A stretch of 64,000 nucleotides of DNA from Modestobacter sp. DSM 44400. Its GTDB lineage: Bacteria > Actinomycetota > Actinomycetes > Mycobacteriales > Geodermatophilaceae. The position numbers were made by a program, and so were the translations under genes. The notes beneath the pieces are model-generated. The model did not search any database. It worked only from the letters and a program-made list of their open reading frames with translations, and was not told the origin of the DNA. Shown one piece after another: positions 1 to 64,000 of this stretch (positions are counted from its first letter, which is position 1; the number at the start of each line of letters is the position of its first letter). The stretch spans positions 1 to 64,000 of the forward strand of contig NZ_FNOZ01000024.1 in the NCBI RefSeq assembly GCF_900107175.1. Reading direction: 5' to 3'.

Positions 1-1
1 G

Positions 2-154
2 TTCACCACCCCGGCGACGCTGGCCCGCACCGGACGCCGACGGATCCTGCACCTGGCCGAACACCACCCCTGGGCCGCGCTGGTCCGCGACGGGCTTGCA
101 CGACTCCGCGACGCCACCGCGGTGCTCGCCGCCCCGGCAGCCGCCTCCGGCTGA
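2..154 (+). pseudogene. Transposase C-terminal tail (IS1380-like), cut by window edge
   Basis: About 50 codons are open from the first bases to a TGA. The reading shows an arginine-rich turn, a leucine-histidine strand and a Pro-Trp pair (RRRILHLAEHHPWA), followed by a helix and an Ala-rich end. This resembles the last segment of IS1380-family DDE transposases. The rest lies outside the window, so whether the element is intact is unknown. The stretch downstream to 334 carries no convincing gene and may contain the end of the element. Assignment rests on a short motif only. Confidence 0.45.
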
Positions 155-294
155 CCCCCGGCGACCTGACCCGACGACCCGAAGGACACCCACCGGCCTG
201 TGGAACCGGCGCCCACCCGAGCGACATCGGCCGATCCGTCACACCCCAATGCCATCCTGACGCCCACACGGGACCAGAAGCCGATGATCATGCT

Positions 295-334
295 CCGCAT
301 CAAGATCACGGAAGATCGAGGCTAGGATCTCCCC
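295..334 (+). promoter_or_regulatory. Candidate metYX promoter
   Basis: TAGGAT at 323-328 fits an actinobacterial -10 box and would start transcription near 335, exactly where the riboswitch fold begins. No good -35 box is visible at the right spacing. The region from 155 to 334 otherwise holds no gene. Confidence 0.35.
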
Positions 335-455
335 AGCTCACGAGAGGCAGCGACAAGCACCTGGCTGGCTGCCCGGCAACCTCAACTCCGTCTGAGGTGC
401 TCCAGGGGAAGAGCTGGCCGGACGGCGCCCGCCGCCCGGCAAGGACGGAGCCCTC
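335..455 (+). promoter_or_regulatory. SAM-IV-type S-adenosylmethionine riboswitch
   Basis: The leader of metY contains the conserved core of the SAM-I/SAM-IV clan: a CACGAGAGGCAGCG 5' side, then ACAAGC, a CTGGCTGGCTGCCCGGCAACC-type joining strand beginning at 361, and a GAGGTGC hairpin arm, followed by a GC-rich 3' pseudoknot region. SAM-IV elements are known in Actinobacteria upstream of sulfur amino acid genes. SAM binding is expected to turn down metY and metX. The RBS GAGGAGG at 478-484 lies just beyond it. The exact 3' border is not certain. Confidence 0.85.
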
Positions 456-493
456 GCGCCGTGGGTCTCCGCGATCCGAGGAGGAACTGACGC

Positions 494-1786
494 ATGAGCG
501 AACCCAGCGGCTGGAGCTTCGAGACCCGGCAGATCCACGCCGGCGCGGCTCCCGACCCCACCACCGGGGCCCGCGCCCTGCCGATCTACGCCACGACCGC
601 CTATCAGTTCCGCGACAGCCAGCACGCCGCGGACCTGTTCGCGCTGGCCGAGATGGGCAACATCTACACCCGGATCATGAACCCGACGCAGGACGCGCTG
701 GAGCAGCGGGTGGCCTCGCTGGAGGGTGGGGTCGCGGCGCTGGCGGTCGCGTCGGGGATGGCCGCCGAGACGCTGGCCATCCTGAACATCGCCGAGGCCG
801 GGGACCACATCGTGGCGTCGGCCTCGCTCTACGGCGGCACCTACAACCTGCTGCACCACTCGCTGCCCAAGATGGGCATCACGGTCACCTTCGTGGAGGA
901 GCCGGACGACCCGCAGAACTGGCAGTCGCTGGTCCGGGAGAACACCAAGGCCTTCTACGCAGAGAGCATCGGCAACCCCAAGGGCGACGTCCTGGACATC
1001 GCCGCGGTGTCGGCGGTGGCGCACCGCAACGGGGTACCGCTCATCGTCGACAACACCATCGCCACGCCGTTTCTGATCCGGCCCTTCGAGCACGGCGCTG
1101 ACATCGTCGTCCACTCCGCGACCAAGTACCTCGGCGGGCACGGCACCGCGATCGCCGGCCTCATCGTCGACTCCGGCAACTTCGCCTGGACCGCCGGGAA
1201 GTTCCCCGGTTTCACCACGCCCGACCCGACGTACCACGGCGTGGTCTACGCCGACCTGGGCGCGCCGGCCTACGCGCTCAAGGCCCGGGTGCAGCTGCTG
1301 CGCGATCTGGGCCCGGCGATCTCGCCGTTCAACGCCTGGCTGATCGTGCAGGGCATCGAGACGCTGTCGCTGCGCTTGGAGCGGCACGTGGCCAACGCCC
1401 AGCGGGTGGCCGAGTGGCTCGATGCCCGCGACGAGGTCGAATCGGTGCACTACGCCGGCCTGCCGTCCTCGCCGTGGCACGCAGCCCAGCAGAAGTACGC
1501 GCCGAAGGGCGCCGGCGCCGTGCTGGCCTTCGAGATCGCCGGCGGTGTGGAGGCCGGCAAGGCGTTCGTGGAGGCGCTCACGCTGCACAGCCACGTGGCG
1601 AACATCGGCGACGTCCGCAGCCTGGTGATCCACCCGGCGTCGACGACGCACTCGCAACTGACCGCCGAGGAGCAGCTCACCGCCGGGGTGACTCCGGGCC
1701 TGGTGCGGCTGGCCGTCGGCTTGGAGGGGATCGGCGACATCCTGGCCGACCTTGAGTCTGGCTTTCGCGCCGCCAAGGGCGCCTGA
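494..1786 (+). CDS. metY: O-acetylhomoserine sulfhydrylase (MetY)
   Basis: 430 aa pyridoxal-phosphate enzyme of the Cys/Met metabolism family. It makes homocysteine from O-acetylhomoserine and sulfide in the cytoplasm. The N-terminus (FETRQIHAG, then IYATTAYQF) is typical of MetY. The PLP lysine lies in VVHSATKYLGGHG at about residue 213, and the length matches the family. The ATG has a strong GAGGAGG Shine-Dalgarno 10 bases upstream. It is preceded by a SAM riboswitch and followed after one base by metX, so the two form a direct-acetylation methionine operon controlled by SAM. Confidence 0.95.
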   Translation: MSEPSGWSFETRQIHAGAAPDPTTGARALPIYATTAYQFRDSQHAADLFALAEMGNIYTRIMNPTQDALEQRVASLEGGVAALAVASGMAAETLAILNIAEAGDHIVASASLYGGTYNLLHHSLPKMGITVTFVEEPDDPQNWQSLVRENTKAFYAESIGNPKGDVLDIAAVSAVAHRNGVPLIVDNTIATPFLIRPFEHGADIVVHSATKYLGGHGTAIAGLIVDSGNFAWTAGKFPGFTTPDPTYHGVVYADLGAPAYALKARVQLLRDLGPAISPFNAWLIVQGIETLSLRLERHVANAQRVAEWLDARDEVESVHYAGLPSSPWHAAQQKYAPKGAGAVLAFEIAGGVEAGKAFVEALTLHSHVANIGDVRSLVIHPASTTHSQLTAEEQLTAGVTPGLVRLAVGLEGIGDILADLESGFRAAKGA

Positions 1787-1787
1787 G

Positions 1788-2945
1788 GTGACGGGGTCCG
1801 GGACGGAGGTCCGGAACGCCGGACCGGTGCCCCGGGCCCCTGCGGCCCCGGCCCGGTCGGGCGGCTGGATGGAGGGGGACCCGTCCGGCGACCGCCGCTT
1901 CCTGGACATCGGCGGAGACCTGGACGGACCGGTCCGGCTCGAACGGGGTGGCACGCTGCCCGCCGTCCGGGTCGCCTACGAGACGTGGGGCACGCTCGCC
2001 CCCGACGGCGGCAACGCCGTTCTGGTCGAGCACGCCCTGACCGGCGACAGCCACGTCGTCGGGCCGGCCGGCCCGGGCCAGCCGACGCCGGGCTGGTGGC
2101 CGACCCTGATCGGCCCGGGTGCGCCCCTGGACAGCGACCGCTGGTTCGTCGTCTGCGCGAACGTGCTGGGCGGCTGCCAGGGCACCACCGGGCCGTCCTC
2201 GGCCGCACCGGACGGCGCTCCCTGGGGCTCCCGGTTCCCCGAGGTGACCATCGGCGACCAGGTCGCCGTCGAAGCCGCGCTGGCCGACGCGCTGGGCGTC
2301 GACCGGTGGACGGCGGTGCTCGGCGGCTCGATGGGCGGCATGCGCGCGCTGGAATGGGCCGTCGCGTACCCGGACCGGGTGGGTGGACTGTTCTTCCTCG
2401 CCTCCGCTGCGATCGCCACCGCCGACCAGATCGGCACCCAGACCACCCAGCAGACCGCGATCCGCACCGACCCGCGCTGGGCCGGCGGCGACTACGCCCG
2501 CGGCGAAGGACCGGTCGCCGGCCTGGGCACCGCCCGCCGGATCGCCCACCTCACCTACCGCAGCCCGCTCGAGCTGGACGCCCGGTTCGGCGCCGGAGTG
2601 CAGTCCGACGGCCGCTTCGCCGTCGCCTCCTACCTCGACCACCACGCCGCCAAGCTCGCCGCCCGCTTCGACGCCGGCAGTTACGTCGTGCTCACCGAGG
2701 CGATGAACAGCTGGGACGTCGGCCGCGGCCGGGGTGGGGTGGAGGCGGCACTGGGCCGGGTGACCGCGCGGGTCGTGGTGGCCGGGGTGGACACCGACCG
2801 GCTGTACCCGCCGGCCCTGCAGCAGCGGGTGGCCGACGGGCTCGGCGTTCCACTGCGGATGATCCCCTCGCTCTCCGGGCACGACGGCTTCCTGCTCGAG
2901 ACCGTGGCGGTCGGCGGGCTCGTCCGGGAACTGCTGGCGCCCTGA
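1788..2945 (+). CDS. metX: Homoserine O-acetyltransferase (MetX)
   Basis: 385 aa alpha/beta-hydrolase-fold acyltransferase that acetylates homoserine with acetyl-CoA, supplying MetY. The nucleophile elbow is GGSMGGMRALEW, and the acid (DTDRLYP) and histidine (SGHDGF) regions of the catalytic triad follow in order near the C-terminus. The chosen GTG lies one base after the metY stop, which suggests coupled translation. A later ATG at the MEGDPSGD segment is an alternative that would remove about 27 Ala/Pro-rich residues. Confidence 0.92.
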   Translation: MTGSGTEVRNAGPVPRAPAAPARSGGWMEGDPSGDRRFLDIGGDLDGPVRLERGGTLPAVRVAYETWGTLAPDGGNAVLVEHALTGDSHVVGPAGPGQPTPGWWPTLIGPGAPLDSDRWFVVCANVLGGCQGTTGPSSAAPDGAPWGSRFPEVTIGDQVAVEAALADALGVDRWTAVLGGSMGGMRALEWAVAYPDRVGGLFFLASAAIATADQIGTQTTQQTAIRTDPRWAGGDYARGEGPVAGLGTARRIAHLTYRSPLELDARFGAGVQSDGRFAVASYLDHHAAKLAARFDAGSYVVLTEAMNSWDVGRGRGGVEAALGRVTARVVVAGVDTDRLYPPALQQRVADGLGVPLRMIPSLSGHDGFLLETVAVGGLVRELLAP

Positions 2946-3079
2946 CCTGGCCTTCCGGTGATCGTCGGGCACACTCGCGTCGCGTCGCCTACTGTCGGGA
3001 GCGCGGTGACAGCGCGAATCCACCCTCCCCGCCGGCGATGCCGAGCACACACCCGGCCACCCCCGACAGAGAGCTGGCG

Positions 3080-4201
3080 ATGACCGCCCATCTCCTCGAC
3101 GAGTCCGATCGTCCCGCTGCAGCACCCGACAGCATGGCTCCCGCGCCCCACCGCCGTGAGCGCGAGCGGCAGGTCAGCGTCTACGCCGACCTCTCCGCGC
3201 GCGTGCGCGACGCCGGGCTGCTGAACCGGCGGCGCGGCTACTACGTCGTCTCGATCGCGCTGACCATCGCGGCGTTCATCGGCGTCTGGGTCGCCATCGC
3301 GGTCGTCGGCGACTCCTGGTGGCAGCTGGGCCTGGCCGCCGTCTTGTCGCTGGTGTGCACCCAGTTCGGCTTCCTCGGCCACGACACCGCCCACCGGCAG
3401 GTCTTCGCCTCGCACGCCGGCAACGCCTGGTGGTCGCGGGTGCTGTCCTGCGGGTTCGCCGGGCTGAGCTACGGCTGGTGGATGGGCAAGCACAACAAGC
3501 ACCACAACGCGCCCAACCAGCAGGGCAAGGACCCCGACATCGAGTCGACCGTCCTGGCCTTCACCCCCGACGACGCCGCCGAGCGCACCACCGGCCTGCG
3601 CGGCTGGTTCACCCGGCACCAGGGCTGGGCGTTCTTCCCGCTGCTCACCTTCGAGGGGGCGGCACTGCACGTGCAGAGCATCCAGACGCTGCTCCAGGTC
3701 AAGACGATGCCGCACCGCAAGCTGGAACTGGCGATCATCGCCGTCCGGCTGGTGGCGTTCGTGGCCGCCGTGTTCCTGCTGATGCCGCCGCTGATCGCGG
3801 TTGGCTTCATCCTCGTGCAGCAGGCCGTGTTCGGCGTCCTGCTGGGCGGGTCGTTCGCGCCCAACCACAAGGGCATGCCGGTCGTCCCGAAGAACGCCAA
3901 GGTCGACTTCCTGCGCCGCCAGGTGCTCATGTCGCGCAACATCCGCGGCGGGCTGATGACCGACTTCATGATGGGCGGCCTGAACTACCAGATCGAGCAC
4001 CACCTCTTCCCGAGCATGCCCCGGCCGAACCTGAAGAAGGTTCAGCCGATGGTGCGTGAGCACTGCGCCAAGCACGGGATCGGCTACACCGAGACCTCGC
4101 TGGTCGGCTCCTACACGATGGTGGTGCGCTACCTGAACCGGGTGGGCATCGGCGAGCGCGACCCGTTCACCTGCCCGCTGGTGCAGACGATTCGAAACTG
4201 A
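3080..4201 (+). CDS. Membrane fatty acid desaturase
   Basis: 373 aa di-iron acyl-CoA/acyl-lipid desaturase. The three histidine boxes are present in order: HDTAH, then HNKHH, then QIEHHLF near the C-terminus. Two pairs of hydrophobic helices lie between the boxes, as expected for an integral membrane enzyme. It introduces double bonds into fatty acyl chains using electrons from a reductase not seen nearby. The start chosen is ATG at 3080. The frame is open further upstream, but that part is a shadow of metX. It appears to be a single-gene unit. Confidence 0.9.
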   Translation: MTAHLLDESDRPAAAPDSMAPAPHRRERERQVSVYADLSARVRDAGLLNRRRGYYVVSIALTIAAFIGVWVAIAVVGDSWWQLGLAAVLSLVCTQFGFLGHDTAHRQVFASHAGNAWWSRVLSCGFAGLSYGWWMGKHNKHHNAPNQQGKDPDIESTVLAFTPDDAAERTTGLRGWFTRHQGWAFFPLLTFEGAALHVQSIQTLLQVKTMPHRKLELAIIAVRLVAFVAAVFLLMPPLIAVGFILVQQAVFGVLLGGSFAPNHKGMPVVPKNAKVDFLRRQVLMSRNIRGGLMTDFMMGGLNYQIEHHLFPSMPRPNLKKVQPMVREHCAKHGIGYTETSLVGSYTMVVRYLNRVGIGERDPFTCPLVQTIRN

Positions 4202-4351
4202 CGCCTGCTCCAGCCGGCGGCGCCAGCTCGCGCGCGTGGTCACCAGCATCTGGCGGGCGTGCCGGGGTGACTGCGTTACCCGATCGTGACCGAACCCGTC
4301 GGGACCAGCTCAGCCGACGGCCGGGTCCGGCCAGCCGGCCAGGTGGCCGAT

Positions 4352-4684
4352 TCAGGCCAGCGCGAGCCAGGCGCCGGTCAGCGAGCCGGTCCCGCTGCCG
4401 TCGGTGACGGACAGGGTCCACGGCGCGTCCGCGTGCCGGCCCTCCGGGCGGTTTCGCCGAACCGCGTCGACGATCCGCCAGATCTCGACTGGCACCCGGG
4501 CCGGCGGTCCGCCCGGCCGCGTGGTCCAGACGTCCCGCCGGGTCGCCTGCACCCGCTCACCCCGGGCCGTCGCCGGCAGTCGGAGCTTGACCGGTCCGAG
4601 GTCGAGGTAGGCATCCGGGTCGGCGGGAACGTCCCAGGTCGGACGCCGGGCACCGCTGGTGGCATCTGCGCCGAGGGTCAGCAC
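4352..4684 (-). CDS. Hypothetical protein
   Basis: About 110 aa, GTG start. The composition (balanced charge, Trp/Asp-rich, segments TWDVPADPDAYLDLG and PWTLSVTDGSG) looks like real coding sequence and no competing frame is better. No domain is recognised. The frame stays open upstream to 4726 and would add a short hydrophobic stretch, but no ATG, GTG or TTG exists there. The start is therefore weak and a lost 5' end is possible. Confidence 0.5.
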   Translation of the reverse strand: MLTLGADATSGARRPTWDVPADPDAYLDLGPVKLRLPATARGERVQATRRDVWTTRPGGPPARVPVEIWRIVDAVRRNRPEGRHADAPWTLSVTDGSGTGSLTGAWLALA

Positions 4685-4751
4685 CGTCGAAACCAGGTGG
4701 AGGAGCCCGCCGAGCCCCCAGCGTCATCCCGACAGCCTGCCCGGCCGGCGG

Positions 4752-5282
4752 CTACTGCACCCGGCGGACGGCGCGGTGCTGGTCGAGCCGGCCGGTGTAG
4801 CTGGCGGCGTTGGCGCGGATCGCGGCCACGTCGTCCTCGATCGTCTGCCGCCGTACCTTGGCCGGGACGCCGGCGACCAGGGAGTTCGGCGGGATCTCCT
4901 GGCCCTGCATGACGACGGCGCCCGCGGCGATGATCGAGCCGGACCCGATGTGCGCGCCGTTGAGCACGGTGCTGCCCATCCCGACCAGGACGTCGTCGTC
5001 CACCCGGGCGCCGTGCAGCACGACGTTGTGGCCGACGGTCACGCCGCGGCCCAGCACCAGCGGGAACCCCGGGTCGCTGTGCAGCGTGGACCCGTCCTGC
5101 ACGTTGGAGTCCGCGCCGATCTCGATCACCTCGGCGTCCGCACGGACGATCGCGCCGTACCAGACACTCGCGCGCGGCCCCAGCGTCACCTTGCCGACGA
5201 TGACCGCCGTCGGGGCCACGAAGGCCTCCGGATCGATCTCCGGTGCTCCGAAGTCGAGCTCGCCGATGTAGCTGTCCGCCAC
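4752..5282 (-). CDS. Gamma carbonic anhydrase family protein
   Basis: 176 aa left-handed beta-helix protein built from hexapeptide repeats such as VIVGKV, IEIGAD and GSGSII. The metal-binding histidines are visible in DGSTLHSD and GHNVVLHG. Members may hydrate CO2 or, in many cases, have no demonstrated activity. The GTG start at 5282 is preferred over the upstream ATG because GAGAGG sits 8-9 bases before it. The gene stands before a hypothetical gene on the same strand but is separated from the nnrD group. Confidence 0.85.
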   Translation of the reverse strand: MADSYIGELDFGAPEIDPEAFVAPTAVIVGKVTLGPRASVWYGAIVRADAEVIEIGADSNVQDGSTLHSDPGFPLVLGRGVTVGHNVVLHGARVDDDVLVGMGSTVLNGAHIGSGSIIAAGAVVMQGQEIPPNSLVAGVPAKVRRQTIEDDVAAIRANAASYTGRLDQHRAVRRVQ

Positions 5283-5337
5283 GCTGTCGTCCTCTCGTCG
5301 GCCGCGGGTCGATCCCGCGGCATGGCTGGTGCACACC

Positions 5338-5661
5338 TCAGGCTGGCTCGGACTCGCCCCACTCGGCCAGGAAGGCCGCCGGGTCGAGCTCCTCGAGCTG
5401 CCGCTGGACGACGGCGAGCATCTCGCCGGGCACGTTGGCGTCGCCGGCGGAGACTCGCACGCGCTCCACGCCGTCCCGGCGCCGGGTGACCAGCACGTCG
5501 CTCAGCGAGGGGGCGGGCAGCAGCCCCCAGGCGAGCTCGGCGGCGAAGGCGGCGAGGAAGCGCCCGCTGCGCACCAGCCGTCCGCCGGGCCGGCGCACCA
5601 GGGTGGCGGCGAAGGCGTCCCGGGCCAGGACGGCCGACCCGTCGTCCGGCCGGCTCGTCAC
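5338..5661 (-). CDS. Hypothetical protein in the nnrD operon
   Basis: 107 aa, GTG start that overlaps the nnrD stop in a GTGA junction, so it is probably translationally coupled. It has an arginine-rich N-terminal half with a hydrophobic helix (FLAAFAAELAWGLLPA) and an acidic C-terminus. No family is recognised. It is transcribed after the histidine phosphatase and nnrD genes. Confidence 0.6.
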   Translation of the reverse strand: MTSRPDDGSAVLARDAFAATLVRRPGGRLVRSGRFLAAFAAELAWGLLPAPSLSDVLVTRRRDGVERVRVSAGDANVPGEMLAVVQRQLEELDPAAFLAEWGESEPA

Positions 5662-6548
5662 AGGTCGACCTCGGCCAGCACCCGGGGGATCTCCGGCGGC
5701 AGCTCGCGGGCCAGGAAGCCCAGCCGGCCCACCCGGGCGGCCAGTCGCTCGCCCGCCCGGCCGTGCAGGTGCGCCGCCCAGACCGCGGCCTGCGCCGGCT
5801 CGGCGCCGCGGGCCAGCAGGCCGGCCACCACCCCGGCCCGGACGTCGCCGGAGCCGGACACCCCCAGCCCCGCGCCGCCGCTCTGGTCCTCCCAGAGCCG
5901 GCCGTCGGGGGTGGCGATCCAGCTGGTCGCCCCGCCGAGGCCCACCACGGCCTGAGCCTGGTCGGCCAGCCGGAGGGCTGCGCCGGACGGGTCGGCGTCG
6001 ATCTCCTCCGGTTCCACGTGCAACGCGATGGCCAGCTCGGTGGGGTTGGGGGTGAGCACCGCTCGGCCGGTGAGCTGGTGCAGGCAGGTGGGGTCCGCGG
6101 TCACCGCAGCCAGCCCCAGCGCGTCCAGTGCCACCGGCCCCTGGAACCCGGGCAGCAGCGCCTCGACCAGGTGCCGGGTCTGCTCCTCGTCGCTCATGCC
6201 GGGGCCGATGAGCATCGCCGAGGCCCGCCCGGCGAGGTCGGCCAGCTGTCCGGCGGCGCTCCCCGCGATCGCGCCGTCCTCGGTCTCGTGCAGCCCGCGC
6301 ACCAGCGCCTCTGGCAGCGCCTGGGCGGCGAAGCCGACCAGGCTGCGCGGGACGGCGACCTGCAACTTGCCCGCCCCGGACCGCAGGGTCGCTTCCGCGG
6401 CCAGCAGCACCGCACCCAGGGTCTCGGCGCTGCCGCCGACCACGAGGATCGACCCGCGGGCCTCCTTGCCGCCGGTGGGCTCGGGCAGCCGCCAGCCGCG
6501 CAGCACCTGCGGGGTGATCAGCGTCGAGTCAGGCTGGGGACGGGACAT
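5658..6548 (-). CDS. nnrD: ADP-dependent NAD(P)H-hydrate dehydratase
   Basis: 296 aa ribokinase-like carbohydrate-kinase fold enzyme that repairs hydrated NADH/NADPH. Diagnostic segments are ILVVGGSAETLGAVLL with RSGAGKLQVAVP near the N-terminus, VLTPNPTELAIAL in the middle, and GSGDVRAGVVAGLLA near the end (family pattern GTGDVLAG). It lacks the NnrE epimerase half found in fused homologues. GAGGAG lies 6 bases before the ATG. It overlaps the phosphatase gene upstream by 20 bases and the hypothetical gene downstream by 4. Confidence 0.9.
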   Translation of the reverse strand: MSRPQPDSTLITPQVLRGWRLPEPTGGKEARGSILVVGGSAETLGAVLLAAEATLRSGAGKLQVAVPRSLVGFAAQALPEALVRGLHETEDGAIAGSAAGQLADLAGRASAMLIGPGMSDEEQTRHLVEALLPGFQGPVALDALGLAAVTADPTCLHQLTGRAVLTPNPTELAIALHVEPEEIDADPSGAALRLADQAQAVVGLGGATSWIATPDGRLWEDQSGGAGLGVSGSGDVRAGVVAGLLARGAEPAQAAVWAAHLHGRAGERLAARVGRLGFLARELPPEIPRVLAEVDL

Positions 6549-7275
6549 CGTTCTCCTCGGTGACGGGGGCCTGACCGGCGGAGCCGAGGTGCGCCACGCC
6601 GTTGAAGTCGGCGAGCTGCCACCGCCCGTCGTCCCAGCGCTCGTAGCGGGTGAGCGAGGCGTTGGCGACCTGCTCGGTCCGGTCGATCTCCAGCAGCTGG
6701 GACTCGGCCAGCTCCTCGACGACGTACCGGAAGACCATGACCACGGCTTGGTGGGAGACGCACATCAGCCGCTCGCCGTCGTGGCGGAGCGCCTCGGTGG
6801 CCAGCAGGCTGCGCACCCGCAGCGCGACGTCGGCCCAGCTCTCGCCGCCCGGGGGTCGGTAGTAGAACTTGCCGAGCAGGTCGCGCCGGCGGGCCTCGTC
6901 GGGGTACTCGTCCCGGATGCCCTCGCGGGTCATCCCGTCGAAGGCGCCGAAGTCGCGCTCCCGCAGCCGTTCGTCGTAGCGGATGGTCAGGTCGAGCCCG
7001 CTGGCCGCCACCGCCCGGTCGGCAGTCGCCGCGGCGCGGGCGAACGGGGAGCTGAGCACCGTCGTCGGCTGCTGGTCGGCGGGCAGCCCGGCCAGCCACC
7101 GGCCGAACGCGTCGGCCTGCTCCTCCCCCGTCGCCGACAGCGGAACGTCGGGGTCCCGGACGTCGAGTTCCAGCCGTGCGGCGCCGTCGGAGTGCGCCTG
7201 GGCGTCGGCCACGTTGCCCTGGCTCTCCCCGTGGCGGACCAGCCACAGCGCACTCGGCCCCGGTTCCTGCGCCAT
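6529..7275 (-). CDS. Histidine phosphatase family protein
   Basis: 248 aa. The phosphohistidine motif is LVRHGESQGN at residues 12-21, followed by RERDFGAFDG and a second catalytic histidine in CVSHQAVVM. This is the 2,3-bisphosphoglycerate mutase-like superfamily. The substrate cannot be told from sequence. GGGGAG precedes the ATG. It is the first gene of a tightly overlapping run with nnrD and a hypothetical gene. Confidence 0.88.
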   Translation of the reverse strand: MAQEPGPSALWLVRHGESQGNVADAQAHSDGAARLELDVRDPDVPLSATGEEQADAFGRWLAGLPADQQPTTVLSSPFARAAATADRAVAASGLDLTIRYDERLRERDFGAFDGMTREGIRDEYPDEARRRDLLGKFYYRPPGGESWADVALRVRSLLATEALRHDGERLMCVSHQAVVMVFRYVVEELAESQLLEIDRTEQVANASLTRYERWDDGRWQLADFNGVAHLGSAGQAPVTEENDVPSPA

Positions 7276-7401
7276 CGCGCTCCCCGTCTCGCTCGGTGGG
7301 CGACGCTACCGGCGCCGTCCGGTCTGCCGTAGCCGATCATGCCGACGGCGAAACGGCGCGACGGGGTGTACGCCCTCCCGCCGGCTCGCCAGGATGAGGC
7401 C

Positions 7402-7941
7402 ATGGCGAGCCCGGAGGAGTTCGCGGCACGGCCGTTCGCCTCGGCCGCCGAGTTCGATGCGTGGCTGGACGCCGCGCACGAGCGCGCCCCCGGCCTGTAC
7501 GTGCAGATCGCCAAGAAGTCCGCCGGCATCGGCTGGATCACCGCGGCGGAGGCGGTCGAGGTGGCGCTGTGCTCCGGCTGTGGACGGACCCCGAAGGGGG
7601 ATGCGGGCGAAGAGCGTGTGGTCGCAGAAGAACGTGGCGACCGTCAATCGCCTGGTCACCGAGGGCCGGATGTGCCCGGCCGGGCTGTCCGCGGTGGAGG
7701 CCGCCCAGGCCGACGGCCGGTGGGAGCGGGCCTATGCCGGGTCCGCGACCAGCACCGTTCCCGGCGACCTGGCCGCGGCGCTGGCCGCTGACCCCGCGGC
7801 TGAGGCGTTCTTCGCCGGGCTGGACAGGACCAGCCGGTACGCCGTCCTGTGCGGGTGCAGACGGCGGGCACGCCGCAGACCCGGGCGAGGCGGATCGCCG
7901 TCTGCGTGCAGATGCTGGCCGGGGGCCGCCGGTTCCACTGA
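7402..7941 (+). pseudogene. YdeI/OmpD-associated family gene with two frameshifts
   Basis: The N-terminal part (EEFAARPFASAAEFDAWLD, then YVQIAKKSAGIGWITAAEA) reads in the frame of ATG 7402. Homology then jumps near 7577 to a second frame (NVATVNRLVTEGRMCPAG, GRWERAYAGSATSTVPGDLA). Near 7850 it jumps back to the first frame (RVQTAGTPQTRARRIA) and runs to TGA at 7941. The first break replaces the expected Gly-Trp-Ile-Asp-Gly turn and the second is a one-base loss. Summed length fits a full family member of about 180 aa. Confidence 0.8.
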
Positions 7942-7981
7942 CCCACCGGGCGCCGCATCGACCGTGATCTGACGGAAGGGG

Positions 7982-8986
7982 TCAGCCGGTGACGCGGCGG
8001 GCGCCGACGTAGCCGGCCTTGTCCACGCTGGTCACCGCGACGGGGCGGCCGGGCACGCTGGCGTGCACCATCTGGCCGTTGCCGATGTAGAGGCCCACGT
8101 GACTGACCGGCGTGTAGAAGAACACCAGATCACCGGGCTGCAGGTCGGCCCGGGCGACCGCGGTGCCCATGGTCGACTGCGCGCGGCTGGAGTGCGGCAG
8201 CGTGATGCCTGCGGCGGCGTAGGCGTACATCGTCAGCCCGGAGCAGTCGAAGGCGTCGGGCCCGGACGCGCCTGGGACGTAGGCGTCACCGAGCTGGGCC
8301 AGCGCGGTCTGCACGGCGTCGCCGGCGGCCGCGGTGGGCGCCGGCGCCGGCTTGGCGGTGGTCAGCACCGGCCCGGAGAGCACGTTCTGCACCGTCACCT
8401 GGTCGGCGGCCGAGAGCCGGGCGAGATCGGCCTCGTAGCCGGCCAGCTGCTCCCCCAGCGCGTCCTGCTGCGCCTCGAGGTCGGCGACGGAGGCCTCCGC
8501 AGCGGTCTGGGCCGCAGCCGCGGTGGCCTGGGCCTGCTGGGCGGTGTCACGGGCGACGGCGACCTGCGCCACGACGCCGTCGGCGTGGTTGGCGAGCTGG
8601 GCCAGGGTGCTCATCGTGTCGACGAGGTCCTCGGCCGAGTCGCTGGTCAGGAAGGCCGCGATGCGGAAGCGGGTGGAGCCGGTGTAGCCGGACAGGGCGA
8701 TCGCGCGCAGCTGGGGCGCGAGGGCGTCCACGGCGACCTGCGCCTGGGCGGCGGCGGCACCGGCGGCATCCGCAGCGGCCTGCTGCTCCTCGGCGGTCGC
8801 GGTGGCCTGGTGGACCTGCTCGTCGAGCTCCCGCAGCTTGTTGCCGGCGTCGACGACGGCCTGCCGGGCCTGGTCGGTCGTGGTGGGGGCGGCGGACCCG
8901 GTCGCCGGCGCCAGGACGATGAGCACCCCGGCGGTCAGCGCCAGCGCGGCACCGCGGCTCCAGCCGCGGACGGTCGAACGGTTCAC
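7982..8986 (-). CDS. Secreted NlpC/P60 peptidoglycan endopeptidase
   Basis: 334 aa. Residues 1-32 form a signal peptide. Residues 40-210 are an Ala/Gln-rich coiled coil (EEQQAAADAAGAAAAQAQ). A short Pro/Ala linker follows, and the NlpC/P60 domain occupies about 225-334. The catalytic cysteine is in DCSGLTMYAY, the histidine in HVGLYIGNG, with HAS after it. The coiled coil plus P60 layout matches Rip/Cwl-type cell wall hydrolases of Actinobacteria, which cut the stem peptide outside the cell. Single-gene unit. Confidence 0.9.
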   Translation of the reverse strand: MNRSTVRGWSRGAALALTAGVLIVLAPATGSAAPTTTDQARQAVVDAGNKLRELDEQVHQATATAEEQQAAADAAGAAAAQAQVAVDALAPQLRAIALSGYTGSTRFRIAAFLTSDSAEDLVDTMSTLAQLANHADGVVAQVAVARDTAQQAQATAAAAQTAAEASVADLEAQQDALGEQLAGYEADLARLSAADQVTVQNVLSGPVLTTAKPAPAPTAAAGDAVQTALAQLGDAYVPGASGPDAFDCSGLTMYAYAAAGITLPHSSRAQSTMGTAVARADLQPGDLVFFYTPVSHVGLYIGNGQMVHASVPGRPVAVTSVDKAGYVGARRVTG

Positions 8987-9100
8987 CGGGCCTCCGTAGG
9001 CGCACGCTGCACCCGGGGAAGGGGTGTCAGGGAGCGAGCGCGTCAGAGCCGAACGTAAGGGCCAGTCACCACACTGCGTGTTCGGCGCGCGTGGGGAGGC

Positions 9101-9634
9101 TCAGTCCCAGAGCCCACCCGCCCCACGGGTCCCGGAGACCCCACGAGTCACCCGAGACGGGCCGTCGTCGCGCACAATGCGCGGTCCGCGGAGGGGCGGG
9201 ATGAGGCGGTCCGCGACCAGCCCGGTCGCGAACGAGTAGACGACCTTGTGCAGCAGATCGACCACCTGGTCCTGACGGGACCACGTCCACGGCGGTGAAC
9301 CCACGCCGGTGGCGTTCTCGAGGGTCTGGTCGGTGGCCAGCCGGACGACGGAGTGCCAGGCCGATGCGCGCCAGCCGCGCAGCCCGGCCGCGGACCAGAC
9401 GCCGCGCAGGGCACCGACAGCCGCGCCGGTGCCCCAGTGCATGACGTGGTTGCGCACCGGCGGTCGCGCCGACTCGGACAGGCGTCGTCCGGTGGCCAGG
9501 GCAGTGAGCGTGCGCGCGGGCACGTAACTGTTCGGCCGGTGCGTGATGCGCTGTTCCAGCTTCTCGCCGGCGGTCATGACGGCGACCCCGGCCAGTCCGG
9601 CCGCCGCCCCGCGCAGTGCTGCTCGTCCCCACAT
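9101..9634 (-). CDS. Conserved hypothetical protein, possibly membrane-associated
   Basis: 177 aa. A Gly/Ala-rich hydrophobic N-terminal stretch (RGAAAGLAGVAVMTAGEKLEQR) is followed by a histidine-containing middle (NHVMHWGTGAAVGALRG) and a second Gly/Ala helix. It ends in a charged tail. The pattern resembles small actinobacterial proteins of the DUF1440/YagU kind, but the match is not strong. No catalytic motif is seen. It may be co-transcribed with the Cys-rich gene upstream. Confidence 0.6.
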   Translation of the reverse strand: MWGRAALRGAAAGLAGVAVMTAGEKLEQRITHRPNSYVPARTLTALATGRRLSESARPPVRNHVMHWGTGAAVGALRGVWSAAGLRGWRASAWHSVVRLATDQTLENATGVGSPPWTWSRQDQVVDLLHKVVYSFATGLVADRLIPPLRGPRIVRDDGPSRVTRGVSGTRGAGGLWD

Positions 9635-9686
9635 GCGCGATGGCTACCCACCGCGCCGCCCCCGGCAACCGGCCGCGGCGCGGCCA

Positions 9687-9709
9687 GCCGGCCGGCCGGC
9701 CGGCCGGGG
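9687..9709. repeat. CCGG simple tandem repeat
   Basis: Five tandem CCGG units at 9688-9707 flanked by further G/C. It is self-complementary and lies between two minus-strand genes, where it could pause or end transcription. Confidence 0.7.
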
Positions 9710-9716
9710 AAGCCGG

Positions 9717-10022
9717 TCAGCCGGCAGCGGGCTCCGAGGACTCGAGCGAGTCCAGGATGGCCACGTCGCGCAGGATCGCGGCGAGCTCGACGGCGGTCCA
9801 TGGCTCGCAGCAGTCGCATGAGCCGTCCTCGCTGAAGCTCTTCAGGCCGAGGCTGCCGCCGGTCTGGTCCTCGGCGAGGGCGAGCTGTCCGTCGTGGGGG
9901 TTGCGGTGGCACCGGCACGACGGAGTGCACATGCCCACCCCCCAGCCGGACACGATGATCGACGCGCCGTTCTCGTGAACTTTGCCCACCTGGAAGATCG
10001 ACGGCTTCTGCTGGTACGTCAT
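9717..10022 (-). CDS. Small Cys/His-rich hypothetical protein
   Basis: 101 aa. The ATG at 10022 is chosen because GAGGGGAGC sits just upstream. The protein carries a cluster MCTPSCRCHRNPH near residue 37 and a second SCDCCEP near residue 70, seven Cys/His residues that could bind a metal. The C-terminal third is acidic and helical. No named family is recognised. Confidence 0.65.
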   Translation of the reverse strand: MTYQQKPSIFQVGKVHENGASIIVSGWGVGMCTPSCRCHRNPHDGQLALAEDQTGGSLGLKSFSEDGSCDCCEPWTAVELAAILRDVAILDSLESSEPAAG

Positions 10023-10299
10023 CTGGTGCTCCCCTCGCCGTCCTGCCACGGAGGCAGGGGGTCGTCTTCGGCTCAGGAGCAGTAGAGCGGAAGCACGATT
10101 CCTGCCCGTGCCGCGGCGGAATGACACGCGGGATTGTCAACTTCTCTGCCTCGCCCGCACCATGGGCCACTCGCGAGGCGCAAGATCAACCAGCCGGGCA
10201 GTCAGGCCGGACAGGAAGCGCCAAGGCCCGCCTGGCGGCGTGCCCGCCGCCGGCCGACCGGAGCCGTTCAGCGGCGCCTAGAGCGGGTACGGCGCGGGC

Positions 10300-10464
10300 A
10301 TGACCAACCAGCAGACCCCCGACGACCACGACCCGGCAACCGAGCCCACCACGGAGGACGCGACGGCGCAGGGCGCCGTGGCCTCCGGCACCCCGGTCGA
10401 CCCGGCGCTGGCCACGTCGTCCCCCGACCCCGAGCAGACCGGCCGGGACCGCCGGCACGACTGA
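10300..10464 (+). CDS. Small acidic protein, 54 aa
   Basis: An ATG opens a 54-codon frame rich in Asp, Glu, Thr, Pro and Gln (MTNQQTPDDHDPATEP), ending in RDRRHD. The composition suggests a disordered protein and is unlike a random GC-rich frame. The ribosome site is weak. No family is recognised. Confidence 0.45.
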   Translation: MTNQQTPDDHDPATEPTTEDATAQGAVASGTPVDPALATSSPDPEQTGRDRRHD

Positions 10465-10512
10465 CGGGTCACCGCCGCGCCACCACCGCCGCCTCACGCG
10501 CCGACATCGGGA

Positions 10513-10534
10513 CCACTCTCGGCGCCGAGAGTGG
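10513..10534. repeat. 22-bp perfect palindrome
   Basis: The left half CCACTCTCGGC is followed at once by its exact reverse complement. It lies in the 240-base gap between the small acidic gene and the 3' end of pmbA, where no gene is convincing. It could be an operator, a recombination site or part of a terminator. Confidence 0.75.
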
Positions 10535-10705
10535 AAGGCGCTCTGCCGCGGCCAGCGGCCGGCGCGGTTGCGGTGCCGGGCGGCCCGCTTGGCGGCGGCC
10601 TCGCGCCGGCGCTAGGACTCCTCCGCCTGCCGGGCGGGGGTGATCCGGTGCCGCGCTCGGCGGCGGTGCCGGTCGGGTAGCCGGCCTTGACCAGCTCCGA
10701 GACCG

Positions 10706-12097
10706 TCAGCTGGCGGGCGACACCGAGCTCATGTTGAAGTCCGGGATCCGCAGCATCGGCATGGCCGCGCGGGAGAACCAGTCGTTCCACTCCCGCGGCA
10801 GCGTCCGCTCGGTACGGCTGGCCTGGGTGGCCCGCCCCAGCAGGTCGACCGGCGACTCGTTGAACCGGAAGTTGTTCACCGCCCCGGTGACCTCGCCGTC
10901 CTCAACCAGGAAGACGCCGTCGCGGGTCAGTCCGGTGAGCAGCAGCGTCTGGGGGTCGACCTCGCGGATGTACCAGAGCGTGGTGAGCAGCAGACCGCGC
11001 TCGGTGGCGGCGATCATCTCCGCCTGAGTGGCGGTGGCGTTCGGGTCCTCGAGGACGAGGTTGTCCAGGGCGGCCGTCGCCGGGGCGGTCGTCTTCAGCG
11101 CCCACGCGCGCGGGCGGATCAGGTTGGTCAGCACCCCGCCCGAGATCCAGTCGACCGCCGGGGTGGCCATGCCGTTGTCGAACACCGACGACGCTCCGGA
11201 CGACCCGCCGACCACCTGGAACGGGCTGCACTCCAGCCCCGGCGCGTACGGGTCGCTGCGCAGGGTCAGCGGCAGCGCGGCCAACCGGTCACCGATCCGG
11301 TTGCCGCCGCCGGGCTTGGCGTAGACGCTGCGGCCCTCGTCGGCGTCGCGGGCTTCCATCGTCCAGTAGGCGTAGATCATCATGTCGCTGACCGTGGACG
11401 GCGGCATCAGTGTCTCGTAGCGCCCGGCCGGCAGGTCGACCCGCCGCTGAGACCAGGCCATCTTCTGCTGCACCTCGGCGGCCAGGTCGGCCACCGAGAC
11501 GTCGGTGAAGTCGCGGGTGCCGACTCCGGCCCACACCGAGCGCCCGAAGTCGGGGGACTTGCCGTTGAGCTCGACCCGGCCGGTGGGCTGGTCGTGCCGC
11601 AGGCGCAGTCCGGTCGAGGTGCCCAGGTAGGTGGTGGCCATCTGGTGCTCGGCGAACCCGAAGAGCAGCTCGTCGCGGCTCCGCGCCTCGCCGAAGGCCT
11701 GGCCCAGCGCGGGGGCGAAGTCGGCGAAGACGCTGATCGAGGTCTCCGCCGCGTCGGCGTCCCAGTCGCCGGACCCGGCTGGCACGTCGCTGACCAGCGG
11801 CATCGCGTCCTCGGCCGGACCCGCATCGCGGGCGGCCTGCTCGCTGGCGGCCACCAGCGCTGCGACGTCCGGGGTGCCGGTGCGGGCAATGGTGCCCGCA
11901 GCCATCCCCGCGCCGCCGTCGACGAAGGAGATGACGACGACCTGGCGGGAGCGCATCGCGCCGTTGGTGGTGAGGCTGTTGCTGGCCCAGCGGAGGTTGG
12001 CCTCGGAACTTTCGACGACGTAGGCCACCTGCCCGTCGGCGGTGGAGGCCGCCAGCGCCTGCTCGACGAGCTCCTGCGGTCGGACGTGGAGGCTCAT
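10706..12097 (-). CDS. pmbA: TldE/PmbA-family metalloprotease subunit
   Basis: 463 aa. It matches the TldD/PmbA modulator-of-gyrase family, including N-terminal ELVEQALAA and the C-terminal region with NNFRFNESPVDLLGRA. TldE lacks its own HExxxH and partners with TldD to form a protease that trims peptides or unfolded proteins. Its ATG overlaps the tldD stop in ATGA, so the two subunits are translationally coupled. Confidence 0.88.
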   Translation of the reverse strand: MSLHVRPQELVEQALAASTADGQVAYVVESSEANLRWASNSLTTNGAMRSRQVVVISFVDGGAGMAAGTIARTGTPDVAALVAASEQAARDAGPAEDAMPLVSDVPAGSGDWDADAAETSISVFADFAPALGQAFGEARSRDELLFGFAEHQMATTYLGTSTGLRLRHDQPTGRVELNGKSPDFGRSVWAGVGTRDFTDVSVADLAAEVQQKMAWSQRRVDLPAGRYETLMPPSTVSDMMIYAYWTMEARDADEGRSVYAKPGGGNRIGDRLAALPLTLRSDPYAPGLECSPFQVVGGSSGASSVFDNGMATPAVDWISGGVLTNLIRPRAWALKTTAPATAALDNLVLEDPNATATQAEMIAATERGLLLTTLWYIREVDPQTLLLTGLTRDGVFLVEDGEVTGAVNNFRFNESPVDLLGRATQASRTERTLPREWNDWFSRAAMPMLRIPDFNMSSVSPAS

Positions 12098-13605
12098 CGC
12101 CCACCCTCCTGCACGGTGTTGAGGATGGTCGTGTTCTCGAACAGCGCGGTCGGGCAGCCGTGGCTCACTGCGGCGACCTGGCCCGGCTGCGCCTTGCCGC
12201 AGTTGAACGCCCCGTTCAGCACGTAGGTCTGCGGGCCACCGACCACCGACATCGAGCCCCAGAAGTCCGTCGTCGTCGCCTGGTAGGCCACGTCTCGCAG
12301 CTGGCCGGCGAGCCGGCCGCTCTCGATCTTGTAGAACCGCTGGCCGGTGAACTGGAAGTTGTACCGTTGCATGTCGATCGACCAGCTCTTGTCGCCGACC
12401 ACGTAGATGCCCCGCTCGACCCCGGCGATGATCTCCTCGGTCGACGGGCCGTCGGGGGCCGGCTGCAGGGACACGTTGGCCATCCGCTGCACCGGTACGT
12501 GGGACGGCGAGTCGGCGAACGCGCAGCCGTTGGAACGCGCCATGCCGCGCAGCCGCGCCATGTTCCGGTCGACCTGGTAACCGACCAGCACACCGTCGCG
12601 GACCAGGTCCCACTGCTGGCCGGCGACGCCTTCGTCGTCCCAGCCGACGGTCGACAGGCCGTGCTCGACGATCCGGTCACCGGTGACGTTCATGAGCGGC
12701 GAGCCGTACTGCAGGGTGCCCAGCTTGTCGACGGTGGCGAACGAGGTGCCGGCGTAGGCGGCCTCGTAGCCCAACGCCCGGTCCAGCTCGGTGGCGTGAC
12801 CGATGGACTCGTGGATGGTCAGGAAGAGGTTCGAGGGGTCGACGACGAGGTCGTAGCGGCCCGGGGAGACCGAGGGCGCCTTCGTCTTCTCGCGCAGCAG
12901 CTCGGGGATCTCGGCGAGCTCACCGCGCCAGTCCCACGTATCACCGGCCAGGTACTCCCAGCCGCGGCCGACCGGTGGGGCCAGCGTGCGCATGGACTCG
13001 AAGGCGCCGGTGGACCGGTCGACGGCGAGCGCGGTGAACTCGGGGTGGATGCGCACCCGCTGCTGGCGGGTGCGGGTGCCGGCGGTGTCGGCGTAGTACT
13101 TCTGCTCCTTCACGTGCATGCACGAGGACTGCACGTGCTCGACGCCGTCGGCGGCGAGGAGCTGCTCGGACAGCGAGACCAGCAGGCCGGTCTTCTCGGC
13201 GTCCGGCACCTGGAAGGGGTCGATCTCGTACGCGGAGACCCACTCACCGTCGTAGCTGGGCTCGGGGGCCAGCTCCACCCGGTCGGTGTTCATCGCGGCG
13301 GACACCTTCGCGACGGCCACCGCCTCCTCGGCCAGCCGGACGGCCTCCCCCGCGGTGAGGACGACGCCGGCGGCGAAGCCCCAGGTGCCTTCGTGGACGA
13401 CGCGGACGGCGAGGCCCAGATCCTCCCCGTCGGCCAGTGCCTCGAGGCGGGCGTCGCGCAGCCGGACGGTCTGGGTGCGGACCCGCTCGACCCGCAGGTC
13501 GGCGTGCTCGCACCCGAGGTCGACCGCCCGGGTCAGCGCCGCCTCGGTGAGCGCGGACAGGGGCAGCGCAAGGAAGGACTCGTCGACGGAACGGGTCTGT
13601 GCCAC
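12094..13605 (-). CDS. tldD: TldD-family metalloprotease
   Basis: 503 aa. The zinc-binding motif HESIGHATELDRAL lies at about residue 260, followed by YAGTSFAT. The C-terminal part holds ERGIYVVGDKSWSIDMQ and FNCGKAQPGQ, typical of TldD. A GTG at 13605 is used since the family N-terminus (VDESFLALPLSAL) begins there. No clear Shine-Dalgarno sequence is seen, so the transcript may be leaderless. It forms an operon with pmbA downstream. Confidence 0.9.
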   Translation of the reverse strand: MAQTRSVDESFLALPLSALTEAALTRAVDLGCEHADLRVERVRTQTVRLRDARLEALADGEDLGLAVRVVHEGTWGFAAGVVLTAGEAVRLAEEAVAVAKVSAAMNTDRVELAPEPSYDGEWVSAYEIDPFQVPDAEKTGLLVSLSEQLLAADGVEHVQSSCMHVKEQKYYADTAGTRTRQQRVRIHPEFTALAVDRSTGAFESMRTLAPPVGRGWEYLAGDTWDWRGELAEIPELLREKTKAPSVSPGRYDLVVDPSNLFLTIHESIGHATELDRALGYEAAYAGTSFATVDKLGTLQYGSPLMNVTGDRIVEHGLSTVGWDDEGVAGQQWDLVRDGVLVGYQVDRNMARLRGMARSNGCAFADSPSHVPVQRMANVSLQPAPDGPSTEEIIAGVERGIYVVGDKSWSIDMQRYNFQFTGQRFYKIESGRLAGQLRDVAYQATTTDFWGSMSVVGGPQTYVLNGAFNCGKAQPGQVAAVSHGCPTALFENTTILNTVQEGGR

Positions 13606-13688
13606 GGGGTTGTGTCTACCAGGCGGGTCCGGCCGCCTCCCGGGGCCCGCCCCGAGCCTGCGAGCGGTGGAGGGCAGGCGGGTCCTCC

Positions 13689-15212
13689 TCAGCCCAGCTC
13701 GTCGTCCACCCAGCACCAACGCCACGCCTCGCCCGGTTCGGCGCTGACGACGACCGGGTGACCGTCCGCCCCGAAGTGCGCCCGCGCGTGCCGCCGCGGG
13801 GAGGAGTCGCAGCAGCCGTTGTGCCCGCAGGTCAGGCAGGTGCGCAGGTGCACCCACGTCGTCCCCTCGCGGACGCAGCGTTCGCCCCGTGGCCGGGGCA
13901 CCAGCGCCCGGTCCCGGTCCAGCGCCGCCAGCTCCTCGTGCCGGTCGAGCAGGGAGTCCTTCCAGGTCGATCGCCGCGAGGGCCGCGGACAGCACCTCGG
14001 ATTCCGCGGCACCGTCGTCGCGGGCCCGCACCACCACCGCCCGTTCGGCCGCGAGCATTTCCATCCGCAGCTGGGCGTAGCGGCTCGACGGGGTCTGCTG
14101 GTCGGCCAGCGGCCGGCCCAGCCGCTCCCAGGCCGCGTGCGGGCGTGCGATGGACCGGTCACGCAGCCGGTCCACCAGGCCCTCCGGCGGCGTTGGTGGC
14201 GTCCCCGATCTCGGCGGCCTGCAGGGCGTCCTCGGCCGGGTCCGGGGGCGGCAGGCCGATCCGGCGGACGAGCCAGGGCAGCGAGGCGCCCTGTACCAGC
14301 ACGCTGCCGACCACGACGGTGAACGCCGCCAACAGCAACACGTTCCGGTCGGCCCGGTCCTCGGGCAGCAACTGCGCCGCCGCCAGGGTGACCACTCCGC
14401 GCATGCCGGCCCACGACACCAGCCCGGCCACCTGCGGGCTCCACGCCGTCCGACGCATGGACGCCGTGCCCAGGCGCAGCAGGCCGGCCATCCCGAACAC
14501 GAAGACGGCGCGCGCGACGATGGTGGCCACCAGCACACCGACGCACACGACGGCGATGCGGCCGGCGCCGATGCCGCTGTCGGCTGCGCCGGAGAGCACC
14601 ACCGGTAGCTGCAGGCCGATGAGCAGGAAGACGCCGTTCTCCAGCACGAAGGCCACCGCGCGCCAGGTGATCGCCTCGGTGACCCGGGCCGAGGCGGTCT
14701 GCACCCGGGGCGAGAGCTGGGCCAACGCCAGGCCGGCGACCACGGTGGCCAGCACACCGGAGGCGTGCAGCGCCTCGGCCGGCAGGAAGGCCAGATACGG
14801 GGCGACGAAGGACACCAGCGTGTCCAGCACCGGGTCGCGCAGCCGGGCACGGAGGAGGGCGAGCGCCGCGGCGAGGGCGACGCCGGGTAGCAGCAGCCAG
14901 GTGGCCCAGCCGACGACCACGGTGCCGAACACGATCAGCACCGCCGACATCAGCACCGTGCTGCCCCTTGCTGTGCCGGAAGTCGAACAGCGACGTCCGG
15001 GCGGTGGTCGCGTACAGCGGCGGGGGCAGCAGGGCGTTGAAGACCAGCTCGGGGTCCAGCCGCACCTCGGGGACGACGGGCAGGAAGGACGCCGCGGCGC
15101 CCATCAGGACGAGCACCAGCGGGGTGGGCCAGCCGAAGCGGTCGCACGCCCTGGCGACCACCCAGACGGGGATGACCAGGGCGACCAGCCCCAGCGTCAG
15201 TTCCACGGTCAC
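13689..15212 (-). pseudogene. Na+/H+ antiporter (NhaP/CPA1) with UBP-type zinc finger, disrupted
   Basis: Four segments in three frames make one gene. The N-terminal helices (GWPTPLVLVLMGAAASFL to SLFDFRHSK) end near 14975. The next frame reads LMSAVLIVFGTVVVGWATWL through the last helices to about 14180. A third reads GLVDRLRDRS to about 13975. The first frame resumes with a zinc finger (HLRTCLTCGHNGCCDSSPRRHA) and ends at 13689. Between LLPGVALAAAL and LRARLRDPVLDT about 75 residues are missing, including the ion-binding helices with the Asn-Asp pair. Transport function is almost certainly lost. Confidence 0.85.
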
Positions 15213-15307
15213 CTCCTGCGCGGCGCGGCTGCGCCGGTGGTGCTCGTGTCAGGGCCGGCGACCGGCTGGCGGGGTTGGGCAACGGCGGCAGGGGGGTACC
15301 CGCCGGC

Positions 15308-16123
15308 ATGGCCGAATTCCCCGCTGGTCCTGCCGACGACGTCACGCTCACCTTCGGTGGCACCGCGACGGCGCTGCTGCGGCTGGGGTCCTTCACCCTG
15401 CTGACCGACCCGAACTTCCTGCACCGCGGGCAGTGGGCGCACCTGGGCTACGGGCTGCGCAGCCGGCGGCTGACCGAGCCGGCGCTGCAGCCCACGCAGC
15501 TGCCCGACCTGGACGCCGTCCTGCTGTCGCACATGCACGGCGACCACTGGGACCGGATCGCCACCCGGTCCCTGCCCAAGGACACCCCGGTGGTGTCCAC
15601 CCCGGAGGCGGCGGCCTGCCTGGGCAAGCGGGGCTTCACCGCGACCGCGGACCTGCAGCCGTGGCAGACCCATGAGCTGACCCGCGGCACCGACACGCTC
15701 CGCATCACGAGCGTGCCCGGCGTGCACGGCCCCGGCCCGCTGGCCCGGGTGCTGCCGCAGGTGATGGGCAGCGTGCTGGAGCTGGTCAGCAACGGGGAGG
15801 TGCGCTGGCGCGGCTACGTCACCGGCGACAGCCTCTTCCGGCCCGTGCTCGGCGAGGTGCTGCAGCGCTGCGGACCGCTCGACGTCCTGGTCCCCCACCT
15901 GGGCGGCACGAAGATCGCCGGGATCACGGTGACCATGGACGCGCGGCAGGGGGCCGACCTGGTGGAGCTGCTGAAGCCGCCGGTCACCGTGCCCGTGCAC
16001 TACGACGACTACGGCCTGTTCAAGTCTCCGCTGGGCGACTTCGTGGCCGAGGTCGCCGACCGCCGCCTCCCCGGGGAGATCCGCGCCGTGGGCCGCGGCC
16101 GGACGGTCTCGCTGCGCGCCTGA
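15308..16123 (+). CDS. MBL-fold metallo-hydrolase (UlaG-like)
   Basis: 271 aa. The metal-binding HxHxDH motif is SHMHGDHWD at about residue 76. Further ligands appear as VPGVHGPG, TGDSLF and VPVHYDDY. This arrangement is typical of the UlaG-like branch of metallo-beta-lactamase-fold hydrolases. The substrate is unknown. ATG at 15308 is chosen, as the frame upstream lacks coding character. Single gene facing the amidohydrolase. Confidence 0.85.
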   Translation: MAEFPAGPADDVTLTFGGTATALLRLGSFTLLTDPNFLHRGQWAHLGYGLRSRRLTEPALQPTQLPDLDAVLLSHMHGDHWDRIATRSLPKDTPVVSTPEAAACLGKRGFTATADLQPWQTHELTRGTDTLRITSVPGVHGPGPLARVLPQVMGSVLELVSNGEVRWRGYVTGDSLFRPVLGEVLQRCGPLDVLVPHLGGTKIAGITVTMDARQGADLVELLKPPVTVPVHYDDYGLFKSPLGDFVAEVADRRLPGEIRAVGRGRTVSLRA

Positions 16124-16136
16124 CCCGCCAGGGGGG

Positions 16137-17435
16137 TCAGCGGCCGGCCAGGCGCATCGCCCGGGTCTGGACGTCGGCGCGCAGGGCGGCCTCGTCCACC
16201 GTGGTGGACACGCCGTCCCGCACCACCTGCCGACCGGCGACCCACGTGTCCCGCACGTGCCGGGAGCCCACCGACCAGACCAGGTGGGTGACCAGGTCGT
16301 CGGCGTCCCCGACCGGCACGAAGGCGATGTCGTCGCTGTCGACGTGCACCAGGTCCGCGCGACGCCCGGCGGTCAGCTGACCGAGGTCCTCGCGGCCGAT
16401 CGCGGCGGCCGCGGCGCCGGTGGCCAGCCAGAACGCCTCGGGCGCGGTGAGCGCGGTGGCGTCCCGCTCGCGCAGCCGGGCCAGCTGGGCGGCCAGCCGC
16501 AGGTCCTCGAAGAGGTCGAGGTTGTCGTTGGACGCCGGGCCGTCGGTGCCCAGGCCCACCCGGATGCCCAGGTCGAGCATGTCTCGCAGCCGGGCGGTGC
16601 CGCTGGCCAGCTTGGTGTTGCTGCCCGGGCAGTGCGCCACGGCGGCGTCGTACTCCCGCCACAGCTCCAGGTCGCCGTCGTCCATGTGCACGCAGTGCGC
16701 ACCGAGCACCCGCCCGCCGAGGACGTCGTGCGCCGCCAGCAGCGAGGGCACGCTCGCGCCGGAGGTGGCGAGCAGCTCGTCGCCCTCGGTGGCGGTCTCG
16801 GCCACGTGCACGGTGAGCAGCAGGTCGTGTGCGCGGGCGGCCTCGGCCGCCTGGGTCAGCACCGGCAGCGGGACGGTGTAGGCCGAGTGGGGACCGATGC
16901 CGTACTCGACCTGCCCGTCACCGGCCGCCCCGGCCGCCAGGCGCAGCGCCGTGTCCAGCTGCTCGTCGAAGCTGCCGAACCCGGGCAGCCCGATCAGCGG
17001 GTTGGCGATCACCGCGCGGGCGCCGGTCGCCGTCACCGCCGCGGCGATCCGCTCGGGGTGGAAGTACATCTCCACGCTGGCGGTGACTCCGTGCCGCAGC
17101 ATCTCCGCCGACGCCGCGGTCATGGCGACCTCGACGTCCTCAGGGGTGAGGCGCGCCTCACGCGGCCACATCACCTCGCGCAGCCAGCGGTCCAGCGGCA
17201 GGCCCTCGCCCTGACCGCGGAACAGCACCATCGGCGCGTGCGAGTGGGTGTTGACCAGCCCGGGGGTGAGCACGCCGCGCAGCGCGGTGATCCGCGCGTC
17301 TGCGGCGCCCGGCGCCTCGGCGGCCGGCCCGACCCAGGCGATCAGCCCGTCCTCGACGTCGACCACCGCATCGGGGACGACGGTGCCGGCCCGGTCCCCG
17401 ACGACGACGGCCCGGGCGGTGAAGCGCTGCAGCAT
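16137..17435 (-). CDS. Amidohydrolase, SAH/MTA deaminase-like
   Basis: 432 aa metal-dependent hydrolase. The motifs run in family order: NTHSHAPMVLFRG at about residue 63, TVHVAETATEGDE at about 200, GAHCVHMDD at about 235 and GLGTDGPASNDNLD at about 290. This set matches the S-adenosylhomocysteine/methylthioadenosine deaminase and chlorohydrolase group (MtaD/TrzA/SsnA). The likely reaction is deamination of an adenosine-type compound, but the substrate is inferred. It diverges from the DedA gene across a 72-base gap. Confidence 0.85.
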   Translation of the reverse strand: MLQRFTARAVVVGDRAGTVVPDAVVDVEDGLIAWVGPAAEAPGAADARITALRGVLTPGLVNTHSHAPMVLFRGQGEGLPLDRWLREVMWPREARLTPEDVEVAMTAASAEMLRHGVTASVEMYFHPERIAAAVTATGARAVIANPLIGLPGFGSFDEQLDTALRLAAGAAGDGQVEYGIGPHSAYTVPLPVLTQAAEAARAHDLLLTVHVAETATEGDELLATSGASVPSLLAAHDVLGGRVLGAHCVHMDDGDLELWREYDAAVAHCPGSNTKLASGTARLRDMLDLGIRVGLGTDGPASNDNLDLFEDLRLAAQLARLRERDATALTAPEAFWLATGAAAAAIGREDLGQLTAGRRADLVHVDSDDIAFVPVGDADDLVTHLVWSVGSRHVRDTWVAGRQVVRDGVSTTVDEAALRADVQTRAMRLAGR

Positions 17436-17507
17436 GGACGCAGAACCTACTGCCGACCGGCCCGGCGGGCCCGGCGACGCCCGGCGACGCCCGGATACCG
17501 TGGGCCC

Positions 17508-18191
17508 ATGCCCCTTCTCGCCGCAGCGGCGTCCAACTCGGGGGGCATCACCGGCTTCCTGCTCGACCTCGTCGACAAGCTGGGACCGGTGGGCGTCGGC
17601 CTGACCATCCTCATCGAGACGGTCATCCCGCCGATCCCCAGCGAAGCGGTCCTGGGGGCCGCCGGGGTGCTCATCAACGACGGCCGGATGTCGGTGGTGC
17701 CGGTCATCCTGTGGGCCACCGTCGGCTCCCTGGTCGGCGCGCTCATCCTGTACTGGATCGGCCGCGCGTTGGGCCCCCGCCGCTCTCATGCCTTCCTCGA
17801 CCGGCTCCCGCTGGTGGAGACCGGCGATGTCGACCGGACGTTCGACTGGTTCGAGCGGCACGGCCGGTCCGCGGTGTTCTTCGGCCGCATGGTGCCGATC
17901 GTGCGCAGCTTCGTCTCCGTGCCCGCGGGCGTGGTGAAGATGCCGTTGCCGAAGTTCCTGCTCTTCACCGCCGGCGGCAGCCTGATCTGGAACAGTCTGC
18001 TGATCGGGCTGGGCGTGGCGGCCGGTGACTTCGTGCAGGCGAACCTGCACTACCTGGACTACGTGGTGGTCGCCGTGGTCGTCGCCGCGGTGGGCTGGTT
18101 CGTCTACCGCAAGGTGACCGGTCGTCACCGCCGCCCCGCGGACGCCGGTACCGACCTGCCTGCGGACGAGCGCGACCAGCCGGCGTCATGA
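17508..18191 (+). CDS. DedA family membrane protein
   Basis: 227 aa with four to five hydrophobic segments. The DedA/SNARE-associated signature is clear: VIPPIPSEAVLGAAG near residue 35, then FFGRMVPIVRSFVSVPAG around 130 with the conserved Arg residues, then a final helix (VVVAVVVAAVGWFVYRKV). DedA proteins act in membrane homeostasis and lipid-carrier flipping. Its TGA overlaps the ATG of the HAD gene, so three genes run as a coupled unit. Confidence 0.9.
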   Translation: MPLLAAAASNSGGITGFLLDLVDKLGPVGVGLTILIETVIPPIPSEAVLGAAGVLINDGRMSVVPVILWATVGSLVGALILYWIGRALGPRRSHAFLDRLPLVETGDVDRTFDWFERHGRSAVFFGRMVPIVRSFVSVPAGVVKMPLPKFLLFTAGGSLIWNSLLIGLGVAAGDFVQANLHYLDYVVVAVVVAAVGWFVYRKVTGRHRRPADAGTDLPADERDQPAS

Positions 18192-18868
18192 CCGAGCCGC
18201 GTGCCCGCCCGGAGGTCGTCGCCTTCGACGTCGACGAGACCCTGCTGGACGTGGCCCCGGTGCGGGCGGCGTTGATCGAGCTGGGCCAGCCCGGCGACCT
18301 GCTGCCCGCGGTGTTCGCCCGCACCCTGCTGACCGGCTTCGTCGCCGCCACCGTCGGGAGCTGGTGCCCGTTCCGCGCCGCGTTCGAGGCGTCCGTGGCC
18401 CAGCTGACCGAGCTGCCCACCGCGGCGTGCACGCAGGTGGCCGACGCGTTCATGGAGCTGTCCCCGCACCCGGACGTCGAGCCGGCTCTGCGCCGGCTGG
18501 CCGAGGCCGGCGTCCGGGCGGTGACCCTGAGCCACGGGTCGCCCGGCGTCGCCGAGGCGGCCCTGTCCCGCGGCGGGGTCGCCACGCTGGTGGAGCGGAC
18601 GCTGACCTCGGAGTCGATCCAGGCCTGGAAGCCCAACCGCGAGGCGTACCTGTGGGCCGCCGGCGTCTGCGACGTGGCCCCGGACCGGATGGCGCTGGTC
18701 GCGGCACACTCCTGGGACGTGCTCGGTGCGCAGCGCGCCGGCCTCACCGCTGGCTTCACCTCCAACCGGGCGGAGCGGGTGTACGCCGCGGTGTTCGATC
18801 CGCCGCACGTGCAGGGCTCCCTCGTGGAGGTGGTGGACGCTCTGCTGGTCCTGCCCCCGGCCGGGTGA
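18188..18868 (+). CDS. HAD hydrolase, haloacid dehalogenase type II-like
   Basis: 226 aa. HAD motif I is AFDVDETLLD at residues 12-21, motif II is VTLSHGSPG near 118, the motif III lysine is in SIQAWKPNREAY near 145, and the acid region follows at MALVAAHSWDVLGA. This order fits the type II haloacid dehalogenase subgroup. The start overlaps the DedA stop by ATGA and the end overlaps the next GTG by GTGA. Confidence 0.85.
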   Translation: MTEPRARPEVVAFDVDETLLDVAPVRAALIELGQPGDLLPAVFARTLLTGFVAATVGSWCPFRAAFEASVAQLTELPTAACTQVADAFMELSPHPDVEPALRRLAEAGVRAVTLSHGSPGVAEAALSRGGVATLVERTLTSESIQAWKPNREAYLWAAGVCDVAPDRMALVAAHSWDVLGAQRAGLTAGFTSNRAERVYAAVFDPPHVQGSLVEVVDALLVLPPAG

Positions 18869-19503
18869 CGGGCTCGAGCTGGCCGCGCGAGGTCGACACC
18901 CCGCTGGGGCCGGCCCGGGTGCACCGCGACGAACCGGACAGCGACCCGTGCGGCACGCTGGTGCTCGGGCACGGCGCCGGCGGCGGGGTCGGCTCGGCCG
19001 ACCTGACCGGCCTGGCGCTGGCGGCCGCCTCGGCCGGCTGGCGGACGTTGCGCGTCGAGCAGCCGTGGCGGGTGGCCGGCCGACGGGTCGCGCCGGCGCC
19101 GACGCGGCTGGACGAGGGCTGGACCGCGGTGCTCACGCAGTTGCGCGCGGACGGCGACCTCGCCGGGTCGCTGGTGCTCGGCGGGCGCAGCGCCGGGGCG
19201 CGGGTGGCCTGCCGGACGGCCGCCGCGCAGCACGCGGCCGGGGTGCTCGCGCTGGCGTTTCCACTGCACCCGCCGGGCCGGCCGGAAAAGAGCCGGGCCG
19301 CCGAGCTGCGGGGCGTGACGGTGCGGCTGCTGGTCGTGCAGGGAGAACGGGACGCCTTCGGGCGGCCGCCCGAGGTGATCGCGGCACTCGGCGGAGACCC
19401 GGGGCGGGTGTCCGCCGTGCCGGGTGACCACGCCCTGGCCACGGACGTCGCCGCGGTGATCGCGGCGACCCTCGGCTGGCTGGGGCAGTTCCCGCCGGGC
19501 TGA
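18865..19503 (+). CDS. Alpha/beta hydrolase (KANL3/Tex30-like)
   Basis: 212 aa. The oxyanion segment is LVLGHGAGGGV near residue 32 and the nucleophile elbow is LVLGGRSAGARVA near 108. The late acid and histidine regions appear as VVQGERDAFG and VPGDHALA. This is the dienelactone-hydrolase-like KANL3/Tex30 family, with unknown substrate. The GTG start overlaps the HAD stop, so it is the third gene of the dedA-HAD-hydrolase unit. Confidence 0.82.
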   Translation: MTGSSWPREVDTPLGPARVHRDEPDSDPCGTLVLGHGAGGGVGSADLTGLALAAASAGWRTLRVEQPWRVAGRRVAPAPTRLDEGWTAVLTQLRADGDLAGSLVLGGRSAGARVACRTAAAQHAAGVLALAFPLHPPGRPEKSRAAELRGVTVRLLVVQGERDAFGRPPEVIAALGGDPGRVSAVPGDHALATDVAAVIAATLGWLGQFPPG

Positions 19504-19510
19504 GCCGGAG

Positions 19511-20710
19511 TTAGGTCCGGCGGCGCCGCAGGACGACCAGCAGCAGCACCAGCAGGGCCGCGATACCACCGGCCGCGGGGGCGGCGTAACGAGTCATCGC
19601 CGCCCCGCCGGCGACCTCGAGCAGGTCGATCGGCTCGGGCTCGGCCGCAGCCGGGCGCGGAGTGGTGCGAGCCGGCGAGCCGGTGGCCGGCTTGTTCGGC
19701 GGCGCGGTGGTGCCGGTCGGCGGCTTGCTCGGCGCCTTCCTGGCTGCCGTGATCGGCGTCGGCTCGGTCACCGGGGACTCGTCCTCGACCGTGCCGGTGC
19801 CATTGAAGGGCGCGGCGTCGGACGCCGGGGCGGTGTCCGCGGCGACCGGAGCCGCGGAGAGAGCCGGGGGGACCGTCGGGTCGGGCACCGAGGACGAGGT
19901 CGGCGCGGTCGGCGCGGTCGAGGTGGCCTTGGCCGGTGCGGTCGCCTTGGCCGGGGTGGCCTTCGCCGGGGTGGCCTTGGTGGGGGTGGTGGCCTTGGCC
20001 GGGGTGGTGGCCTTGGCCGGCTGTGCGGCTGCCTCCGCGCCGGCGGTCGTGTCGGCCGCGGCGGCAGCGGTCTTCTTGGCCGCGGCGGCGGCCTTCTTCG
20101 CCGGGGTCCCGTCGCCGGCGGAGCCCTCGACGGCTGCCGCCACCTCCTCGACGGCGCCGGCGGTGGTGGCGGCAGCCTTGGCTGCCGCGGCCTTCGCGGT
20201 GCCCGCCACGGTCGGCTCCTGGGTGGCGGCAGCGGTGTCCACCGCAGCCGGGTCGACGCCGAGGTCGCCGCTCGCCAGTTGGGCGGACAGCTTGTCGGCG
20301 AACTGGCCGAGCAGCTTGTTGCCGACGTCGGTCATCACGCCCCGGCCGAACTGGGCCGGCCGGCCGGTGATGTTGAGGTCGGTCATGACGTCGACGCGGG
20401 TGACGCTCCCCTCGGAGGCGAGCTTCGCGGTGATGGTGGCCGCGGCCGTCCCGTTGCCCCGCTGGTCCTTGCCGCGGGCGTCGATGACCGCGCGGTGGGT
20501 GGTCTCGTCGCGCTCGGTGAACGAGCCCTTGCCCTGGTAGGTCAGGTTGATCGGGCCCAGCTTGACCTTGACCCGGCCGGTGAAGTCGTCGCCGTCGACC
20601 GAGTCGAGGATCGCGCCCGGCATGCACGGGGCGATCCGCTCGATGTCCATCAGCACCCGCCAGGCCTCGTCGATGGGCAGGGGGACGGTGAACGAGTTCT
20701 CCAGCTGCAC
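19511..20710 (-). CDS. coxG: CoxG-like SRPBCC protein with repeat linker and C-terminal anchor
   Basis: 399 aa. Residues 1-150 are a CoxG/SRPBCC domain (IDEAWRVLMDIERIAPCMPG, then VKVKLGPINLTYQG). Residues 150-370 are an Ala/Thr/Pro/Lys linker that includes several AKATTP/AKATP repeats. A transmembrane helix (AAPAAGGIAALLVLLLVVL) followed by RRRR ends the protein. CoxG is linked to maturation or membrane attachment of CO-dehydrogenase-type enzymes. The GTG at 20710 is chosen because GGAGG lies 7 bases before it. It is last in the coxSLM operon, 144 bases after coxM. Confidence 0.85.
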   Translation of the reverse strand: MQLENSFTVPLPIDEAWRVLMDIERIAPCMPGAILDSVDGDDFTGRVKVKLGPINLTYQGKGSFTERDETTHRAVIDARGKDQRGNGTAAATITAKLASEGSVTRVDVMTDLNITGRPAQFGRGVMTDVGNKLLGQFADKLSAQLASGDLGVDPAAVDTAAATQEPTVAGTAKAAAAKAAATTAGAVEEVAAAVEGSAGDGTPAKKAAAAAKKTAAAAADTTAGAEAAAQPAKATTPAKATTPTKATPAKATPAKATAPAKATSTAPTAPTSSSVPDPTVPPALSAAPVAADTAPASDAAPFNGTGTVEDESPVTEPTPITAARKAPSKPPTGTTAPPNKPATGSPARTTPRPAAAEPEPIDLLEVAGGAAMTRYAAPAAGGIAALLVLLLVVLRRRRT

Positions 20711-20854
20711 TGCAGGACCTCCGAGGATGTGCGGCACGAGCGCCTCCGGGCGGGGAGCCGGGGGCAGCTGGTCAGGCCGGGACGTGCGGTGATCGGGGCG
20801 AGAGGCCGACGCTACCGCGCGCGTCCGGCGCGCGCGGGACGGCAGTCGGAGGGC

Positions 20855-21712
20855 TCAGAGCCCGGTCGCGGCCGACAGGGCGCGGCGGGTCAGCACCCGG
20901 GCCAGGTGCTGGCGGTAATCGGCCTGGGCGTTGAGGTCGCTGCTGGGGCTGGTGCCGTCGGCGGCCAGCGCGGCGGCTGCGGTGACCGCCTCGAGGCTGA
21001 CGTCGGCACCCAGCAGGGCGGCCTCGGTGGCCGTGGCCCGCAGCGGGGTCGAGCCCATGTTGGTGAGCCCGATCCGCGCCTCGGCGATCCGGCCGCCCTC
21101 CCGGCGGACCGCGGCGGCCACCGCCACGATCGACCAGGCCTGCGCCACCCGGTTGAACTTCTCGTACCGGACGCCCCACTCGGAGCCGAGCTTGGGGAGG
21201 CGGATCTCCACGAGCAGCTCCCCCTCCTCCAGCGCCGTCGTCAGGTAGTCGACGAAGAACTCCGACGCCGGGACCGTCCGCCGTCCGGACGGGCCGACGA
21301 GGACGAACTCGGCGTCCAGCGCCAGCGCTACCGCCGGCAGGTCGCCGGCCGGGTCAGCGTGCGCGAGCGCGCCGCCGAAGGTGCCGCGGTGGCGCACCTG
21401 CCGATCGGCCACCGTCTCGGTGGCCTGGACCAGCAGCTGCCCGTACTGGGCGAGCAGCGGGTCGGCGAGGACGTCGGAGTGCGTGGTCATCGCCCCGACG
21501 ACCAGCACGTCCCCCTCCTCGCGAACCCCGCGCAGTTCAGCGACGCGGGTCAGGTCGACCACGGTCTCCGGAGCGGCCAGCCGCAGGCGCATGACCGGGA
21601 TGAGCGACTGCCCGCCGGCGAGCACCTTCACGTCCTCACCACCGTCGGCGATGGCCTGCAGCGCCTCGTCGACGGTGGTCGGTCGGGCGTACGCGAACGC
21701 AGCCGGGATCAT
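20855..21712 (-). CDS. coxM: Xanthine-dehydrogenase-family FAD subunit (CoxM-like)
   Basis: 285 aa. The FAD-binding motifs of the molybdopterin hydroxylase medium subunit are present: KVLAGGQSLIPVMRLRL near residue 30 and RHRGTFGGALAHADPAGDL near 107. It passes electrons from the Fe-S subunit to the acceptor. GGAGAG precedes the ATG and the gene follows coxL by 28 bases, in the order S-L-M seen for form II enzymes. Confidence 0.92.
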   Translation of the reverse strand: MIPAAFAYARPTTVDEALQAIADGGEDVKVLAGGQSLIPVMRLRLAAPETVVDLTRVAELRGVREEGDVLVVGAMTTHSDVLADPLLAQYGQLLVQATETVADRQVRHRGTFGGALAHADPAGDLPAVALALDAEFVLVGPSGRRTVPASEFFVDYLTTALEEGELLVEIRLPKLGSEWGVRYEKFNRVAQAWSIVAVAAAVRREGGRIAEARIGLTNMGSTPLRATATEAALLGADVSLEAVTAAAALAADGTSPSSDLNAQADYRQHLARVLTRRALSAATGL

Positions 21713-21740
21713 GGCTTCTCTCCTTCGTCGAGATCGCGGA

Positions 21741-24245
21741 TCATCGGTCTCCCCCCAGGGAGGAAGCGTCGGTGGACACGCCGGCGGTGGACTCGGTGGA
21801 GGCCCCGCCGTAGGCGTTGGTGCCGGCGGTCGCGCGGTCGCCGCCGTCCCCGCCGGTGTGGATGGCCCGCCAGACCCGTTCGGGGGTCAGCGGCATCCGG
21901 ATGTCGGTCACGCCGAGGTGCCGGACGGCGTCCAGCGCGGCGTTGACCACCGCCGGGGTGCTCGCGATGCAGCCGGCCTCCCCGACGCCCTTGGCGCCCA
22001 GCGGGTTGCCCGGCGCTGGGTGCACGGTGTTGCCGGTGTCGAAGTGCGGCAGGTCCGCGGCCGAGGGCAGCAGGTAGTCCACGAAGGTGCCGGTGGTCAG
22101 GTTGCCCTCGGCGTCGTAGATCGCCTCCTCGTAGAGCGCCTGGGAGATGCCCTGCGCCAGGCCGCCGTGCATCTGGCCCTCGACGATCATCGGGTTGACG
22201 ATCGTGCCGACGTCGTCCACGCAGGCGTACTTGCGGATCTTCACGAACCCGGTGTCGGTGTCGACCTCCATGGCGCAGATGTGCGTGCCGTGGGGGAAGG
22301 AGAAGTTCACCGGGTCGAACGTCGCCTCGGCGTCGATCGAGGGCTCGATGCCCTCCGGGTAGTTGTGCGCGGCGAAGACCGCGAGCGCGACCTCCTGAAT
22401 GCCGACCCCGGTGCCCGGCGTCCCCTTGACGGAGAACGTGCCGCCGGTGAACTCGAGGTCGTCCTCGCTGGCCTCGAGCAGGTGGGCGGCGATCCTCCGG
22501 GCCTTGGCGACGACCTTCTCCGCGGCCTTCACGACGGCGGTGCCGCCGACCACCAGCGACCGGGAGCCGTAGGTGTCCATGCCCCGGGGGGAGATCGCGG
22601 TGTCGCCGTGCAGCACCTCGACGTCCTCGAAGGGCACGCCGAGCTGATCGGCGACGATCTGGCTCCACGCCGTCTCGTGGCCCTGCCCGTGCGGGGTGGA
22701 CCCGGTGACGACCTCGACCTTGCCGGTGGGCAGCATCCGGATCGAGGCGGACTCCCAGCCACCGGCGCCGTAGGACAGCGAGCCGAGCACCCGGGAGGGG
22801 GCCAGCCCGCACATCTCAGTGAAGGTGGAGAAGCCGATGCCCAGCTGGACCGGGTCGTTCGACTCGCGGCGCCGCTGCTGCTCGGCCCGCAGCTCGTCGT
22901 AGCCGACCAGCTCCAGCGCCTGGTCCGTCGCCGCGCCGTAGTCACCGCTGTCGTACTCGAGGCCCGCCACGGTGGTGAACGGGAACTCCTCGGCGTTGAT
23001 CCAGTTCTTCCGGCGCAGCTCGAGGGGGTCCATACCGAGCTCGACGGCGAGTTCGTCCATGATCCGCTCGATGGCGAACGTGGCCTCCGGCCGGCCCGCC
23101 CCGCGGTAGGCGTCGGTAGGCACCTTGTTGGTGAAGACGCCGTCGCACTCGAACCGGTAGGCCGGGAACTTGTAGATGCCCGGGAACATGAACGCGCCCA
23201 GCGCGGGCACCCCGGGCGTGATCAGCCGCAGGTAGGCGCCCATGCCGGCCAGCAGCCGGACCCGCAGCCCCTTGAGGTTGCCCTCGCGGTCCGCGGCGAC
23301 GTCGATGAACTGGACCTGGTCGCGGCCGTGGTGGGCGGCCATCAGCGACTCGCTGCGGGTCTCGGTCCACTTGACCGGCTTGCCCAGCCGGCGGGCGATC
23401 AGGAGGGCGAGCACCTCCTCCGGGCAGACCTGCAGCTTGCCGCCGAAGCCGCCGCCCACGTCGGGGGCGATGACCCGCAGCTTGTGCTCCGGAATGCCGG
23501 TGACCATCGCGAGCATGACGCGCAGGACGTGCGGGATCTGGGTGGCCGACCACATCGTGAAGTTGTCGCCCTGCGGCTGGACGACGACCGAGCGGGGTTC
23601 CATGAACGCCGGGATGAGTCGCTGCTGGACGAACCGGCGGCTCACGGTGACCTCGGCGTCGGCGAACGCCTGGTCGGTGTCGGCCCCGGTGCCGGCCTCG
23701 CCGGCGTCGAAGACGAAGTGGTAGCTGGTGTTGGACGAGGTGTGCGAGTGGACCAGGTCGGCGCCCTCCTGAACGGCCTCCTCCATGTCCAGCACCACCG
23801 GCAGCGACTCGTAGTCGATGTCGATCGCCTCGAGGGCGTCGGCTGCCGCGCTGCGGCTGCGGGCGACGACGACCGCGACGGCCTCGCCGACGTGGTTGAC
23901 CTGGTCGACGGCGACGCTCGGGTGCCCGGGGTTGACCATGTCGGCAGTGACCGGCCAGGCACAGGGGATGGAGCCCTGCTCCTCGGCGAAGTCCTGACCG
24001 GTGTAGACGGCCACCACGTTCGGGCGCTGCTGTGCGGCGCTCACGTCGAGGTGGGAGATGCGGGCGTGCGCCACGGGGCTGCGCAGCACCGACAGGTGCA
24101 GCATCCCGGGCAGGACCATGTTGTCGGTCCAGGTGGTCGCCCCGGTGATCAGCCGGGCATCCTCCTTGCGCAGGCGCGCCTGGCCGACCTGGTTGGCCGG
24201 AGCCTCGGGGGCGGTGGTGCTGGTCGGGTCCTCGACGGCGGTCAT
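21741..24245 (-). CDS. coxL: Xanthine-dehydrogenase-family molybdenum subunit, form II CoxL
   Basis: 834 aa catalytic large subunit binding molybdopterin cytosine dinucleotide. The active-site loop reads AYRGAGR at about residue 379, the form II signature. Form I CO dehydrogenases carry AYxCSFR. The catalytic glutamate lies in GAKGVGEAG near the C-terminus, and GGGFGGKLQ marks a cofactor loop. Form II enzymes often oxidise aldehydes, heterocycles or unknown compounds, and CO oxidation is not proven for most. ATG overlaps the coxS stop. Confidence 0.92.
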
Positions 24246-24751
24246 GCCCGGGCCACCGCCTCGGCGGGGGCGGAAGCGGTGCCGGTGCCGCGCATCTCGG
24301 CGGCCGCCTGCTGCACGGCCCGCACGATGTTCTGATAGCCGGTACAGCGGCAGAGGTTGCCCTCGATGCCCTCGCGGACCTCGTCGTCGCTGGGGTCCGG
24401 GTTGTCACCGACCAGGTCGATCGAGGCCATGATCATCCCGGGGGTGCAGAAGCCGCACTGCAGGCCGTGCATCTCGTGGAAGGCCTTCTGCATCGGGTGC
24501 AGGGTGCCGCCGTCGGCGATCCCCTCGATGGTGGTGACCGTCCCGCCGTCGGCCTGGACGGCCAGCACGGTGCACGACTTCACGGCCTCGCCGTCCAGGT
24601 GGACGGTGCAGGCGCCGCAGTTGCTGGTGTCGCACCCCACGACCGTGCCGACCTTCCCCAGGCCTTCCCGTAGGTAGTGGACCAACAGGGTCCGCGGCTC
24701 GACGTCGTCCGAGTAGGACGTCCCGTCGACCCGCACGTTGATCTGGGTCAC
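24242..24751 (-). CDS. coxS: Xanthine-dehydrogenase-family 2Fe-2S subunit (CoxS-like)
   Basis: 169 aa. Two iron-sulfur clusters are encoded: the plant-type site [16 protein letters not shown] with a later Cys (VKSC), and the C-terminal helical site QCGFCTPGM with [11 protein letters not shown]. It carries electrons from CoxL to CoxM. The start is GTG at 24751, because GGAGG lies 5 bases before it; the frame stays open upstream to a spurious ATG at 24826. It is the first gene of the operon. Confidence 0.92.
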
Positions 24752-24811
24752 GTGTCCTCCGCTTCGTTGCTTCGGCTGCGCACTGCGGTTCTCCCGCAGG
24801 TCTGCACGCAG

Positions 24812-24827
24812 TGTGACAACGGACACA
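24812..24827 (-). promoter_or_regulatory. Candidate CRP-family site upstream of coxS
   Basis: On the coding strand the sequence reads TGTGTCCGTTGTCACA. It matches the CRP/GlxR consensus TGTGA-N6-TCACA at nine of ten defined bases. It lies about 60 bases before the coxS start and next to a possible -10 (TAACAC). Its position could serve repression or activation. Inferred by pattern only. Confidence 0.4.
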
Positions 24828-25024
24828 AGTGTTAGGCCACGCTTACCTGATGGTCGTGGGATCGCGCTCCGCTTGGGCGGAGTCCGAGCGGGCCGGTTTC
24901 CGCTCGCGCGGAGAACCGACCGCTTTCCGCCCGCAGCTTATGGGGATGTCAACGTTGCACCCCGTTGCAGCGAGGGGCAGAAGTGCCTCGGCCGTCCGGC
25001 CCGAGAGCGGCCACAGTCCCTGCC

Positions 25025-25288
25025 GTGCACACGCCCCCCGGTCCGCCCGCCGAGCTGCTGAGGGTGCGTCTCGTCCTGCGGTTGATCACCCATGCGGACG
25101 TCGCCGCCGTCGTCGAGGGGCGGCGGCCGCCCGGCTGGGCAGCCGGCTTCCCGGCGCCCGGCGATGTCGAGATCGCCGGGTTGCTGACCCGGATCGGGGT
25201 GGTCGGCGGGGTCGGCTACGGGGGCGTCGAGTCGCGCCGCCGCCGTGGGTACGCGACCTTGACGTTCGAGATCGCCGCACCGGACTGA
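25025..25288 (+). pseudogene. GNAT acetyltransferase remnant
   Basis: 87 codons from a GTG. The start (RLVLRLITHADVAAVVEG, GWAAGFPAPGDVEIAGLL) looks like the first strands of a GNAT acetyltransferase. It jumps straight to the acetyl-CoA region (VGYGGVESRRRRGYAT) and stops soon after. The middle strands and the C-terminal half are missing, so this is best read as an internally deleted and truncated gene. Confidence 0.6.
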
Positions 25289-25378
25289 GCAGGTCTGCCG
25301 ACACTCGTGCTCTACGTCCGTAGCGGACTCAGCGCACGAGCGTCCAGCACGGCACGGCAGCGCTGGTCACCGACCGTC

Positions 25379-26161
25379 CTACGCCGGCCGGTTCCATCCG
25401 GTCCTTGGCTCGAGGTGGAAGCCGCTCCGCACGAGGTTGCGTGCACTGGGCGATCCCGGTGCGGCGGTCGCCGTGGCCGCCACCGCACCGGCACAGCGGG
25501 CGGCCCGCAGCCGGTGCCCCAGAAGAGCTGCCTGGACGCCGCAGCCACGGTGGTGCGGCAGGGTCGCGGCTCCGCCGAGGACCGCCGTCCGCCCGTGCAC
25601 GGACATGGCCGCCGCTCCGACCGGCTTCCCGTCGGCCCATGCCGTGAAGCAGCGGACGGCGCCGGCAGAGTGCTCCGCCCGCAGGAACCGTTGGACCTCG
25701 ACCGGTGTCGCATACCCGGCGATCAACACATCGAGGAACGCCATCCGCTCGTCGGCGGAGCGCATCTCGATCACGGTGGGACGGCCCGGGCTCGGCTCGC
25801 TCGGACGGTCGGCGATCGAAGTCAGATCCACCCAGGCGATCGGCCGTCGTCCCCCGTCCGAGAAGCCCAACGCACGTAGCCGTTCTGCCAGCCGCGGCGT
25901 CAGCGGACCCGTCACCACACTGGGCGACGGCAGGCCAGCGGCGTGGAGCCCGTCGAGCACAGCGGGGAGTCCCGATGCAGAGGCCGCGCCGAACCCGGTC
26001 ACCGCGTTGAGGAAGCTCAGCTGCGGCGACGTCGTCGCCACCACGCGGAGCCCGTCGACCTGCCATGCTCGGAAGTCGCCCGGTAGATCCGATGCGGAAG
26101 CGGCTGCGCAGGCGAGCCGCGCACGTCCGTGCACGCTCCGTTCAGCATCGGCGAGGTCCAC
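25379..26161 (-). CDS. GNAT family N-acetyltransferase
   Basis: 260 aa. An N-terminal domain of about 120 residues is followed by a GNAT domain, where the acetyl-CoA loop is TLPHHRGCGVQAALLGHRL near residue 205 and the last strand is SARNLVRSGFHLEPR. The layout resembles two-domain acetyltransferases of unknown substrate. The GTG at 26161 has GAAGG before it, and no in-frame ATG exists upstream. Confidence 0.78.
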   Translation of the reverse strand: MDLADAERSVHGRARLACAAASASDLPGDFRAWQVDGLRVVATTSPQLSFLNAVTGFGAASASGLPAVLDGLHAAGLPSPSVVTGPLTPRLAERLRALGFSDGGRRPIAWVDLTSIADRPSEPSPGRPTVIEMRSADERMAFLDVLIAGYATPVEVQRFLRAEHSAGAVRCFTAWADGKPVGAAAMSVHGRTAVLGGAATLPHHRGCGVQAALLGHRLRAARCAGAVAATATAAPGSPSARNLVRSGFHLEPRTGWNRPA

Positions 26162-26317
26162 GCCTTCATCATGGCCGCGTCCCGCCGGGGCACCCGCCGA
26201 CCGCGGCGGTGGTCTCGGTCGAGGGCGGTCGGCACCGGGAGTGCGGCGTCCGGGTCAAGTCCGGCGCTCCGGATGCCGACGTTGTGAGGGGACCGGCGAT
26301 CGAGCGGAGGAGAGTGC

Positions 26318-26977
26318 ATGGCCAGCACCGGTGCACTGCACGGACGCCGGGGCGGGCTCGCCCTTGCCATGTCCGCCATCGCGCTGCTGTCGGCGTGCAC
26401 GCCCGCCACCCCGCCGGTCCAGGTCACCGCGGCCACGGCCGCCATGCCCGCCACGCCCGCCACGCCCTGGACCGATGCCGCCCCCCGCCCGGCCACCGTC
26501 TACCCCGACCTGCCGGTCGCGCCCGTTGCGACCGGTGGGCTACAGGTCCCGCAGCCGCCGCGGCCCACCCGGGTCAACCGCGTCCCCATGCCGATGGCCG
26601 CCGTCGGCACCGCGCCCAGCTACACCCCGCCGACCGCGAGCTGCGGCGGCTACAGCTCACCTCGCCGGATCGTCCCGGGGACCGTTCCGGGCGCCGGGTC
26701 GGCCACCGTCACCTGGATGGCCGACAGCTCCCCTGCGGTACAGGGCTACCGGGTGTCGGCGGTGAGCCAGGTGCTCGTGACCGGCGTGCAGCCCGCGCCG
26801 CTGCAGCAGACGGTCGCCCAGCCCGGGGGCTGCGTGCCGATCACCCTCACCATGACCGGCCTGACGGACGGGACGCCCTACGTGTTCTGGATGGAGGAGC
26901 AGGTGCTGGACTCCCGGACCGGCGCCGTCCGCTTCGTGCAGGTGGGCACCTCCGAGGCCGTGGTCATCGGCGGCTGA
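26318..26977 (+). CDS. Putative lipoprotein with fibronectin-III-like domain
   Basis: 219 aa. A signal peptide ends in the lipobox LLSAC with Cys27 as the acylation site. A Pro/Ala/Thr-rich linker runs to about residue 110. The C-terminal part (ATVTWMADSSPAVQGYRV, then TLTMTGLTDGTPYVFWM) has the spacing of a fibronectin type III sandwich. It is probably anchored to the outer face of the membrane. GGAGGAG lies before the ATG. Its 3' end overlaps the convergent regulator gene by 14 bases. Confidence 0.75.
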   Translation: MASTGALHGRRGGLALAMSAIALLSACTPATPPVQVTAATAAMPATPATPWTDAAPRPATVYPDLPVAPVATGGLQVPQPPRPTRVNRVPMPMAAVGTAPSYTPPTASCGGYSSPRRIVPGTVPGAGSATVTWMADSSPAVQGYRVSAVSQVLVTGVQPAPLQQTVAQPGGCVPITLTMTGLTDGTPYVFWMEEQVLDSRTGAVRFVQVGTSEAVVIGG

Positions 26978-28289
26978 CGCCCCGGCGAGCGCACCGCAGC
27001 CGCTGCGCCTGCGCCGCGGCGACCGTCCGCCGGGACGCGCCGGCCGGCAGCAGGGCCAGGCAGGCCTGCCAGACGGCCAGATCGTCGGCCGCCTCGGGCA
27101 GCTCGCTGTAACGGACCAGCAGGTCGGGACGCCCGCTGACCAGCACCGCCGACCGGACCAGGCCGGCCAGCCGCGCCCGGGCCGCCCGGACGCCGGGGGC
27201 CGTCGAGCCGGGCAGCAGCGCACCCCGGTACCGGTCCAGCGCCGAGCTCAGCGCACCGCGGGCGACCAGCCGGCGCACCTCCTCCGCGTCGGTCTGCACG
27301 GGCCCGAGCAGCCGGTAGGGCCGCGAGCCGACCAGCTCGTCGCCCACCAGCCGGCGCAGCCGGGACAGCTCGGCGCGCACCGTCACCGCCGCGGCGTCCC
27401 CGGCGTGGCACTCGACTGCCAGCTGCTCCGCCGTCCGCCCCTCCCCCGTGGCCGCCGCCTCGGCCAGCAGCACGAGCAGCTCCGAGTGCCGCAGCGACAG
27501 CTCCTGCGCGCCGGCGGCCGTGGTCAGCCGGGCCCGGTCGCGGCCCAGCACCTCCAGCACCGGAACGGCGCGGCGCTCGGCGACCGGCGGCCGGCCGCGG
27601 CGCGACCCCTGGTCGCGGTGCAGCCAGCGGAGCTCGGACTCCGCGGCGGCGGCGGTGGCCCGCACCAGGGTGAGCACGTACGGGCTGGCCACGTGGTCGC
27701 CGCCGGTGACGTCGATGGCGCCGAGCAGGGCGCCGGTGAGCGGATCGTGCACCGGAGCGGCCGAGCAGCTCCACGGCTGGACCGGACGGCGGTAGTGCTC
27801 GCTACCGTAGATCTGGACGGCGTGGTCGAGCGCCAGCGCGGTGCCCGGCGCGTTGGTCCCCGCGACGTCCTCACCCCAGGAGGCGCCCTCCACGAAGTGC
27901 ATCCCGGCGGCCCGGTCCCGCAGCCGGGCGTCCCCCTCCACCCAGAGCATCCGACCCGCGGCGTCGGTGACCGCGACGATCATCTGGTCGACCTCGGCGT
28001 CGGCCACCAGCAGCCCGCGGATCACCGGCATGACCGCGGCGAGCGGGTGGGCCGCCCGATAGGCGGCGAGGTCGTCGTCGAGCAGGTCGACCGGGGGCGG
28101 GGCGCCGTCCGGGTCGACGCCGCTGCCCAGCGAGCGCCGCCAGGAGTCCCACACGACCGACCGCACGCGGCTCCCCGAGGGGGCGTCGACCCGGGTGACG
28201 AGCGCTTCGTGCGCTGCCCGCAGGCGCCGGGTGAGCACCGGGCTCGGGCCGCCGTCGGGCAGCGCGAGCCACGGGTTCATCGTCGACAC
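26964..28289 (-). CDS. GAF domain transcriptional regulator
   Basis: 441 aa. The N-terminal region (RVRSVVWDSWRRSL) and a GAF domain at about 80-230 (GMHFVEGASWGEDVAGTNAPG, then CSAAPVHDP) match the actinobacterial GAF/AcoR-type regulators. The C-terminal 180 residues hold a winged helix (RHSELLVLLAEAA, AVTVRAELSRLRRLVG) in place of the sigma-54 ATPase of AcoR. Such regulators often control alcohol or aldehyde oxidation genes, but the target here is unknown. GTG 28289 is used because GGGGAG lies upstream; ATG 28280 is the alternative. Confidence 0.82.
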   Translation of the reverse strand: MSTMNPWLALPDGGPSPVLTRRLRAAHEALVTRVDAPSGSRVRSVVWDSWRRSLGSGVDPDGAPPPVDLLDDDLAAYRAAHPLAAVMPVIRGLLVADAEVDQMIVAVTDAAGRMLWVEGDARLRDRAAGMHFVEGASWGEDVAGTNAPGTALALDHAVQIYGSEHYRRPVQPWSCSAAPVHDPLTGALLGAIDVTGGDHVASPYVLTLVRATAAAAESELRWLHRDQGSRRGRPPVAERRAVPVLEVLGRDRARLTTAAGAQELSLRHSELLVLLAEAAATGEGRTAEQLAVECHAGDAAAVTVRAELSRLRRLVGDELVGSRPYRLLGPVQTDAEEVRRLVARGALSSALDRYRGALLPGSTAPGVRAARARLAGLVRSAVLVSGRPDLLVRYSELPEAADDLAVWQACLALLPAGASRRTVAAAQAQRLRCARRGVSRR

Positions 28290-28340
28290 GGCGCAGGCTC
28301 CCCGGGGCTGAGGGTCATCGTGGCCCCATCGTGACGGCTG

Positions 28341-29744
28341 TCACGGGATCGCGCCAGCAAATCGGGCGCAGCCGACCGGGAACTCGGCGGGATCGGCGCC
28401 CAGGTCGGTGGTTCCCGTCCAGACGGGTCGGAGGTCCCCGACGTGCCCGGGAGGGGCAATCACCTGGACCTCCTGCGCCGCGCCGGACAGCGAGATGAGG
28501 TGCTGGTCGGGGGCCAGCGGCCGTTCGGCACCGGTGCTTCCGCCGCCCGGTGTGCCGGTCAGCCAGTGCGCGGTCGAGGCCAGCGACAGCTCCACCGACC
28601 GGGCCGGCTCGCCACGCACCGACCCGGCCAGGGCGAGCAGGATCGCGGCCGCGGCCAGGTACCCGGTGGCGTGGTCGAGCACCTGGGCCGGCAGCACGCC
28701 CGGCGCACCGGCGGAGCCCTCGGCGTCGGCGATCCCGGTGGCGCACTGCACCAGCGAGTCGAACCCTCGCCGCCCGGCCCACGGCCCGGTGGGCCCCCAC
28801 GCGGACAGCGTCGCCACGATGAGGTGCGGGTGCCGGACGGCGAGGGAGCCGGCGTCCAGCCCGAAGCGGGCCAGCGCACCGGGCCGGTAGCCCTGTACGA
28901 CGACGTCGGCGGCGGCGAGGAGCCGCTCCAGCCGGACGGTGTCGGCGAGGTCGAGGGTGGCGCTGGCCTTGCCGGGCAGGGTGTCCACGGCATGGGCGGG
29001 CAGCTCGGGCAGTCGCGGGCTGTCCAGCCGGAGCACCTGCGCGCCCCAGGCGGCCAGCGTCCGCGTGGCCACCGGTCCGGCGATCACCCGGGTGAGGTCG
29101 AGCACCCGAACGCCCTCGGCCGCCCGGCCCGGCCCGAGCGGGCGCGCCGCCCCGGTTCCCGGGCAGGCCCTGGCCAGCGGCCGGGCCGCCACCGCCCGGC
29201 TCTGCGGGTGCGCGAGCCATTCGGCCCGGGTGCGAACGGCGGCACCCAGACCACCTGCGTCGGCCAGCGCGTCCTCGAGGTCGGCGCCGCGCCAGGTGCG
29301 CACCGCCGCGGCCACGGCGTCCGGGTCGTCCGCGCAGCCGAGCACCTGCAGCGCCCGTTCCTGGTGCCAGGCGTAGTTGGCGTGCAGCCGCAGCCAGCCG
29401 TCGCCGGTGGCCCAGAACCGGGACAGCGGCGCGAAGAGGTCCGTCGCGGCCGTGCCGCCGCGGCGCGCGTACCGCTCGCTGCGCGCGGCCATCGCCACGT
29501 GCTCGACGTCGAGGTCCACCGGCGGGACGGCCGAGCCGCAGCGAGCCGCGTCCAGCACGGCGGCGGCCAGGGTCGAGGCGCCGACGGCGGCGACCATCGC
29601 CGGCAGCGCCGGCTGGGTGGAGGGCAGCAGCCCGGCTGGGTCCCCCGTCGTCCGGACGTGGTGGGGCAGCTCGGGCGCGCCACCGAGCGAGGCCCAGGCA
29701 AGGTCCAGCAGGGCGCGAGTGGGCTCGGCGGGCGCTCCGGTCAC
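28341..29744 (-). CDS. CaiB/BaiF-type CoA transferase family III protein
   Basis: 467 aa. The family III signature is GVRVLDLTRVIAGPVATRTLAAWGA near residue 212, preceded by an N-terminal half-domain, and then VVVQGYRPGALARFGLD. The C-terminal region (GFDSLVQCATGIAD) is also typical. It would move CoA between carboxylic acids. The substrate is unknown and no pathway neighbour is obvious. GTG start; followed on the same strand by the GAF regulator gene. Confidence 0.85.
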   Translation of the reverse strand: MTGAPAEPTRALLDLAWASLGGAPELPHHVRTTGDPAGLLPSTQPALPAMVAAVGASTLAAAVLDAARCGSAVPPVDLDVEHVAMAARSERYARRGGTAATDLFAPLSRFWATGDGWLRLHANYAWHQERALQVLGCADDPDAVAAAVRTWRGADLEDALADAGGLGAAVRTRAEWLAHPQSRAVAARPLARACPGTGAARPLGPGRAAEGVRVLDLTRVIAGPVATRTLAAWGAQVLRLDSPRLPELPAHAVDTLPGKASATLDLADTVRLERLLAAADVVVQGYRPGALARFGLDAGSLAVRHPHLIVATLSAWGPTGPWAGRRGFDSLVQCATGIADAEGSAGAPGVLPAQVLDHATGYLAAAAILLALAGSVRGEPARSVELSLASTAHWLTGTPGGGSTGAERPLAPDQHLISLSGAAQEVQVIAPPGHVGDLRPVWTGTTDLGADPAEFPVGCARFAGAIP

Positions 29745-29769
29745 GCCCGGACCGTAGGCCCTCCGGCGG

Positions 29770-31050
29770 TCAGACTGTCTCGGGGTCGACGTCGGGCAGC
29801 TGTCCGGGGCGGACCACCAGCACGAGGGCGAGGATGGCCAGCGCCAGGGCGGAGACGATCACCGCGCCCATGGCGACCGCGTCGTTGCCCAGCAGCCCGA
29901 CGACCGGCGCGACCAGGGCGCCGACCCCGAACTGGATCGCGCCGAGCAGGGCGGCGGCGGTGCCGGCGGCGTCCCCGTGCCGGGACAGCGCCAGCGCCGG
30001 GGCGTTCGGCAGCGCCACGCCGGAGGCGGCGAGCACCGCCCAGAGCGGGCCGGCCACTCCGAACAGGCCACCGGTGCCGGTGGCGGCCAGCACCAGCAGG
30101 ACCCCTCCGGAGAGCGCGCCGGCGACGGTGGCCCAGAGCAGCAGCTGCTGAGGCTGCCAGCGGCGCAGCAGCACCGGATTGAGCTGGGTGGCGCCGATGA
30201 GGAACACCGCGCCGGCGCCGAAGAACAGGGCGAACTGCTGCTCGTCGAGCCCGAACTCCTCCTGGTAGACGAACGAGGAGCCGGACACGTAGCTGAACAG
30301 CCCGGCCATGGTCAGGCCGGCGACGGCCACCAGGCCGACGAAGGTGCGGTCGTGCAGCAGCTCGCCGTAGCTGCGCAGGGTGCCGCGCACGCCGGTGCTG
30401 CGGCGCCGCTCCGGGGGCAGCGTCTCGCGCAGGGTGAGCGCACCGCCGACGAGCAGCAGCACCCCGTACAACGCCAGGACGGCGAAGACGCCGCGCCAGG
30501 AGGTGAAGCCCAGCACCGCCCCGCCCAGCGTGGGGGCGAGCACGGGGGCCGCACCGATGACCAGGAACAGCCGGGACAGCATCGTCGCCGCGGCACGGCC
30601 GTCGTAGAGGTCGCGGACGACGGCGATCGCGATGACCGCCCCGGCCGCGGCGCCGGCGCCCTGCACCAGTCGCAGCAGCCCGAGGACCGTGACGTTCGGC
30701 GCGAGGAGCACCAGCAGCGAGGCGAGCACGTGCAGCGCCGTGCCGGCGAGCAGCGGACGGCGCCGGCCCACCGCATCCGACAGCGGCCCGAGCACCAACT
30801 GGCCCAGCGCCAGGCCGATCAGCGTGCCGGTGAGGGTGAGCTGGACCGTCGAGGACGTGGTGGCCAGCTCGTCGGTGATCGTCGGCAGCGCCGGCAGGTA
30901 CATGTCGATGGTCAGCGGCCCGAGCGCGACGAACGCGCCCAGGGTGAGCGCCGTTCGCAGTCGGCTGGGCGGGGCTGCGGCCGGGATCGGCTCGGCGACC
31001 CGGTCGGCGGTGGCGGACAGGACGGTGCGGTGCTCGTCGGTGGTGGTCAC
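29770..31050 (-). CDS. Bcr/CflA-type MFS drug efflux transporter
   Basis: 426 aa with twelve predicted membrane helices. The start of helix 1 (LGPLTIDMYLPALPTI) with its Asp, and the loop 2-3 motif LGPLSDAVGRRRPLL, are diagnostic of the DHA1 Bcr/CflA family. It should export drugs or metabolites by proton antiport. The GTG at 31050 is chosen because GAGGGG lies 5-6 bases before it. Confidence 0.9.
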   Translation of the reverse strand: MTTTDEHRTVLSATADRVAEPIPAAAPPSRLRTALTLGAFVALGPLTIDMYLPALPTITDELATTSSTVQLTLTGTLIGLALGQLVLGPLSDAVGRRRPLLAGTALHVLASLLVLLAPNVTVLGLLRLVQGAGAAAGAVIAIAVVRDLYDGRAAATMLSRLFLVIGAAPVLAPTLGGAVLGFTSWRGVFAVLALYGVLLLVGGALTLRETLPPERRRSTGVRGTLRSYGELLHDRTFVGLVAVAGLTMAGLFSYVSGSSFVYQEEFGLDEQQFALFFGAGAVFLIGATQLNPVLLRRWQPQQLLLWATVAGALSGGVLLVLAATGTGGLFGVAGPLWAVLAASGVALPNAPALALSRHGDAAGTAAALLGAIQFGVGALVAPVVGLLGNDAVAMGAVIVSALALAILALVLVVRPGQLPDVDPETV

Positions 31051-31169
31051 GGGTCCCCTCGGGCGTACATCGGTTCGGGGCCCACGCTGGCCATCGGCTG
31101 TACCGCTCCCAAGCTCGCAGTGCAGCCGGCCCATTCCCACCTGCCGATGGTTCTTGCCCTCGGCAGGCC

Positions 31170-34100
31170 TCAGAGCTTGGTCGTCCGGAGTACGCGCAGC
31201 CCGGCCCACGCGAGCGCGCCGACCCCGGCCACCACCCCACCCAGCGCAGTCAGCGACGCCGCGCGGGGCGTGGCGGGGCGTACCGAGTAGGCGGCCTCCG
31301 GGTGTTCCCCCGGCGCAGCGGGGTCACCGTGGAGCGCCGCGGCCAGCATCTCGGCCAGGTGCACCGCCTGCCGTCCACCGGAGTCGCCCTGCTCGATCTG
31401 AATGCGGCAGCTGAACCCGTCGGCCAGCACGACATCGTCGTCGTCCGCGTCGCGCAGTGCGGGCAGCAGCGCCCGCTCGGCGCAGGCGATGGAGACGTCG
31501 TAGTGGCCTGCCTCGAAGCCGAAGTTGCCGGCCAGCCCGCAGCATCCGGAGTCGAGCACCTGGACGTCGACGCCCATCCGTTCCATCAGCTCGACATCGC
31601 GATCGAAGCCCATCACCGCGTGCTGATGGCAGTGCGTCTGCACCAGCGCACGCCGGTCCAGCTGCGGCGGAGACCAGCCCGGGGTGTGCTCGGTCAGCAG
31701 CTCGGCCAGGGTGACCGTCTGGTCCCGCAGCCGCTGCACATCGTGGTCGTTCGGAAAGAGTTCGGCGGCGTCGGCACGGAAGACGGCGGTGCAGGAGGGC
31801 TCGAGGCCGAGCACCAGCGTGCCGGCCTGCAGATGTGGCCGCAGCACGTCGACCGTGCGCTGCAGCACCCGCTTGGCGATGTCGAGCTGGCCGGTGGAGA
31901 TCCAGGTCAGCCCGCAGCACAACGCGTCGGACGGGACGATGACCCGCCACCCGGCGTCCTCGAGCACGTCCACGGCGGCCTGGGCCAGGTGCGGGGACAA
32001 GGAGTTGCTGAAGGTGTCCGGCCAGAGCACGACCTCGCCGCGCGCCCCCGTGCCACGCGGACCTCGGTCGGCATACCAGGCCTGGAAGGTCTGGTCGGCG
32101 AACTGCGGGATGTCCCGCTCCGGTGCCACGCCGGCCAATCTCGTCGCCAGCCGGGAGAGCATCGGCGCCTGGGTGAGCGCGTTGACGACCTTCGGCGCCA
32201 TTGTGGCCATTTTGGCCCACAGGGGCAGCCAGCCCATCGAGTAGTGCGCCACCGGCCGCAGCCGGCCGGCGTAGTGATGGGAGAGGAACTCGGCCTTGTA
32301 GGTGGCCATGTCCACGTTGACCGGGCAGTCGGTCTTGCAGCCCTTGCAGGCCAGGCACAGGTCGAGGGAATCGAGGACGGCGGTGGAGCGCCAGCCGTCG
32401 GGAATCGGGGAGTCCTCGTGTCCCTGCATCATCTCGAACAGCAGCCGGGCCCGGCCGCGGGTGGAGTGCTCCTCCTCGTGGGTGACCATGTAGCTGGGGC
32501 ACATGACGCTGCCCTCGCTCTCGTGCCGCCGGCACTTGCCCACACCCACACAACGCCCGACCGCCTGGTCGAACGACCCGTCATCGTGCGGGTAGCCGAA
32601 ATGGGTCTCGACGTTCCGCGGCGAGTAGTCCGCACCCAACCGCAGGTTCTCGTCGACCCGGTAGGGCGCCGTGACCTTGCCCGGGTTCATCCGGTCGTCC
32701 GGATCGAAGATCGCCTTGAACTGGCCGAACGCCTGGATCACCGCGTCGTCGTACATGATCGGCAGCAACTCGGCCCGGGATTGACCGTCACCGTGCTCGC
32801 CGGACAGCGATCCGCCGAGTGACACCACGAGCCGGGCAGCGCGCTGCACGAACTCGCGGAACCGCGCGATGCCGGCCGCCGTCACCAGGTCGAACGGAAT
32901 CCGGGTGTGCACGCAGCCCTGACCGAAATGGCCGTAGACCGACGCCGCCGAGTACCCGAACTCGTCGTAGAGCTCCTCCAGGGCGCGCAGGTAGTCGCCC
33001 ATCCGGTCCGGCGGGACGGCTGCGTCCTCCCAGCCCGACCACATGCTGGGCAGACCCGGCACCTGCGCGGTCGCACCCAGCGCCGCTTCGCGCAGTGCCC
33101 AGATCTGCTGCTGGTGCTGCGGGTCGTCGATCAGCGTCACCGTCGGGGCAGAGTCGAACGCCTTCGCTGACTCCCCGAACGCCTGCGCCGCGTCCGTCGC
33201 CTGCTCTGGGGTGTCGCCACCGAACTGCACCAGCAGCCATGCCGTGGGGCCCTCCGGCAGCAGACGCAGCGCATCGGGGTTGAGGTGCTTGACCCGCTGG
33301 TAGCGGATCGCCTTGTCGTCGAAGCCCTCCAGCGCGATGGGCTGGTGTGCGACGACGGCCGGCACGTCATCGCCGCTGGCGCCGAGGTCGGGGTACCCCA
33401 ACAGCACCGACGAGTACGCGGGCACCACCGGCACCAGCCGCAGCGTTGCCCGCAGAACCACCACGCAGGTGCTCTCCGAGCCGACCAGGGCCTGGGCGAG
33501 GTCGAACTGCTTCTCCGGCAGCAGCGAGTCGAGGTTGTAGCCCGATACCCGTCGGGGGATCCGCGGGTAGCCGCGCCGGACGTCCTCGGCGTACCGGTCG
33601 CGCAGTGCCCGCAACTGCCGGTACACCTCCCCGCGTCGGCCGCCGTCCTGCACGATCCGCGCGTACTCCTCGTCGGAGGTGGCGCTCACCGTCATCCGGG
33701 TGCCGTCGTAGAGCAGCACGTCGAGGGAGACGACGTTGTCCACGACCTTGCCGGTGCGCTGGGCAGTCGCTCCGCAGGAGTTGTTGCCGATCATCCCTCC
33801 GACGGTGCAGTGGTTGTGCGTGGCCGGCTTGGGGCCGAACTCCAGCCCGTGCTCGGCCAGTTGTCCGTTGAGCAGGTCGAGCACGATGCCCGGCTCCACC
33901 ACGCAGGTCCGCGTCTGCGGATCGACCGAGACCAGCCTGGTGCAGTACTTGGAGAAGTCCAGCACGACGGCGGTGTTGGTGCATTCCCCCGCCAGGCTGG
34001 TGCCGCCTCCGCGGGAGAGCACCGGCGCGCCGTGTTCCCGGCACACTGCGACCGCCTCGGCCGCTGCCTCGACCGTGCGTGGGACGACGACGCCGATCGG

Positions 34101-34271
34101 CACCTGGCGGTAGTTGGAGGCGTCGGTGGAGTAGGCGCCGCGGGAACCGGCGTCGAACCGGACCTCGCCGTCCACCCGGGCGGCGAGGTCTCGCTCCAGC
34201 GCGCTCACGTCGACGCCGCCGGCCGGGTCGGCCGGCCGGACGACCGGCCCGGGCAGGTCGACCGTGGTCAT
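31170..34271 (-). CDS. FAD-linked oxidase fused to Fe-S (CCG) reductase
   Basis: 1033 aa. Residues 30-550 are a vanillyl-alcohol-oxidase-type FAD domain (LSRGGGTSLAGE, IGNNSCGATAQRTGK). About residue 637 lies a ferredoxin site (CLACKGCKTDCPVNV), and the tail holds two CCG domains (CCGLTW and SGCCGLAG). A last helix (LTALGGVVAGVGALAWAG) may anchor it to the membrane. Such fusions oxidise D-2-hydroxy acids such as D-lactate and feed electrons to the quinone pool. Substrate unproven. ATG 34271 overlaps the small ORF upstream by ATGA. Confidence 0.85.
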   Translation of the reverse strand: MTTVDLPGPVVRPADPAGGVDVSALERDLAARVDGEVRFDAGSRGAYSTDASNYRQVPIGVVVPRTVEAAAEAVAVCREHGAPVLSRGGGTSLAGECTNTAVVLDFSKYCTRLVSVDPQTRTCVVEPGIVLDLLNGQLAEHGLEFGPKPATHNHCTVGGMIGNNSCGATAQRTGKVVDNVVSLDVLLYDGTRMTVSATSDEEYARIVQDGGRRGEVYRQLRALRDRYAEDVRRGYPRIPRRVSGYNLDSLLPEKQFDLAQALVGSESTCVVVLRATLRLVPVVPAYSSVLLGYPDLGASGDDVPAVVAHQPIALEGFDDKAIRYQRVKHLNPDALRLLPEGPTAWLLVQFGGDTPEQATDAAQAFGESAKAFDSAPTVTLIDDPQHQQQIWALREAALGATAQVPGLPSMWSGWEDAAVPPDRMGDYLRALEELYDEFGYSAASVYGHFGQGCVHTRIPFDLVTAAGIARFREFVQRAARLVVSLGGSLSGEHGDGQSRAELLPIMYDDAVIQAFGQFKAIFDPDDRMNPGKVTAPYRVDENLRLGADYSPRNVETHFGYPHDDGSFDQAVGRCVGVGKCRRHESEGSVMCPSYMVTHEEEHSTRGRARLLFEMMQGHEDSPIPDGWRSTAVLDSLDLCLACKGCKTDCPVNVDMATYKAEFLSHHYAGRLRPVAHYSMGWLPLWAKMATMAPKVVNALTQAPMLSRLATRLAGVAPERDIPQFADQTFQAWYADRGPRGTGARGEVVLWPDTFSNSLSPHLAQAAVDVLEDAGWRVIVPSDALCCGLTWISTGQLDIAKRVLQRTVDVLRPHLQAGTLVLGLEPSCTAVFRADAAELFPNDHDVQRLRDQTVTLAELLTEHTPGWSPPQLDRRALVQTHCHQHAVMGFDRDVELMERMGVDVQVLDSGCCGLAGNFGFEAGHYDVSIACAERALLPALRDADDDDVVLADGFSCRIQIEQGDSGGRQAVHLAEMLAAALHGDPAAPGEHPEAAYSVRPATPRAASLTALGGVVAGVGALAWAGLRVLRTTKL

Positions 34272-34468
34272 GAGGTGAACTGGTACGTGGTCTTCGCGGG
34301 CATCGGCACCGACCCCTTCGAGGACGTGGTGCCGGGCAGTGACGTGACGATCGGCGCGGCGAGCGCGTCGGCGAGCGCCACGACCCCGTCCCGGACATGC
34401 GGGGGCCCTGTGTCCACCCCCCACGCGATCCGGCGCTTGACCAGCGATTCGCCGACGGTCGCCTTCAC
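34268..34468 (-). CDS. Small ORF coupled to the FAD/Fe-S oxidase
   Basis: 66 codons from a GTG with AAGGAG 4 bases upstream, ending in an ATGA overlap with the oxidase start. The middle (DGVVALADALAAPIVTSLPG) faintly resembles the central domain of thiamine-pyrophosphate enzymes, so it may be a fragment. The strong ribosome site and the overlap argue that it is translated and may couple translation of the oxidase. Confidence 0.45.
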   Translation of the reverse strand: MKATVGESLVKRRIAWGVDTGPPHVRDGVVALADALAAPIVTSLPGTTSSKGSVPMPAKTTYQFTS

Positions 34469-34827
34469 AGGACTCCTTCACCACGACAGGGACGCCGAGG
34501 ACGGGGCACCGACGCCAACCTGCCGGGCGCCTACCCGCTGCCCGTCGCGTCAACCGGCCAGGCTCCGGCGAGCTGGCAAATCCGACGGCCGCCCGCCGGA
34601 TCGGATGCCATACCGCTCGCCTCCTCCGCTCCGCGCCGCACCGGAACACAGGCGATGGCACTCGGCACCTCGACCGCCTGCGCCGCAGCGGCCCTCGCAC
34701 AGGCGCGCAAGGCCAGGCCGCTCATCCAGCTCGGGAACCCAGGGGTGCGGTCCGGGGCACCGACGCCCTGCGGCCGCCGCAGCAGCCCGAGGACGCCGTC
34801 GCCTGTCGTCGGTGATCGCCGACAGGT
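34469..34827. other. Intergenic stretch without a convincing gene
   Basis: About 360 bases between mftF and the small ORF. Short frames exist on both strands but none shows family features or a good ribosome site. A promoter for the oxidase unit is expected here, but none stands out. Confidence 0.5.
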
Positions 34828-36255
34828 TCAGACCTTGCCCGGCCCCGCGGGCAGCAGCGCCCGGACGTCGCGGGCCCGCAGCGCTCCCCACCACAGCCCG
34901 GCGCCGTAGCCGAGGTCCTCCAGCCGCCGGCCCGCGGTGAACGAGACCGGCCCGATCGCCCGGCGCCGCGGCCACCAGGCGAGGGCCGCGTCGGCGACCG
35001 CGACCGCCGCGGTCAGCCGCCGCGCGCGCCGGGAGACCAGTGCGAGCGCCAGCGTGAGAGGCCAGTGGTGCCGGGTCGCCGCACGGGCCAGCGTCCGGCC
35101 GGAGGCCGCCGTCCCGCGCAGCACGAGGCCTGCGGCCAGCCCGGCCGGTGGGCGCCCACCGGCCGGGGTGAGTCGCCGGGCGAGCCGGGCGGTCGCTCCG
35201 GCGAGCACCGCGGCGGCGGCCGGCGGGCCCAGCCGGGACGGCGCCAGCACCAGTCCCCAGGCGACCGCGGACCACGACGAGATGACGATCGGCGCCACCG
35301 CCGCGCCGTGGCGCTGGGCGAGCCGCGCGGCGCCGGTGCCGTAGAAGGCGCGTCGGCACAACCACTCCCCCGGCCGCGTCCGGTGGTCGTGCGCCACCTC
35401 GGCCGCCGGCTCGTAGCGCACCCGCCAGCCCGCCGCGACCAGCCGCCAGACCAGGTCGACGTCCTCGGCGACCGGCATCCCGTCGTCGAAACCGTCGCCC
35501 AGCGCGCTGCGGCGGGCCAGCAGGGCAGCGCTCGGCAGGTAGGAGACGGCGCTGCGCGGTGCGACCGCCGCGGGCTGTGCTCCCATGTCCAGCGCGCTGG
35601 CGACCTGCTCGTACCGGCCCACCCAGCCCGGCGCCCCGGCGGCCAGCGCGGTGATCCGGGGGGCGACCACCGCCAGCCGCGGATCGGCCAGGTGCCCGGA
35701 CAGCCGGTCCAGCCAGCCGGGAACGGGCACACAGTCGGAGTCGACGAAGGCGACCGCGGCGGTCCGCACCCGCCGCAGCCCGGCGTTGCGGGCGGCTGCC
35801 GGGCCGCGGGCGGAGTCGTAACGGACCAGTCCGGCACCACAGGCATGGGCCACCTCGGCCACCGCGGACGGTTCCGCGGAACCGTCGTCGACGACCACGA
35901 CCGGGCAGCCCGCCGTCCCCGGATCGGCGCGCAGGGCGGCGAGCAGGCGGGCGAGGCCGGCGGTCCGGTCCTTGACCGGGATGACCACCGTGACGTCGGC
36001 GGGTGCGGCCGGGGGGAGATCCGGATGCGCCAGCCCGGCGTCGAGCAGCCGGGCGGCCAGTGCGGCGGTGCGCGCGTCGGTGACCACCAACCGGTCGCCG
36101 GTCAGCAGCGGCCGGGCCGCCGGAGCGAGCCGCATCAGCCGCTGCGGCGAGCCGCCGAGCAGCGCCGTCCCGCCGTCCCGCCGCCGGGTGCCCGGGTCGA
36201 GCCGGACGGCGAACCCGTCGGGCAGCCGGTCCGCCGGTGGGAGAGGGACGGTCAT
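34828..36255 (-). CDS. mftF: Mycofactocin glycosyltransferase MftF
   Basis: 475 aa family 2 glycosyltransferase. An N-terminal region (PDGFAVRLDPGTRRRDGGTA, SPQRLMRLAP) precedes the GT-A domain: VTVVIPVKDRTAGLARLL near 88, VVVVDDGS near 120, AFVDSDCVPVPGWLD near 168 and GMPVAEDVDLVWRL near 262. The C-terminal 150 residues are hydrophobic. MftF adds a glucose chain to mycofactocin. The N-terminal layout is that of MftF and not of general glycosyltransferases. ATG overlaps the isochorismatase-family stop (ATGA). Confidence 0.88.
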   Translation of the reverse strand: MTVPLPPADRLPDGFAVRLDPGTRRRDGGTALLGGSPQRLMRLAPAARPLLTGDRLVVTDARTAALAARLLDAGLAHPDLPPAAPADVTVVIPVKDRTAGLARLLAALRADPGTAGCPVVVVDDGSAEPSAVAEVAHACGAGLVRYDSARGPAAARNAGLRRVRTAAVAFVDSDCVPVPGWLDRLSGHLADPRLAVVAPRITALAAGAPGWVGRYEQVASALDMGAQPAAVAPRSAVSYLPSAALLARRSALGDGFDDGMPVAEDVDLVWRLVAAGWRVRYEPAAEVAHDHRTRPGEWLCRRAFYGTGAARLAQRHGAAVAPIVISSWSAVAWGLVLAPSRLGPPAAAAVLAGATARLARRLTPAGGRPPAGLAAGLVLRGTAASGRTLARAATRHHWPLTLALALVSRRARRLTAAVAVADAALAWWPRRRAIGPVSFTAGRRLEDLGYGAGLWWGALRARDVRALLPAGPGKV

Positions 36256-36788
36256 CCTCCGGCGAGCACCGCATTGGTCGTGGTGAGGGTGATCAGCGGG
36301 GCGTACAGCGCCATCGCCGCCAGCGCCCGGTCGGAGTCGGCGTCGCTGGCGCCGGCGCAGGCGTCGGTGACCACCCGGATGGCGACCCCGGCGTCGGCGG
36401 CCGGCAGCGCGGTGGACAGCACGCAGCAGTCGGTGGAGGCGCCGGCGAGCAGCACCGGGCCGGTGCCGACGAGCGCGGCGAGCTCCGCCCCCCACTTGCC
36501 GAACGTGGTGGTGGTGACCACCGGGTCGTCGCCAGGGTCGTCGACCAGCTCGTAGAGCGGCGCGTCAGGCGGCTGCAGGGCGAACGGCCACTGCGCGTAG
36601 TACCCGACCCAGGCGCCGGTCGGCTGCGCCGAGGCGACGAACCGGGTGTGCACCACCCGGCCGGCGAAGGCAGCGACCAGCCGGCGGATCCGCGGGTGGA
36701 CCTCGGCGAAGCGGGGCGCCGCCCACGGCTGGCCGGGTTCGGCGAACACCCGCTGGACGTCGATGACGACCAGGACGCCGTCGGTCAC
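36252..36788 (-). CDS. Isochorismatase/nicotinamidase-family cysteine hydrolase
   Basis: 178 aa. The catalytic Asp is in LVVIDVQRVFAEPG at residues 6-19. A lysine is at TFGKWGAEL near 95, and the nucleophilic cysteine is in LLAGASTDCCVLSTA near 118. The fold includes nicotinamidases, N-carbamoylsarcosine amidases and biuret hydrolases. The substrate is unknown, but pairing with a cytosine/allantoin-type permease suggests a nitrogen compound. GTG start overlaps the permease stop and the end overlaps mftF. Confidence 0.85.
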   Translation of the reverse strand: MTDGVLVVIDVQRVFAEPGQPWAAPRFAEVHPRIRRLVAAFAGRVVHTRFVASAQPTGAWVGYYAQWPFALQPPDAPLYELVDDPGDDPVVTTTTFGKWGAELAALVGTGPVLLAGASTDCCVLSTALPAADAGVAIRVVTDACAGASDADSDRALAAMALYAPLITLTTTNAVLAGG

Positions 36789-38269
36789 GACGCGCCCGAC
36801 TCCTGGGCCCGCACCGCACCCCGGCGCAGCAGCAGCGTCCCGGCGAAGCCGACCAGCAGCGCGACCAGGACGCCGAGGTTCGCGAAGGCCCAGCTGCCTT
36901 CCGTGCCGCCCAGCCCGAAGGGGCCGAGCAGGTAGCCCTGCCAGCCCAGCCAGCCGGCGTAGCCGTTGGTGACCAGGCCCCAGCCGAGCACCGTGCCGGC
37001 GAGCAGGAGCAGCAGCGGCACCGGCGGCACCGAGCCGTACCGGCCGCGGGGGTCGTAGAGCTCCGCCTCGGCGTAGTCGCGGCGGCGCAGCAGCAGGTCG
37101 GCGAGCATGACGCCGCACCAGGCGGCGACCGGGACGCCGAGGGTGATGAGGAAGCCCTGGAACTGGAAGAAGAAGTCGCCCTCGGCGACGAAGACGACCC
37201 AGATGGTGCCCAGCACCATCAGCACGCCGTCGACGCCGGCGGCGACCGGCCTGGTGATCCGCACGCCGGCCGACAGCAGCGCCAGGCCGGAGGAGTAGAT
37301 GTCCAGCAGCGCGCCGCCGACCAGCCCGAGGACGGCGACGAGCGCGAACGGGACCAGGAACCAGGTCGGCAGCAGGCTGCCCAGGGCACCGATCGGGTCC
37401 AGCCCGATGGCCGCGGACAGCTCCGGCGACGACCCGGCCAGCAGCAGACCGACGACCAGCAGCACGACCGGGGCCAGCGCCGAGCCGAACGTCGTCCAGC
37501 CGACGACGCCACGGGTGGAGGCCGTGCGCGGCAGGTAGCGGGAGTAGTCGGCGGCGGCGTTGACCCAGCCGAACCCGTAGCCGGTCATCACGAACACCAG
37601 CGCCCCGACGAACACCGCGGTCGAGCCGGCCGGGATCGCGCTGACCGCCGACCAGTCGATCTCGTCGGCCACCAGGGCCAGGTAGGCGACGGTCAGCACG
37701 CCGGTGACCACGGTGATGACCGCCTGCATGCGCATGATCAGGTCGAAGCCGAGGACGCCGCCGACGACCACCAGCGCCGCGACCACCAGCAACGCGACCA
37801 CCTGCGTCGCCGTCCCGCCGCCCCAGCCCAGCCGCGTGAAGACGGTGGCCGTGGCCAGCGTCGCCAGCGAGGTCAGCACCGTCTCCCAGCCGACGGTCAG
37901 CACCCACGACAGGACGGCGGGCACCCGGCCGCCGTTCACCCCGAACGCGGCCCGGCTGAGCACCAGGGTGGGGGCCGAGCCGCGCTTGCCGGCGATGGCG
38001 ATGAACCCGCAGAACAGGAAGCTGACGACGATCCCGACAGCGCCGGCGATCGTGGCCTGCCAGAGGGAGATGCCGAAGCCGAGGGTGAACGAGCCGTACC
38101 CCAGGCCCAGCACGCTGACGTTGGCGCCGAACCACGGCCAGAACAGCGACCGCGGCGTGCCCTTGCGCTCGCTCTCGGCAATGACGTTGATGCCGTTGGT
38201 CTCGACGGACCCCCGGGACGTGCTGGTCGACGCCGGAGGACCGGCGTCCCCGATGTAGGTGTGCGCCAT
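36785..38269 (-). CDS. Cytosine/purine permease (NCS1 family)
   Basis: 494 aa with about twelve membrane helices. The N-terminal FWPWFGANVSVLGLGYG and APTLVLSRAAFGVNGG are typical of NCS1 nucleobase/allantoin/thiamine carriers. It should import a nucleobase-like compound with sodium or protons. GAGGAGG lies about 10 bases before the ATG. It is the first of three genes with 4-base overlaps (permease, cysteine hydrolase, mftF). Confidence 0.88.
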   Translation of the reverse strand: MAHTYIGDAGPPASTSTSRGSVETNGINVIAESERKGTPRSLFWPWFGANVSVLGLGYGSFTLGFGISLWQATIAGAVGIVVSFLFCGFIAIAGKRGSAPTLVLSRAAFGVNGGRVPAVLSWVLTVGWETVLTSLATLATATVFTRLGWGGGTATQVVALLVVAALVVVGGVLGFDLIMRMQAVITVVTGVLTVAYLALVADEIDWSAVSAIPAGSTAVFVGALVFVMTGYGFGWVNAAADYSRYLPRTASTRGVVGWTTFGSALAPVVLLVVGLLLAGSSPELSAAIGLDPIGALGSLLPTWFLVPFALVAVLGLVGGALLDIYSSGLALLSAGVRITRPVAAGVDGVLMVLGTIWVVFVAEGDFFFQFQGFLITLGVPVAAWCGVMLADLLLRRRDYAEAELYDPRGRYGSVPPVPLLLLLAGTVLGWGLVTNGYAGWLGWQGYLLGPFGLGGTEGSWAFANLGVLVALLVGFAGTLLLRRGAVRAQESGAS

Positions 38270-38414
38270 CTGGCCGTGTCCTCCTCGCGCGGTCCGGGTA
38301 CCTCCCCGCTGCAGCGGGACCTTAACGGCGACCGGGGACGACGACGGCCGCCGTCGCCGACCTCCGTGCGCCGATGCATCGACAGCCGAGGTATCGAGGG
38401 GCCGCGTCCGGCGC

Positions 38415-38690
38415 ATGGCGTCCCGCCCGCTCACCGAACCGGCGTTCTTCGTGCTCGCGCCGTGGCCGACCAGTCGCGGCACGGGTACGGCGTGTCGGAG
38501 AGGTGGAGGAGCTGTCCGACGGCCGCGTGACCCTGCGCGTCGGCACCCTCTACGGCGTGCTCGACCGACTGGTCGCCGAGGCAGCGTCGAGCCCGACCGC
38601 GAGGAGGTGCACGCCGGCCGCGTGCGCCGCTACTACCGGCTCACCGGCGCTGGGCGCTCGGCCCTCGAGGCACGGGGTCCAGCGACTTGC
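38415..38690 (+). pseudogene. PadR-type regulator, frameshifted and truncated
   Basis: The PadR winged helix can be assembled only by changing frame several times: ASRPLTEPAFFVLA from ATG 38415, then ADQSRHGYGV, then EELSDGRVTLRVGTLYGVLDRL, then VEPDREEVHAGRVRRYYRLT in the first frame again. The C-terminal dimerisation part is absent, and the reading runs into the end of the SDR gene. Confidence 0.75.
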
Positions 38691-38693
38691 GGG

Positions 38694-39449
38694 CTACAGC
38701 CCACCGGCGACCCGCAGCACCGCGCCGGTGCAGTAGCCGGCCTGCGGGGACAGCAGCCAGGCGATCGCCGGGGCGATCTCCGCCGGGTCGCCGGGACGGC
38801 CCATCGGCACCCGGGCGGTGGCCCGGTCCAGCCGGCCGGGGTCGCCGGCGCCGGCGTGGATGCCGGTGCGCACGAGCCCCGGCGCGACGGCGTTGACCCG
38901 GACGCCGTCGGCCGCGAGTTCCTTCGCCAGCCCGACCGTGAGCGCGTCGACCCCGGCCTTGGCGGCGGCGTAGTGCACGTACTCGTGCGCCGAGCCCAGC
39001 GTCGCGGCCGCCGAGGAGACGGTCACGATGGCCCCGCCGGGTCCGCCACGCCGCCGGGACATCACCTGGGCGGCCCGCCGGGCGCACAGGACGACGCCGA
39101 GCAGGTTGACGTCGAGCACGCTCCGCACGACGTCCACCGGGGTGTCGGCCAGGTCGCCCAGGTGCGCGGTCAGCCCGGCGTTGGCGACCAGCCCGGTGAC
39201 CGGGCCGAGCTCGGCGGCCGCCGCGGCGAAGAGCGCGTCGACGTCCACGGCATCGGTCACGTCGGCCTGGACGGCGACCGCCCGCGCCCCGGCGGCGTGC
39301 GCCGCCGCGACGACCCGGGCCGCGGCTTGCTCGTCGACGCGGTAGCCGACCACCACGTCGTGCCCATCGAGAGCCAGGCGCACGACGGTGGCGGCGCCGA
39401 TGCCACGGCTGCCGCCGGTGACGATCGTGACCGGGCGGGGAGGGGTCAT
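38694..39449 (-). CDS. Short-chain dehydrogenase/reductase
   Basis: 251 aa classical SDR. The cofactor motif is VTGGSRGIGAATV at residues 10-22, followed by LVANAGLTAHLG near 88, a catalytic serine in VTVSSAAATLG, and YVHYAAAKAGV with Tyr and Lys near 155. It lacks the extra insert near the nucleotide site that marks mycofactocin-coupled SDRs. Substrate unknown. Probably co-oriented with, but not tightly linked to, the monooxygenase gene upstream. Confidence 0.88.
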   Translation of the reverse strand: MTPPRPVTIVTGGSRGIGAATVVRLALDGHDVVVGYRVDEQAAARVVAAAHAAGARAVAVQADVTDAVDVDALFAAAAAELGPVTGLVANAGLTAHLGDLADTPVDVVRSVLDVNLLGVVLCARRAAQVMSRRRGGPGGAIVTVSSAAATLGSAHEYVHYAAAKAGVDALTVGLAKELAADGVRVNAVAPGLVRTGIHAGAGDPGRLDRATARVPMGRPGDPAEIAPAIAWLLSPQAGYCTGAVLRVAGGL

Positions 39450-39475
39450 GCGCCGATCGTGCCCGGCGGGCAGGG

Positions 39476-39805
39476 TCAGCCCTGGGGCGGGCTGACCTCA
39501 CCCATCTCGCCCCAGCCGTCCTGCGGCACCTCGACGTTCACGATGTCCGGCTTCTTGGTGACCAGGTCACCCATCCAGCCGATCGCCGTCCGGAAGTGGT
39601 CGGTCTGCACGTGCGCGGCGCCGGCATCGGCGTCGCGGAACGCCTCCACCAGCGTGAACACGTTGTCCTCGTCCACGCTGCGGCTCCACTCGAAGAAGAG
39701 GTTGCCCTCCTCGGCGCGGGTGGCCCGGGTGAAGTCGTCGACGAGGGTCAGCCACTCGTCGGCGCGGTCGGGGCGGATCGTCCACTTCACGACGATGAAG
39801 ATCAC
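39476..39805 (-). CDS. ABM-domain (antibiotic biosynthesis monooxygenase-like) protein
   Basis: 109 aa dimeric ferredoxin-like fold. The segments IFIVVKWTIRPDRADEW, EEGNLFFEWSRSVDED and FRDADAGAAHVQTDHF are typical of the ABM/YgiN family. Members include cofactor-free quinol monooxygenases and heme-degrading enzymes, but many have unknown roles. GTG start with AGGAGG 9 bases upstream. Downstream it is 26 bases from the SDR gene on the same strand. Confidence 0.85.
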   Translation of the reverse strand: MIFIVVKWTIRPDRADEWLTLVDDFTRATRAEEGNLFFEWSRSVDEDNVFTLVEAFRDADAGAAHVQTDHFRTAIGWMGDLVTKKPDIVNVEVPQDGWGEMGEVSPPQG

Positions 39806-39856
39806 GGTGGGTTCCTCCTGGGTCGGGCCCTCACCGTAGGACCCAGGAACGCACGG

Positions 39857-39892
39857 CGCCGCCCGCAGGTCCGGGTGGACCTGCGGGCGGCG
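39857..39892 (-). terminator. Strong hairpin terminator after rpmE2
   Basis: A perfect 16-bp stem (39857-39872 with 39877-39892) closes a GGGT loop. It lies 20 bases beyond the rpmE2 stop and before the ABM gene, where a rho-independent-like stop would end rpmE2. No U-tract follows, as is usual in Actinobacteria. Confidence 0.8.
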
Positions 39893-39912
39893 TCGGAGCT
39901 GGCGGCGGGGGG

Positions 39913-40164
39913 TCAGCCGCGCGTGCGCGTCCCGTAGCGCTGGCGGAACTTCTCGACCCGGCCCGCGGTGTCGATCACGCGCTGGTCACCGGTCCAGAAG
40001 GGGTGCGAGGAGGCGCTGGTCTCCACCGACACCATCGGCAGGGTCTCGCCGTCCAGCTCGATGGTTTGGCTCGTCGCGACCGTGGACCGGGTCCGGTAGG
40101 TCGCGCCGGTGGCGCTGTCCCGGAAGACGACGGTGCGGTAGTCGGGGTGGATGCCGTTCCTCAT
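39913..40164 (-). CDS. rpmE2: 50S ribosomal protein L31 type B
   Basis: 83 aa. MRNGIHPDYRTVVFRD at the start and SSHPFWTGDQRVIDTAGRV near residue 53 are the L31 type B signature. The zinc-binding CxxC pairs of the housekeeping L31 are absent, so this is the cysteine-free form usually expressed under zinc limitation. GAGAGG precedes the ATG. No clear Zur box was recognised upstream. Confidence 0.93.
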   Translation of the reverse strand: MRNGIHPDYRTVVFRDSATGATYRTRSTVATSQTIELDGETLPMVSVETSASSHPFWTGDQRVIDTAGRVEKFRQRYGTRTRG

Positions 40165-40288
40165 GGTGGTTCCTCTCGGTCTCGCGGGACGTCCGCCCCC
40201 ACTGGGGCGGGCTGATCGCGGCACCTGGCGGAACCGCCCCGCCCCGCACTCTGTTCCCGCGCCGTCGGCGCACGACCTGCGCCGTGCG

Positions 40289-40570
40289 CTACGGCTCGGG
40301 GTGCTGGCGCCGACGAGCGGACCGGGTCAGCTCCCGGAACTGCAGGTGCCTGATCAGGTCGGCCGCCCGCTCCACGGGGAGTCTCGAGCACCTGCGCCAG
40401 GGAGACTGCGGCAGCGTCGTCGTCCTCGGCCTCGAGCACCGCGGCCAGCACGTCCGGAGCGCGGTCGTGGACCCCGTCGAGCACCTCCGCCTCGGCCCGG
40501 CGGCGCGCCCACCGAGGCTCGTCCCGGTCGGGCTCGACCTCGGCGCGCTCGGCCTCGAGCGTTCGGGACC
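40289..40570 (-). pseudogene. Hypothetical gene with a frameshift and no start
   Basis: An acidic helical frame (RTLEAERAEVEPDRDEPRW, then DGVHDRAPDVLAAVLEAEDD and SLAQVLETP) runs from just after a TAG at about 40578. At a run of C near 40380 it must shift by one base to continue as ERAADLIRHLQFRELTRSAR to its stop. The codon where a start is expected is TAG. No family is recognised. Confidence 0.5.
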
Positions 40571-40577
40571 CGGGGTC

Positions 40578-40838
40578 CTACGGGCCGGTCCCACCCGGCG
40601 CGGGTTGCCCTGCCCAGTACTCCCGACCGTTGTGCTCCCAGTCCTGGGTCAGCTGCAGCGACGCCTCGGTGAGGGCGGCGACGAGAGCGGAGATCTGACT
40701 GACGTGCACAACGAGCGGCTCCGCGTCCGCCCGCCGTGCCTGCCGGAGCGCCAGGTGAGCTCCCCGCCCACCCTCGGGCGAGTGGCTCTCCATCCAGCCG
40801 GAGACCAGCAGAGCCAGATCGCCGACACCGGTCGGCAC
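40578..40838 (-). CDS. Hypothetical protein
   Basis: 86 aa from a GTG. Segments GDLALLVSGWMESH and VHVSQISALVAALTEASLQL look like amphipathic helices of a real protein. No domain is recognised. An alternative frame upstream (MRMDVFDEGTVG) reads well up to this point, so a frameshift in the N-terminal region cannot be excluded. Confidence 0.45.
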   Translation of the reverse strand: MPTGVGDLALLVSGWMESHSPEGGRGAHLALRQARRADAEPLVVHVSQISALVAALTEASLQLTQDWEHNGREYWAGQPAPGGTGP

Positions 40839-40988
40839 GACGGCCCCACTGTCCCCTCGTCGAAGACGTCCATCCGCAAGGGGCCGACTGGGGGGCGGGA
40901 TCGTCGGACAGCCCGGGCGCAGTCATCTGCTCTCCTCGTCGCGGTCGCCGGAGCGACCGTCGGTGCACAGTGCCCTGGAGGGGGTGGA

Positions 40989-41687
40989 TCAGCCCAGCAG
41001 GCGCCCGGCCGGGTCGATCTGCCACGTCGGAACGGCGGCGACCAGCCGTGCCACCATCGCCGCCAGCAGCGCGGCGCCCTCCTCCGCCGAGGCCCCGGCC
41101 GGGTCGCCGAGCACCCCGTTCGGAGTCACGCCGCGCACCCCCTCGGCCCGCAGTCTGGGCAGCAACGCGCCGATCGGCGTGGTCTCGCCCGCCGCCGCCA
41201 GCGCCTCGCGCACCCCGTCCGGTTCCACGTGCAACATCAGTGACGTCTCGGTGCGGCCGGCGTGGGCGTCACCACTGGGCGTCCCGCACGGGAACCAGGC
41301 GACGTCCCGCCCCTCGGTGCGTAGCAGTGGCACCGCCGTCCGCAGCGCGTCGAGGTTGCCGCCGTGGCCGTTGACCACCACCAACCGGCCCGCCCACCGG
41401 CAGGCGGAGCGGCCGTACTCGACCAGCAGCCCGGTGAGCGCCCCGGTGCCGATCGACACCGTGCCCGGGAAGTCCTCGTGCTCGCCGCTCGCGCCGTAGG
41501 CCAGCGTCGGGGCGAGCAGCGCCCCGTCCAGCGCTGGGACGGCGGACTCCGCCACGACCGTCGCCAGCACCGCGTCGGTGGCCAGCGGCAGGTGGGGGCC
41601 GTGCTGCTCCACCGCTCCCAGCGGGACGACGAGCAGCGGCCGCCCGGTCAGCTCCGGCCAGGTCGCGTCGGCCAGCCGGTCGCTCAC
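40989..41687 (-). CDS. mftE: Mycofactocin peptidase MftE (creatininase family)
   Basis: 232 aa. The metal-binding motif GAVEQHGPHLPLATDAV at residues 23-39 and the glycine-rich VVNGHGGNLDALR near 105 mark the creatininase family. The later GDAHAGRTETSLML segment is typical of the MftE branch. MftE cleaves the modified C-terminal Val-Tyr unit from MftA. The GTG overlaps the TGA of the oxidoreductase scar upstream. Family knowledge plus the nearby mftABC genes support the name. Confidence 0.9.
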   Translation of the reverse strand: MSDRLADATWPELTGRPLLVVPLGAVEQHGPHLPLATDAVLATVVAESAVPALDGALLAPTLAYGASGEHEDFPGTVSIGTGALTGLLVEYGRSACRWAGRLVVVNGHGGNLDALRTAVPLLRTEGRDVAWFPCGTPSGDAHAGRTETSLMLHVEPDGVREALAAAGETTPIGALLPRLRAEGVRGVTPNGVLGDPAGASAEEGAALLAAMVARLVAAVPTWQIDPAGRLLG

Positions 41688-41848
41688 AGCGCCGTCTCCA
41701 GGCGCTCGCCCTCGACGGTGGCCGCCGACGCCCGGCGCGACGTCACGGAGTCGCCGATCCGGTGCACCTGCGCGGCGAAGACGATGCGGTTGGCGACGGT
41801 CACCGGGCCCAGGCGCAGCGGGGTGGACAGGTGGCGGTGCTGGTCCAT
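41684..41848 (-). pseudogene. Internally deleted OYE/FadH-family oxidoreductase (54-codon scar)
   Basis: An ATG with GGAGAGG upstream opens 54 codons. The first part (PLRLGPVTVANRIVFAAQ) is the start of an Old Yellow Enzyme/2,4-dienoyl-CoA reductase. The second part (HRIGDSVTSRRASAATVEGE) is the extreme C-terminus of the same family. More than 550 residues between them are gone, yet the join is in frame and the stop overlaps the mftE start. Mycofactocin clusters often include such an OYE gene beside mftE. Confidence 0.75.
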
Positions 41849-41879
41849 CCGCGCCTCTCCGTCCCTCCGCCGGTCCCGG

Positions 41880-42550
41880 CACCCTGCCCGCGGCTGTCGT
41901 TGACCTCCTTGAAGTCATCGAGGTCGACGAACAACAGGCTGACCGGGGCACCCGTGCGGAGACCGCGGGCAGTGGTCTCCTCCAGCAGGGTCCGGTTGGG
42001 CAGGCCGGTCAGCGCGTCGCTGAGCCCCTGGACCTCGTTGAGCCGCCAGGAGGCCAGGTGCGTCGGGCCCGCGGCCAGCACGAACGCCGCGTGCACCCCG
42101 GTCCACAGCCAGGGGTCGTGCATACCGGTGTGCCCGAAGACCGCCTGCGGGTACAGCGCGCCGATGACGCCATGGTGCACGGTGACCACCAGCAGTGCGA
42201 TGCCGAAGGGCGCCCAGTGCTGGTAGAGCGAGACGATCCCGACCATCACGAAGAAGATGAAGTGCGCTTCGGTGATGCCGTCCACGGGTGCACGAGCGCT
42301 ACCGAAGCGGCCATCAGGCTCAGCGTGGTCGCTCCGGAGCGCCCCGGGCGGGAGAAGGTGGGGACGGCGGCGAACTGTCCGCCGCCCCACCACCAGCACA
42401 GCAGCACGAGGGCGGCGGGCGCGGCCAGGCAGGTCCGCACGATGCCGTGGTCTGCGCTGCCAGACCGCCTCGGGCAGCTTGCGCCCGTCGGGCCGCAGGC
42501 GCACGGCCTGGTCGCAGAGGAAGCGGATCACCCTGTCCAGATCGGCGTGC
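41880..42550 (-). pseudogene. Membrane diguanylate cyclase remnant
   Basis: Broken frames on the minus strand give hydrophobic segments (LAAPAALVLLCWWWGGG, then HFIFFVMVGIVSLYQHWAPF and GVHAAFVLAAGPTHLAS). A GGDEF domain start follows (LSDALTGLPNRTLLEE, LLFVDLDDFKEVND). The sequence is lost before the GGDEF motif. At least two frame changes are needed. It is therefore an inactive, truncated cyclase. Confidence 0.75.
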
Positions 42551-42691
42551 GTGGAGGCCCACCTCCTGCACCCGGGCCCCGGTGGCGTTCCCCTTCGGAG
42601 AGGCTCGGACTGGGAGAGCGCACAGCCGACTCCTGGCCCGGTGGCAGGCGGCCGGGCGACGCTGGGGTCTCGCCCACCCCGGAGGTCCCCC

Positions 42692-42802
42692 GTGCTGACC
42701 GTCGCCGTCCTCGTCGTCTTCCTCGCCGTCCTCACCTCGGCCGACCTGCTGCCCGCACTGCTCGGCTCGGACGCCACCGGGCTGGTGGCACCGCTCCGTT
42801 GA
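42692..42802 (+). CDS. Putative 36-residue membrane peptide
   Basis: A GTG preceded by GGAGG at 6 bases opens a 36-codon frame with one hydrophobic helix (LTVAVLVVFLAVLTSADLL) and a short tail. It lies 45 bases upstream of vapB on the same strand. The ribosome site and the helix support translation, but the length is short and no family is known. Confidence 0.4.
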   Translation: MLTVAVLVVFLAVLTSADLLPALLGSDATGLVAPLR

Positions 42803-42847
42803 CCGTCGCCCGTCCCACTAGGACATCCGCGGTGGTACGCTGGCTCG

Positions 42848-43093
42848 ATGAGTGGGACGTACCCGGTGGTGCTCGGAGACCGCGGCCGGCTGGTCATACC
42901 CGCCGAGCTGCGGGAGCACATGCACCTGGTCGCGGGCGCGCCACTCGCACTCGTCGAGACCCCGCGCGGCTTCCTGGTGATGACGCGCGAGGAGCTCAAG
43001 CGTCTTGTCCGCGAGGATCTCGCCGGAGCAGAACTGGTCGATGAACTTCTCAGCGAACGCCGCGCAGCGGCCGCCGTCGAAGACGCCGGATGA
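42848..43093 (+). CDS. vapB: AbrB/VapB-type antitoxin
   Basis: 81 aa. The swapped-hairpin DNA-binding domain is DRGRLVIPAELREHMHLVAGAPLAL at residues 11-35, interrupted by no gap. The C-terminal part (LKRLVREDLAGAELVDELL) should bind the toxin. It overlaps vapC by ATGA. GTCC-CACTA-GGAC just upstream could be its operator. The ribosome site is weak, so translation may be leaderless. Confidence 0.85.
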   Translation: MSGTYPVVLGDRGRLVIPAELREHMHLVAGAPLALVETPRGFLVMTREELKRLVREDLAGAELVDELLSERRAAAAVEDAG

Positions 43094-43458
43094 ACCTGTT
43101 CGACAGTTCCGCGCTGCTCTGCTTCCTCCAGGGCGGGTTCGGGGCCGACCGGGTCGAGGAGGTACTGGTCGGTGAACCGGCGGTCTGCAGCGCCGCGAAC
43201 TGGTCGGAGACGGCTCAGAAGGTCCTGCGCCTCGACGGCGACTGGCCCAGCTCTCGTGCGCTGCTACTGAGCTATCAGCTGACCGTGGAGCCGGTGACCC
43301 GCGAGGACGCGGAAGCCGCAGCCGCCCTGTGGCGCCGGAACTCCGGGCTGTCGCTCGCCGACCGGATCTGCCTGGCCACCGGACGGCGCCTCGCGGCCGT
43401 CGTGTGGACCGCCGATCGGGCCTGGGGCGAATCCGACCTGGTGCGCCAGATCCGCTGA
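43090..43458 (+). CDS. vapC: PIN-domain toxin VapC
   Basis: 122 aa PIN ribonuclease. Acidic residues fall where expected: Asp5 in NLFDSSALL, Glu40 in ANWSETAQK, Asp91 in GLSLADRICLA and Asp109 in VVWTADRAW. It would cut RNA when freed from VapB. It sits in the gap between mftC and mftE on the opposite strand, which suggests insertion into that locus. Confidence 0.88.
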   Translation: MNLFDSSALLCFLQGGFGADRVEEVLVGEPAVCSAANWSETAQKVLRLDGDWPSSRALLLSYQLTVEPVTREDAEAAAALWRRNSGLSLADRICLATGRRLAAVVWTADRAWGESDLVRQIR

Positions 43459-43488
43459 CCCGGAGCAGTCGGCGGCGCTCGTGGTGGT

Positions 43489-44721
43489 CTACCTGAGGTC
43501 CAGTCCGGCCAGCGGCGACTCGTCGCAGGCCTTTGCCGGCGGAAGCGCCGGCATGCCCAGCAACGTGGGCTGGCCACGGACCGGCCCGGAGTGGGAGTGG
43601 TCGAGGTGGCTCTTCGGCGGAGCCAGCGCCAGGTCGCGGGCCGCCAGGGCGGTCTCGCCGTAGCCCTGCACGCACTCGGGGTCGGGCCCGTCCAGCGGCA
43701 GGCCGGTGAAGAACTTGGCCGCCATGCAGCCACCCCGGCAGGAGTCGAAGTGCTGGCACTTGGTGCACGCGCCGCCGGTCTGGGGGTTGCGCAGGTCGGC
43801 GAACAGCTCGCTGTGCTGCCACACCCGCTGGAAGCCGCCCTCGCTGCGCACGTTGCCGGCCAGGAAGTTCTCGTGGATGGCGAACGGGCATGCGTAGACG
43901 TCGCCCACCGGGTCGATCAGGCACACCACGCGGCCCGCGCCGCACAGGTTCAGCCCGGGCAGCGCTTCACCGAGGGCCGACAGGTGGAAGAAGGAGTCGC
44001 CGGTGAGCACCTGGTCGCCGTTGGCCAGCAGCCACTGGTAGAGGTCACGCTGCTGGGCCTGGGTGGGGTGCAGCCGGTCCCAGACGTCGGCGCCGCGACC
44101 CGAGGGGCGGAAGCGGGTGATGCGCAGCTGGGCCCCGTAGGAGTCGGTGAGCGCCCTGAACTCATCCAGCTGCCCGGCGTTCTCCCGGGTGACGACGACG
44201 GACACCTTGAAGTCCCGCATCCCGGCCTCGGCCAGGTTCGAAAGCGCCCGGGTCGCGGTGGCGAAGGACCCGGTGCCGCGGACGGCGTCGTTGACCTCGG
44301 CGGTCGCGCCGTCCAGGGAGATCTGCACGTCGACGTAGTCGGTGCGGGCCAACTGCTGGGCCCGGGCCTTGTCCAGCTTGATGCCGTTGGTGGAGAACTT
44401 GACCCCGACGTCGTGGCCGATCGCGTAATCGAGCAGGTGCCAGAAATCGGGTCGGACTGTGGGCTCGCCGCCGCCGACGTTGACGTAGAAGACCTGCATC
44501 CGCTGCAGCTCGTCGATGACCGCTTCGGCCTCCGCAGTCGACAGCTCGCGGGGGTCACGTCGTCCGGATGAGGACAGGCAGTGCACGCACGCCAGGTTGC
44601 AGGCGTAGGTGAGCTCCCAGGTCAGGCAGATGGGGGCGTCCAGGCCGAACTCGAACTGGTCGATGAGGCGGCCACCCACGGGACGCTCGCGGGCGGGGCG
44701 GGACGGCAGGACGGCGGTCAT
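43489..44721 (-). CDS. mftC: Mycofactocin radical SAM maturase MftC
   Basis: 410 aa. The radical SAM cluster is formed by Cys41, Cys45 and Cys48 (CNLACVHC). The SPASM region at the C-terminus carries further cysteines (CGAGRVVC, VYACPFAIHENF, CTKCQHFDSCRGGC) for auxiliary clusters. MftC decarboxylates the C-terminal tyrosine of MftA and forms a Val-Tyr carbon-carbon bond. The ATG overlaps the mftB stop (ATGA). The ABC order and the MftA match leave little doubt. Confidence 0.95.
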   Translation of the reverse strand: MTAVLPSRPARERPVGGRLIDQFEFGLDAPICLTWELTYACNLACVHCLSSSGRRDPRELSTAEAEAVIDELQRMQVFYVNVGGGEPTVRPDFWHLLDYAIGHDVGVKFSTNGIKLDKARAQQLARTDYVDVQISLDGATAEVNDAVRGTGSFATATRALSNLAEAGMRDFKVSVVVTRENAGQLDEFRALTDSYGAQLRITRFRPSGRGADVWDRLHPTQAQQRDLYQWLLANGDQVLTGDSFFHLSALGEALPGLNLCGAGRVVCLIDPVGDVYACPFAIHENFLAGNVRSEGGFQRVWQHSELFADLRNPQTGGACTKCQHFDSCRGGCMAAKFFTGLPLDGPDPECVQGYGETALAARDLALAPPKSHLDHSHSGPVRGQPTLLGMPALPPAKACDESPLAGLDLR

Positions 44722-45071
44722 GCGGGTGCCTTCCGGAGCTCGATCATCGAGGAGCGGGAGAGGTCGGCCAGCGCCTTGACGTAGGCCGGGCGCTGCGCCT
44801 CCGGCACGTCACAGGCGACGAGCGTGGCGGTCGCGCTGGGATGATCGGCGAGGGTCTCGACCACCCGGACCAGCGTCTGCGACTTCAGGAACGACAACTT
44901 CCGGTTGCCGAAGTGGTAGACGAGCGCGCCGAACGGCTCCGGCCGCAGCGCTACCGACCGCGAGCGCTGCCAGGGCAGTTCGGGGTCGAACGCGACGTCG
45001 GGGCCGGCCGCCCGCGGTCCTCCGGGCACCGTCCCGGACACCAGGGCCGCGTCGATCAGTACACCCCGCAC
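44718..45071 (-). CDS. mftB: Mycofactocin precursor chaperone MftB
   Basis: Up to 117 aa. The core (LRPEPFGALVYHFGNRKLSF, then LKSQTLVRVVETLADHP) is the PqqD-like RRE domain that binds MftA and presents it to MftC. The GTG at 45071 starts inside mftA. A later GTG at 45041 would give a length closer to the usual 90-110 residues, and neither has a clear ribosome site. Coupled to mftC by a 4-base overlap. Confidence 0.9.
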   Translation of the reverse strand: MRGVLIDAALVSGTVPGGPRAAGPDVAFDPELPWQRSRSVALRPEPFGALVYHFGNRKLSFLKSQTLVRVVETLADHPSATATLVACDVPEAQRPAYVKALADLSRSSMIELRKAPA

Positions 45072-45175
45072 ATGCCGTCGATGGAGACCTCCTCCACGAG
45101 GGACTCCTCGACGAGCACCTCCTCGGCGGGGGCGGCGGGATCGGCCTGGGCGACGTCCTGCGCGGTCTCGGGCAT
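45056..45175 (-). CDS. mftA: Mycofactocin precursor peptide MftA
   Basis: 39 aa. The C-terminus is EEVSIDGMCGVY, the invariant core of MftA, whose last Val-Tyr pair becomes mycofactocin. The N-terminal leader is acidic and Ala-rich. GGAGG lies 4-5 bases before the ATG. The 3' end overlaps mftB, and the promoter faces away from mftR. It is too short to be found by length alone but is unmistakable by its core. Confidence 0.96.
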   Translation of the reverse strand: MPETAQDVAQADPAAPAEEVLVEESLVEEVSIDGMCGVY

Positions 45176-45217
45176 GGTGCCTCCGGGGTGAGCTCGGTCA
45201 CGGATCGGACGGAGGCG

Positions 45218-45240
45218 ACGCTAGTGACACCGAGTGCCAC
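45218..45240 (-). promoter_or_regulatory. mftA promoter with candidate MftR operator
   Basis: On the mftA strand an inverted repeat GTGGCAC-TCG-GTGTCAC (45240-45224, one mismatch between arms) is followed directly by TAGCGT, a -10-like box at 45223-45218. Transcription would start near 45211, 36 bases before the ATG. The repeat covers the -35 region, a suitable place for a TetR repressor. It lies 70 bases upstream of mftR. Confidence 0.5.
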
Positions 45241-45310
45241 CGGCAAGCGACGATCCGGCGGCGATCGTGTCGCCGGTCACCGGTCGCCCCGGACGAGGGA
45301 GGATGGTCCC

Positions 45311-45925
45311 GTGTCCGAGACGACGGTCGTAGCCGATCCGCGCGGGGAGACCCGGCTGCGGATCGAGCGGGCCGCCCTGGACCTGTTCACCTCGGAGGGG
45401 TTCGACGAGGTGACCACCGACGCGGTGGCCGACGCCGCAGGCATCAGCCGGCGGACGTTCTTCCGCTACTTCGCCACAAAGGCCGACGCGGTGTGGGGCG
45501 ACTTCACCGCGCACGTCAACCGACTGGAGGTCCTGCTGGCCGCGGCCGGCGACCACCAGCCCGTGCTCACCTCGATCTGCCGCGCCTACGTCGAGGTCAA
45601 CGACTACGCCACCGACGACCTGCCGATGCTGCGCCAGCGCCTGCGCCTGATCTTCACCGAGCCGGCGCTGCAGGCCCACTCCCAGGTCCGGTACGCCGCG
45701 GTCGACCGCGCGGTAGCCGACCACGTCGCCCGGCGGACCGGCGCGTCGGCCGGCGCACTGGTGCCCCGCCTGGTCGCGACCAGTACGCGGGCCGCGGCGA
45801 CGACGGCGTTCGAGGTGTGGCTCGCCGACGGCCGCCTCCCGCTGGCCTGGGCCCTGCACGATGCCTTCGACGAGCTCGCCGCCGGGTTCCCGTCCCTGCG
45901 GCCGGCGCGGCCGGCCGTGCGCTGA
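45311..45925 (+). CDS. mftR: TetR-family regulator MftR
   Basis: 204 aa. The N-terminal helix-turn-helix is VTTDAVADAAGISRRTFFRYFATKADAVW near residues 38-66, read in two parts. The C-terminal ligand domain contains LRQRLRLIFTEPALQAHSQ. Divergent position next to mftA identifies it as MftR, which in mycobacteria represses the mft genes and responds to long acyl-CoAs. GTG start with GGGAGG upstream. Confidence 0.9.
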   Translation: MSETTVVADPRGETRLRIERAALDLFTSEGFDEVTTDAVADAAGISRRTFFRYFATKADAVWGDFTAHVNRLEVLLAAAGDHQPVLTSICRAYVEVNDYATDDLPMLRQRLRLIFTEPALQAHSQVRYAAVDRAVADHVARRTGASAGALVPRLVATSTRAAATTAFEVWLADGRLPLAWALHDAFDELAAGFPSLRPARPAVR

Positions 45926-45948
45926 CCTCAGCCGGCCGCACCAGCGGG

Positions 45949-46491
45949 TCAGCTCTTCTGCGCGATTCCGCGGGCGACCTCGGACGGGCGCTGCTGCTCG
46001 CCGGCGTAGGAGCTGACAGCGACGAGCGCGCCGGTGAGCGCGGGGACGACCCACTGCAGGGCGTCGAGCTGGCTCTGGGCGGCGGCGATGTCCGCGCGTG
46101 CCCGCTTGGAGGGCTTGGTGCCCCGCTTCGACGGCGTGGCACCGCCCTGCGACACCTTCTGGCCGAGCACCCGGCTGTACGCGGTGACGCCCAGCGCGGC
46201 GGCGGTGAGGACGGTCTTCAGTGCCGACATCCCGGCCACGCCCTCCTGCTGCGCCACGCGGCCGCGGTTGCCGCGCAGCTGGCCGACGCTGCCAACCAGG
46301 TGGGCGGCGATGGCGGCGGCGTTGACCGGCGTCCACCGGTCCCAGCCGGCGTTGGCGACGGCGCCGGTCCTGGCGTCGCTGCCCGCCTCGGCCGCTGCGG
46401 CGTTCAGGGCGACGGCGTTGGCGAGCGTGCCGCCGAACCAGGCCGCCAGGCCGACGTCGTGCAGGGAACGGGACACGGTGTTGCGGGCCAT
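45949..46491 (-). CDS. Conserved hypothetical membrane protein
   Basis: 180 aa. Four moderately hydrophobic stretches (LAAWFGGTLANAVALNAAA, VNAAAIAAHLVGSVGQLRG, LKTVLTAAALGVTAYSRVLG, VVPALTGALVAVSSYAG) alternate with charged loops, one rich in Lys/Arg. No family function is known to me. ATG at 46491 fits the hydrophobic start MARNTVSRSLHDVGLAAWFG. Confidence 0.65.
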   Translation of the reverse strand: MARNTVSRSLHDVGLAAWFGGTLANAVALNAAAAEAGSDARTGAVANAGWDRWTPVNAAAIAAHLVGSVGQLRGNRGRVAQQEGVAGMSALKTVLTAAALGVTAYSRVLGQKVSQGGATPSKRGTKPSKRARADIAAAQSQLDALQWVVPALTGALVAVSSYAGEQQRPSEVARGIAQKS

Positions 46492-46634
46492 CGGGTTTCT
46501 CCTCAGAGCGGTGGGGATCGGGCCGATCAGGTCTGTCCACGGCGCCGGAGCGCCGCCGTCGTCCGGCTCTACCCGGGGTCCGGCACGCCCACCCGTCCCG
46601 AGACGAACCTGTCCGGATCGGGTAGGAAGCAGGG

Positions 46635-47021
46635 ATGCCGGATGCCGCGACGACCTTCGAGCTCCAGCCGCTGCACCACGTGCAGCTGGCCGTCCCCCGC
46701 GGCGCGGAGGACGCGTGCCGCGCGTTCTGGGGCGGGCTGCTCGGGATGACCGAGCTGACCAAGCCACCCGTGCTGGCCGCCCGGGGCGGTTGCTGGTTCC
46801 GCGGCGGCGGTCTGGAGGTGCACCTCGGGGTCGAGGAGCCGTTCGCACCGGCGACCAAGGCCCACCCCGGCGTCCGGGTCCGGGGCCTGCGGGCCCTGGC
46901 CGACCGGCTGGCGAGTGCAGGTGCACCGGTCACCTGGGATGACGAGTTCCCCGGTCACGACCGGTTCTACTCGGCTGACCCGTTCGGGAACCGGCTGGAG
47001 TTCCTCGAGTCCCGCGCCTGA
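46635..47021 (+). CDS. VOC family (glyoxalase-like) protein
   Basis: 128 aa. Two beta-alpha-beta-beta-beta modules: HHVQLAVPRGAEDACRAFWG with LGMTEL at the start, and ADRLASAGAPVTWDDE with RFYSADPFGNRLEFLE at the end. Candidate metal ligands are His15, His in LEVHLGV and Glu in LEFLE. The reaction is not predictable within this superfamily. GGAAG precedes the ATG. Confidence 0.85.
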   Translation: MPDAATTFELQPLHHVQLAVPRGAEDACRAFWGGLLGMTELTKPPVLAARGGCWFRGGGLEVHLGVEEPFAPATKAHPGVRVRGLRALADRLASAGAPVTWDDEFPGHDRFYSADPFGNRLEFLESRA

Positions 47022-47034
47022 CGCATCCGACGGG

Positions 47035-47259
47035 TCAGCCGCCGAGCAGGCCGCCCAGCTTGCCCATCGCGCCGCCCCCGCCACCGCCGCCACCGAGCTT
47101 CTTGATCAGGTCCATCGGCTCGAGGCCGAGTTTCGATAGCAGCCCGGCGTGCTCCTCGGTGTCCACCTTCCCGGGCAGCTCCTTGTCGGCCTGCTGCGCC
47201 TTGGCGTCGTCCCCCTGCGAGCGCAGGAGCTGGAGGATCTGGTCCTTGTCGATCTGCAT
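47035..47259 (-). CDS. Small conserved protein with glycine tail
   Basis: 74 aa. It begins MQIDKDQILQLLRSQGDDAK, continues with acidic DTEEHAGLLSKLGLEPMDLI, and ends with a run of eight glycines plus AMGKLGGLLGG. Similar short proteins occur in many Actinobacteria, but the function is unknown. The ATG lacks a strong ribosome site. Confidence 0.65.
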   Translation of the reverse strand: MQIDKDQILQLLRSQGDDAKAQQADKELPGKVDTEEHAGLLSKLGLEPMDLIKKLGGGGGGGGAMGKLGGLLGG

Positions 47260-47397
47260 GGGGCGTGCGGTACCCGGCGGTCCCGGATCGACGCCTCGAC
47301 GCCCGGGCGGAGTTGCGGGCCGTGGTGCACCTGTCGTGACCGACGTGGAACCCCTGCGTCTTGACCTGCCTCCACCGTAAGCAGTAGCTCTCCGTTC

Positions 47398-47640
47398 GTG
47401 GCCGCTTACCAAGCACGGGACGGCTGGGAGGCGCTGGGGGATCCCACCCGGCGCGCCATCGTCGCGTGCCTGGCCGAGCGACCGCGAGCCGTCGGGGAAC
47501 TCGCCGACGAACTGCCGATCAGCCGTCCAGCGGTCTCGCAGCACCTCAAGGTGCTGAAGGACGCCGGTCTGGTCACCGATCGCGCAGCCGGTACCCACCG
47601 GGTCTACCGGCTCAGTCCAGAGGGCCTGGGCGCGCTGCAC
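47398..47640 (+). pseudogene. ArsR-type regulator, 3' truncated
   Basis: 81 codons from GTG 47398 give a complete ArsR winged helix (ALGDPTRRAIVACLAERP, then ISRPAVSQHLKVLKDAGLV and HRVYRLSPEGLGAL). The frame then passes into sequence that belongs, in another frame, to a Nudix domain. The ArsR C-terminal helix is missing. The short product could still bind DNA, but the join marks a recombination scar. Confidence 0.7.
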
Positions 47641-48020
47641 CCACCCGGCACTGGTTCCCGAACGTCTGGGACTTCCCCGGCGGCCACGTCGAGAGCGGCG
47701 AGACCGAGGTGGCCGCTCTGCGGCGGGAGATCAAGGAAGAGCTGGGCGTGCAGGTGGTCACCGTTGACCCGGAGCCACTGATCCGCATCCGCGACGCGGC
47801 TGCCGACCTGCACCTGGGCATCTGGGTGGTGCGCCGCTGGACGGGCACGCCGGTGAACCGGTGCGCCGAGGAGCACGACGAGTTGCGCTGGGTGAGCCAG
47901 CATGACCTTCCGGCCCTGGAGCTGGCCCACCCCAGCTACGCGGCTCTCCTCGCCGGGCTGCTGTCGCCCTGGGCCGCACCGGAACCCGATGGCGTGGCAC
48001 TGACCGACTTGGTTGAGTGA
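47640..48020 (+). pseudogene. Nudix hydrolase lacking its N-terminus
   Basis: The Nudix box GHVESGETEVAALRREIKEE-LGV is complete, and the C-terminal half (WTGTPVNRCAEEHDELRWV) runs to a TGA. The first strands are missing: the frame enters the domain at HWFPNVWDFPGG with no start codon of its own. It is joined to the ArsR fragment in a different frame. Confidence 0.7.
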
Positions 48021-48490
48021 CCGCGCGATCGCCGACGACGTGTTCCGGGACCAGCCCGTGCTGTCGGGAGCCCGAGTCCGACTCGAGCCGCTCACGTCGG
48101 CTGTGCTGGCCGAGTACTGGCTGGCCCTCCAGGATCCCGAGGCCCTCCGGCTGACCGGGACCCACGCCAGCTTCACCCGGGAACCGATCGTCAGCTACCT
48201 GGCACACAAGCCGCAGCAGCGCGACCGCGCCGACCGGGCCGCCATCCGGATCAGCGACGGCGCCTACCTCGGCGAAGCGGTGCTCAACGAGCTGGACACC
48301 CACAACCAGGCCGCCAGCTACCGGATCGCCCTGGCCGGCCCACCGGTGTTCGGTGGTGGGTACGGCACGGAGATCACCGAGCTGGTGGTCGACTACGCGT
48401 TCTCGACCGTCGGACTGCACCGGCTCAGCCTCGAGGTTTTCGACTTCGACCCGCGAGCTCAACGGGTGTACGCGAAGTGTGGGTTCACCG
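48013..48490 (+). pseudogene. GNAT acetyltransferase, 3' truncated
   Basis: Begins at TTG 48013 overlapping the Nudix stop. A GNAT domain is clear: [55 protein letters not shown] and [11 protein letters not shown]. The last strand after KCGF is lost, and from about 48483 the DNA belongs to unrelated material, including a minus-strand fragment. An active enzyme is unlikely. Confidence 0.65.
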
Positions 48491-48652
48491 ACATCCCGGT
48501 GCGGATCCGCCCGTCGGGCAGCAGCGGCGGCCTCGGCGTCGTCGAAGACGCGCAGCTCCGGCGTCGCCATGACGGGCTTGACGAGCGGCGTCCCTGCCTC
48601 GTCGTGCCGGATCTCGAGCCGTCCCGGCCACCGGTTCAGCGTACTGACGTCC

Positions 48653-48808
48653 GGTCGCGGCCAGACCGTCGAGCAGATCGAGCGCGACTCCGACCGCGAC
48701 CGCTTCTTCACCGCCGAGGAAGCGCGCGAGTACGGCTTCATCGACCGCGTGATCACCCACGCTGCCGCACTGCCCGGGGCCGACGACAACCCGGTGACCG
48801 GCGGATGA
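48653..48808 (+). pseudogene. ClpP C-terminal fragment
   Basis: About 50 codons reading [17 protein letters not shown], then [17 protein letters not shown] and a short tail. This is the handle and last helix of the ClpP protease subunit. The catalytic Ser and His regions are missing. Its TGA overlaps the methyltransferase ATG. Confidence 0.75.
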
Positions 48809-49632
48809 GCCGACCAGCCATGGCAGGCGGTCAGGATGGTCCGGTGGCTGCTGACTTCGCGGGTGAGACCGCCCTGCTCTACGCGCGGTACCGGCGTGAC
48901 CTGCCCGCGGACCAGACCCGGGCACTGGTCGAGCACCTGGGGTTGCGGGCGGACGACGTCGTGGTGGACCTGGGCTGCGGCACCGGACAGCTCGCCGTCC
49001 CGGTGCGAGAGCACTGCGCCGGCGTCCTCGCCCTAGACCCTGAGCCAGGCATGCTGGCCGGACTTCGCGCTGGCGACGTGCCGGGAATCCTGTGCGTGCT
49101 GGGCACCGACCGCGACCTCCCCGAGCTCCGACGGCGACTGACCGACCGGGTCGGCGTGGGCGCGGTGCTGATCGGCAACGCCCTGCACTGGATGGACGAG
49201 CCGGCAGCCCTGGCCGGCTGTGCCGACCTGCTGCGCCCCGGGGGCAGGATCGCGGTGATCACCCAGGGACCACCGATGTGGCTGGGCCCTGCTGCGTGGC
49301 AACAGAGCGTCCGCCAGGTGCTCGAGCGGTTCTTCGGACCGGTCAGCGCCACGTGCGGCAGCGACAGTGCCGCCCTGCAGCTCCGCGTCGGGACACTGGA
49401 GGAGCTCGGGCTGGACGTGCAGGTCGCCACGTGGCGCGCCGAGCACGACGTCGACGCCGACTGGGTCATCGGGCACCTGGGCAGCGCTCTGCCGGCCGGG
49501 GCACTGCAGGTCCGGACACCCGGCGGGCCCGCCGACGCTGTGGGAACGGCTCTCGACCAGCATGCCGGACCGCTGGTGGAGGCGGTCACGACCACCGCCG
49601 TGATCGCCCGTCGGCCTACGAAGGCGGCTTGA
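48805..49632 (+). CDS. Class I SAM-dependent methyltransferase
   Basis: 275 aa. Motif I is [15 protein letters not shown] near residue 52, the motif II acid follows at [11 protein letters not shown], and [11 protein letters not shown] near 148 is a post-core strand. The fold is Rossmann-type and the acceptor is unknown. ATG 48805 overlaps the ClpP fragment stop; an internal ATG at 48820 is possible. The first residues may derive from the junction with the fragment zone. Confidence 0.82.
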
Positions 49633-49870
49633 CCCCGGCGATCACGGTGAGGAGGTCGCGGTAGGCCTGCTCGGGGTCTCCGTCCCGGACGACGTGCGTG
49701 CGCGGGCGACCGGCCACCACCTCCGCCAGCCGGGCGTGCATGCCGGCCAGCTCGGCCATCCCGCCCGTGCGGTCCAGCAGCTCCTGGGCGTCGCGGTGCT
49801 CGGGGCGCACCGGCTCCGCCGAACGGCGCACGAAGCGTCGTGCCGCCTCGTTGAGGAGCACCAGGCGAGC
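49616..49870 (-). pseudogene. C-terminal fragment, possibly a P-loop kinase
   Basis: A well-formed helical end (LLNEAARRFVRRSAEPVRP, then AELAGMHARLAEVVAGRP and PEQAYRDLLTVIAG) lacks any N-terminal domain. It resembles the C-terminus of AAA/NadR-like kinases. Upstream the frame becomes low-quality. It overlaps the methyltransferase end by 17 bases, converging. Identity is tentative. Confidence 0.4.
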
Positions 49871-50010
49871 CACCCGGCGACAGCAGGGGCGACCCGGTCC
49901 TCGGCGCACGGACACGCCAACTCCGCAGGGCAGGGGTGACAGCACGAATGTGCCGCCAGGTGGCCGTTCGCGCTCCCGAAACTGTCGGACCCCTGCCCTA
50001 GCTTCGTGGC

Positions 50011-51558
50011 ATGGAGGTCACGGGCGAGTGGAGTCTGGCGCTGAGCGTCGGGCCGTCGCTGCCCGCTGCGCCGGAGTGGCCGCCGCGGCCGGCCGGTGTC
50101 ACCCGGCGGCCGGTGCGGTTGACCGAGCTGGTTCAGCCCTCGACCTTCGACGGTGCCCGCTGCGCGGCTGAGCTGTCGTTGGTGGAGCAGATGAAGGCCC
50201 AGTTGGATGCCTACCAGTTGGCCGTGGTGAAGCAACTGGCCGACCAGCGCCCCGACCTGTGGGATCTGACCCCTGACGACCCGGGCGGGAAGGCCGAGGG
50301 ATGGGTGCCGGCGCGGACATTCGCCGGGGTGACGGAGTTCTTCGTCGACGAGCTGGCTGTGGTGTTGGGCTGTTCACCGACCCGGGCACACACCCTGGCC
50401 GACACCGCCCTGGTCCTCACCGAACAGCTGCCCACCACCTGGGAAGCCCTGGCCGACGGGCGGATCGACGTCACCCGGGCGCGGGCCATCGCCAAAGCGC
50501 TTGGGTGGCAGGCCCCCGAGGTGGACCCCGACATCGTCGCTGCGGTGGAGACCCGAGCACTCGGCTGGGCCCTCGACGGTGAGACCCCTGGACGGCTGCA
50601 GGAGCGCACCGCCGCAGCCCTCGTGGAACTGGACGCCGCCGCGGCCGACCGGCGCCGCAAGCGCGCCGAGAAACTGGCTGACACCCGTATCCGCAACGTC
50701 CGCGACGGGATGGCCGAGTTCGTTCTGGACCTGCCCGTCGACGTTGCCGTCGCCTGCCGCGACGCCGTCGACTCCTACGCCCGCACGTGGAAGGCCGACG
50801 GAGACACCCGACCCATCGGGCAACTGCGGACTCTGGTGGCCGCCGACCTGATCCTCCGACCCTGGGACACCTCCCGGGAGCCGGTCACCGCGCACATCAC
50901 CGTGGTGGCGCCTCTCGGATCTCTGGGTGGTCCTGGTGCCGGTGACGTCGAGGAGTGCGGGTCGGTCAGCGGGCACCCGATCACCGCAGCCCACCTGCGC
51001 GACCTGCTGCACGAGCTGGACGCCCTGTGCCCGGGCGGTCTACAGGCTCCGGCCGGCGGCAGCGTGGGCGTCAGTCTGGTCGACCCGGCCACCGGCGCCC
51101 TACGCGCCACGGTCACCCACGCACAGCTGCGACGGCTGGCCCGCCGGGGATGCACCGACCACCCCGACACCGCCTGCACCTGCTCACTGGTCGACCGGCC
51201 ACCGCGCACCGACCGCTACGAACCCACGCCCGCCCAGCGGCGCTGGGTGAAGGCCCGCGACGGGGGCTGCCGGCATCCCGGTTGCCGCCGGCCCGCGGCC
51301 TGCACCGACCCGGACCACGTCGTTCCGCACGGCGCGGGCGGGAACACCGACTGCACCAATCTGTGCTGCCTGTGTCGGCGACACCATCGGATCAAGACCC
51401 ACGCCCGCGGCTGGCACTTCGCCATGACCCCAGATGGCGTGCTATCGGTGACCACCCCCTCCGGGATCACCAGGACCACCCGACCACCGGGCACCGCTCC
51501 ACCCGTGACAGCCGCCGTGACAGCACCTGCCCACGACGGTGACCTACCGTCGTTCTGA
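50011..51558 (+). CDS. DUF222/13E12-type HNH endonuclease protein
   Basis: 515 aa. The DUF222 helical region spans about 40-330. A C-terminal HNH domain follows: CRHPGCRRPAACTDPDHVV near residue 412, then GGNTDCTNLCCLCRRHHRIK with zinc cysteines and the catalytic histidines. These proteins are abundant and repeated in actinobacterial genomes (REP13E12-related in mycobacteria). Their role is unclear, perhaps mobile-element nucleases. ATG start, single gene. Confidence 0.9.
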   Translation: MEVTGEWSLALSVGPSLPAAPEWPPRPAGVTRRPVRLTELVQPSTFDGARCAAELSLVEQMKAQLDAYQLAVVKQLADQRPDLWDLTPDDPGGKAEGWVPARTFAGVTEFFVDELAVVLGCSPTRAHTLADTALVLTEQLPTTWEALADGRIDVTRARAIAKALGWQAPEVDPDIVAAVETRALGWALDGETPGRLQERTAAALVELDAAAADRRRKRAEKLADTRIRNVRDGMAEFVLDLPVDVAVACRDAVDSYARTWKADGDTRPIGQLRTLVAADLILRPWDTSREPVTAHITVVAPLGSLGGPGAGDVEECGSVSGHPITAAHLRDLLHELDALCPGGLQAPAGGSVGVSLVDPATGALRATVTHAQLRRLARRGCTDHPDTACTCSLVDRPPRTDRYEPTPAQRRWVKARDGGCRHPGCRRPAACTDPDHVVPHGAGGNTDCTNLCCLCRRHHRIKTHARGWHFAMTPDGVLSVTTPSGITRTTRPPGTAPPVTAAVTAPAHDGDLPSF

Positions 51559-51699
51559 CCCGAGGTCTGCCCTCGGGAACATCCGCGACGCCAGACGACC
51601 CACGGGTGACATCGGGTCACCCATGTCGCCATCCCACCGTCAGGACTCAGCTGACAGCTCGGCCGATCCGCGAGATGCGCCTGCCGCTAGCCTCGACCC

Positions 51700-52437
51700 A
51701 TGGTCGAGGCCGATGCAGACATCAACTTTTACTTCGATCCGGTGTGCCCGTTCGCCTGGTTGACCAGTCGCTGGGTGCACCGCGTCATGGCGCAGCGCGA
51801 CTACGCGGTCGACTGGCGCTTCATCTCGCTGCGGCTGATCAACGCACACGTCGACTACGACGCCCAGTTCCCGCCCGAGTACGAGGCCGGCCACACGTCC
51901 GGGCTCCGGCTGCTGCGGGTGGCCGCCCGGACCCGCGCCGAGCACGGCCGGGAGGCAGTGGGCACCCTTTACACCGCCCTGGGACAGCGCATCTTCGACG
52001 CCCCCGTGGAGACCGAGCAGACTCCCGGCGCGCGGGAACGCCGGGGCACCCCAGAGTTCGTCTCACCGGCACTGGCCGAGGCCGGCCTCCCCGCGGACCT
52101 CGTCGACGCGCTGGACGACGCATCCCTGGACCAGGTCGTCCAGGCCGAGACCGACGAAGCCCTGTCGCTGACCGGCAAGGACGTCGGCACGCCGATCATC
52201 CACTTCCAGCCACCCACCGGCGTGGCCTTCTTCGGGCCGGTCATCAGCCGGCTGCCCGCCGAGGAGGACGCCGTCCGGCTGTGGGACCACGTCGTCGGGC
52301 TGGCCGGTTTCCCGGGTTTCGCCGAGCTCAAGCGGAGCCTGCGCGAGCGCCCGCAACTGCGCGGGCTCGGCGTGGACGTGGACGAGGTCGGGGTCACCGA
52401 GGACTGGCACGGCGGCAGTCGGCGGCTCAAGAAGTAG
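51700..52437 (+). CDS. DsbA-fold protein, Rv2466c (mycothiol-dependent nitroreductase) family
   Basis: 245 aa thioredoxin-like fold with helical insert. The active-site region is FDPVCPFAWLTSRWVHRV at residues 12-29: one redox cysteine followed by Pro-Phe-Ala in place of a second cysteine. The cis-Pro segment is GTPIIHFQPP near 165. Rv2466c uses mycothiol and reduces nitro compounds. Coupled with the SRPBCC gene 12 bases downstream. Confidence 0.78.
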   Translation: MVEADADINFYFDPVCPFAWLTSRWVHRVMAQRDYAVDWRFISLRLINAHVDYDAQFPPEYEAGHTSGLRLLRVAARTRAEHGREAVGTLYTALGQRIFDAPVETEQTPGARERRGTPEFVSPALAEAGLPADLVDALDDASLDQVVQAETDEALSLTGKDVGTPIIHFQPPTGVAFFGPVISRLPAEEDAVRLWDHVVGLAGFPGFAELKRSLRERPQLRGLGVDVDEVGVTEDWHGGSRRLKK

Positions 52438-52448
52438 AGACTCCCCCC

Positions 52449-52913
52449 ATGGACAACCTCACCCATTCCGGTTCGATCGTCGTCCGCTCGTCGCCTGAGG
52501 CCCTCTACGACCTGGTGTCCGACGTGCCCCGCACCGGGGAGTGGAGCCCGATCTGCACCACCTGCTGGTGGGACGAGGGGCAGTCCGCCGAGGTGGGCGC
52601 CTGGTTCACTGGCCGCAACGAGGTACCCGGGCGGAGCTGGGAGACCCGCAGCCAGGTGGTGGCCGCCGACCGCGGGAGGGAGTTCGCCTGGCTGGTCGGC
52701 GGCCGGCTGGTGCGCTGGGGCTTCACCTTCGCCCCGGTCGAGGGCGGCACCGAGCTGACCGAGTCCTGGGAGTTCCTCCCGGCCGGCCAGGAGTTCTTCG
52801 CCGAGCGCTACGGCGAGGACGCCCAGCGGCAGATCGAGGACCGCACCAGGGCCGCGCACGAGGGCATCCCGGTGACCCTCGCGACGATCAAGCGGATCGC
52901 CGAGTCCGGCTGA
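52449..52913 (+). CDS. SRPBCC (polyketide cyclase-like) protein
   Basis: 154 aa. The START-like beta-grip fold is shown by SGSIVVRSSPEALYDLVSD at the start, then GEWSPIC, and a long C-terminal helix (RTRAAHEGIPVTLATIKRIAE). Ligand unknown. It follows the DsbA-fold gene closely and its 3' end overlaps the convergent aminotransferase gene by 26 bases. Confidence 0.82.
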   Translation: MDNLTHSGSIVVRSSPEALYDLVSDVPRTGEWSPICTTCWWDEGQSAEVGAWFTGRNEVPGRSWETRSQVVAADRGREFAWLVGGRLVRWGFTFAPVEGGTELTESWEFLPAGQEFFAERYGEDAQRQIEDRTRAAHEGIPVTLATIKRIAESG

Positions 52914-54099
52914 ATTCCGCCAGCCCGGCCAGCAGCCGGTCGACGTCCGCGTCGTTGTTGTACGGCGCGAGCCCGATGCGCAGCCCGCCGGTGTCACCCA
53001 GGCCGAGCCAGCGGGAGGCCTCCAGCGCGTAGAACGACCCCGCGGGTGCGTTGACCCCTCGCTCGGCGAGGAAACGGTAGGCGTCGGCGGCGTCCTGGTC
53101 GGCGAAGGTGAGCAGCAGGGTCGGCGTCCGCCGCTCCGCGCGCGACCACACGGTCACCCCCGGCAGGTTGCGGACGCCGCCCTCGATCCGCTCGCGCAGC
53201 CGGTCCTCGTGCGCCTCGATCGCGTCCATCGCCGTCTCCAGCCCGGCCCGGCGCGGCCCGCCGCCGCCGAGGCTGGCGAGGAAGTCGATCGCCGCGGTCG
53301 TGCCGGCCAGCAGCTCGTAGGGCAGCGTGCCCACCTCGAACCGCTCCGGGACGGCGTCGGTCGAGGGCAGCAGCTTGTCCGGGTGCAGCGTCTCCAGCAG
53401 CGCCGGGGAGGCGATGACGCAGCCGCAGTGCGGGCCGAGGAACTTGTACGGCGAGCAGGCGAAGAAGTCCGCCCCCAGCGCGGCGACGTCGACCATCGCG
53501 TGCGCGATGAGGTGCACGCCGTCCACCCAGGTCCAGGCACCGGCCGCGTGCGCGAGCGCGGTGATGGCGGGCAGGTCGGGTCGGGTGCCGATCAGGTTCG
53601 AGGCGCCGGTGACGGCCACCAGCCGGGTCCGCTCGGACAGCAGCGCGCCCACCGTCGACGGGTCGAGCTCGCCGGTCGCCGGGTCGAACTCCGCCCACCG
53701 GACGGTTGCGCCCCGGGCCGCGGCGGCCTGAACCCAGGGACGGATGTTGGCGTCGTGCTCCAGCCGGGTCACCACCACCTCGTCACCGGGGCCCCACCCG
53801 GCCGACAGCACGCGGGCGAAGTCGTAGGTGAGAGACGTGGCGCTGCGGCCGAACACGACCCCGCCGGCATCGCCGTCCACCAGGTCGGCCACGGCCGCCC
53901 GGGCCGCGAGCACCACCGCGTCGGCGTTCCGCTCGGCCTGGGTGACCTGGCCGCGGTTGGCCATCGGCGCGGTCATCGTGGCGGCGACGGCAGCGGCGAC
54001 CACGTCCGGCACCTGCGACCCGCCCGGTCCGTCGAAGTGCGCCGCCCCGGCGGCCAGGGCCGGGAAGTGGGCGCGGACAGCAGTGACGTCGAAGCTCAT
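52888..54099 (-). CDS. Class V aminotransferase / cysteine desulfurase-like PLP protein
   Basis: 403 aa. The N-terminal FPALAAGAAHFDGPGGSQVP, the motif VVFGRSATSLTYDFARVL, TRLEHDANIRPW, and the PLP lysine in CSPYKFLGPHCG near 213 match the cysteine-desulfurase-like SAM0012-type subgroup. The reaction is probably a desulfurase, lyase or aminotransferase, undetermined. The ATG at 54099 has GGGAG upstream; the frame stays open far upstream but only as a shadow of the FAD gene. Confidence 0.82.
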   Translation of the reverse strand: MSFDVTAVRAHFPALAAGAAHFDGPGGSQVPDVVAAAVAATMTAPMANRGQVTQAERNADAVVLAARAAVADLVDGDAGGVVFGRSATSLTYDFARVLSAGWGPGDEVVVTRLEHDANIRPWVQAAAARGATVRWAEFDPATGELDPSTVGALLSERTRLVAVTGASNLIGTRPDLPAITALAHAAGAWTWVDGVHLIAHAMVDVAALGADFFACSPYKFLGPHCGCVIASPALLETLHPDKLLPSTDAVPERFEVGTLPYELLAGTTAAIDFLASLGGGGPRRAGLETAMDAIEAHEDRLRERIEGGVRNLPGVTVWSRAERRTPTLLLTFADQDAADAYRFLAERGVNAPAGSFYALEASRWLGLGDTGGLRIGLAPYNNDADVDRLLAGLAEFSRTRRSA

Positions 54100-54140
54100 G
54101 GCTCTCCCGGGGGCTCGGTCAGGGGTACTGCTCGCGTCGA

Positions 54141-55646
54141 TCATGGTGTGTCGGTGGCGACGCGTCGCGACCGGGCGGGACGTCGCCACCGCCGCGCCAT
54201 GATCGCCGGGAACGACGGGGTGGCCGCGGCAACGATCCGGTCCGGCCGCACCAGCACCGATCGCCCGCGCAGCCAGCGCACCAGCTCCGGGCAGGCCAGC
54301 TCCCCCGGCCCGTCGCCGAGCCGCAGCACCCGGACCCCGGCCGCGTCGGCCAGCGCCGGGACGGGCCCGCCGGCGGTCAGCACCGCCCAGCCCTCGCCGA
54401 GGACGTCGTCCAGCCGGACGCGCATGCCGTCCACCGCAACCGTCGGCTGCGGGACCAGGGCACCCACCGGCGACCCGGGGACGAACCGGGGACGGCGCAC
54501 CAGCCGGCCGCGGCGCAGCGGCGGGGTCCGGCTGCCCAGCGTGAAGTCCGAGAGCCCGGGCAATCGGCGCACCCTCCCGAGCGCCAGCCGGCGGACGACG
54601 GCCGCGCCGCGTCCCCCGCCGGTCATCAGCCGGCCGAGCAGGACGGCGACCCGGATCAGCGCCGCGGCGTGCGGCGCCCGCTCGGCCTGGTGGGTGTCCA
54701 GCAATTCCTCGTCCCCGCCGGCCAGCACGGCGGCGAGCTTCCAGGCGAGCTGGTGGGCGTCGCGCAGCCCCAGGCCCAGGCCCTGCCCGATGAACGGCGG
54801 GGTGAGGTGGGCGGCGTCGCCGCACAGCAGCACCCGCCCGTTCCGCCAGCGGTCGGCGACCTGGGCCGCGTAGGAGTACTCGGCGGTCCGCACCACCTGG
54901 GCGCCCGCGGCGCCGAAGCAGGCGAGTTGCACCGGGAGGTCCAGGTCGGCGGCGGTCTCGTCGTCCGCCAGCCGAAACTCCGCCCGGTACCGGCTGCCGG
55001 CCACCGGCATGAACGTGGCCGGGCGAGCCGGGTCGCAGACCTGGTGCACACCGGGCCAGACGTCCAGCGGCTCCACCGACTCGAGGTCGACGACGAGCCA
55101 CCGCTCGGTCGGGCCGAGGTCGCGCATCCGCGCGCCGATCAGCCGCCGCACCGTGCTGTTCGCCCCGTCGCAGCCGAGCACCGCGTCGGCGTCGACCTCC
55201 TCGTCCTCGCGGGTGGCCAGGTCCCGGAGGACCACCCGGACCGATCCGTCCCGTTGTTCCACGTGCAACAGCTCGCAGCCGCCGCGCAGCCGGGCCCGGG
55301 GCTCGCCGGCCAGCTCCGCGCGCATCAGCGCCTCGAGGTCGGGCTGGGTGAACATCGACGCCTGCGGCCAGCCGTGCACGCCCGGCCCGCGCCGGAACTC
55401 GACCAGCGTGCGGTGCGCGCCGTCCAGTAGCCGCAGCCCGGCCATCGGCCGGCTGACCGCGGCGAAGGCGTCGGCGACGCCGGCGGCTTGCAGGACGCGC
55501 AGCGACTCGTCGTCCAGGTGCACCGCGCGCGGCTGGGGGTAGACGGCGGCGTGCCGGTCGAGCACCAGGACGTCGACGCCCCGCCGGGCCAGCAGCAGCG
55601 CGGCGGCCACCCCGACCGGGCCGGCGCCCACGACCACCACCGTCAC
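54141..55646 (-). CDS. FAD-dependent aromatic hydroxylase (MhpA/PheA-like)
   Basis: 501 aa group A flavin monooxygenase. FAD motifs are VVVVGAGPVGVAAALLLARRG at the start, split here as a GxGxxG pattern, LGCDGANSTVRRLIG near 155 and RVLLCGDAAHLTPPFIGQG near 270. The central part resembles 3-(3-hydroxyphenyl)propionate hydroxylase. The substrate is unknown. It precedes the PLP gene on the same strand by 41 bases, so the two may be co-transcribed. Confidence 0.85.
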   Translation of the reverse strand: MTVVVVGAGPVGVAAALLLARRGVDVLVLDRHAAVYPQPRAVHLDDESLRVLQAAGVADAFAAVSRPMAGLRLLDGAHRTLVEFRRGPGVHGWPQASMFTQPDLEALMRAELAGEPRARLRGGCELLHVEQRDGSVRVVLRDLATREDEEVDADAVLGCDGANSTVRRLIGARMRDLGPTERWLVVDLESVEPLDVWPGVHQVCDPARPATFMPVAGSRYRAEFRLADDETAADLDLPVQLACFGAAGAQVVRTAEYSYAAQVADRWRNGRVLLCGDAAHLTPPFIGQGLGLGLRDAHQLAWKLAAVLAGGDEELLDTHQAERAPHAAALIRVAVLLGRLMTGGGRGAAVVRRLALGRVRRLPGLSDFTLGSRTPPLRRGRLVRRPRFVPGSPVGALVPQPTVAVDGMRVRLDDVLGEGWAVLTAGGPVPALADAAGVRVLRLGDGPGELACPELVRWLRGRSVLVRPDRIVAAATPSFPAIMARRWRRPARSRRVATDTP

Positions 55647-55745
55647 GGCGCCGAGTCTGCCCGCCGGCGCGCCGGCCGCTCACCCGGGCGGGTGACCGAG
55701 GAGGTCCGGACCTCAAGACGCCGACCCAGGTGTCGTTGAGGGGGT

Positions 55746-57389
55746 GTGGCGACGACGGCGGTACGGGCAGCGGGGGAGGTCCCCGACGTGCCGCTCCGTG
55801 CCCTGGGCAGTGCCCCCGCCGCCGCGATCGCCGCGCTGACCCGGGAGATCGACGAGCTGGAGACCCTGCCCCGCTTCGACCGGGACGGCGCCGGGGACCG
55901 CGCGCTGCTGGCGCTGGCCGAGGCCCGCGAGCTGGGGCTCCCCGAGCTCGAGCTGCGCGCCCAGCTGGTTCGGGCCGAGGTGCTGCAGCGGTGCGGCGAG
56001 CTGGCCGAAGGCGGCCGGCTCGCGCAGGAGGTGTTCACCTGGGCAACCGGGAACAACTCCCGGTACCTGCTGGCCCGCAGCCACTACGTCCTGCAGGGCG
56101 TGTTCATGGACCTGGGCGACCTGTCCCAGGCGCTCGAGCACTCCGTACGCGCCGTCGACCTGCTCGGCCACGACGCACGGCCCGCGCTGCGCATCGACCA
56201 CCTCGTCCGGCTGGCCGACTGCCTGTGCCTGAACGGCGACGAGGTGGGAGCGCGGGAGCGCTATCCGGAGGTCCTGCGGCTGGCCGAGGACCTCGGCGAC
56301 CTCGACCGCCAGCTCGTGGCGCTCAACAACCGCGCCTACTTCGAGGCGCTGACCGGTCACTTCGACGCGGCGCTCGGCTTCAGCACGCGGCTGCAGAGGC
56401 TCGCGGACGAGCACGGCATGACCCTGCACGTCGGCCGGCTGGACACCATCGCTCGCGCGCTGATGGGGCTCGGCCGCCTGGCCGAGGCCGAGGAGGTGCT
56501 GCGGCCCGGCCTGCGGCCCGAGCTGCTGGACGCCTCGCCGGACGGCGACCGGGGCGCGGACTCCCTGCTCACCCTCGCCGAGGTGCTGCGCCGGCTCGGC
56601 CGGCTCGAGGAGGCGCAGATCTCCCTCGACGCCTGCGTGCGCACCTGCGAGGAGCTCGGCCTGGGCACCATCCGGGTGCACGCGCGCCGCGAGCAGGCCG
56701 AGCTGCACGCCGCCGCCGAACATTTCCAGGCGGCCTTCGAAGAGCACAAGGTCTACAGCCGCGACGTCCTGCAGCTGCAGTCCGACCAGCGGGACGCCCG
56801 GGCCCAGGCGCTGCGGGCGATGTACGAGACCAGCGAGGCCCGGCGGCAGACCCGGCGGTACCGCGAGCTGTCACTGCGCGACCCGCTGACCGGCCTGTAC
56901 AACCGGCGCTACGTCGACGAGGAGCTGCCGCGCCTGCTGCAGCACGGGGTCCAGCACGCGGTGCCGGTCACGCTCGCGCTGCTCGACCTCGACCATTTCA
57001 AGAAGGTCAACGACACCTTCTCGCACGAGGTGGGCGACCAGGTGCTGCGCATCGTGGCCGGGCTGCTGGAGGCCGCCGCGTCGGCGGCCGACGACGGGGA
57101 CGGCGGCTCGTTCGCCGCCCGGATGGGCGGGGAGGAGTTCCTGCTCGTCCTGGTCGGCGGAGACCCGGCCGGCGCGGTGGGCATGCCGGAGGACGTGCGC
57201 CGGTCGGTGCGGTCACAGCCCTGGGCCGGGCTGGCCGGTTCCTGCCCGCTTGCCGTGACCGTGAGCATCGGCGCCACCGGCAGCCACGAGGTCAACACCC
57301 CGGATCCGGCTCCCCTGCTCAGCCGGGCCGACGCCCGGCTGTACCGGGCCAAGCGCCAGGGCCGCGACCGGGTCGTCAGCCGCGACTGA
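55746..57389 (+). CDS. Diguanylate cyclase with TPR-like sensor region
   Basis: 547 aa. Residues 20-370 are repeated helix pairs of tetratricopeptide type (ALLALAEARELGLPELELR, DLSQALEHSVRAVDLLG). The GGDEF domain starts at DPLTGLYNRRYVDEEL near 378 and carries FAARMGGEEFLLVL near 459, an active GGEEF. No RxxD inhibitory site precedes it. It should make cyclic di-GMP in response to a protein or ligand bound by the helical part. GTG start; divergent from the FAD gene. Confidence 0.88.
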   Translation: MATTAVRAAGEVPDVPLRALGSAPAAAIAALTREIDELETLPRFDRDGAGDRALLALAEARELGLPELELRAQLVRAEVLQRCGELAEGGRLAQEVFTWATGNNSRYLLARSHYVLQGVFMDLGDLSQALEHSVRAVDLLGHDARPALRIDHLVRLADCLCLNGDEVGARERYPEVLRLAEDLGDLDRQLVALNNRAYFEALTGHFDAALGFSTRLQRLADEHGMTLHVGRLDTIARALMGLGRLAEAEEVLRPGLRPELLDASPDGDRGADSLLTLAEVLRRLGRLEEAQISLDACVRTCEELGLGTIRVHARREQAELHAAAEHFQAAFEEHKVYSRDVLQLQSDQRDARAQALRAMYETSEARRQTRRYRELSLRDPLTGLYNRRYVDEELPRLLQHGVQHAVPVTLALLDLDHFKKVNDTFSHEVGDQVLRIVAGLLEAAASAADDGDGGSFAARMGGEEFLLVLVGGDPAGAVGMPEDVRRSVRSQPWAGLAGSCPLAVTVSIGATGSHEVNTPDPAPLLSRADARLYRAKRQGRDRVVSRD

Positions 57390-57422
57390 TCCCCCGGGTC
57401 GGTCGAGTTCGCGCCCGACGTC

Positions 57423-57881
57423 GTGCGGCCGGAACACAAACCCCCGAAGGGGTGGTTTAAGACCACCTCCGGTGACACCAGCCCCGCGGCCGGGACCACG
57501 CTGACCGTCGCGCCCTCGGGCGCGTCCTTCGAGTACAACCGCACCTTCGACCTGGACGCCGCGACGCTGGCCTCCGTGAAGGCGGGCACCGCGGTCGTCG
57601 TCGTCCACGGGCTGGACCCGGCGACCCTGTCGGCGGCGGCCCAGGCCAAGCCCAGCGACCTCGTCCCGTCACTGCCCCTGGCGGCCACCTCGCCGGCGCT
57701 GTGCGGGGCGCTGAAGGCGTCGCAGATGTCCAGCATGCCGCCCGGCTCGGCCGCGACCGGTGGTGGCAGCACCGCCGGCGTCGAGGACCAGGGGCTGCTC
57801 GCGCTGGGCGGTGGCCTGCTCGCCGCCGGTGCCGTGGCCGGAGGACTGGCGCTGCGTCGTCGGTCTGCTGTCCAGGGCTGA
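57423..57881 (+). pseudogene. CHRD-like surface protein, 5' truncated
   Basis: 152 codons from a GTG. TTSGDTSPAAGTTLTVAPSG and FDLDAATLASVKAGTAVVVV are the last part of a CHRD-type beta domain. A Gly/Ser linker with GGGSTAGVEDQ, a hydrophobic helix (LLALGGGLLAAGAVAGGLAL) and RRR follow, the layout of a cell wall sorting tail. No signal peptide remains, and the frame opens only 33 bases after the cyclase stop, so export is impossible as it stands. Confidence 0.65.
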
Positions 57882-57904
57882 CCGGACCGGGTGACTGACG
57901 ACTG

Positions 57905-58497
57905 ATGTCCGGTACCGAGCAGCGCCATCCGCCGCGTCGACGGGAGTGCCGGCACCGCCGGCGACCGTCCCACCAGCCGCCGATCCCGGCGGGCAGCAGC
58001 AACCCCCGGCGACCCAGGGGCTGCTGCTGCCCGCCTCCGCCCCCACCCACCTCGAGGTCCCAGCGATCGGGGTGTCCTCCGACCTGCTCGACCTCGGCCT
58101 GCAGCCCGACGACACCGTCGAGGTACCGCCGCTGGCCAAGGACTCGCAGGCCGGCTGGTTCCGCTACTCACCCACCCCCGGGGAGGTCGGGCCGGCGGTC
58201 CTGCTCGGTCACGTGGACTCCGCCGAGTACGGGCCCGGGATCTTCTTCGACCTCGGGGCGCTGCGTGCCGGGGACCAGATCACCGTCACCCGCGCCGACG
58301 GCACGGCAGCGGTCTTCCAGGTCGACCGGGTCGCGTCCTATCCCAAGGACTCGTTCCCGACCCTCGAGGTGTACGGCAACACCGACCGGGCCGAGCTGCG
58401 GTTGATCACCTGCGGGGGCGCGTTCGACTCGAGCACGCGCAACTATCTCGACAACATCGTCGTCTACGCCTCCCTCGTCTCCAGCCACCCGGCGTGA
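57905..58497 (+). pseudogene. Class F sortase with lost N-terminal anchor
   Basis: The catalytic domain is intact from GTG 57946: VPAIGVSSDLLDLGL, VLLGHVDSAEYGPGIFFDLG with the catalytic His, and LRLITCGGAFDSSTRNY with the Cys and Arg. A likely original start, ATG 57905 (SGTEQRHPPRRR), is in another frame, and the usual signal/anchor helix between them is absent. The domain, if made, would stay in the cytoplasm. Next to the CHRD-like substrate, as in related genomes. Confidence 0.65.
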
Positions 58498-58543
58498 CGC
58501 ATCCGGGTGTCCACCGCCCGGTCATCCACAGAGAGGAGTCCCC

Positions 58544-59104
58544 ATGCGGACCCGCCAGTGGCGCGCCTGCCTCATCGCCGTCCCGCTTCTCCTGGGCGGC
58601 TGCGCCGGAGCCGACGCCGCCACCCAGCCGGCCGCGGCGCCGGACGCGGTAGCAGCGTCGACGCCAGCCGCCGACGAACCGCCGTCCGAGACCGCCGCCA
58701 TGATCTGCGGCGACGACGTCCGCGGGGACGTGGCCCGGGCGCTCTCGTTGCCTGAGCCGCCGGCCACCGACTCCACCTGGGTCGACCAGCTCTACACCTG
58801 CACCTACCAGCTCCCGATGGGGCCGATGGTCCTGTCGGTCAAGGAATCGCCGACCACGGCGGCGGCCGGGGAGTACTTCGAGAGCCGGCAGCCGGAGCTC
58901 GGCGAGACCGCGCCCGCCCCCGGCCTCGGCGAACGCGCGTACGCGACGACGACCGGCACCGTGGTGGTGATCAAGGACGCCATGACGCTCACCGTCGACG
59001 CCACGGACCTCCCTGCCGAGTTCGGGGACAACGGCCAGCGCCGCAGCGACTTCGCCTACGAGATCGCCTCCGTCGTCCTCGGCTGCTGGACCGGCCACGA
59101 ATGA
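58544..59104 (+). CDS. Putative lipoprotein
   Basis: 186 aa. Signal peptide with lipobox LLGGC (Cys20), then an Ala/Pro/Thr-rich linker to about 45. The globular part has three cysteines (AMICGDDVRGDVARAL, YTCTYQL and VVLGCWTG), two of which may form a disulfide. It resembles actinobacterial secreted proteins of unknown role. GAGAGGAG precedes the ATG. Confidence 0.75.
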   Translation: MRTRQWRACLIAVPLLLGGCAGADAATQPAAAPDAVAASTPAADEPPSETAAMICGDDVRGDVARALSLPEPPATDSTWVDQLYTCTYQLPMGPMVLSVKESPTTAAAGEYFESRQPELGETAPAPGLGERAYATTTGTVVVIKDAMTLTVDATDLPAEFGDNGQRRSDFAYEIASVVLGCWTGHE

Positions 59105-59183
59105 GCACCAGCACGCCGTTGCCGACCCGGCGACGGCCCGCAGGCACCTCACAACGCACGACCGGACGGGGAGTGGATCCGAA

Positions 59184-59648
59184 ATGACCGATCGACGTGG
59201 TGGACAGGGGAGAAAGCGCGCCGCCCGCTCGGCGCTCTGCGGACTGGCGCTGGGCCTGATGGCCGCGTGCGGCTCATCCGAGACCTCGGGGGACGCGGCG
59301 GCCACCGCTGCCGGCTCGACGGCCAGTTCAGCGGCCAGTTCAGCGGCCAGTTCAGCGGCCACCGCGCCGACGGCGTCCGCCTCGGCCGCCCCGTCGTCGG
59401 CCGTGGCGGTCATCCACATCAAGGACTTCGCCTACGAGACCCCCGCCACGGTGAGCCCGGGCGCGATGATCGAGGTCATGAACATGGACGGCGAGAAGCA
59501 CACCGTCACGGCCGACGAGGGCAACGCCTTCGACGCGCAGGTGACCGCCGACGACACGGGCACCGTCACCGCGCCCACGACCCCGGGGACCTACGCCTTC
59601 CACTGCACGTACCACTCGAACATGCACGGTGTCCTGGTCGTGCGGTGA
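59184..59648 (+). CDS. Cupredoxin-domain lipoprotein
   Basis: 154 aa. Lipobox LMAAC (Cys29), a Ser/Ala/Thr linker to about 72, then a plastocyanin-like domain. Type 1 copper ligands are the His in GEKHTVTAD and the Cys, His and Met in FHCTYHSNMHG at the C-terminus. It should carry electrons or bind copper outside the cell. GGAG precedes the ATG. The stop overlaps the next gene (TGATG). Confidence 0.9.
   Translation: MTDRRGGQGRKRAARSALCGLALGLMAACGSSETSGDAAATAAGSTASSAASSAASSAATAPTASASAAPSSAVAVIHIKDFAYETPATVSPGAMIEVMNMDGEKHTVTADEGNAFDAQVTADDTGTVTAPTTPGTYAFHCTYHSNMHGVLVVR
59321..59356 (+). repeat. Three 12-bp tandem repeats in the cupredoxin linker
   Basis: Three exact copies of GGCCAGTTCAGC, giving a Ser-Ser-Ala-Ala repeat in the linker. 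Copy number could vary by slippage and change linker length. Confidence 0.85.
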
Positions 59649-60115
59649 TGCGCGCCACCGACCAGGGACGACGCCTGCCGTCGTCCCTGGTCGACAGCCG
59701 CCGGCAGGGGCAGCGGTGGGTCGTGGCTGCGGCCGCGCTGGTCGCGGGCACCGCCCACCTGCCGGTCATCGCCCCGCACCTGGCCGAGGCGCCCTACATG
59801 GGGGTGCTGTTCGTGGTGCTCAGCGCCGGCTGCCTGGCCATCGCGGCGACGATCTGGTTCCGTGACCCCGCCGTCCTCTACGTCCTCGCGGTCGGCACCT
59901 GTGGTCTCGCGGTCCTGGGCTACGCCGCGACCCGGCTGGTCGCCTTCCCGCTGCTGGGCGATGACCTGGGCAACTGGTGGGAGCCGCTGGGCGTCCTGTC
60001 GGTGGGAAGCGAGACCGTGGCCGTCGCGGCGGCGGTATCGGCGCTGCTGGGACGCCCCCGGACGGCGACGGACAGGCACCGGCCCGCGCCCGTACGCCTC
60101 GCCGGCCTGCGGTAG
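59648..60115 (+). CDS. Small membrane protein coupled to the cupredoxin
   Basis: 155 aa with four hydrophobic helices (VVAAAALVAGTAHLPVIAP, MGVLFVVLSAGCLAIAATIW, VLYVLAVGTCGLAVLGYAA, VGSETVAVAAAVSALLG). Conserved His residues lie in the first helix. Its ATG overlaps the cupredoxin stop, so the two proteins are likely made together and may work together. No family name is assigned. Confidence 0.75.
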   Translation: MRATDQGRRLPSSLVDSRRQGQRWVVAAAALVAGTAHLPVIAPHLAEAPYMGVLFVVLSAGCLAIAATIWFRDPAVLYVLAVGTCGLAVLGYAATRLVAFPLLGDDLGNWWEPLGVLSVGSETVAVAAAVSALLGRPRTATDRHRPAPVRLAGLR

Positions 60116-60134
60116 TCCCGCCGGCTCGGACCGG

Positions 60135-60494
60135 TCAGCGGCCGGCGCGCTCGTCCAGGACGCCGGCCAGCAGCGAGAGCGCGCCCCAGGCGGCGGCGAA
60201 GCCGACGACCTTGGTGCGCGTCCCCCGGCCGGCCAGCCCGGCACCGAACACGGCCGCGTCGCTCCAGTCGGCGACCACCCGGGCGGCGGTGGCCAGCTGG
60301 CGGGCGCGCCCGGCCGGCGCGGCGATCATCGCCAGCCCGATCGCGGTGTCCCGGGCACCGATCGCCCGGGTCAGCGTCCGGGTGCCCGCCGAGTCCTCCA
60401 GCCCGCAGGGCTTGATCAGGACCTTCGGGGCGGCGATCAGCGCGAGGGAGTAACCGGCGGTGGCGGCGCCGACGAGCGAGGTGAGCGAGGGCAC
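60135..60494 (-). CDS. Small Ala-rich membrane protein
   Basis: 119 aa with three or four helices (LVGAATAGYSLALIAAPKVL, DTAIGLAMIAAPAG, VVGFAAAWGALSLLAGVLDE). It resembles DUF4267-type small membrane proteins, function unknown. GTG 60494 is chosen because AGGAGA sits 5 bases before it. It converges with the cupredoxin membrane protein. Confidence 0.7.
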   Translation of the reverse strand: MPSLTSLVGAATAGYSLALIAAPKVLIKPCGLEDSAGTRTLTRAIGARDTAIGLAMIAAPAGRARQLATAARVVADWSDAAVFGAGLAGRGTRTKVVGFAAAWGALSLLAGVLDERAGR

Positions 60495-60618
60495 GGGTTC
60501 TCCTGGAGACGTGGCGCACGGGCTGCGCGGGACCGGGGGTCCAACCAATCAGCGGGCCGGGGCGCCCGCCACTCGGCTGCATGGTTGCACCGCAGCGGGC
60601 GTACGTTGCAGGCACTCC

Positions 60619-60644
60619 CACGGGTGTGACCCGTGCCATAACGT
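60619..60644 (+). promoter_or_regulatory. Promoter and operator of the NDMA-dependent alcohol dehydrogenase
   Basis: A perfect inverted repeat CACGGGT-GTG-ACCCGTG at 60619-60635 ends 3 bases before TAACGT (60639-60644), a good -10 box. The repeat covers the -35 region. Transcription would start near 60651. It differs from the repeat at mftA, so a different regulator is expected. Confidence 0.55.
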
Positions 60645-60680
60645 GCGGGAGGACTGCGCTCCCCGGCGCACGCCATCGAT

Positions 60681-60698
60681 GCCCTCACCGATGAGGGC
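60681..60698 (+). promoter_or_regulatory. Hairpin next to the Shine-Dalgarno sequence
   Basis: GCCCTCA-CCGA-TGAGGGC forms a perfect 7-bp stem in the leader of the alcohol dehydrogenase mRNA. It ends 4 bases before AGGAGG (60703-60708). It could modulate ribosome access or stabilise the 5' end. Confidence 0.5.
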
Positions 60699-60715
60699 GA
60701 CCAGGAGGATCACCT

Positions 60716-61846
60716 GTGCCTGTGAAGACGCGCGGCGCGATCATGCGTTCGGCCCCCGGCAAGTTCGAGGTCGTCGACCTCGTCTCCGACGACCCCCGTT
60801 CCGGCGAGATCCAGGTCAAGCTCGCCGCGTCGGGCATGTGCCACTCCGACGACCACCTGGCCACCGGCGACATCCCGGTCGCCCACTACCCGATGGCCGG
60901 CGGCCACGAGGGCGCCGGCGTGGTGATGAAGGTGGGGGAGAACACCCCCGGGTTCGAGGAGGGCGACCACGTCGTCTTCTCCTTCCTCCCCGCCTGCGGC
61001 AAGTGCCGGTGGTGTGCCAGCGGCATGTCCTACCTCTGCGACCTGGGCGCCGGACTGCTGGTCGGCGCCCGGTTCGACGACCCGGAGAGCTTCCGCTTCA
61101 CCATGGCGGACGGCACCGCAGTCGGGCAGATGTGCGGCCTGGGCACTTTCGCGGAGGTCACCACGGTCAGCGCCGACTCCGCGGTCAAGATCGACAAGGA
61201 CATCCCCCTGGACGTCGCCTGCCTGACCGGCTGTGGCGTCGGCACCGGCTGGGGCTCCTCGGTGACCGCCGCCAAGGTGGAGCCGGGCGAGACGGTCATC
61301 ATCATGGGGATCGGCGGCATCGGCATCAACGCCGTCCAGGGCGCGGCGCACGCCGGGGCCAGCCACGTCATCGCCGTGGACCCGGTGGCCTTCAAGCTGG
61401 AGAAGGCCCGGGAGTTCGGGGCGACGGAGACCTTCTCCAGCATCGAGGAGGCCAACGAGTTCGCCAAGAGCGTCACCAACGGCCAGGGCGCGGACAAGGC
61501 GATCGTGACGATCGGCGTCACCACCGGTGCGCACGTGGCCCAGGCGTTCCAGGCGGTCCGCAAAGCGGGCGTCGTCATCGTCACCGGCCTCGGGGACATC
61601 ACCGATCAGTCCGGCATCCCGATCTCCGTCGGCGAGCTGACGCTGTTCGCCAAGGAGATCAAGGGCGCGCTGTTCGGTGATTCGAACCCGCACACCGACA
61701 TCCTGAAGATGCTGCGGCTCTACCAGGAGGGCAAGCTCAAGCTCGACGAGCTGATCACCAAGCGTTACAAGCTCGACGAGATCCAGCAGGGCTACGAGGA
61801 CATGCACGCGGGTAAGAACATCCGCGGCGTCATCATCTACGACTGA
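60716..61846 (+). CDS. NDMA-dependent (mycofactocin-type) alcohol dehydrogenase
   Basis: 376 aa zinc-dependent medium-chain dehydrogenase. Catalytic zinc ligands are Cys42 (SGMCHSDDH) and His64/Glu65 (GGHEGAG). Structural zinc is held by Cys94, 97, 100 and 108. The nucleotide motif is IMGIGGIGINAVQG. The sequence follows the actinobacterial family with non-exchangeable NAD, active in vitro with nitrosodimethylaniline and dependent on mycofactocin in vivo. AGGAGG precedes the GTG. The mft genes lie 15 kb away. Confidence 0.9.
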   Translation: MPVKTRGAIMRSAPGKFEVVDLVSDDPRSGEIQVKLAASGMCHSDDHLATGDIPVAHYPMAGGHEGAGVVMKVGENTPGFEEGDHVVFSFLPACGKCRWCASGMSYLCDLGAGLLVGARFDDPESFRFTMADGTAVGQMCGLGTFAEVTTVSADSAVKIDKDIPLDVACLTGCGVGTGWGSSVTAAKVEPGETVIIMGIGGIGINAVQGAAHAGASHVIAVDPVAFKLEKAREFGATETFSSIEEANEFAKSVTNGQGADKAIVTIGVTTGAHVAQAFQAVRKAGVVIVTGLGDITDQSGIPISVGELTLFAKEIKGALFGDSNPHTDILKMLRLYQEGKLKLDELITKRYKLDEIQQGYEDMHAGKNIRGVIIYD

Positions 61847-61848
61847 AA

Positions 61849-61905
61849 AGGACCCGTCCTCCCCACCCCTTCGCAAGCTAGGGCGGGACCCGGGACGGGG
61901 CCGCG
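61849..61905. repeat. Intergenic hairpin element, copy 1
   Basis: Just after the dehydrogenase stop. The arms GGACCCGTCC and GGGACGGGGCC can pair across about 30 bases with a TTCGC loop region. It likely ends transcription. It is similar in order and sequence to the element at the right edge of the window, which lies in the opposite orientation. Confidence 0.6.
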
Positions 61906-61958
61906 CCCGGGGGCCAGACCGCTGGTCCCCGGACGCCCGCCCGCCCGACGAGGAGCCG

Positions 61959-62861
61959 ATGACCGCCGCACCCGCCCGCCCCGACGCCGCCCGGCTGGAC
62001 GCCGTGGGCATGGTGCGCACCGCCCGCGAGCGGGTCGTGGCCCGGGTGCGCGAGGCGGAGGTGGTCGCCGCGGCGCTGTCGGCCGGCCGCAACGTCGTCC
62101 TCGAGGGCCCGCCGGGCACCGGCAAGACGACCCTGCTGCGCGCCCTGGCCGACGGCACCGGCGTCCCGCTGGTCCTGGTCGAGGGCAACGCGGAGCTGAC
62201 CCCTACCCGGCTGGTCGGGCACCACGACGCCTCCCGGGTGCTCACCGAGGACTACCGGCCGGAGAACTTCGTGCCCGGCCCGCTCACCCGGGCGATGACC
62301 GAGGGCGCGCTGCTCTACGTCGAGGAGTTCAACCGCGTTCCCGAGGAGACGATGAACGTCCTGCTCGGCGTGCTGTCCGAGCGGGAGATGCACGTGCCGC
62401 GGTACGGCCGGGTGCCGGCCCGGCCCACGTTCCGGCTGGTGGCGGCGATGAACCCCTTCGACGCCGTGGGCACCGCCCGGATCAGCCCGGCCCTCTACGA
62501 CCGGTCCTGCCGGGTCGCCATGGGCTACCAGGAGGAGGACGCCGAACGCGCCGTCGTCACCACGGCCACCGGCGGGCCGGCCGACCTGGTGGCCCACGCC
62601 GTGCGGGCCGTGCGGATCACCCGCGACCACGCCGAGCTGCGAATCGGCTCCTCGGTGCGCGGCGCCATCGACACGGTGCTCATCGCCGGGGAGCTGGCCG
62701 TCGTCCGGGGCCGGGACGGGGTGGACGACGAGGTGGGTGAGGACGCCGCCCTGGCCGCGCTCACCGGCAAGGTCACCCTCGCAGACGGCGTCACCCGGCC
62801 GGTCGAGCACGTCGTGGTCGACATCTGGCGGCGGGCCGGTGGGGAGCTGGGAAAAGCCTGA
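61959..62861 (+). CDS. MoxR-family AAA+ ATPase (CoxD-like)
   Basis: 300 aa. Walker A is EGPPGTGKTTLLRAL near residue 48, Walker B-like ALLYVEEFNRVPEETMNVLL near 120, sensor 1 is LVAAMNPFDAVG. The FNRVPEE loop is typical of the MoxR/CoxD branch. Such ATPases with VWA partners mature metalloenzymes, including CO-dehydrogenase-type enzymes. GAGGAG precedes the ATG. The VWA gene follows on the same strand. Confidence 0.9.
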   Translation: MTAAPARPDAARLDAVGMVRTARERVVARVREAEVVAAALSAGRNVVLEGPPGTGKTTLLRALADGTGVPLVLVEGNAELTPTRLVGHHDASRVLTEDYRPENFVPGPLTRAMTEGALLYVEEFNRVPEETMNVLLGVLSEREMHVPRYGRVPARPTFRLVAAMNPFDAVGTARISPALYDRSCRVAMGYQEEDAERAVVTTATGGPADLVAHAVRAVRITRDHAELRIGSSVRGAIDTVLIAGELAVVRGRDGVDDEVGEDAALAALTGKVTLADGVTRPVEHVVVDIWRRAGGELGKA

Positions 62862-62995
62862 CGCCCGAGTCGGCGGACGCCGACCCGGGCGGGAGAACCC
62901 CGCCGGCCGATCCCCCTGGACTGCCCGGGCCCCGACAGGAGGGTGCCGGGCTGGCGGACCCGCCGGGCCGGCGGCCGCCCCAGCCGGCCCCGGTC

Positions 62996-63928
62996 GTGGA
63001 CGCCGAGGACGTCGAGCAGCTGCTCCGGGACCAGCGGGCCCGCCGCGCCGGCCGGGACGAGCTGTCCCGGGCGCACCCCGAGTTCGCCCAGGTCAGCCCG
63101 CGGGCCGGTGAGCTGGACGAGGCGGCGCTCGCCGATCTCGCCGGCCGGGATCCCGACGCCGCGCTCCGGCTGGTCACCGCCCTGGGGCGGGCCTTCGATC
63201 CCGCCCTGCGCACAGCCGCCCGCGCGCTGGCCGCCCGGCTGCCGGTCGGCCCCCCGCGCACCGGTGTGCCGGACCGGTCCGGCAGCCGCCGGGTGGTCAC
63301 GCGCCGCGACCCCACCGGCGCCGATCTCGACCTGGACGCGACGCTGGCCGCGCGGGGTGCCGAGCCGCACTGGCGGGCCGAGCACCTGCATACGCGCAGT
63401 TGGCGGGCCACCGGCCGGGCCTGCGTGCTGTTGGTCGACGCCTCCGGCTCGGTCGCCGGTGACGAGTTGGCCGCGGCGGTGCTGACCGCGGCCGCGCTGG
63501 CCCAGCGGATGCGGCCCGGCGACGAGCTGGCGGTGGCCGCGTTCTGGTCGACCGCGGTGCTGCTCCAACCGTTGTCCGCGCAGCCCCGCCCCGAGGTCGT
63601 TGTGGACCGGCTGTTCGACCTGGCCGGCGGCGGCACCACCGACCTCGACCTGGCCCTGCGCACTGCTGCGGAGCAGCTGGCCCGCACCAGGACGGCGGCC
63701 CGCGACGTCCTGCTGCTGTCCGACGGCATGCCCACCGACAGCCCCGACCCGCGCCCGGCCGCTGCTGCGCTGGCCCGCGCCGGGACCCGGCTGCACGTGC
63801 TCACGCTGTCCGCGGACCCCGAGTCGGTGGCCAACTGCGCCGCCCTCGCCGCGGCCGGCGGTGGCCGCAGCGCGCCGCTGCACTCGCCGTCCCAGGCGCC
63901 GTCCGCCGTCCGCACCCTGCTCGACTGA
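62996..63928 (+). CDS. VWA-domain protein (CoxE-like)
   Basis: 310 aa. An N-terminal helical region (EDVEQLLRDQRARRAGRDEL) is followed by a von Willebrand A domain. The MIDAS residues are DASGS in VLLVDASGSVAGDE near 143, Thr in GGGTTDLD and Asp in LLLSDGMPTD. It is the expected partner of the MoxR ATPase. GTG 62996 is the only standard start; the frame is open with Pro/Gly-rich sequence back to the moxR end, so a longer N-terminus from a rare start is possible. Confidence 0.85.
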   Translation: MDAEDVEQLLRDQRARRAGRDELSRAHPEFAQVSPRAGELDEAALADLAGRDPDAALRLVTALGRAFDPALRTAARALAARLPVGPPRTGVPDRSGSRRVVTRRDPTGADLDLDATLAARGAEPHWRAEHLHTRSWRATGRACVLLVDASGSVAGDELAAAVLTAAALAQRMRPGDELAVAAFWSTAVLLQPLSAQPRPEVVVDRLFDLAGGGTTDLDLALRTAAEQLARTRTAARDVLLLSDGMPTDSPDPRPAAAALARAGTRLHVLTLSADPESVANCAALAAAGGGRSAPLHSPSQAPSAVRTLLD

Positions 63929-63937
63929 GCGGCCTCT

Positions 63938-64000
63938 CCTTGATTGGCCCCCTCCAGGGCATCCCCGAGCGAACGGGGGGACCCAGGAGGGGGTCCTTTC
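63938..64000. repeat. Intergenic hairpin element, copy 2 (inverted)
   Basis: CCCCCTCC and GGAGGGGG arms enclose about 30 bases that contain a smaller CCCC/GGGG stem and a GAGCGAA loop. Read on the minus strand it begins GAAAGGACCC, as copy 1 does on the plus strand. It follows the VWA gene and likely ends its transcription. The element may continue beyond the window. Confidence 0.6.

Follow-up and report, generated by a model that had tools for sequence, protein, structure and literature searches.

A 54-residue remnant of an OYE/FadH gene as a candidate translated leader of mftE in Modestobacter

The window analysed here is a stretch of 64,000 nucleotides from the soil bacterium Modestobacter sp. 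DSM 44400 (contig NZ_FNOZ01000024.1, positions 1 to 64,000), and directly before mftE it carries what is left of the mycofactocin OYE/FadH gene, a stub of 54 residues (41,684–41,848, minus strand) identified by its match to TIGR03997 and by longer copies in relatives. Judging from sequence comparison, it is likely that this decayed gene has been retained as a translated leader, or upstream ORF, for mftE, and the stub peptide itself is probably without function. On the minus strand the window holds mftA, mftB, mftC, a decayed GGDEF-EAL gene, the 54-residue ORF, mftE and mftF, with mftR on the plus strand. Scores for mftB, mftC, mftF and mftR are over the cut-off, mftA is a short readable ORF ending in IDGMCGVY, and mftE, the peptidase of mycofactocin biosynthesis (40,989–41,687, minus strand; 232 aa), matches TIGR03964 with 328.7 bits against a cut-off of 172. 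The remaining gene, mftD, lies on a separate contig of the same genome (G000:C115:67684-68838, L009; 688 bits).

The stub protein reads MDQHRHLSTPLRLGPVTVANRIVFAAQ joined in frame to VHRIGDSVTSRRASAATVEGERLETAL and then a stop, with the junction at 41,767/41,768. Its 81-nt 5′ part (41,768–41,848, minus strand) corresponds to the first 27 codons of the OYE gene, with 24 of 27 residues identical in the relative G015 and 21 of 27 in G011; the 84-nt 3′ part (41,684–41,767, minus strand) corresponds to the last 27 codons plus the stop, with 20 and 18 of 27 residues identical to the two OYE 3′ ends of G015 (G015a and G015b, respectively). The best NCBIfam match of the stub is TIGR03997 (mycofactocin system FadH/OYE oxidoreductase 2; E 2.5e-8), aligned in two stretches, the better of which places stub residues 26-52 on positions 617-643 of the 645-position profile. 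The score is 32.8 bits against a cut-off of 793.15, the profile ends alone being matched. Because both ends are homologous to TIGR03997 and the ORF lies beside mftE, we assign the stub to this family by descent: it shares with the OYE 2 enzymes both ends and the position next to mftE, but the enzyme body is gone, and by its sequence it is a remnant and not a member in the sense of a working enzyme. The profile positions imply that about 590 codons were lost from a gene of roughly 650. The initial annotation had proposed the two ends of an OYE/FadH gene (27 + 27 codons) fused in frame, a loss of more than 550 codons and a GTGA overlap with mftE; the first two are borne out by the TIGR03997 match, its profile positions and the relatives, and the overlap can be read in the sequence.

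Both halves of the stub lead to this one family, and OYE adjoins mftE in relatives. That the halves resemble unrelated proteins by chance is ruled out by the TIGR03997 match, the relatives and a survey of 397 genomes sampled from the order. The sampling was even, and G015 and G011 are absent among the matches and were evidently undrawn. Within it, a single match spanning the first half of the stub to its last residue was found in G000 (the genome of the window) and G003 only, and several long-frame matches pass residue 27 and end at 35-43, none reaching residue 54. No TIGR03997 match over the cut-off was found in G000, a draft of 182 contigs. The best candidate there for a whole OYE 2 gene, a 389-aa open frame at C26:97-1125, scores 169 bits, under the cut-off, and is probably a different OYE.

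Longer copies of the gene are found in the close relatives. In G015:C222 and G011:C103, OYE frames stay open for ~390 codons, up to the contig end, and their 5′ end with its leader matches positions 41,769–41,888 of the window at 89% identity. Two OYE 3′ ends, each with the GTGA overlap onto mftE, were found in G015, a 72%-complete bin: G015:C91 has about 245 codons (profile 398-644) with no stop, and G015:C372 has 39 codons to the contig end, 12 of them beyond the window's junction. As the 5′ and 3′ pieces lie on separate contigs, we infer from them a whole OYE gene before mftE in the subclade. Inspection by eye gave no long direct repeats where the two ends of OYE are joined: at most about 1-3 bases seem to be shared, going by the 5′ side in G015, G011 and G003 and the 3′ side in G015. 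In a second genus, g4, mftE is immediately preceded by OYE at all 8 loci, and at 6 of these OYE is nearly full length. We considered g4 as the source of the arrangement and rejected it: in the OYE tree g4 takes no firm position with respect to the copies of Modestobacter, and its OYE genes have a different upstream sequence. Imperfect palindromes that may resemble iron-regulator boxes lie upstream of OYE at the g4 loci L134, L148, L154 and L172.

The signals in front of the lost gene are still in place in the window. A -10-like box, CAGGGT (41,881–41,886, minus strand; motif only), is also found in the OYE leaders of G015 and G011 and would serve as the OYE promoter; it is followed by a 32-nt leader (41,849–41,880, minus strand) with a Shine-Dalgarno-like GACGGAGA 7 nt before the ATG, and box, leader and start together are identical to G011 at 43 of 48 bases. 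A second deletion, of ~1.19 kb, took away distal GGDEF-EAL sequence as far as the OYE -10 box, but left both box and leader intact. Its junction was located by blastn to G015:C222 and G011:C103 at 41,885–41,888 (minus strand), where GGCA occurs on both sides, and the exact end base is blurred by these four shared bases. What is left of the GGDEF-EAL gene (41,885–42,805, minus strand) is truncated and frame-broken, with frame switches and DNA identities of 76.5% to G015 and 79.7% to G011, in both of which (G015:C222, G011:C103) long open GGDEF-EAL frames stand before OYE. In G019 there is no GGDEF body between toxin-antitoxin-like genes and the box; both the GGDEF and the OYE bodies are gone and GTCTGGCAGAGTGCCG is retained. 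Between mftC and the GGDEF remnant of the window, positions 42,848–43,458 on the plus strand hold an AbrB-like gene (TIGR01439 E 3.2e-5, under the cut-off) and, after it, a gene that is PIN/VapC-like by eye, with no NCBIfam match. A stretch similar to this AbrB-like/PIN-like pair adjoins the GGDEF remnant in G019:C74.

A survey of mftE loci in the family points to what the OYE promoter may do for mftE. We searched for a -10-like hexamer ([TC]ANNNT) 5-8 nt before an mftE start codon. At the other mftE loci of the Geodermatophilaceae it is present in 65 of 77 and absent in 12, with TAGGCT, CAGGGT, TAGGGT and TACGCT the commonest forms; in shuffled mftE upstream sequence it occurs in 3.2%, a low estimate in that shuffling also scrambles start codons upstream of the aligned start. 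The positions of this motif suggest that mftE is usually leaderless and transcribed on its own across the family. All 13 Modestobacter loci without OYE have CAGGGT before mftE. Where OYE abuts or abutted mftE, the hexamer is found before mftE at 0 of 14 loci (0 of 6 in the subclade, 0 of 8 in g4). The G015 and G011 OYE genes carry instead an identical GTCTGGCAGGGTGCCGG box about 30 nt upstream of their own start; G003 and G022 are without the CAGGGT box. Because the subclade has no -10 box of its own at mftE and a CAGGGT box before OYE instead, mftE probably depends there on the promoter and leader of OYE. On the same survey, insertion of OYE before mftE in the subclade seems likelier than its loss in the other 13 Modestobacter.

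The interior of the OYE gene appears to have been lost more than once. In G003 a stub of 46 residues, MSGQLLSTPLRLGPVALANRVVFAAHLTNAAVD joined in frame to AATVEGERVAAAL and then a stop, has the identical GTGA overlap with mftE and consists of 33 N-terminal and 13 C-terminal residues, against 27 and 27 in the window. Neither stub derives from the other, since that of G003 has extra N-terminal residues and that of the window extra C-terminal ones. In G022, GTG AGC is followed immediately by GCT GTG ACC of mftE, and the end of the leader, GAGGGGC, is common to G003. In G019 the frame opened by ATGGAC, behind the shared box, continues into mftE in its reading frame, and an ATG closer by opens an ORF of 18 residues that terminates on the mftE start. 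In these two genomes OYE appears to have been lost by other routes, so that the old OYE start region now runs into mftE; for G019, we infer the former presence of OYE at the locus from the resemblance of its leader. An mftE DNA tree of 32 rows groups the six subclade rows at 99/94. G000 and G015a form a pair (98/93), with G019 next (97/89); G003 and G022 pair at 100/98 and are then joined by G015b at 92/84, below the strict mark. The deletion of G000 is private, as its sister G015a retains codons that are missing from G000. Given the junctions and the positions in the tree, with G019 outside the G000/G015a pair and G003 and G022 in the other half, at least three independent losses of the OYE interior are indicated, or four if those of G003 and G022 are separate, provided that the tree is right. 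G003 (L064) and G022 (L063) each have a second, diverged copy of mftE, and these were left out of the counts. That of G003 (G003:C361:215474-216082) is an mftE-like gene with an internal TAG; the same bin of G022 also holds, by DNA similarity, a second mft stretch running from mftC to mftR (G022:C247, L111), near which lies a 57% identical mftE.

The translation signals of the window allow for a coupling of the stub to mftE. The stub has an ATG, a Shine-Dalgarno-like site and the -10-like box 32 nt upstream (motif only), and its stop codon TGA (41,684–41,686) overlaps the mftE start GTG (41,685–41,687) in GTGA (41,684–41,687, minus strand), an overlap also present in both G015 copies and the G003 stub. 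The stop thus lies at -4 nt to the mftE start, inside the coupling range of about -4 to +3 nt given in PMC12548453. The ribosome site that the initial annotation had assigned to the stub does exist, but its strength is moderate, with an anti-SD energy of -6.6 against a window background with a median of -3.0, a 10th percentile of -6.2 and a 5th percentile of -7.8; the sites of the longer OYE copies are stronger (-9.5 and -10.0). A further Shine-Dalgarno-like site, CCTGGAGA, sits inside the stub 7 nt before the GTG of mftE (anti-SD energy -6.4) and might be enough for an unaided start.

In the explanation that we favor, the ancestral state would be an OYE gene behind a CAGGGT box with its stop overlapping the mftE start. 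Ribosomes would load at the OYE leader, translate the stub, terminate at GTGA and re-initiate at mftE, and an in-frame junction, whether of 54 or 46 residues, would bring a ribosome from the OYE start to a stop exactly on mftE. Selection for mycofactocin synthesis would then purge those deletions that break the relay. The proposal that the deletion had been selected to preserve mftE translation gains support from the in-frame stub of G003, from the start codons leading into mftE at G019 and G022, from the finding that mftE has no -10 box of its own at any locus where OYE is or was its direct neighbor, and from the second deletion, which spares the OYE box.

Much of this would also be expected if a dispensable OYE gene had decayed neutrally by random deletions, with only the promoter and mftE being needed, the stub serving no purpose, its frame a matter of luck and mftE using its own Shine-Dalgarno-like site. 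Any deletion sparing the promoter and mftE would look alike, and the frame alone is specific to a relay. Other points that weigh against the relay are the ribosome site of the stub, weaker than those of the longer OYE copies, the missing CAGGGT box in G003 and G022, the 12 of 77 other mftE loci that have no -10 box either, and the N-terminal half, whose changes do not distinguish the stub from longer copies. One junction in three is expected in frame, and two in-frame junctions arise by chance in 1 of 9 cases; mftE does have its own site 7 nt before the GTG, the adjoining GGDEF-EAL gene is plainly decaying, and in the GDC.APRR stretch common to both G015 copies the C, A and P are altered in the stub. 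Set against this, both stubs (G000 and G003) are in frame and end in the GTGA overlap, while a junction shifted by one base would in one phase stop after 34 residues and in the other run open into mftE for the rest of the 848 nt that were analysed; in addition, each of the four losses has left a start codon that leads to mftE. We regard neutral decay as the lesser explanation, unlikely though deserving of weight.

Far less probable is a functional 54-residue microprotein, a role that the initial annotation had suggested the stub might have gained and that finds no support here. The ORF is intact, with its start codon and Shine-Dalgarno-like site, but the substitutions do not speak for a constrained peptide. 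In the N-terminal half the stub shows 3 residue and 3 silent changes against G015 and 6 and 3 against G011, which is uninformative, as it differs about as much as G015 and G011 do mutually (3 and 2). The C-terminal half has 7 residue and 2 silent changes against G015a and 9 and 1 against G015b, where the two G015 copies differ from each other by 3 and 5 (small numbers throughout). This half looks relaxed over its few codons, most of it is missing from the G003 stub, and G019 and G022 are without a comparable peptide. Taken with a dN/dS of 0.17 for mftE against G015a (215 codons), the pattern, in small numbers, is consistent with constraint that acts on expression rather than on the peptide itself. 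Least probable of all is a collapse of the OYE interior in the draft assembly of 182 contigs, for the junction is interior to a 67-kb contig, the C-terminal part of the stub has diverged, no OYE 2 over the family cut-off is found elsewhere in G000 and another species (G003) has a similar stub.

A retained stub acting as translated leader for mftE would have parallels in known systems. Both the delivery of ribosomes by short ORFs and re-initiation at NTGA overlaps are already known from PMC12548453 and PMC6728339. In the former, short ORFs directly before genes and overlapping them by NTGA (-4 nt) are proposed to have as their sole function the driving of translation of the next gene; the stub is alike in its shortness and its overlap, but differs in its origin, being what an internal deletion left of an enzyme gene that relatives have in longer copies or in other end states. 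PMC6728339 treats termination-reinitiation where a stop codon overlaps a start codon and the upstream ORF contains an SD-like site, features that the stub and mftE share; those systems are gene pairs, whereas the stub is an upstream partner minus about nine tenths of its codons, with a coupling that is putative here. Translated bacterial pseudogenes are mostly truncated genes in the available part of PMC10986495, which proposes no service to a downstream gene; the stub resembles them as a broken gene possibly translated from its ancestral start. Among the matches listed in the open-licence PMC literature, we found neither this stub nor a gene-loss route to an upstream ORF.

Many genes are preceded by short ORFs, but it can seldom be seen how these arose; here longer copies, two stub sizes and near-complete losses occur in one genus, a range of states that lets the idea that coupling constrains gene loss be tested directly. 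For annotation, a tiny ORF in front of a biosynthetic gene may act as a signal for expression and encode no peptide of use. The survey of promoters suggests that mftE expression was rewired in the subclade: a leaderless-type promoter gave way to dependence on a redox gene. We judge the odds to be even that selection can turn a complete protein gene, time and again, into a minimal ribosome relay, so that upstream ORFs are born by gene loss. If true, the subclade would show together the long gene, in-frame relays of two sizes and end states with a start fusion, and a gene standing between a neighbor and that neighbor's promoter and start signals could be emptied but never removed.
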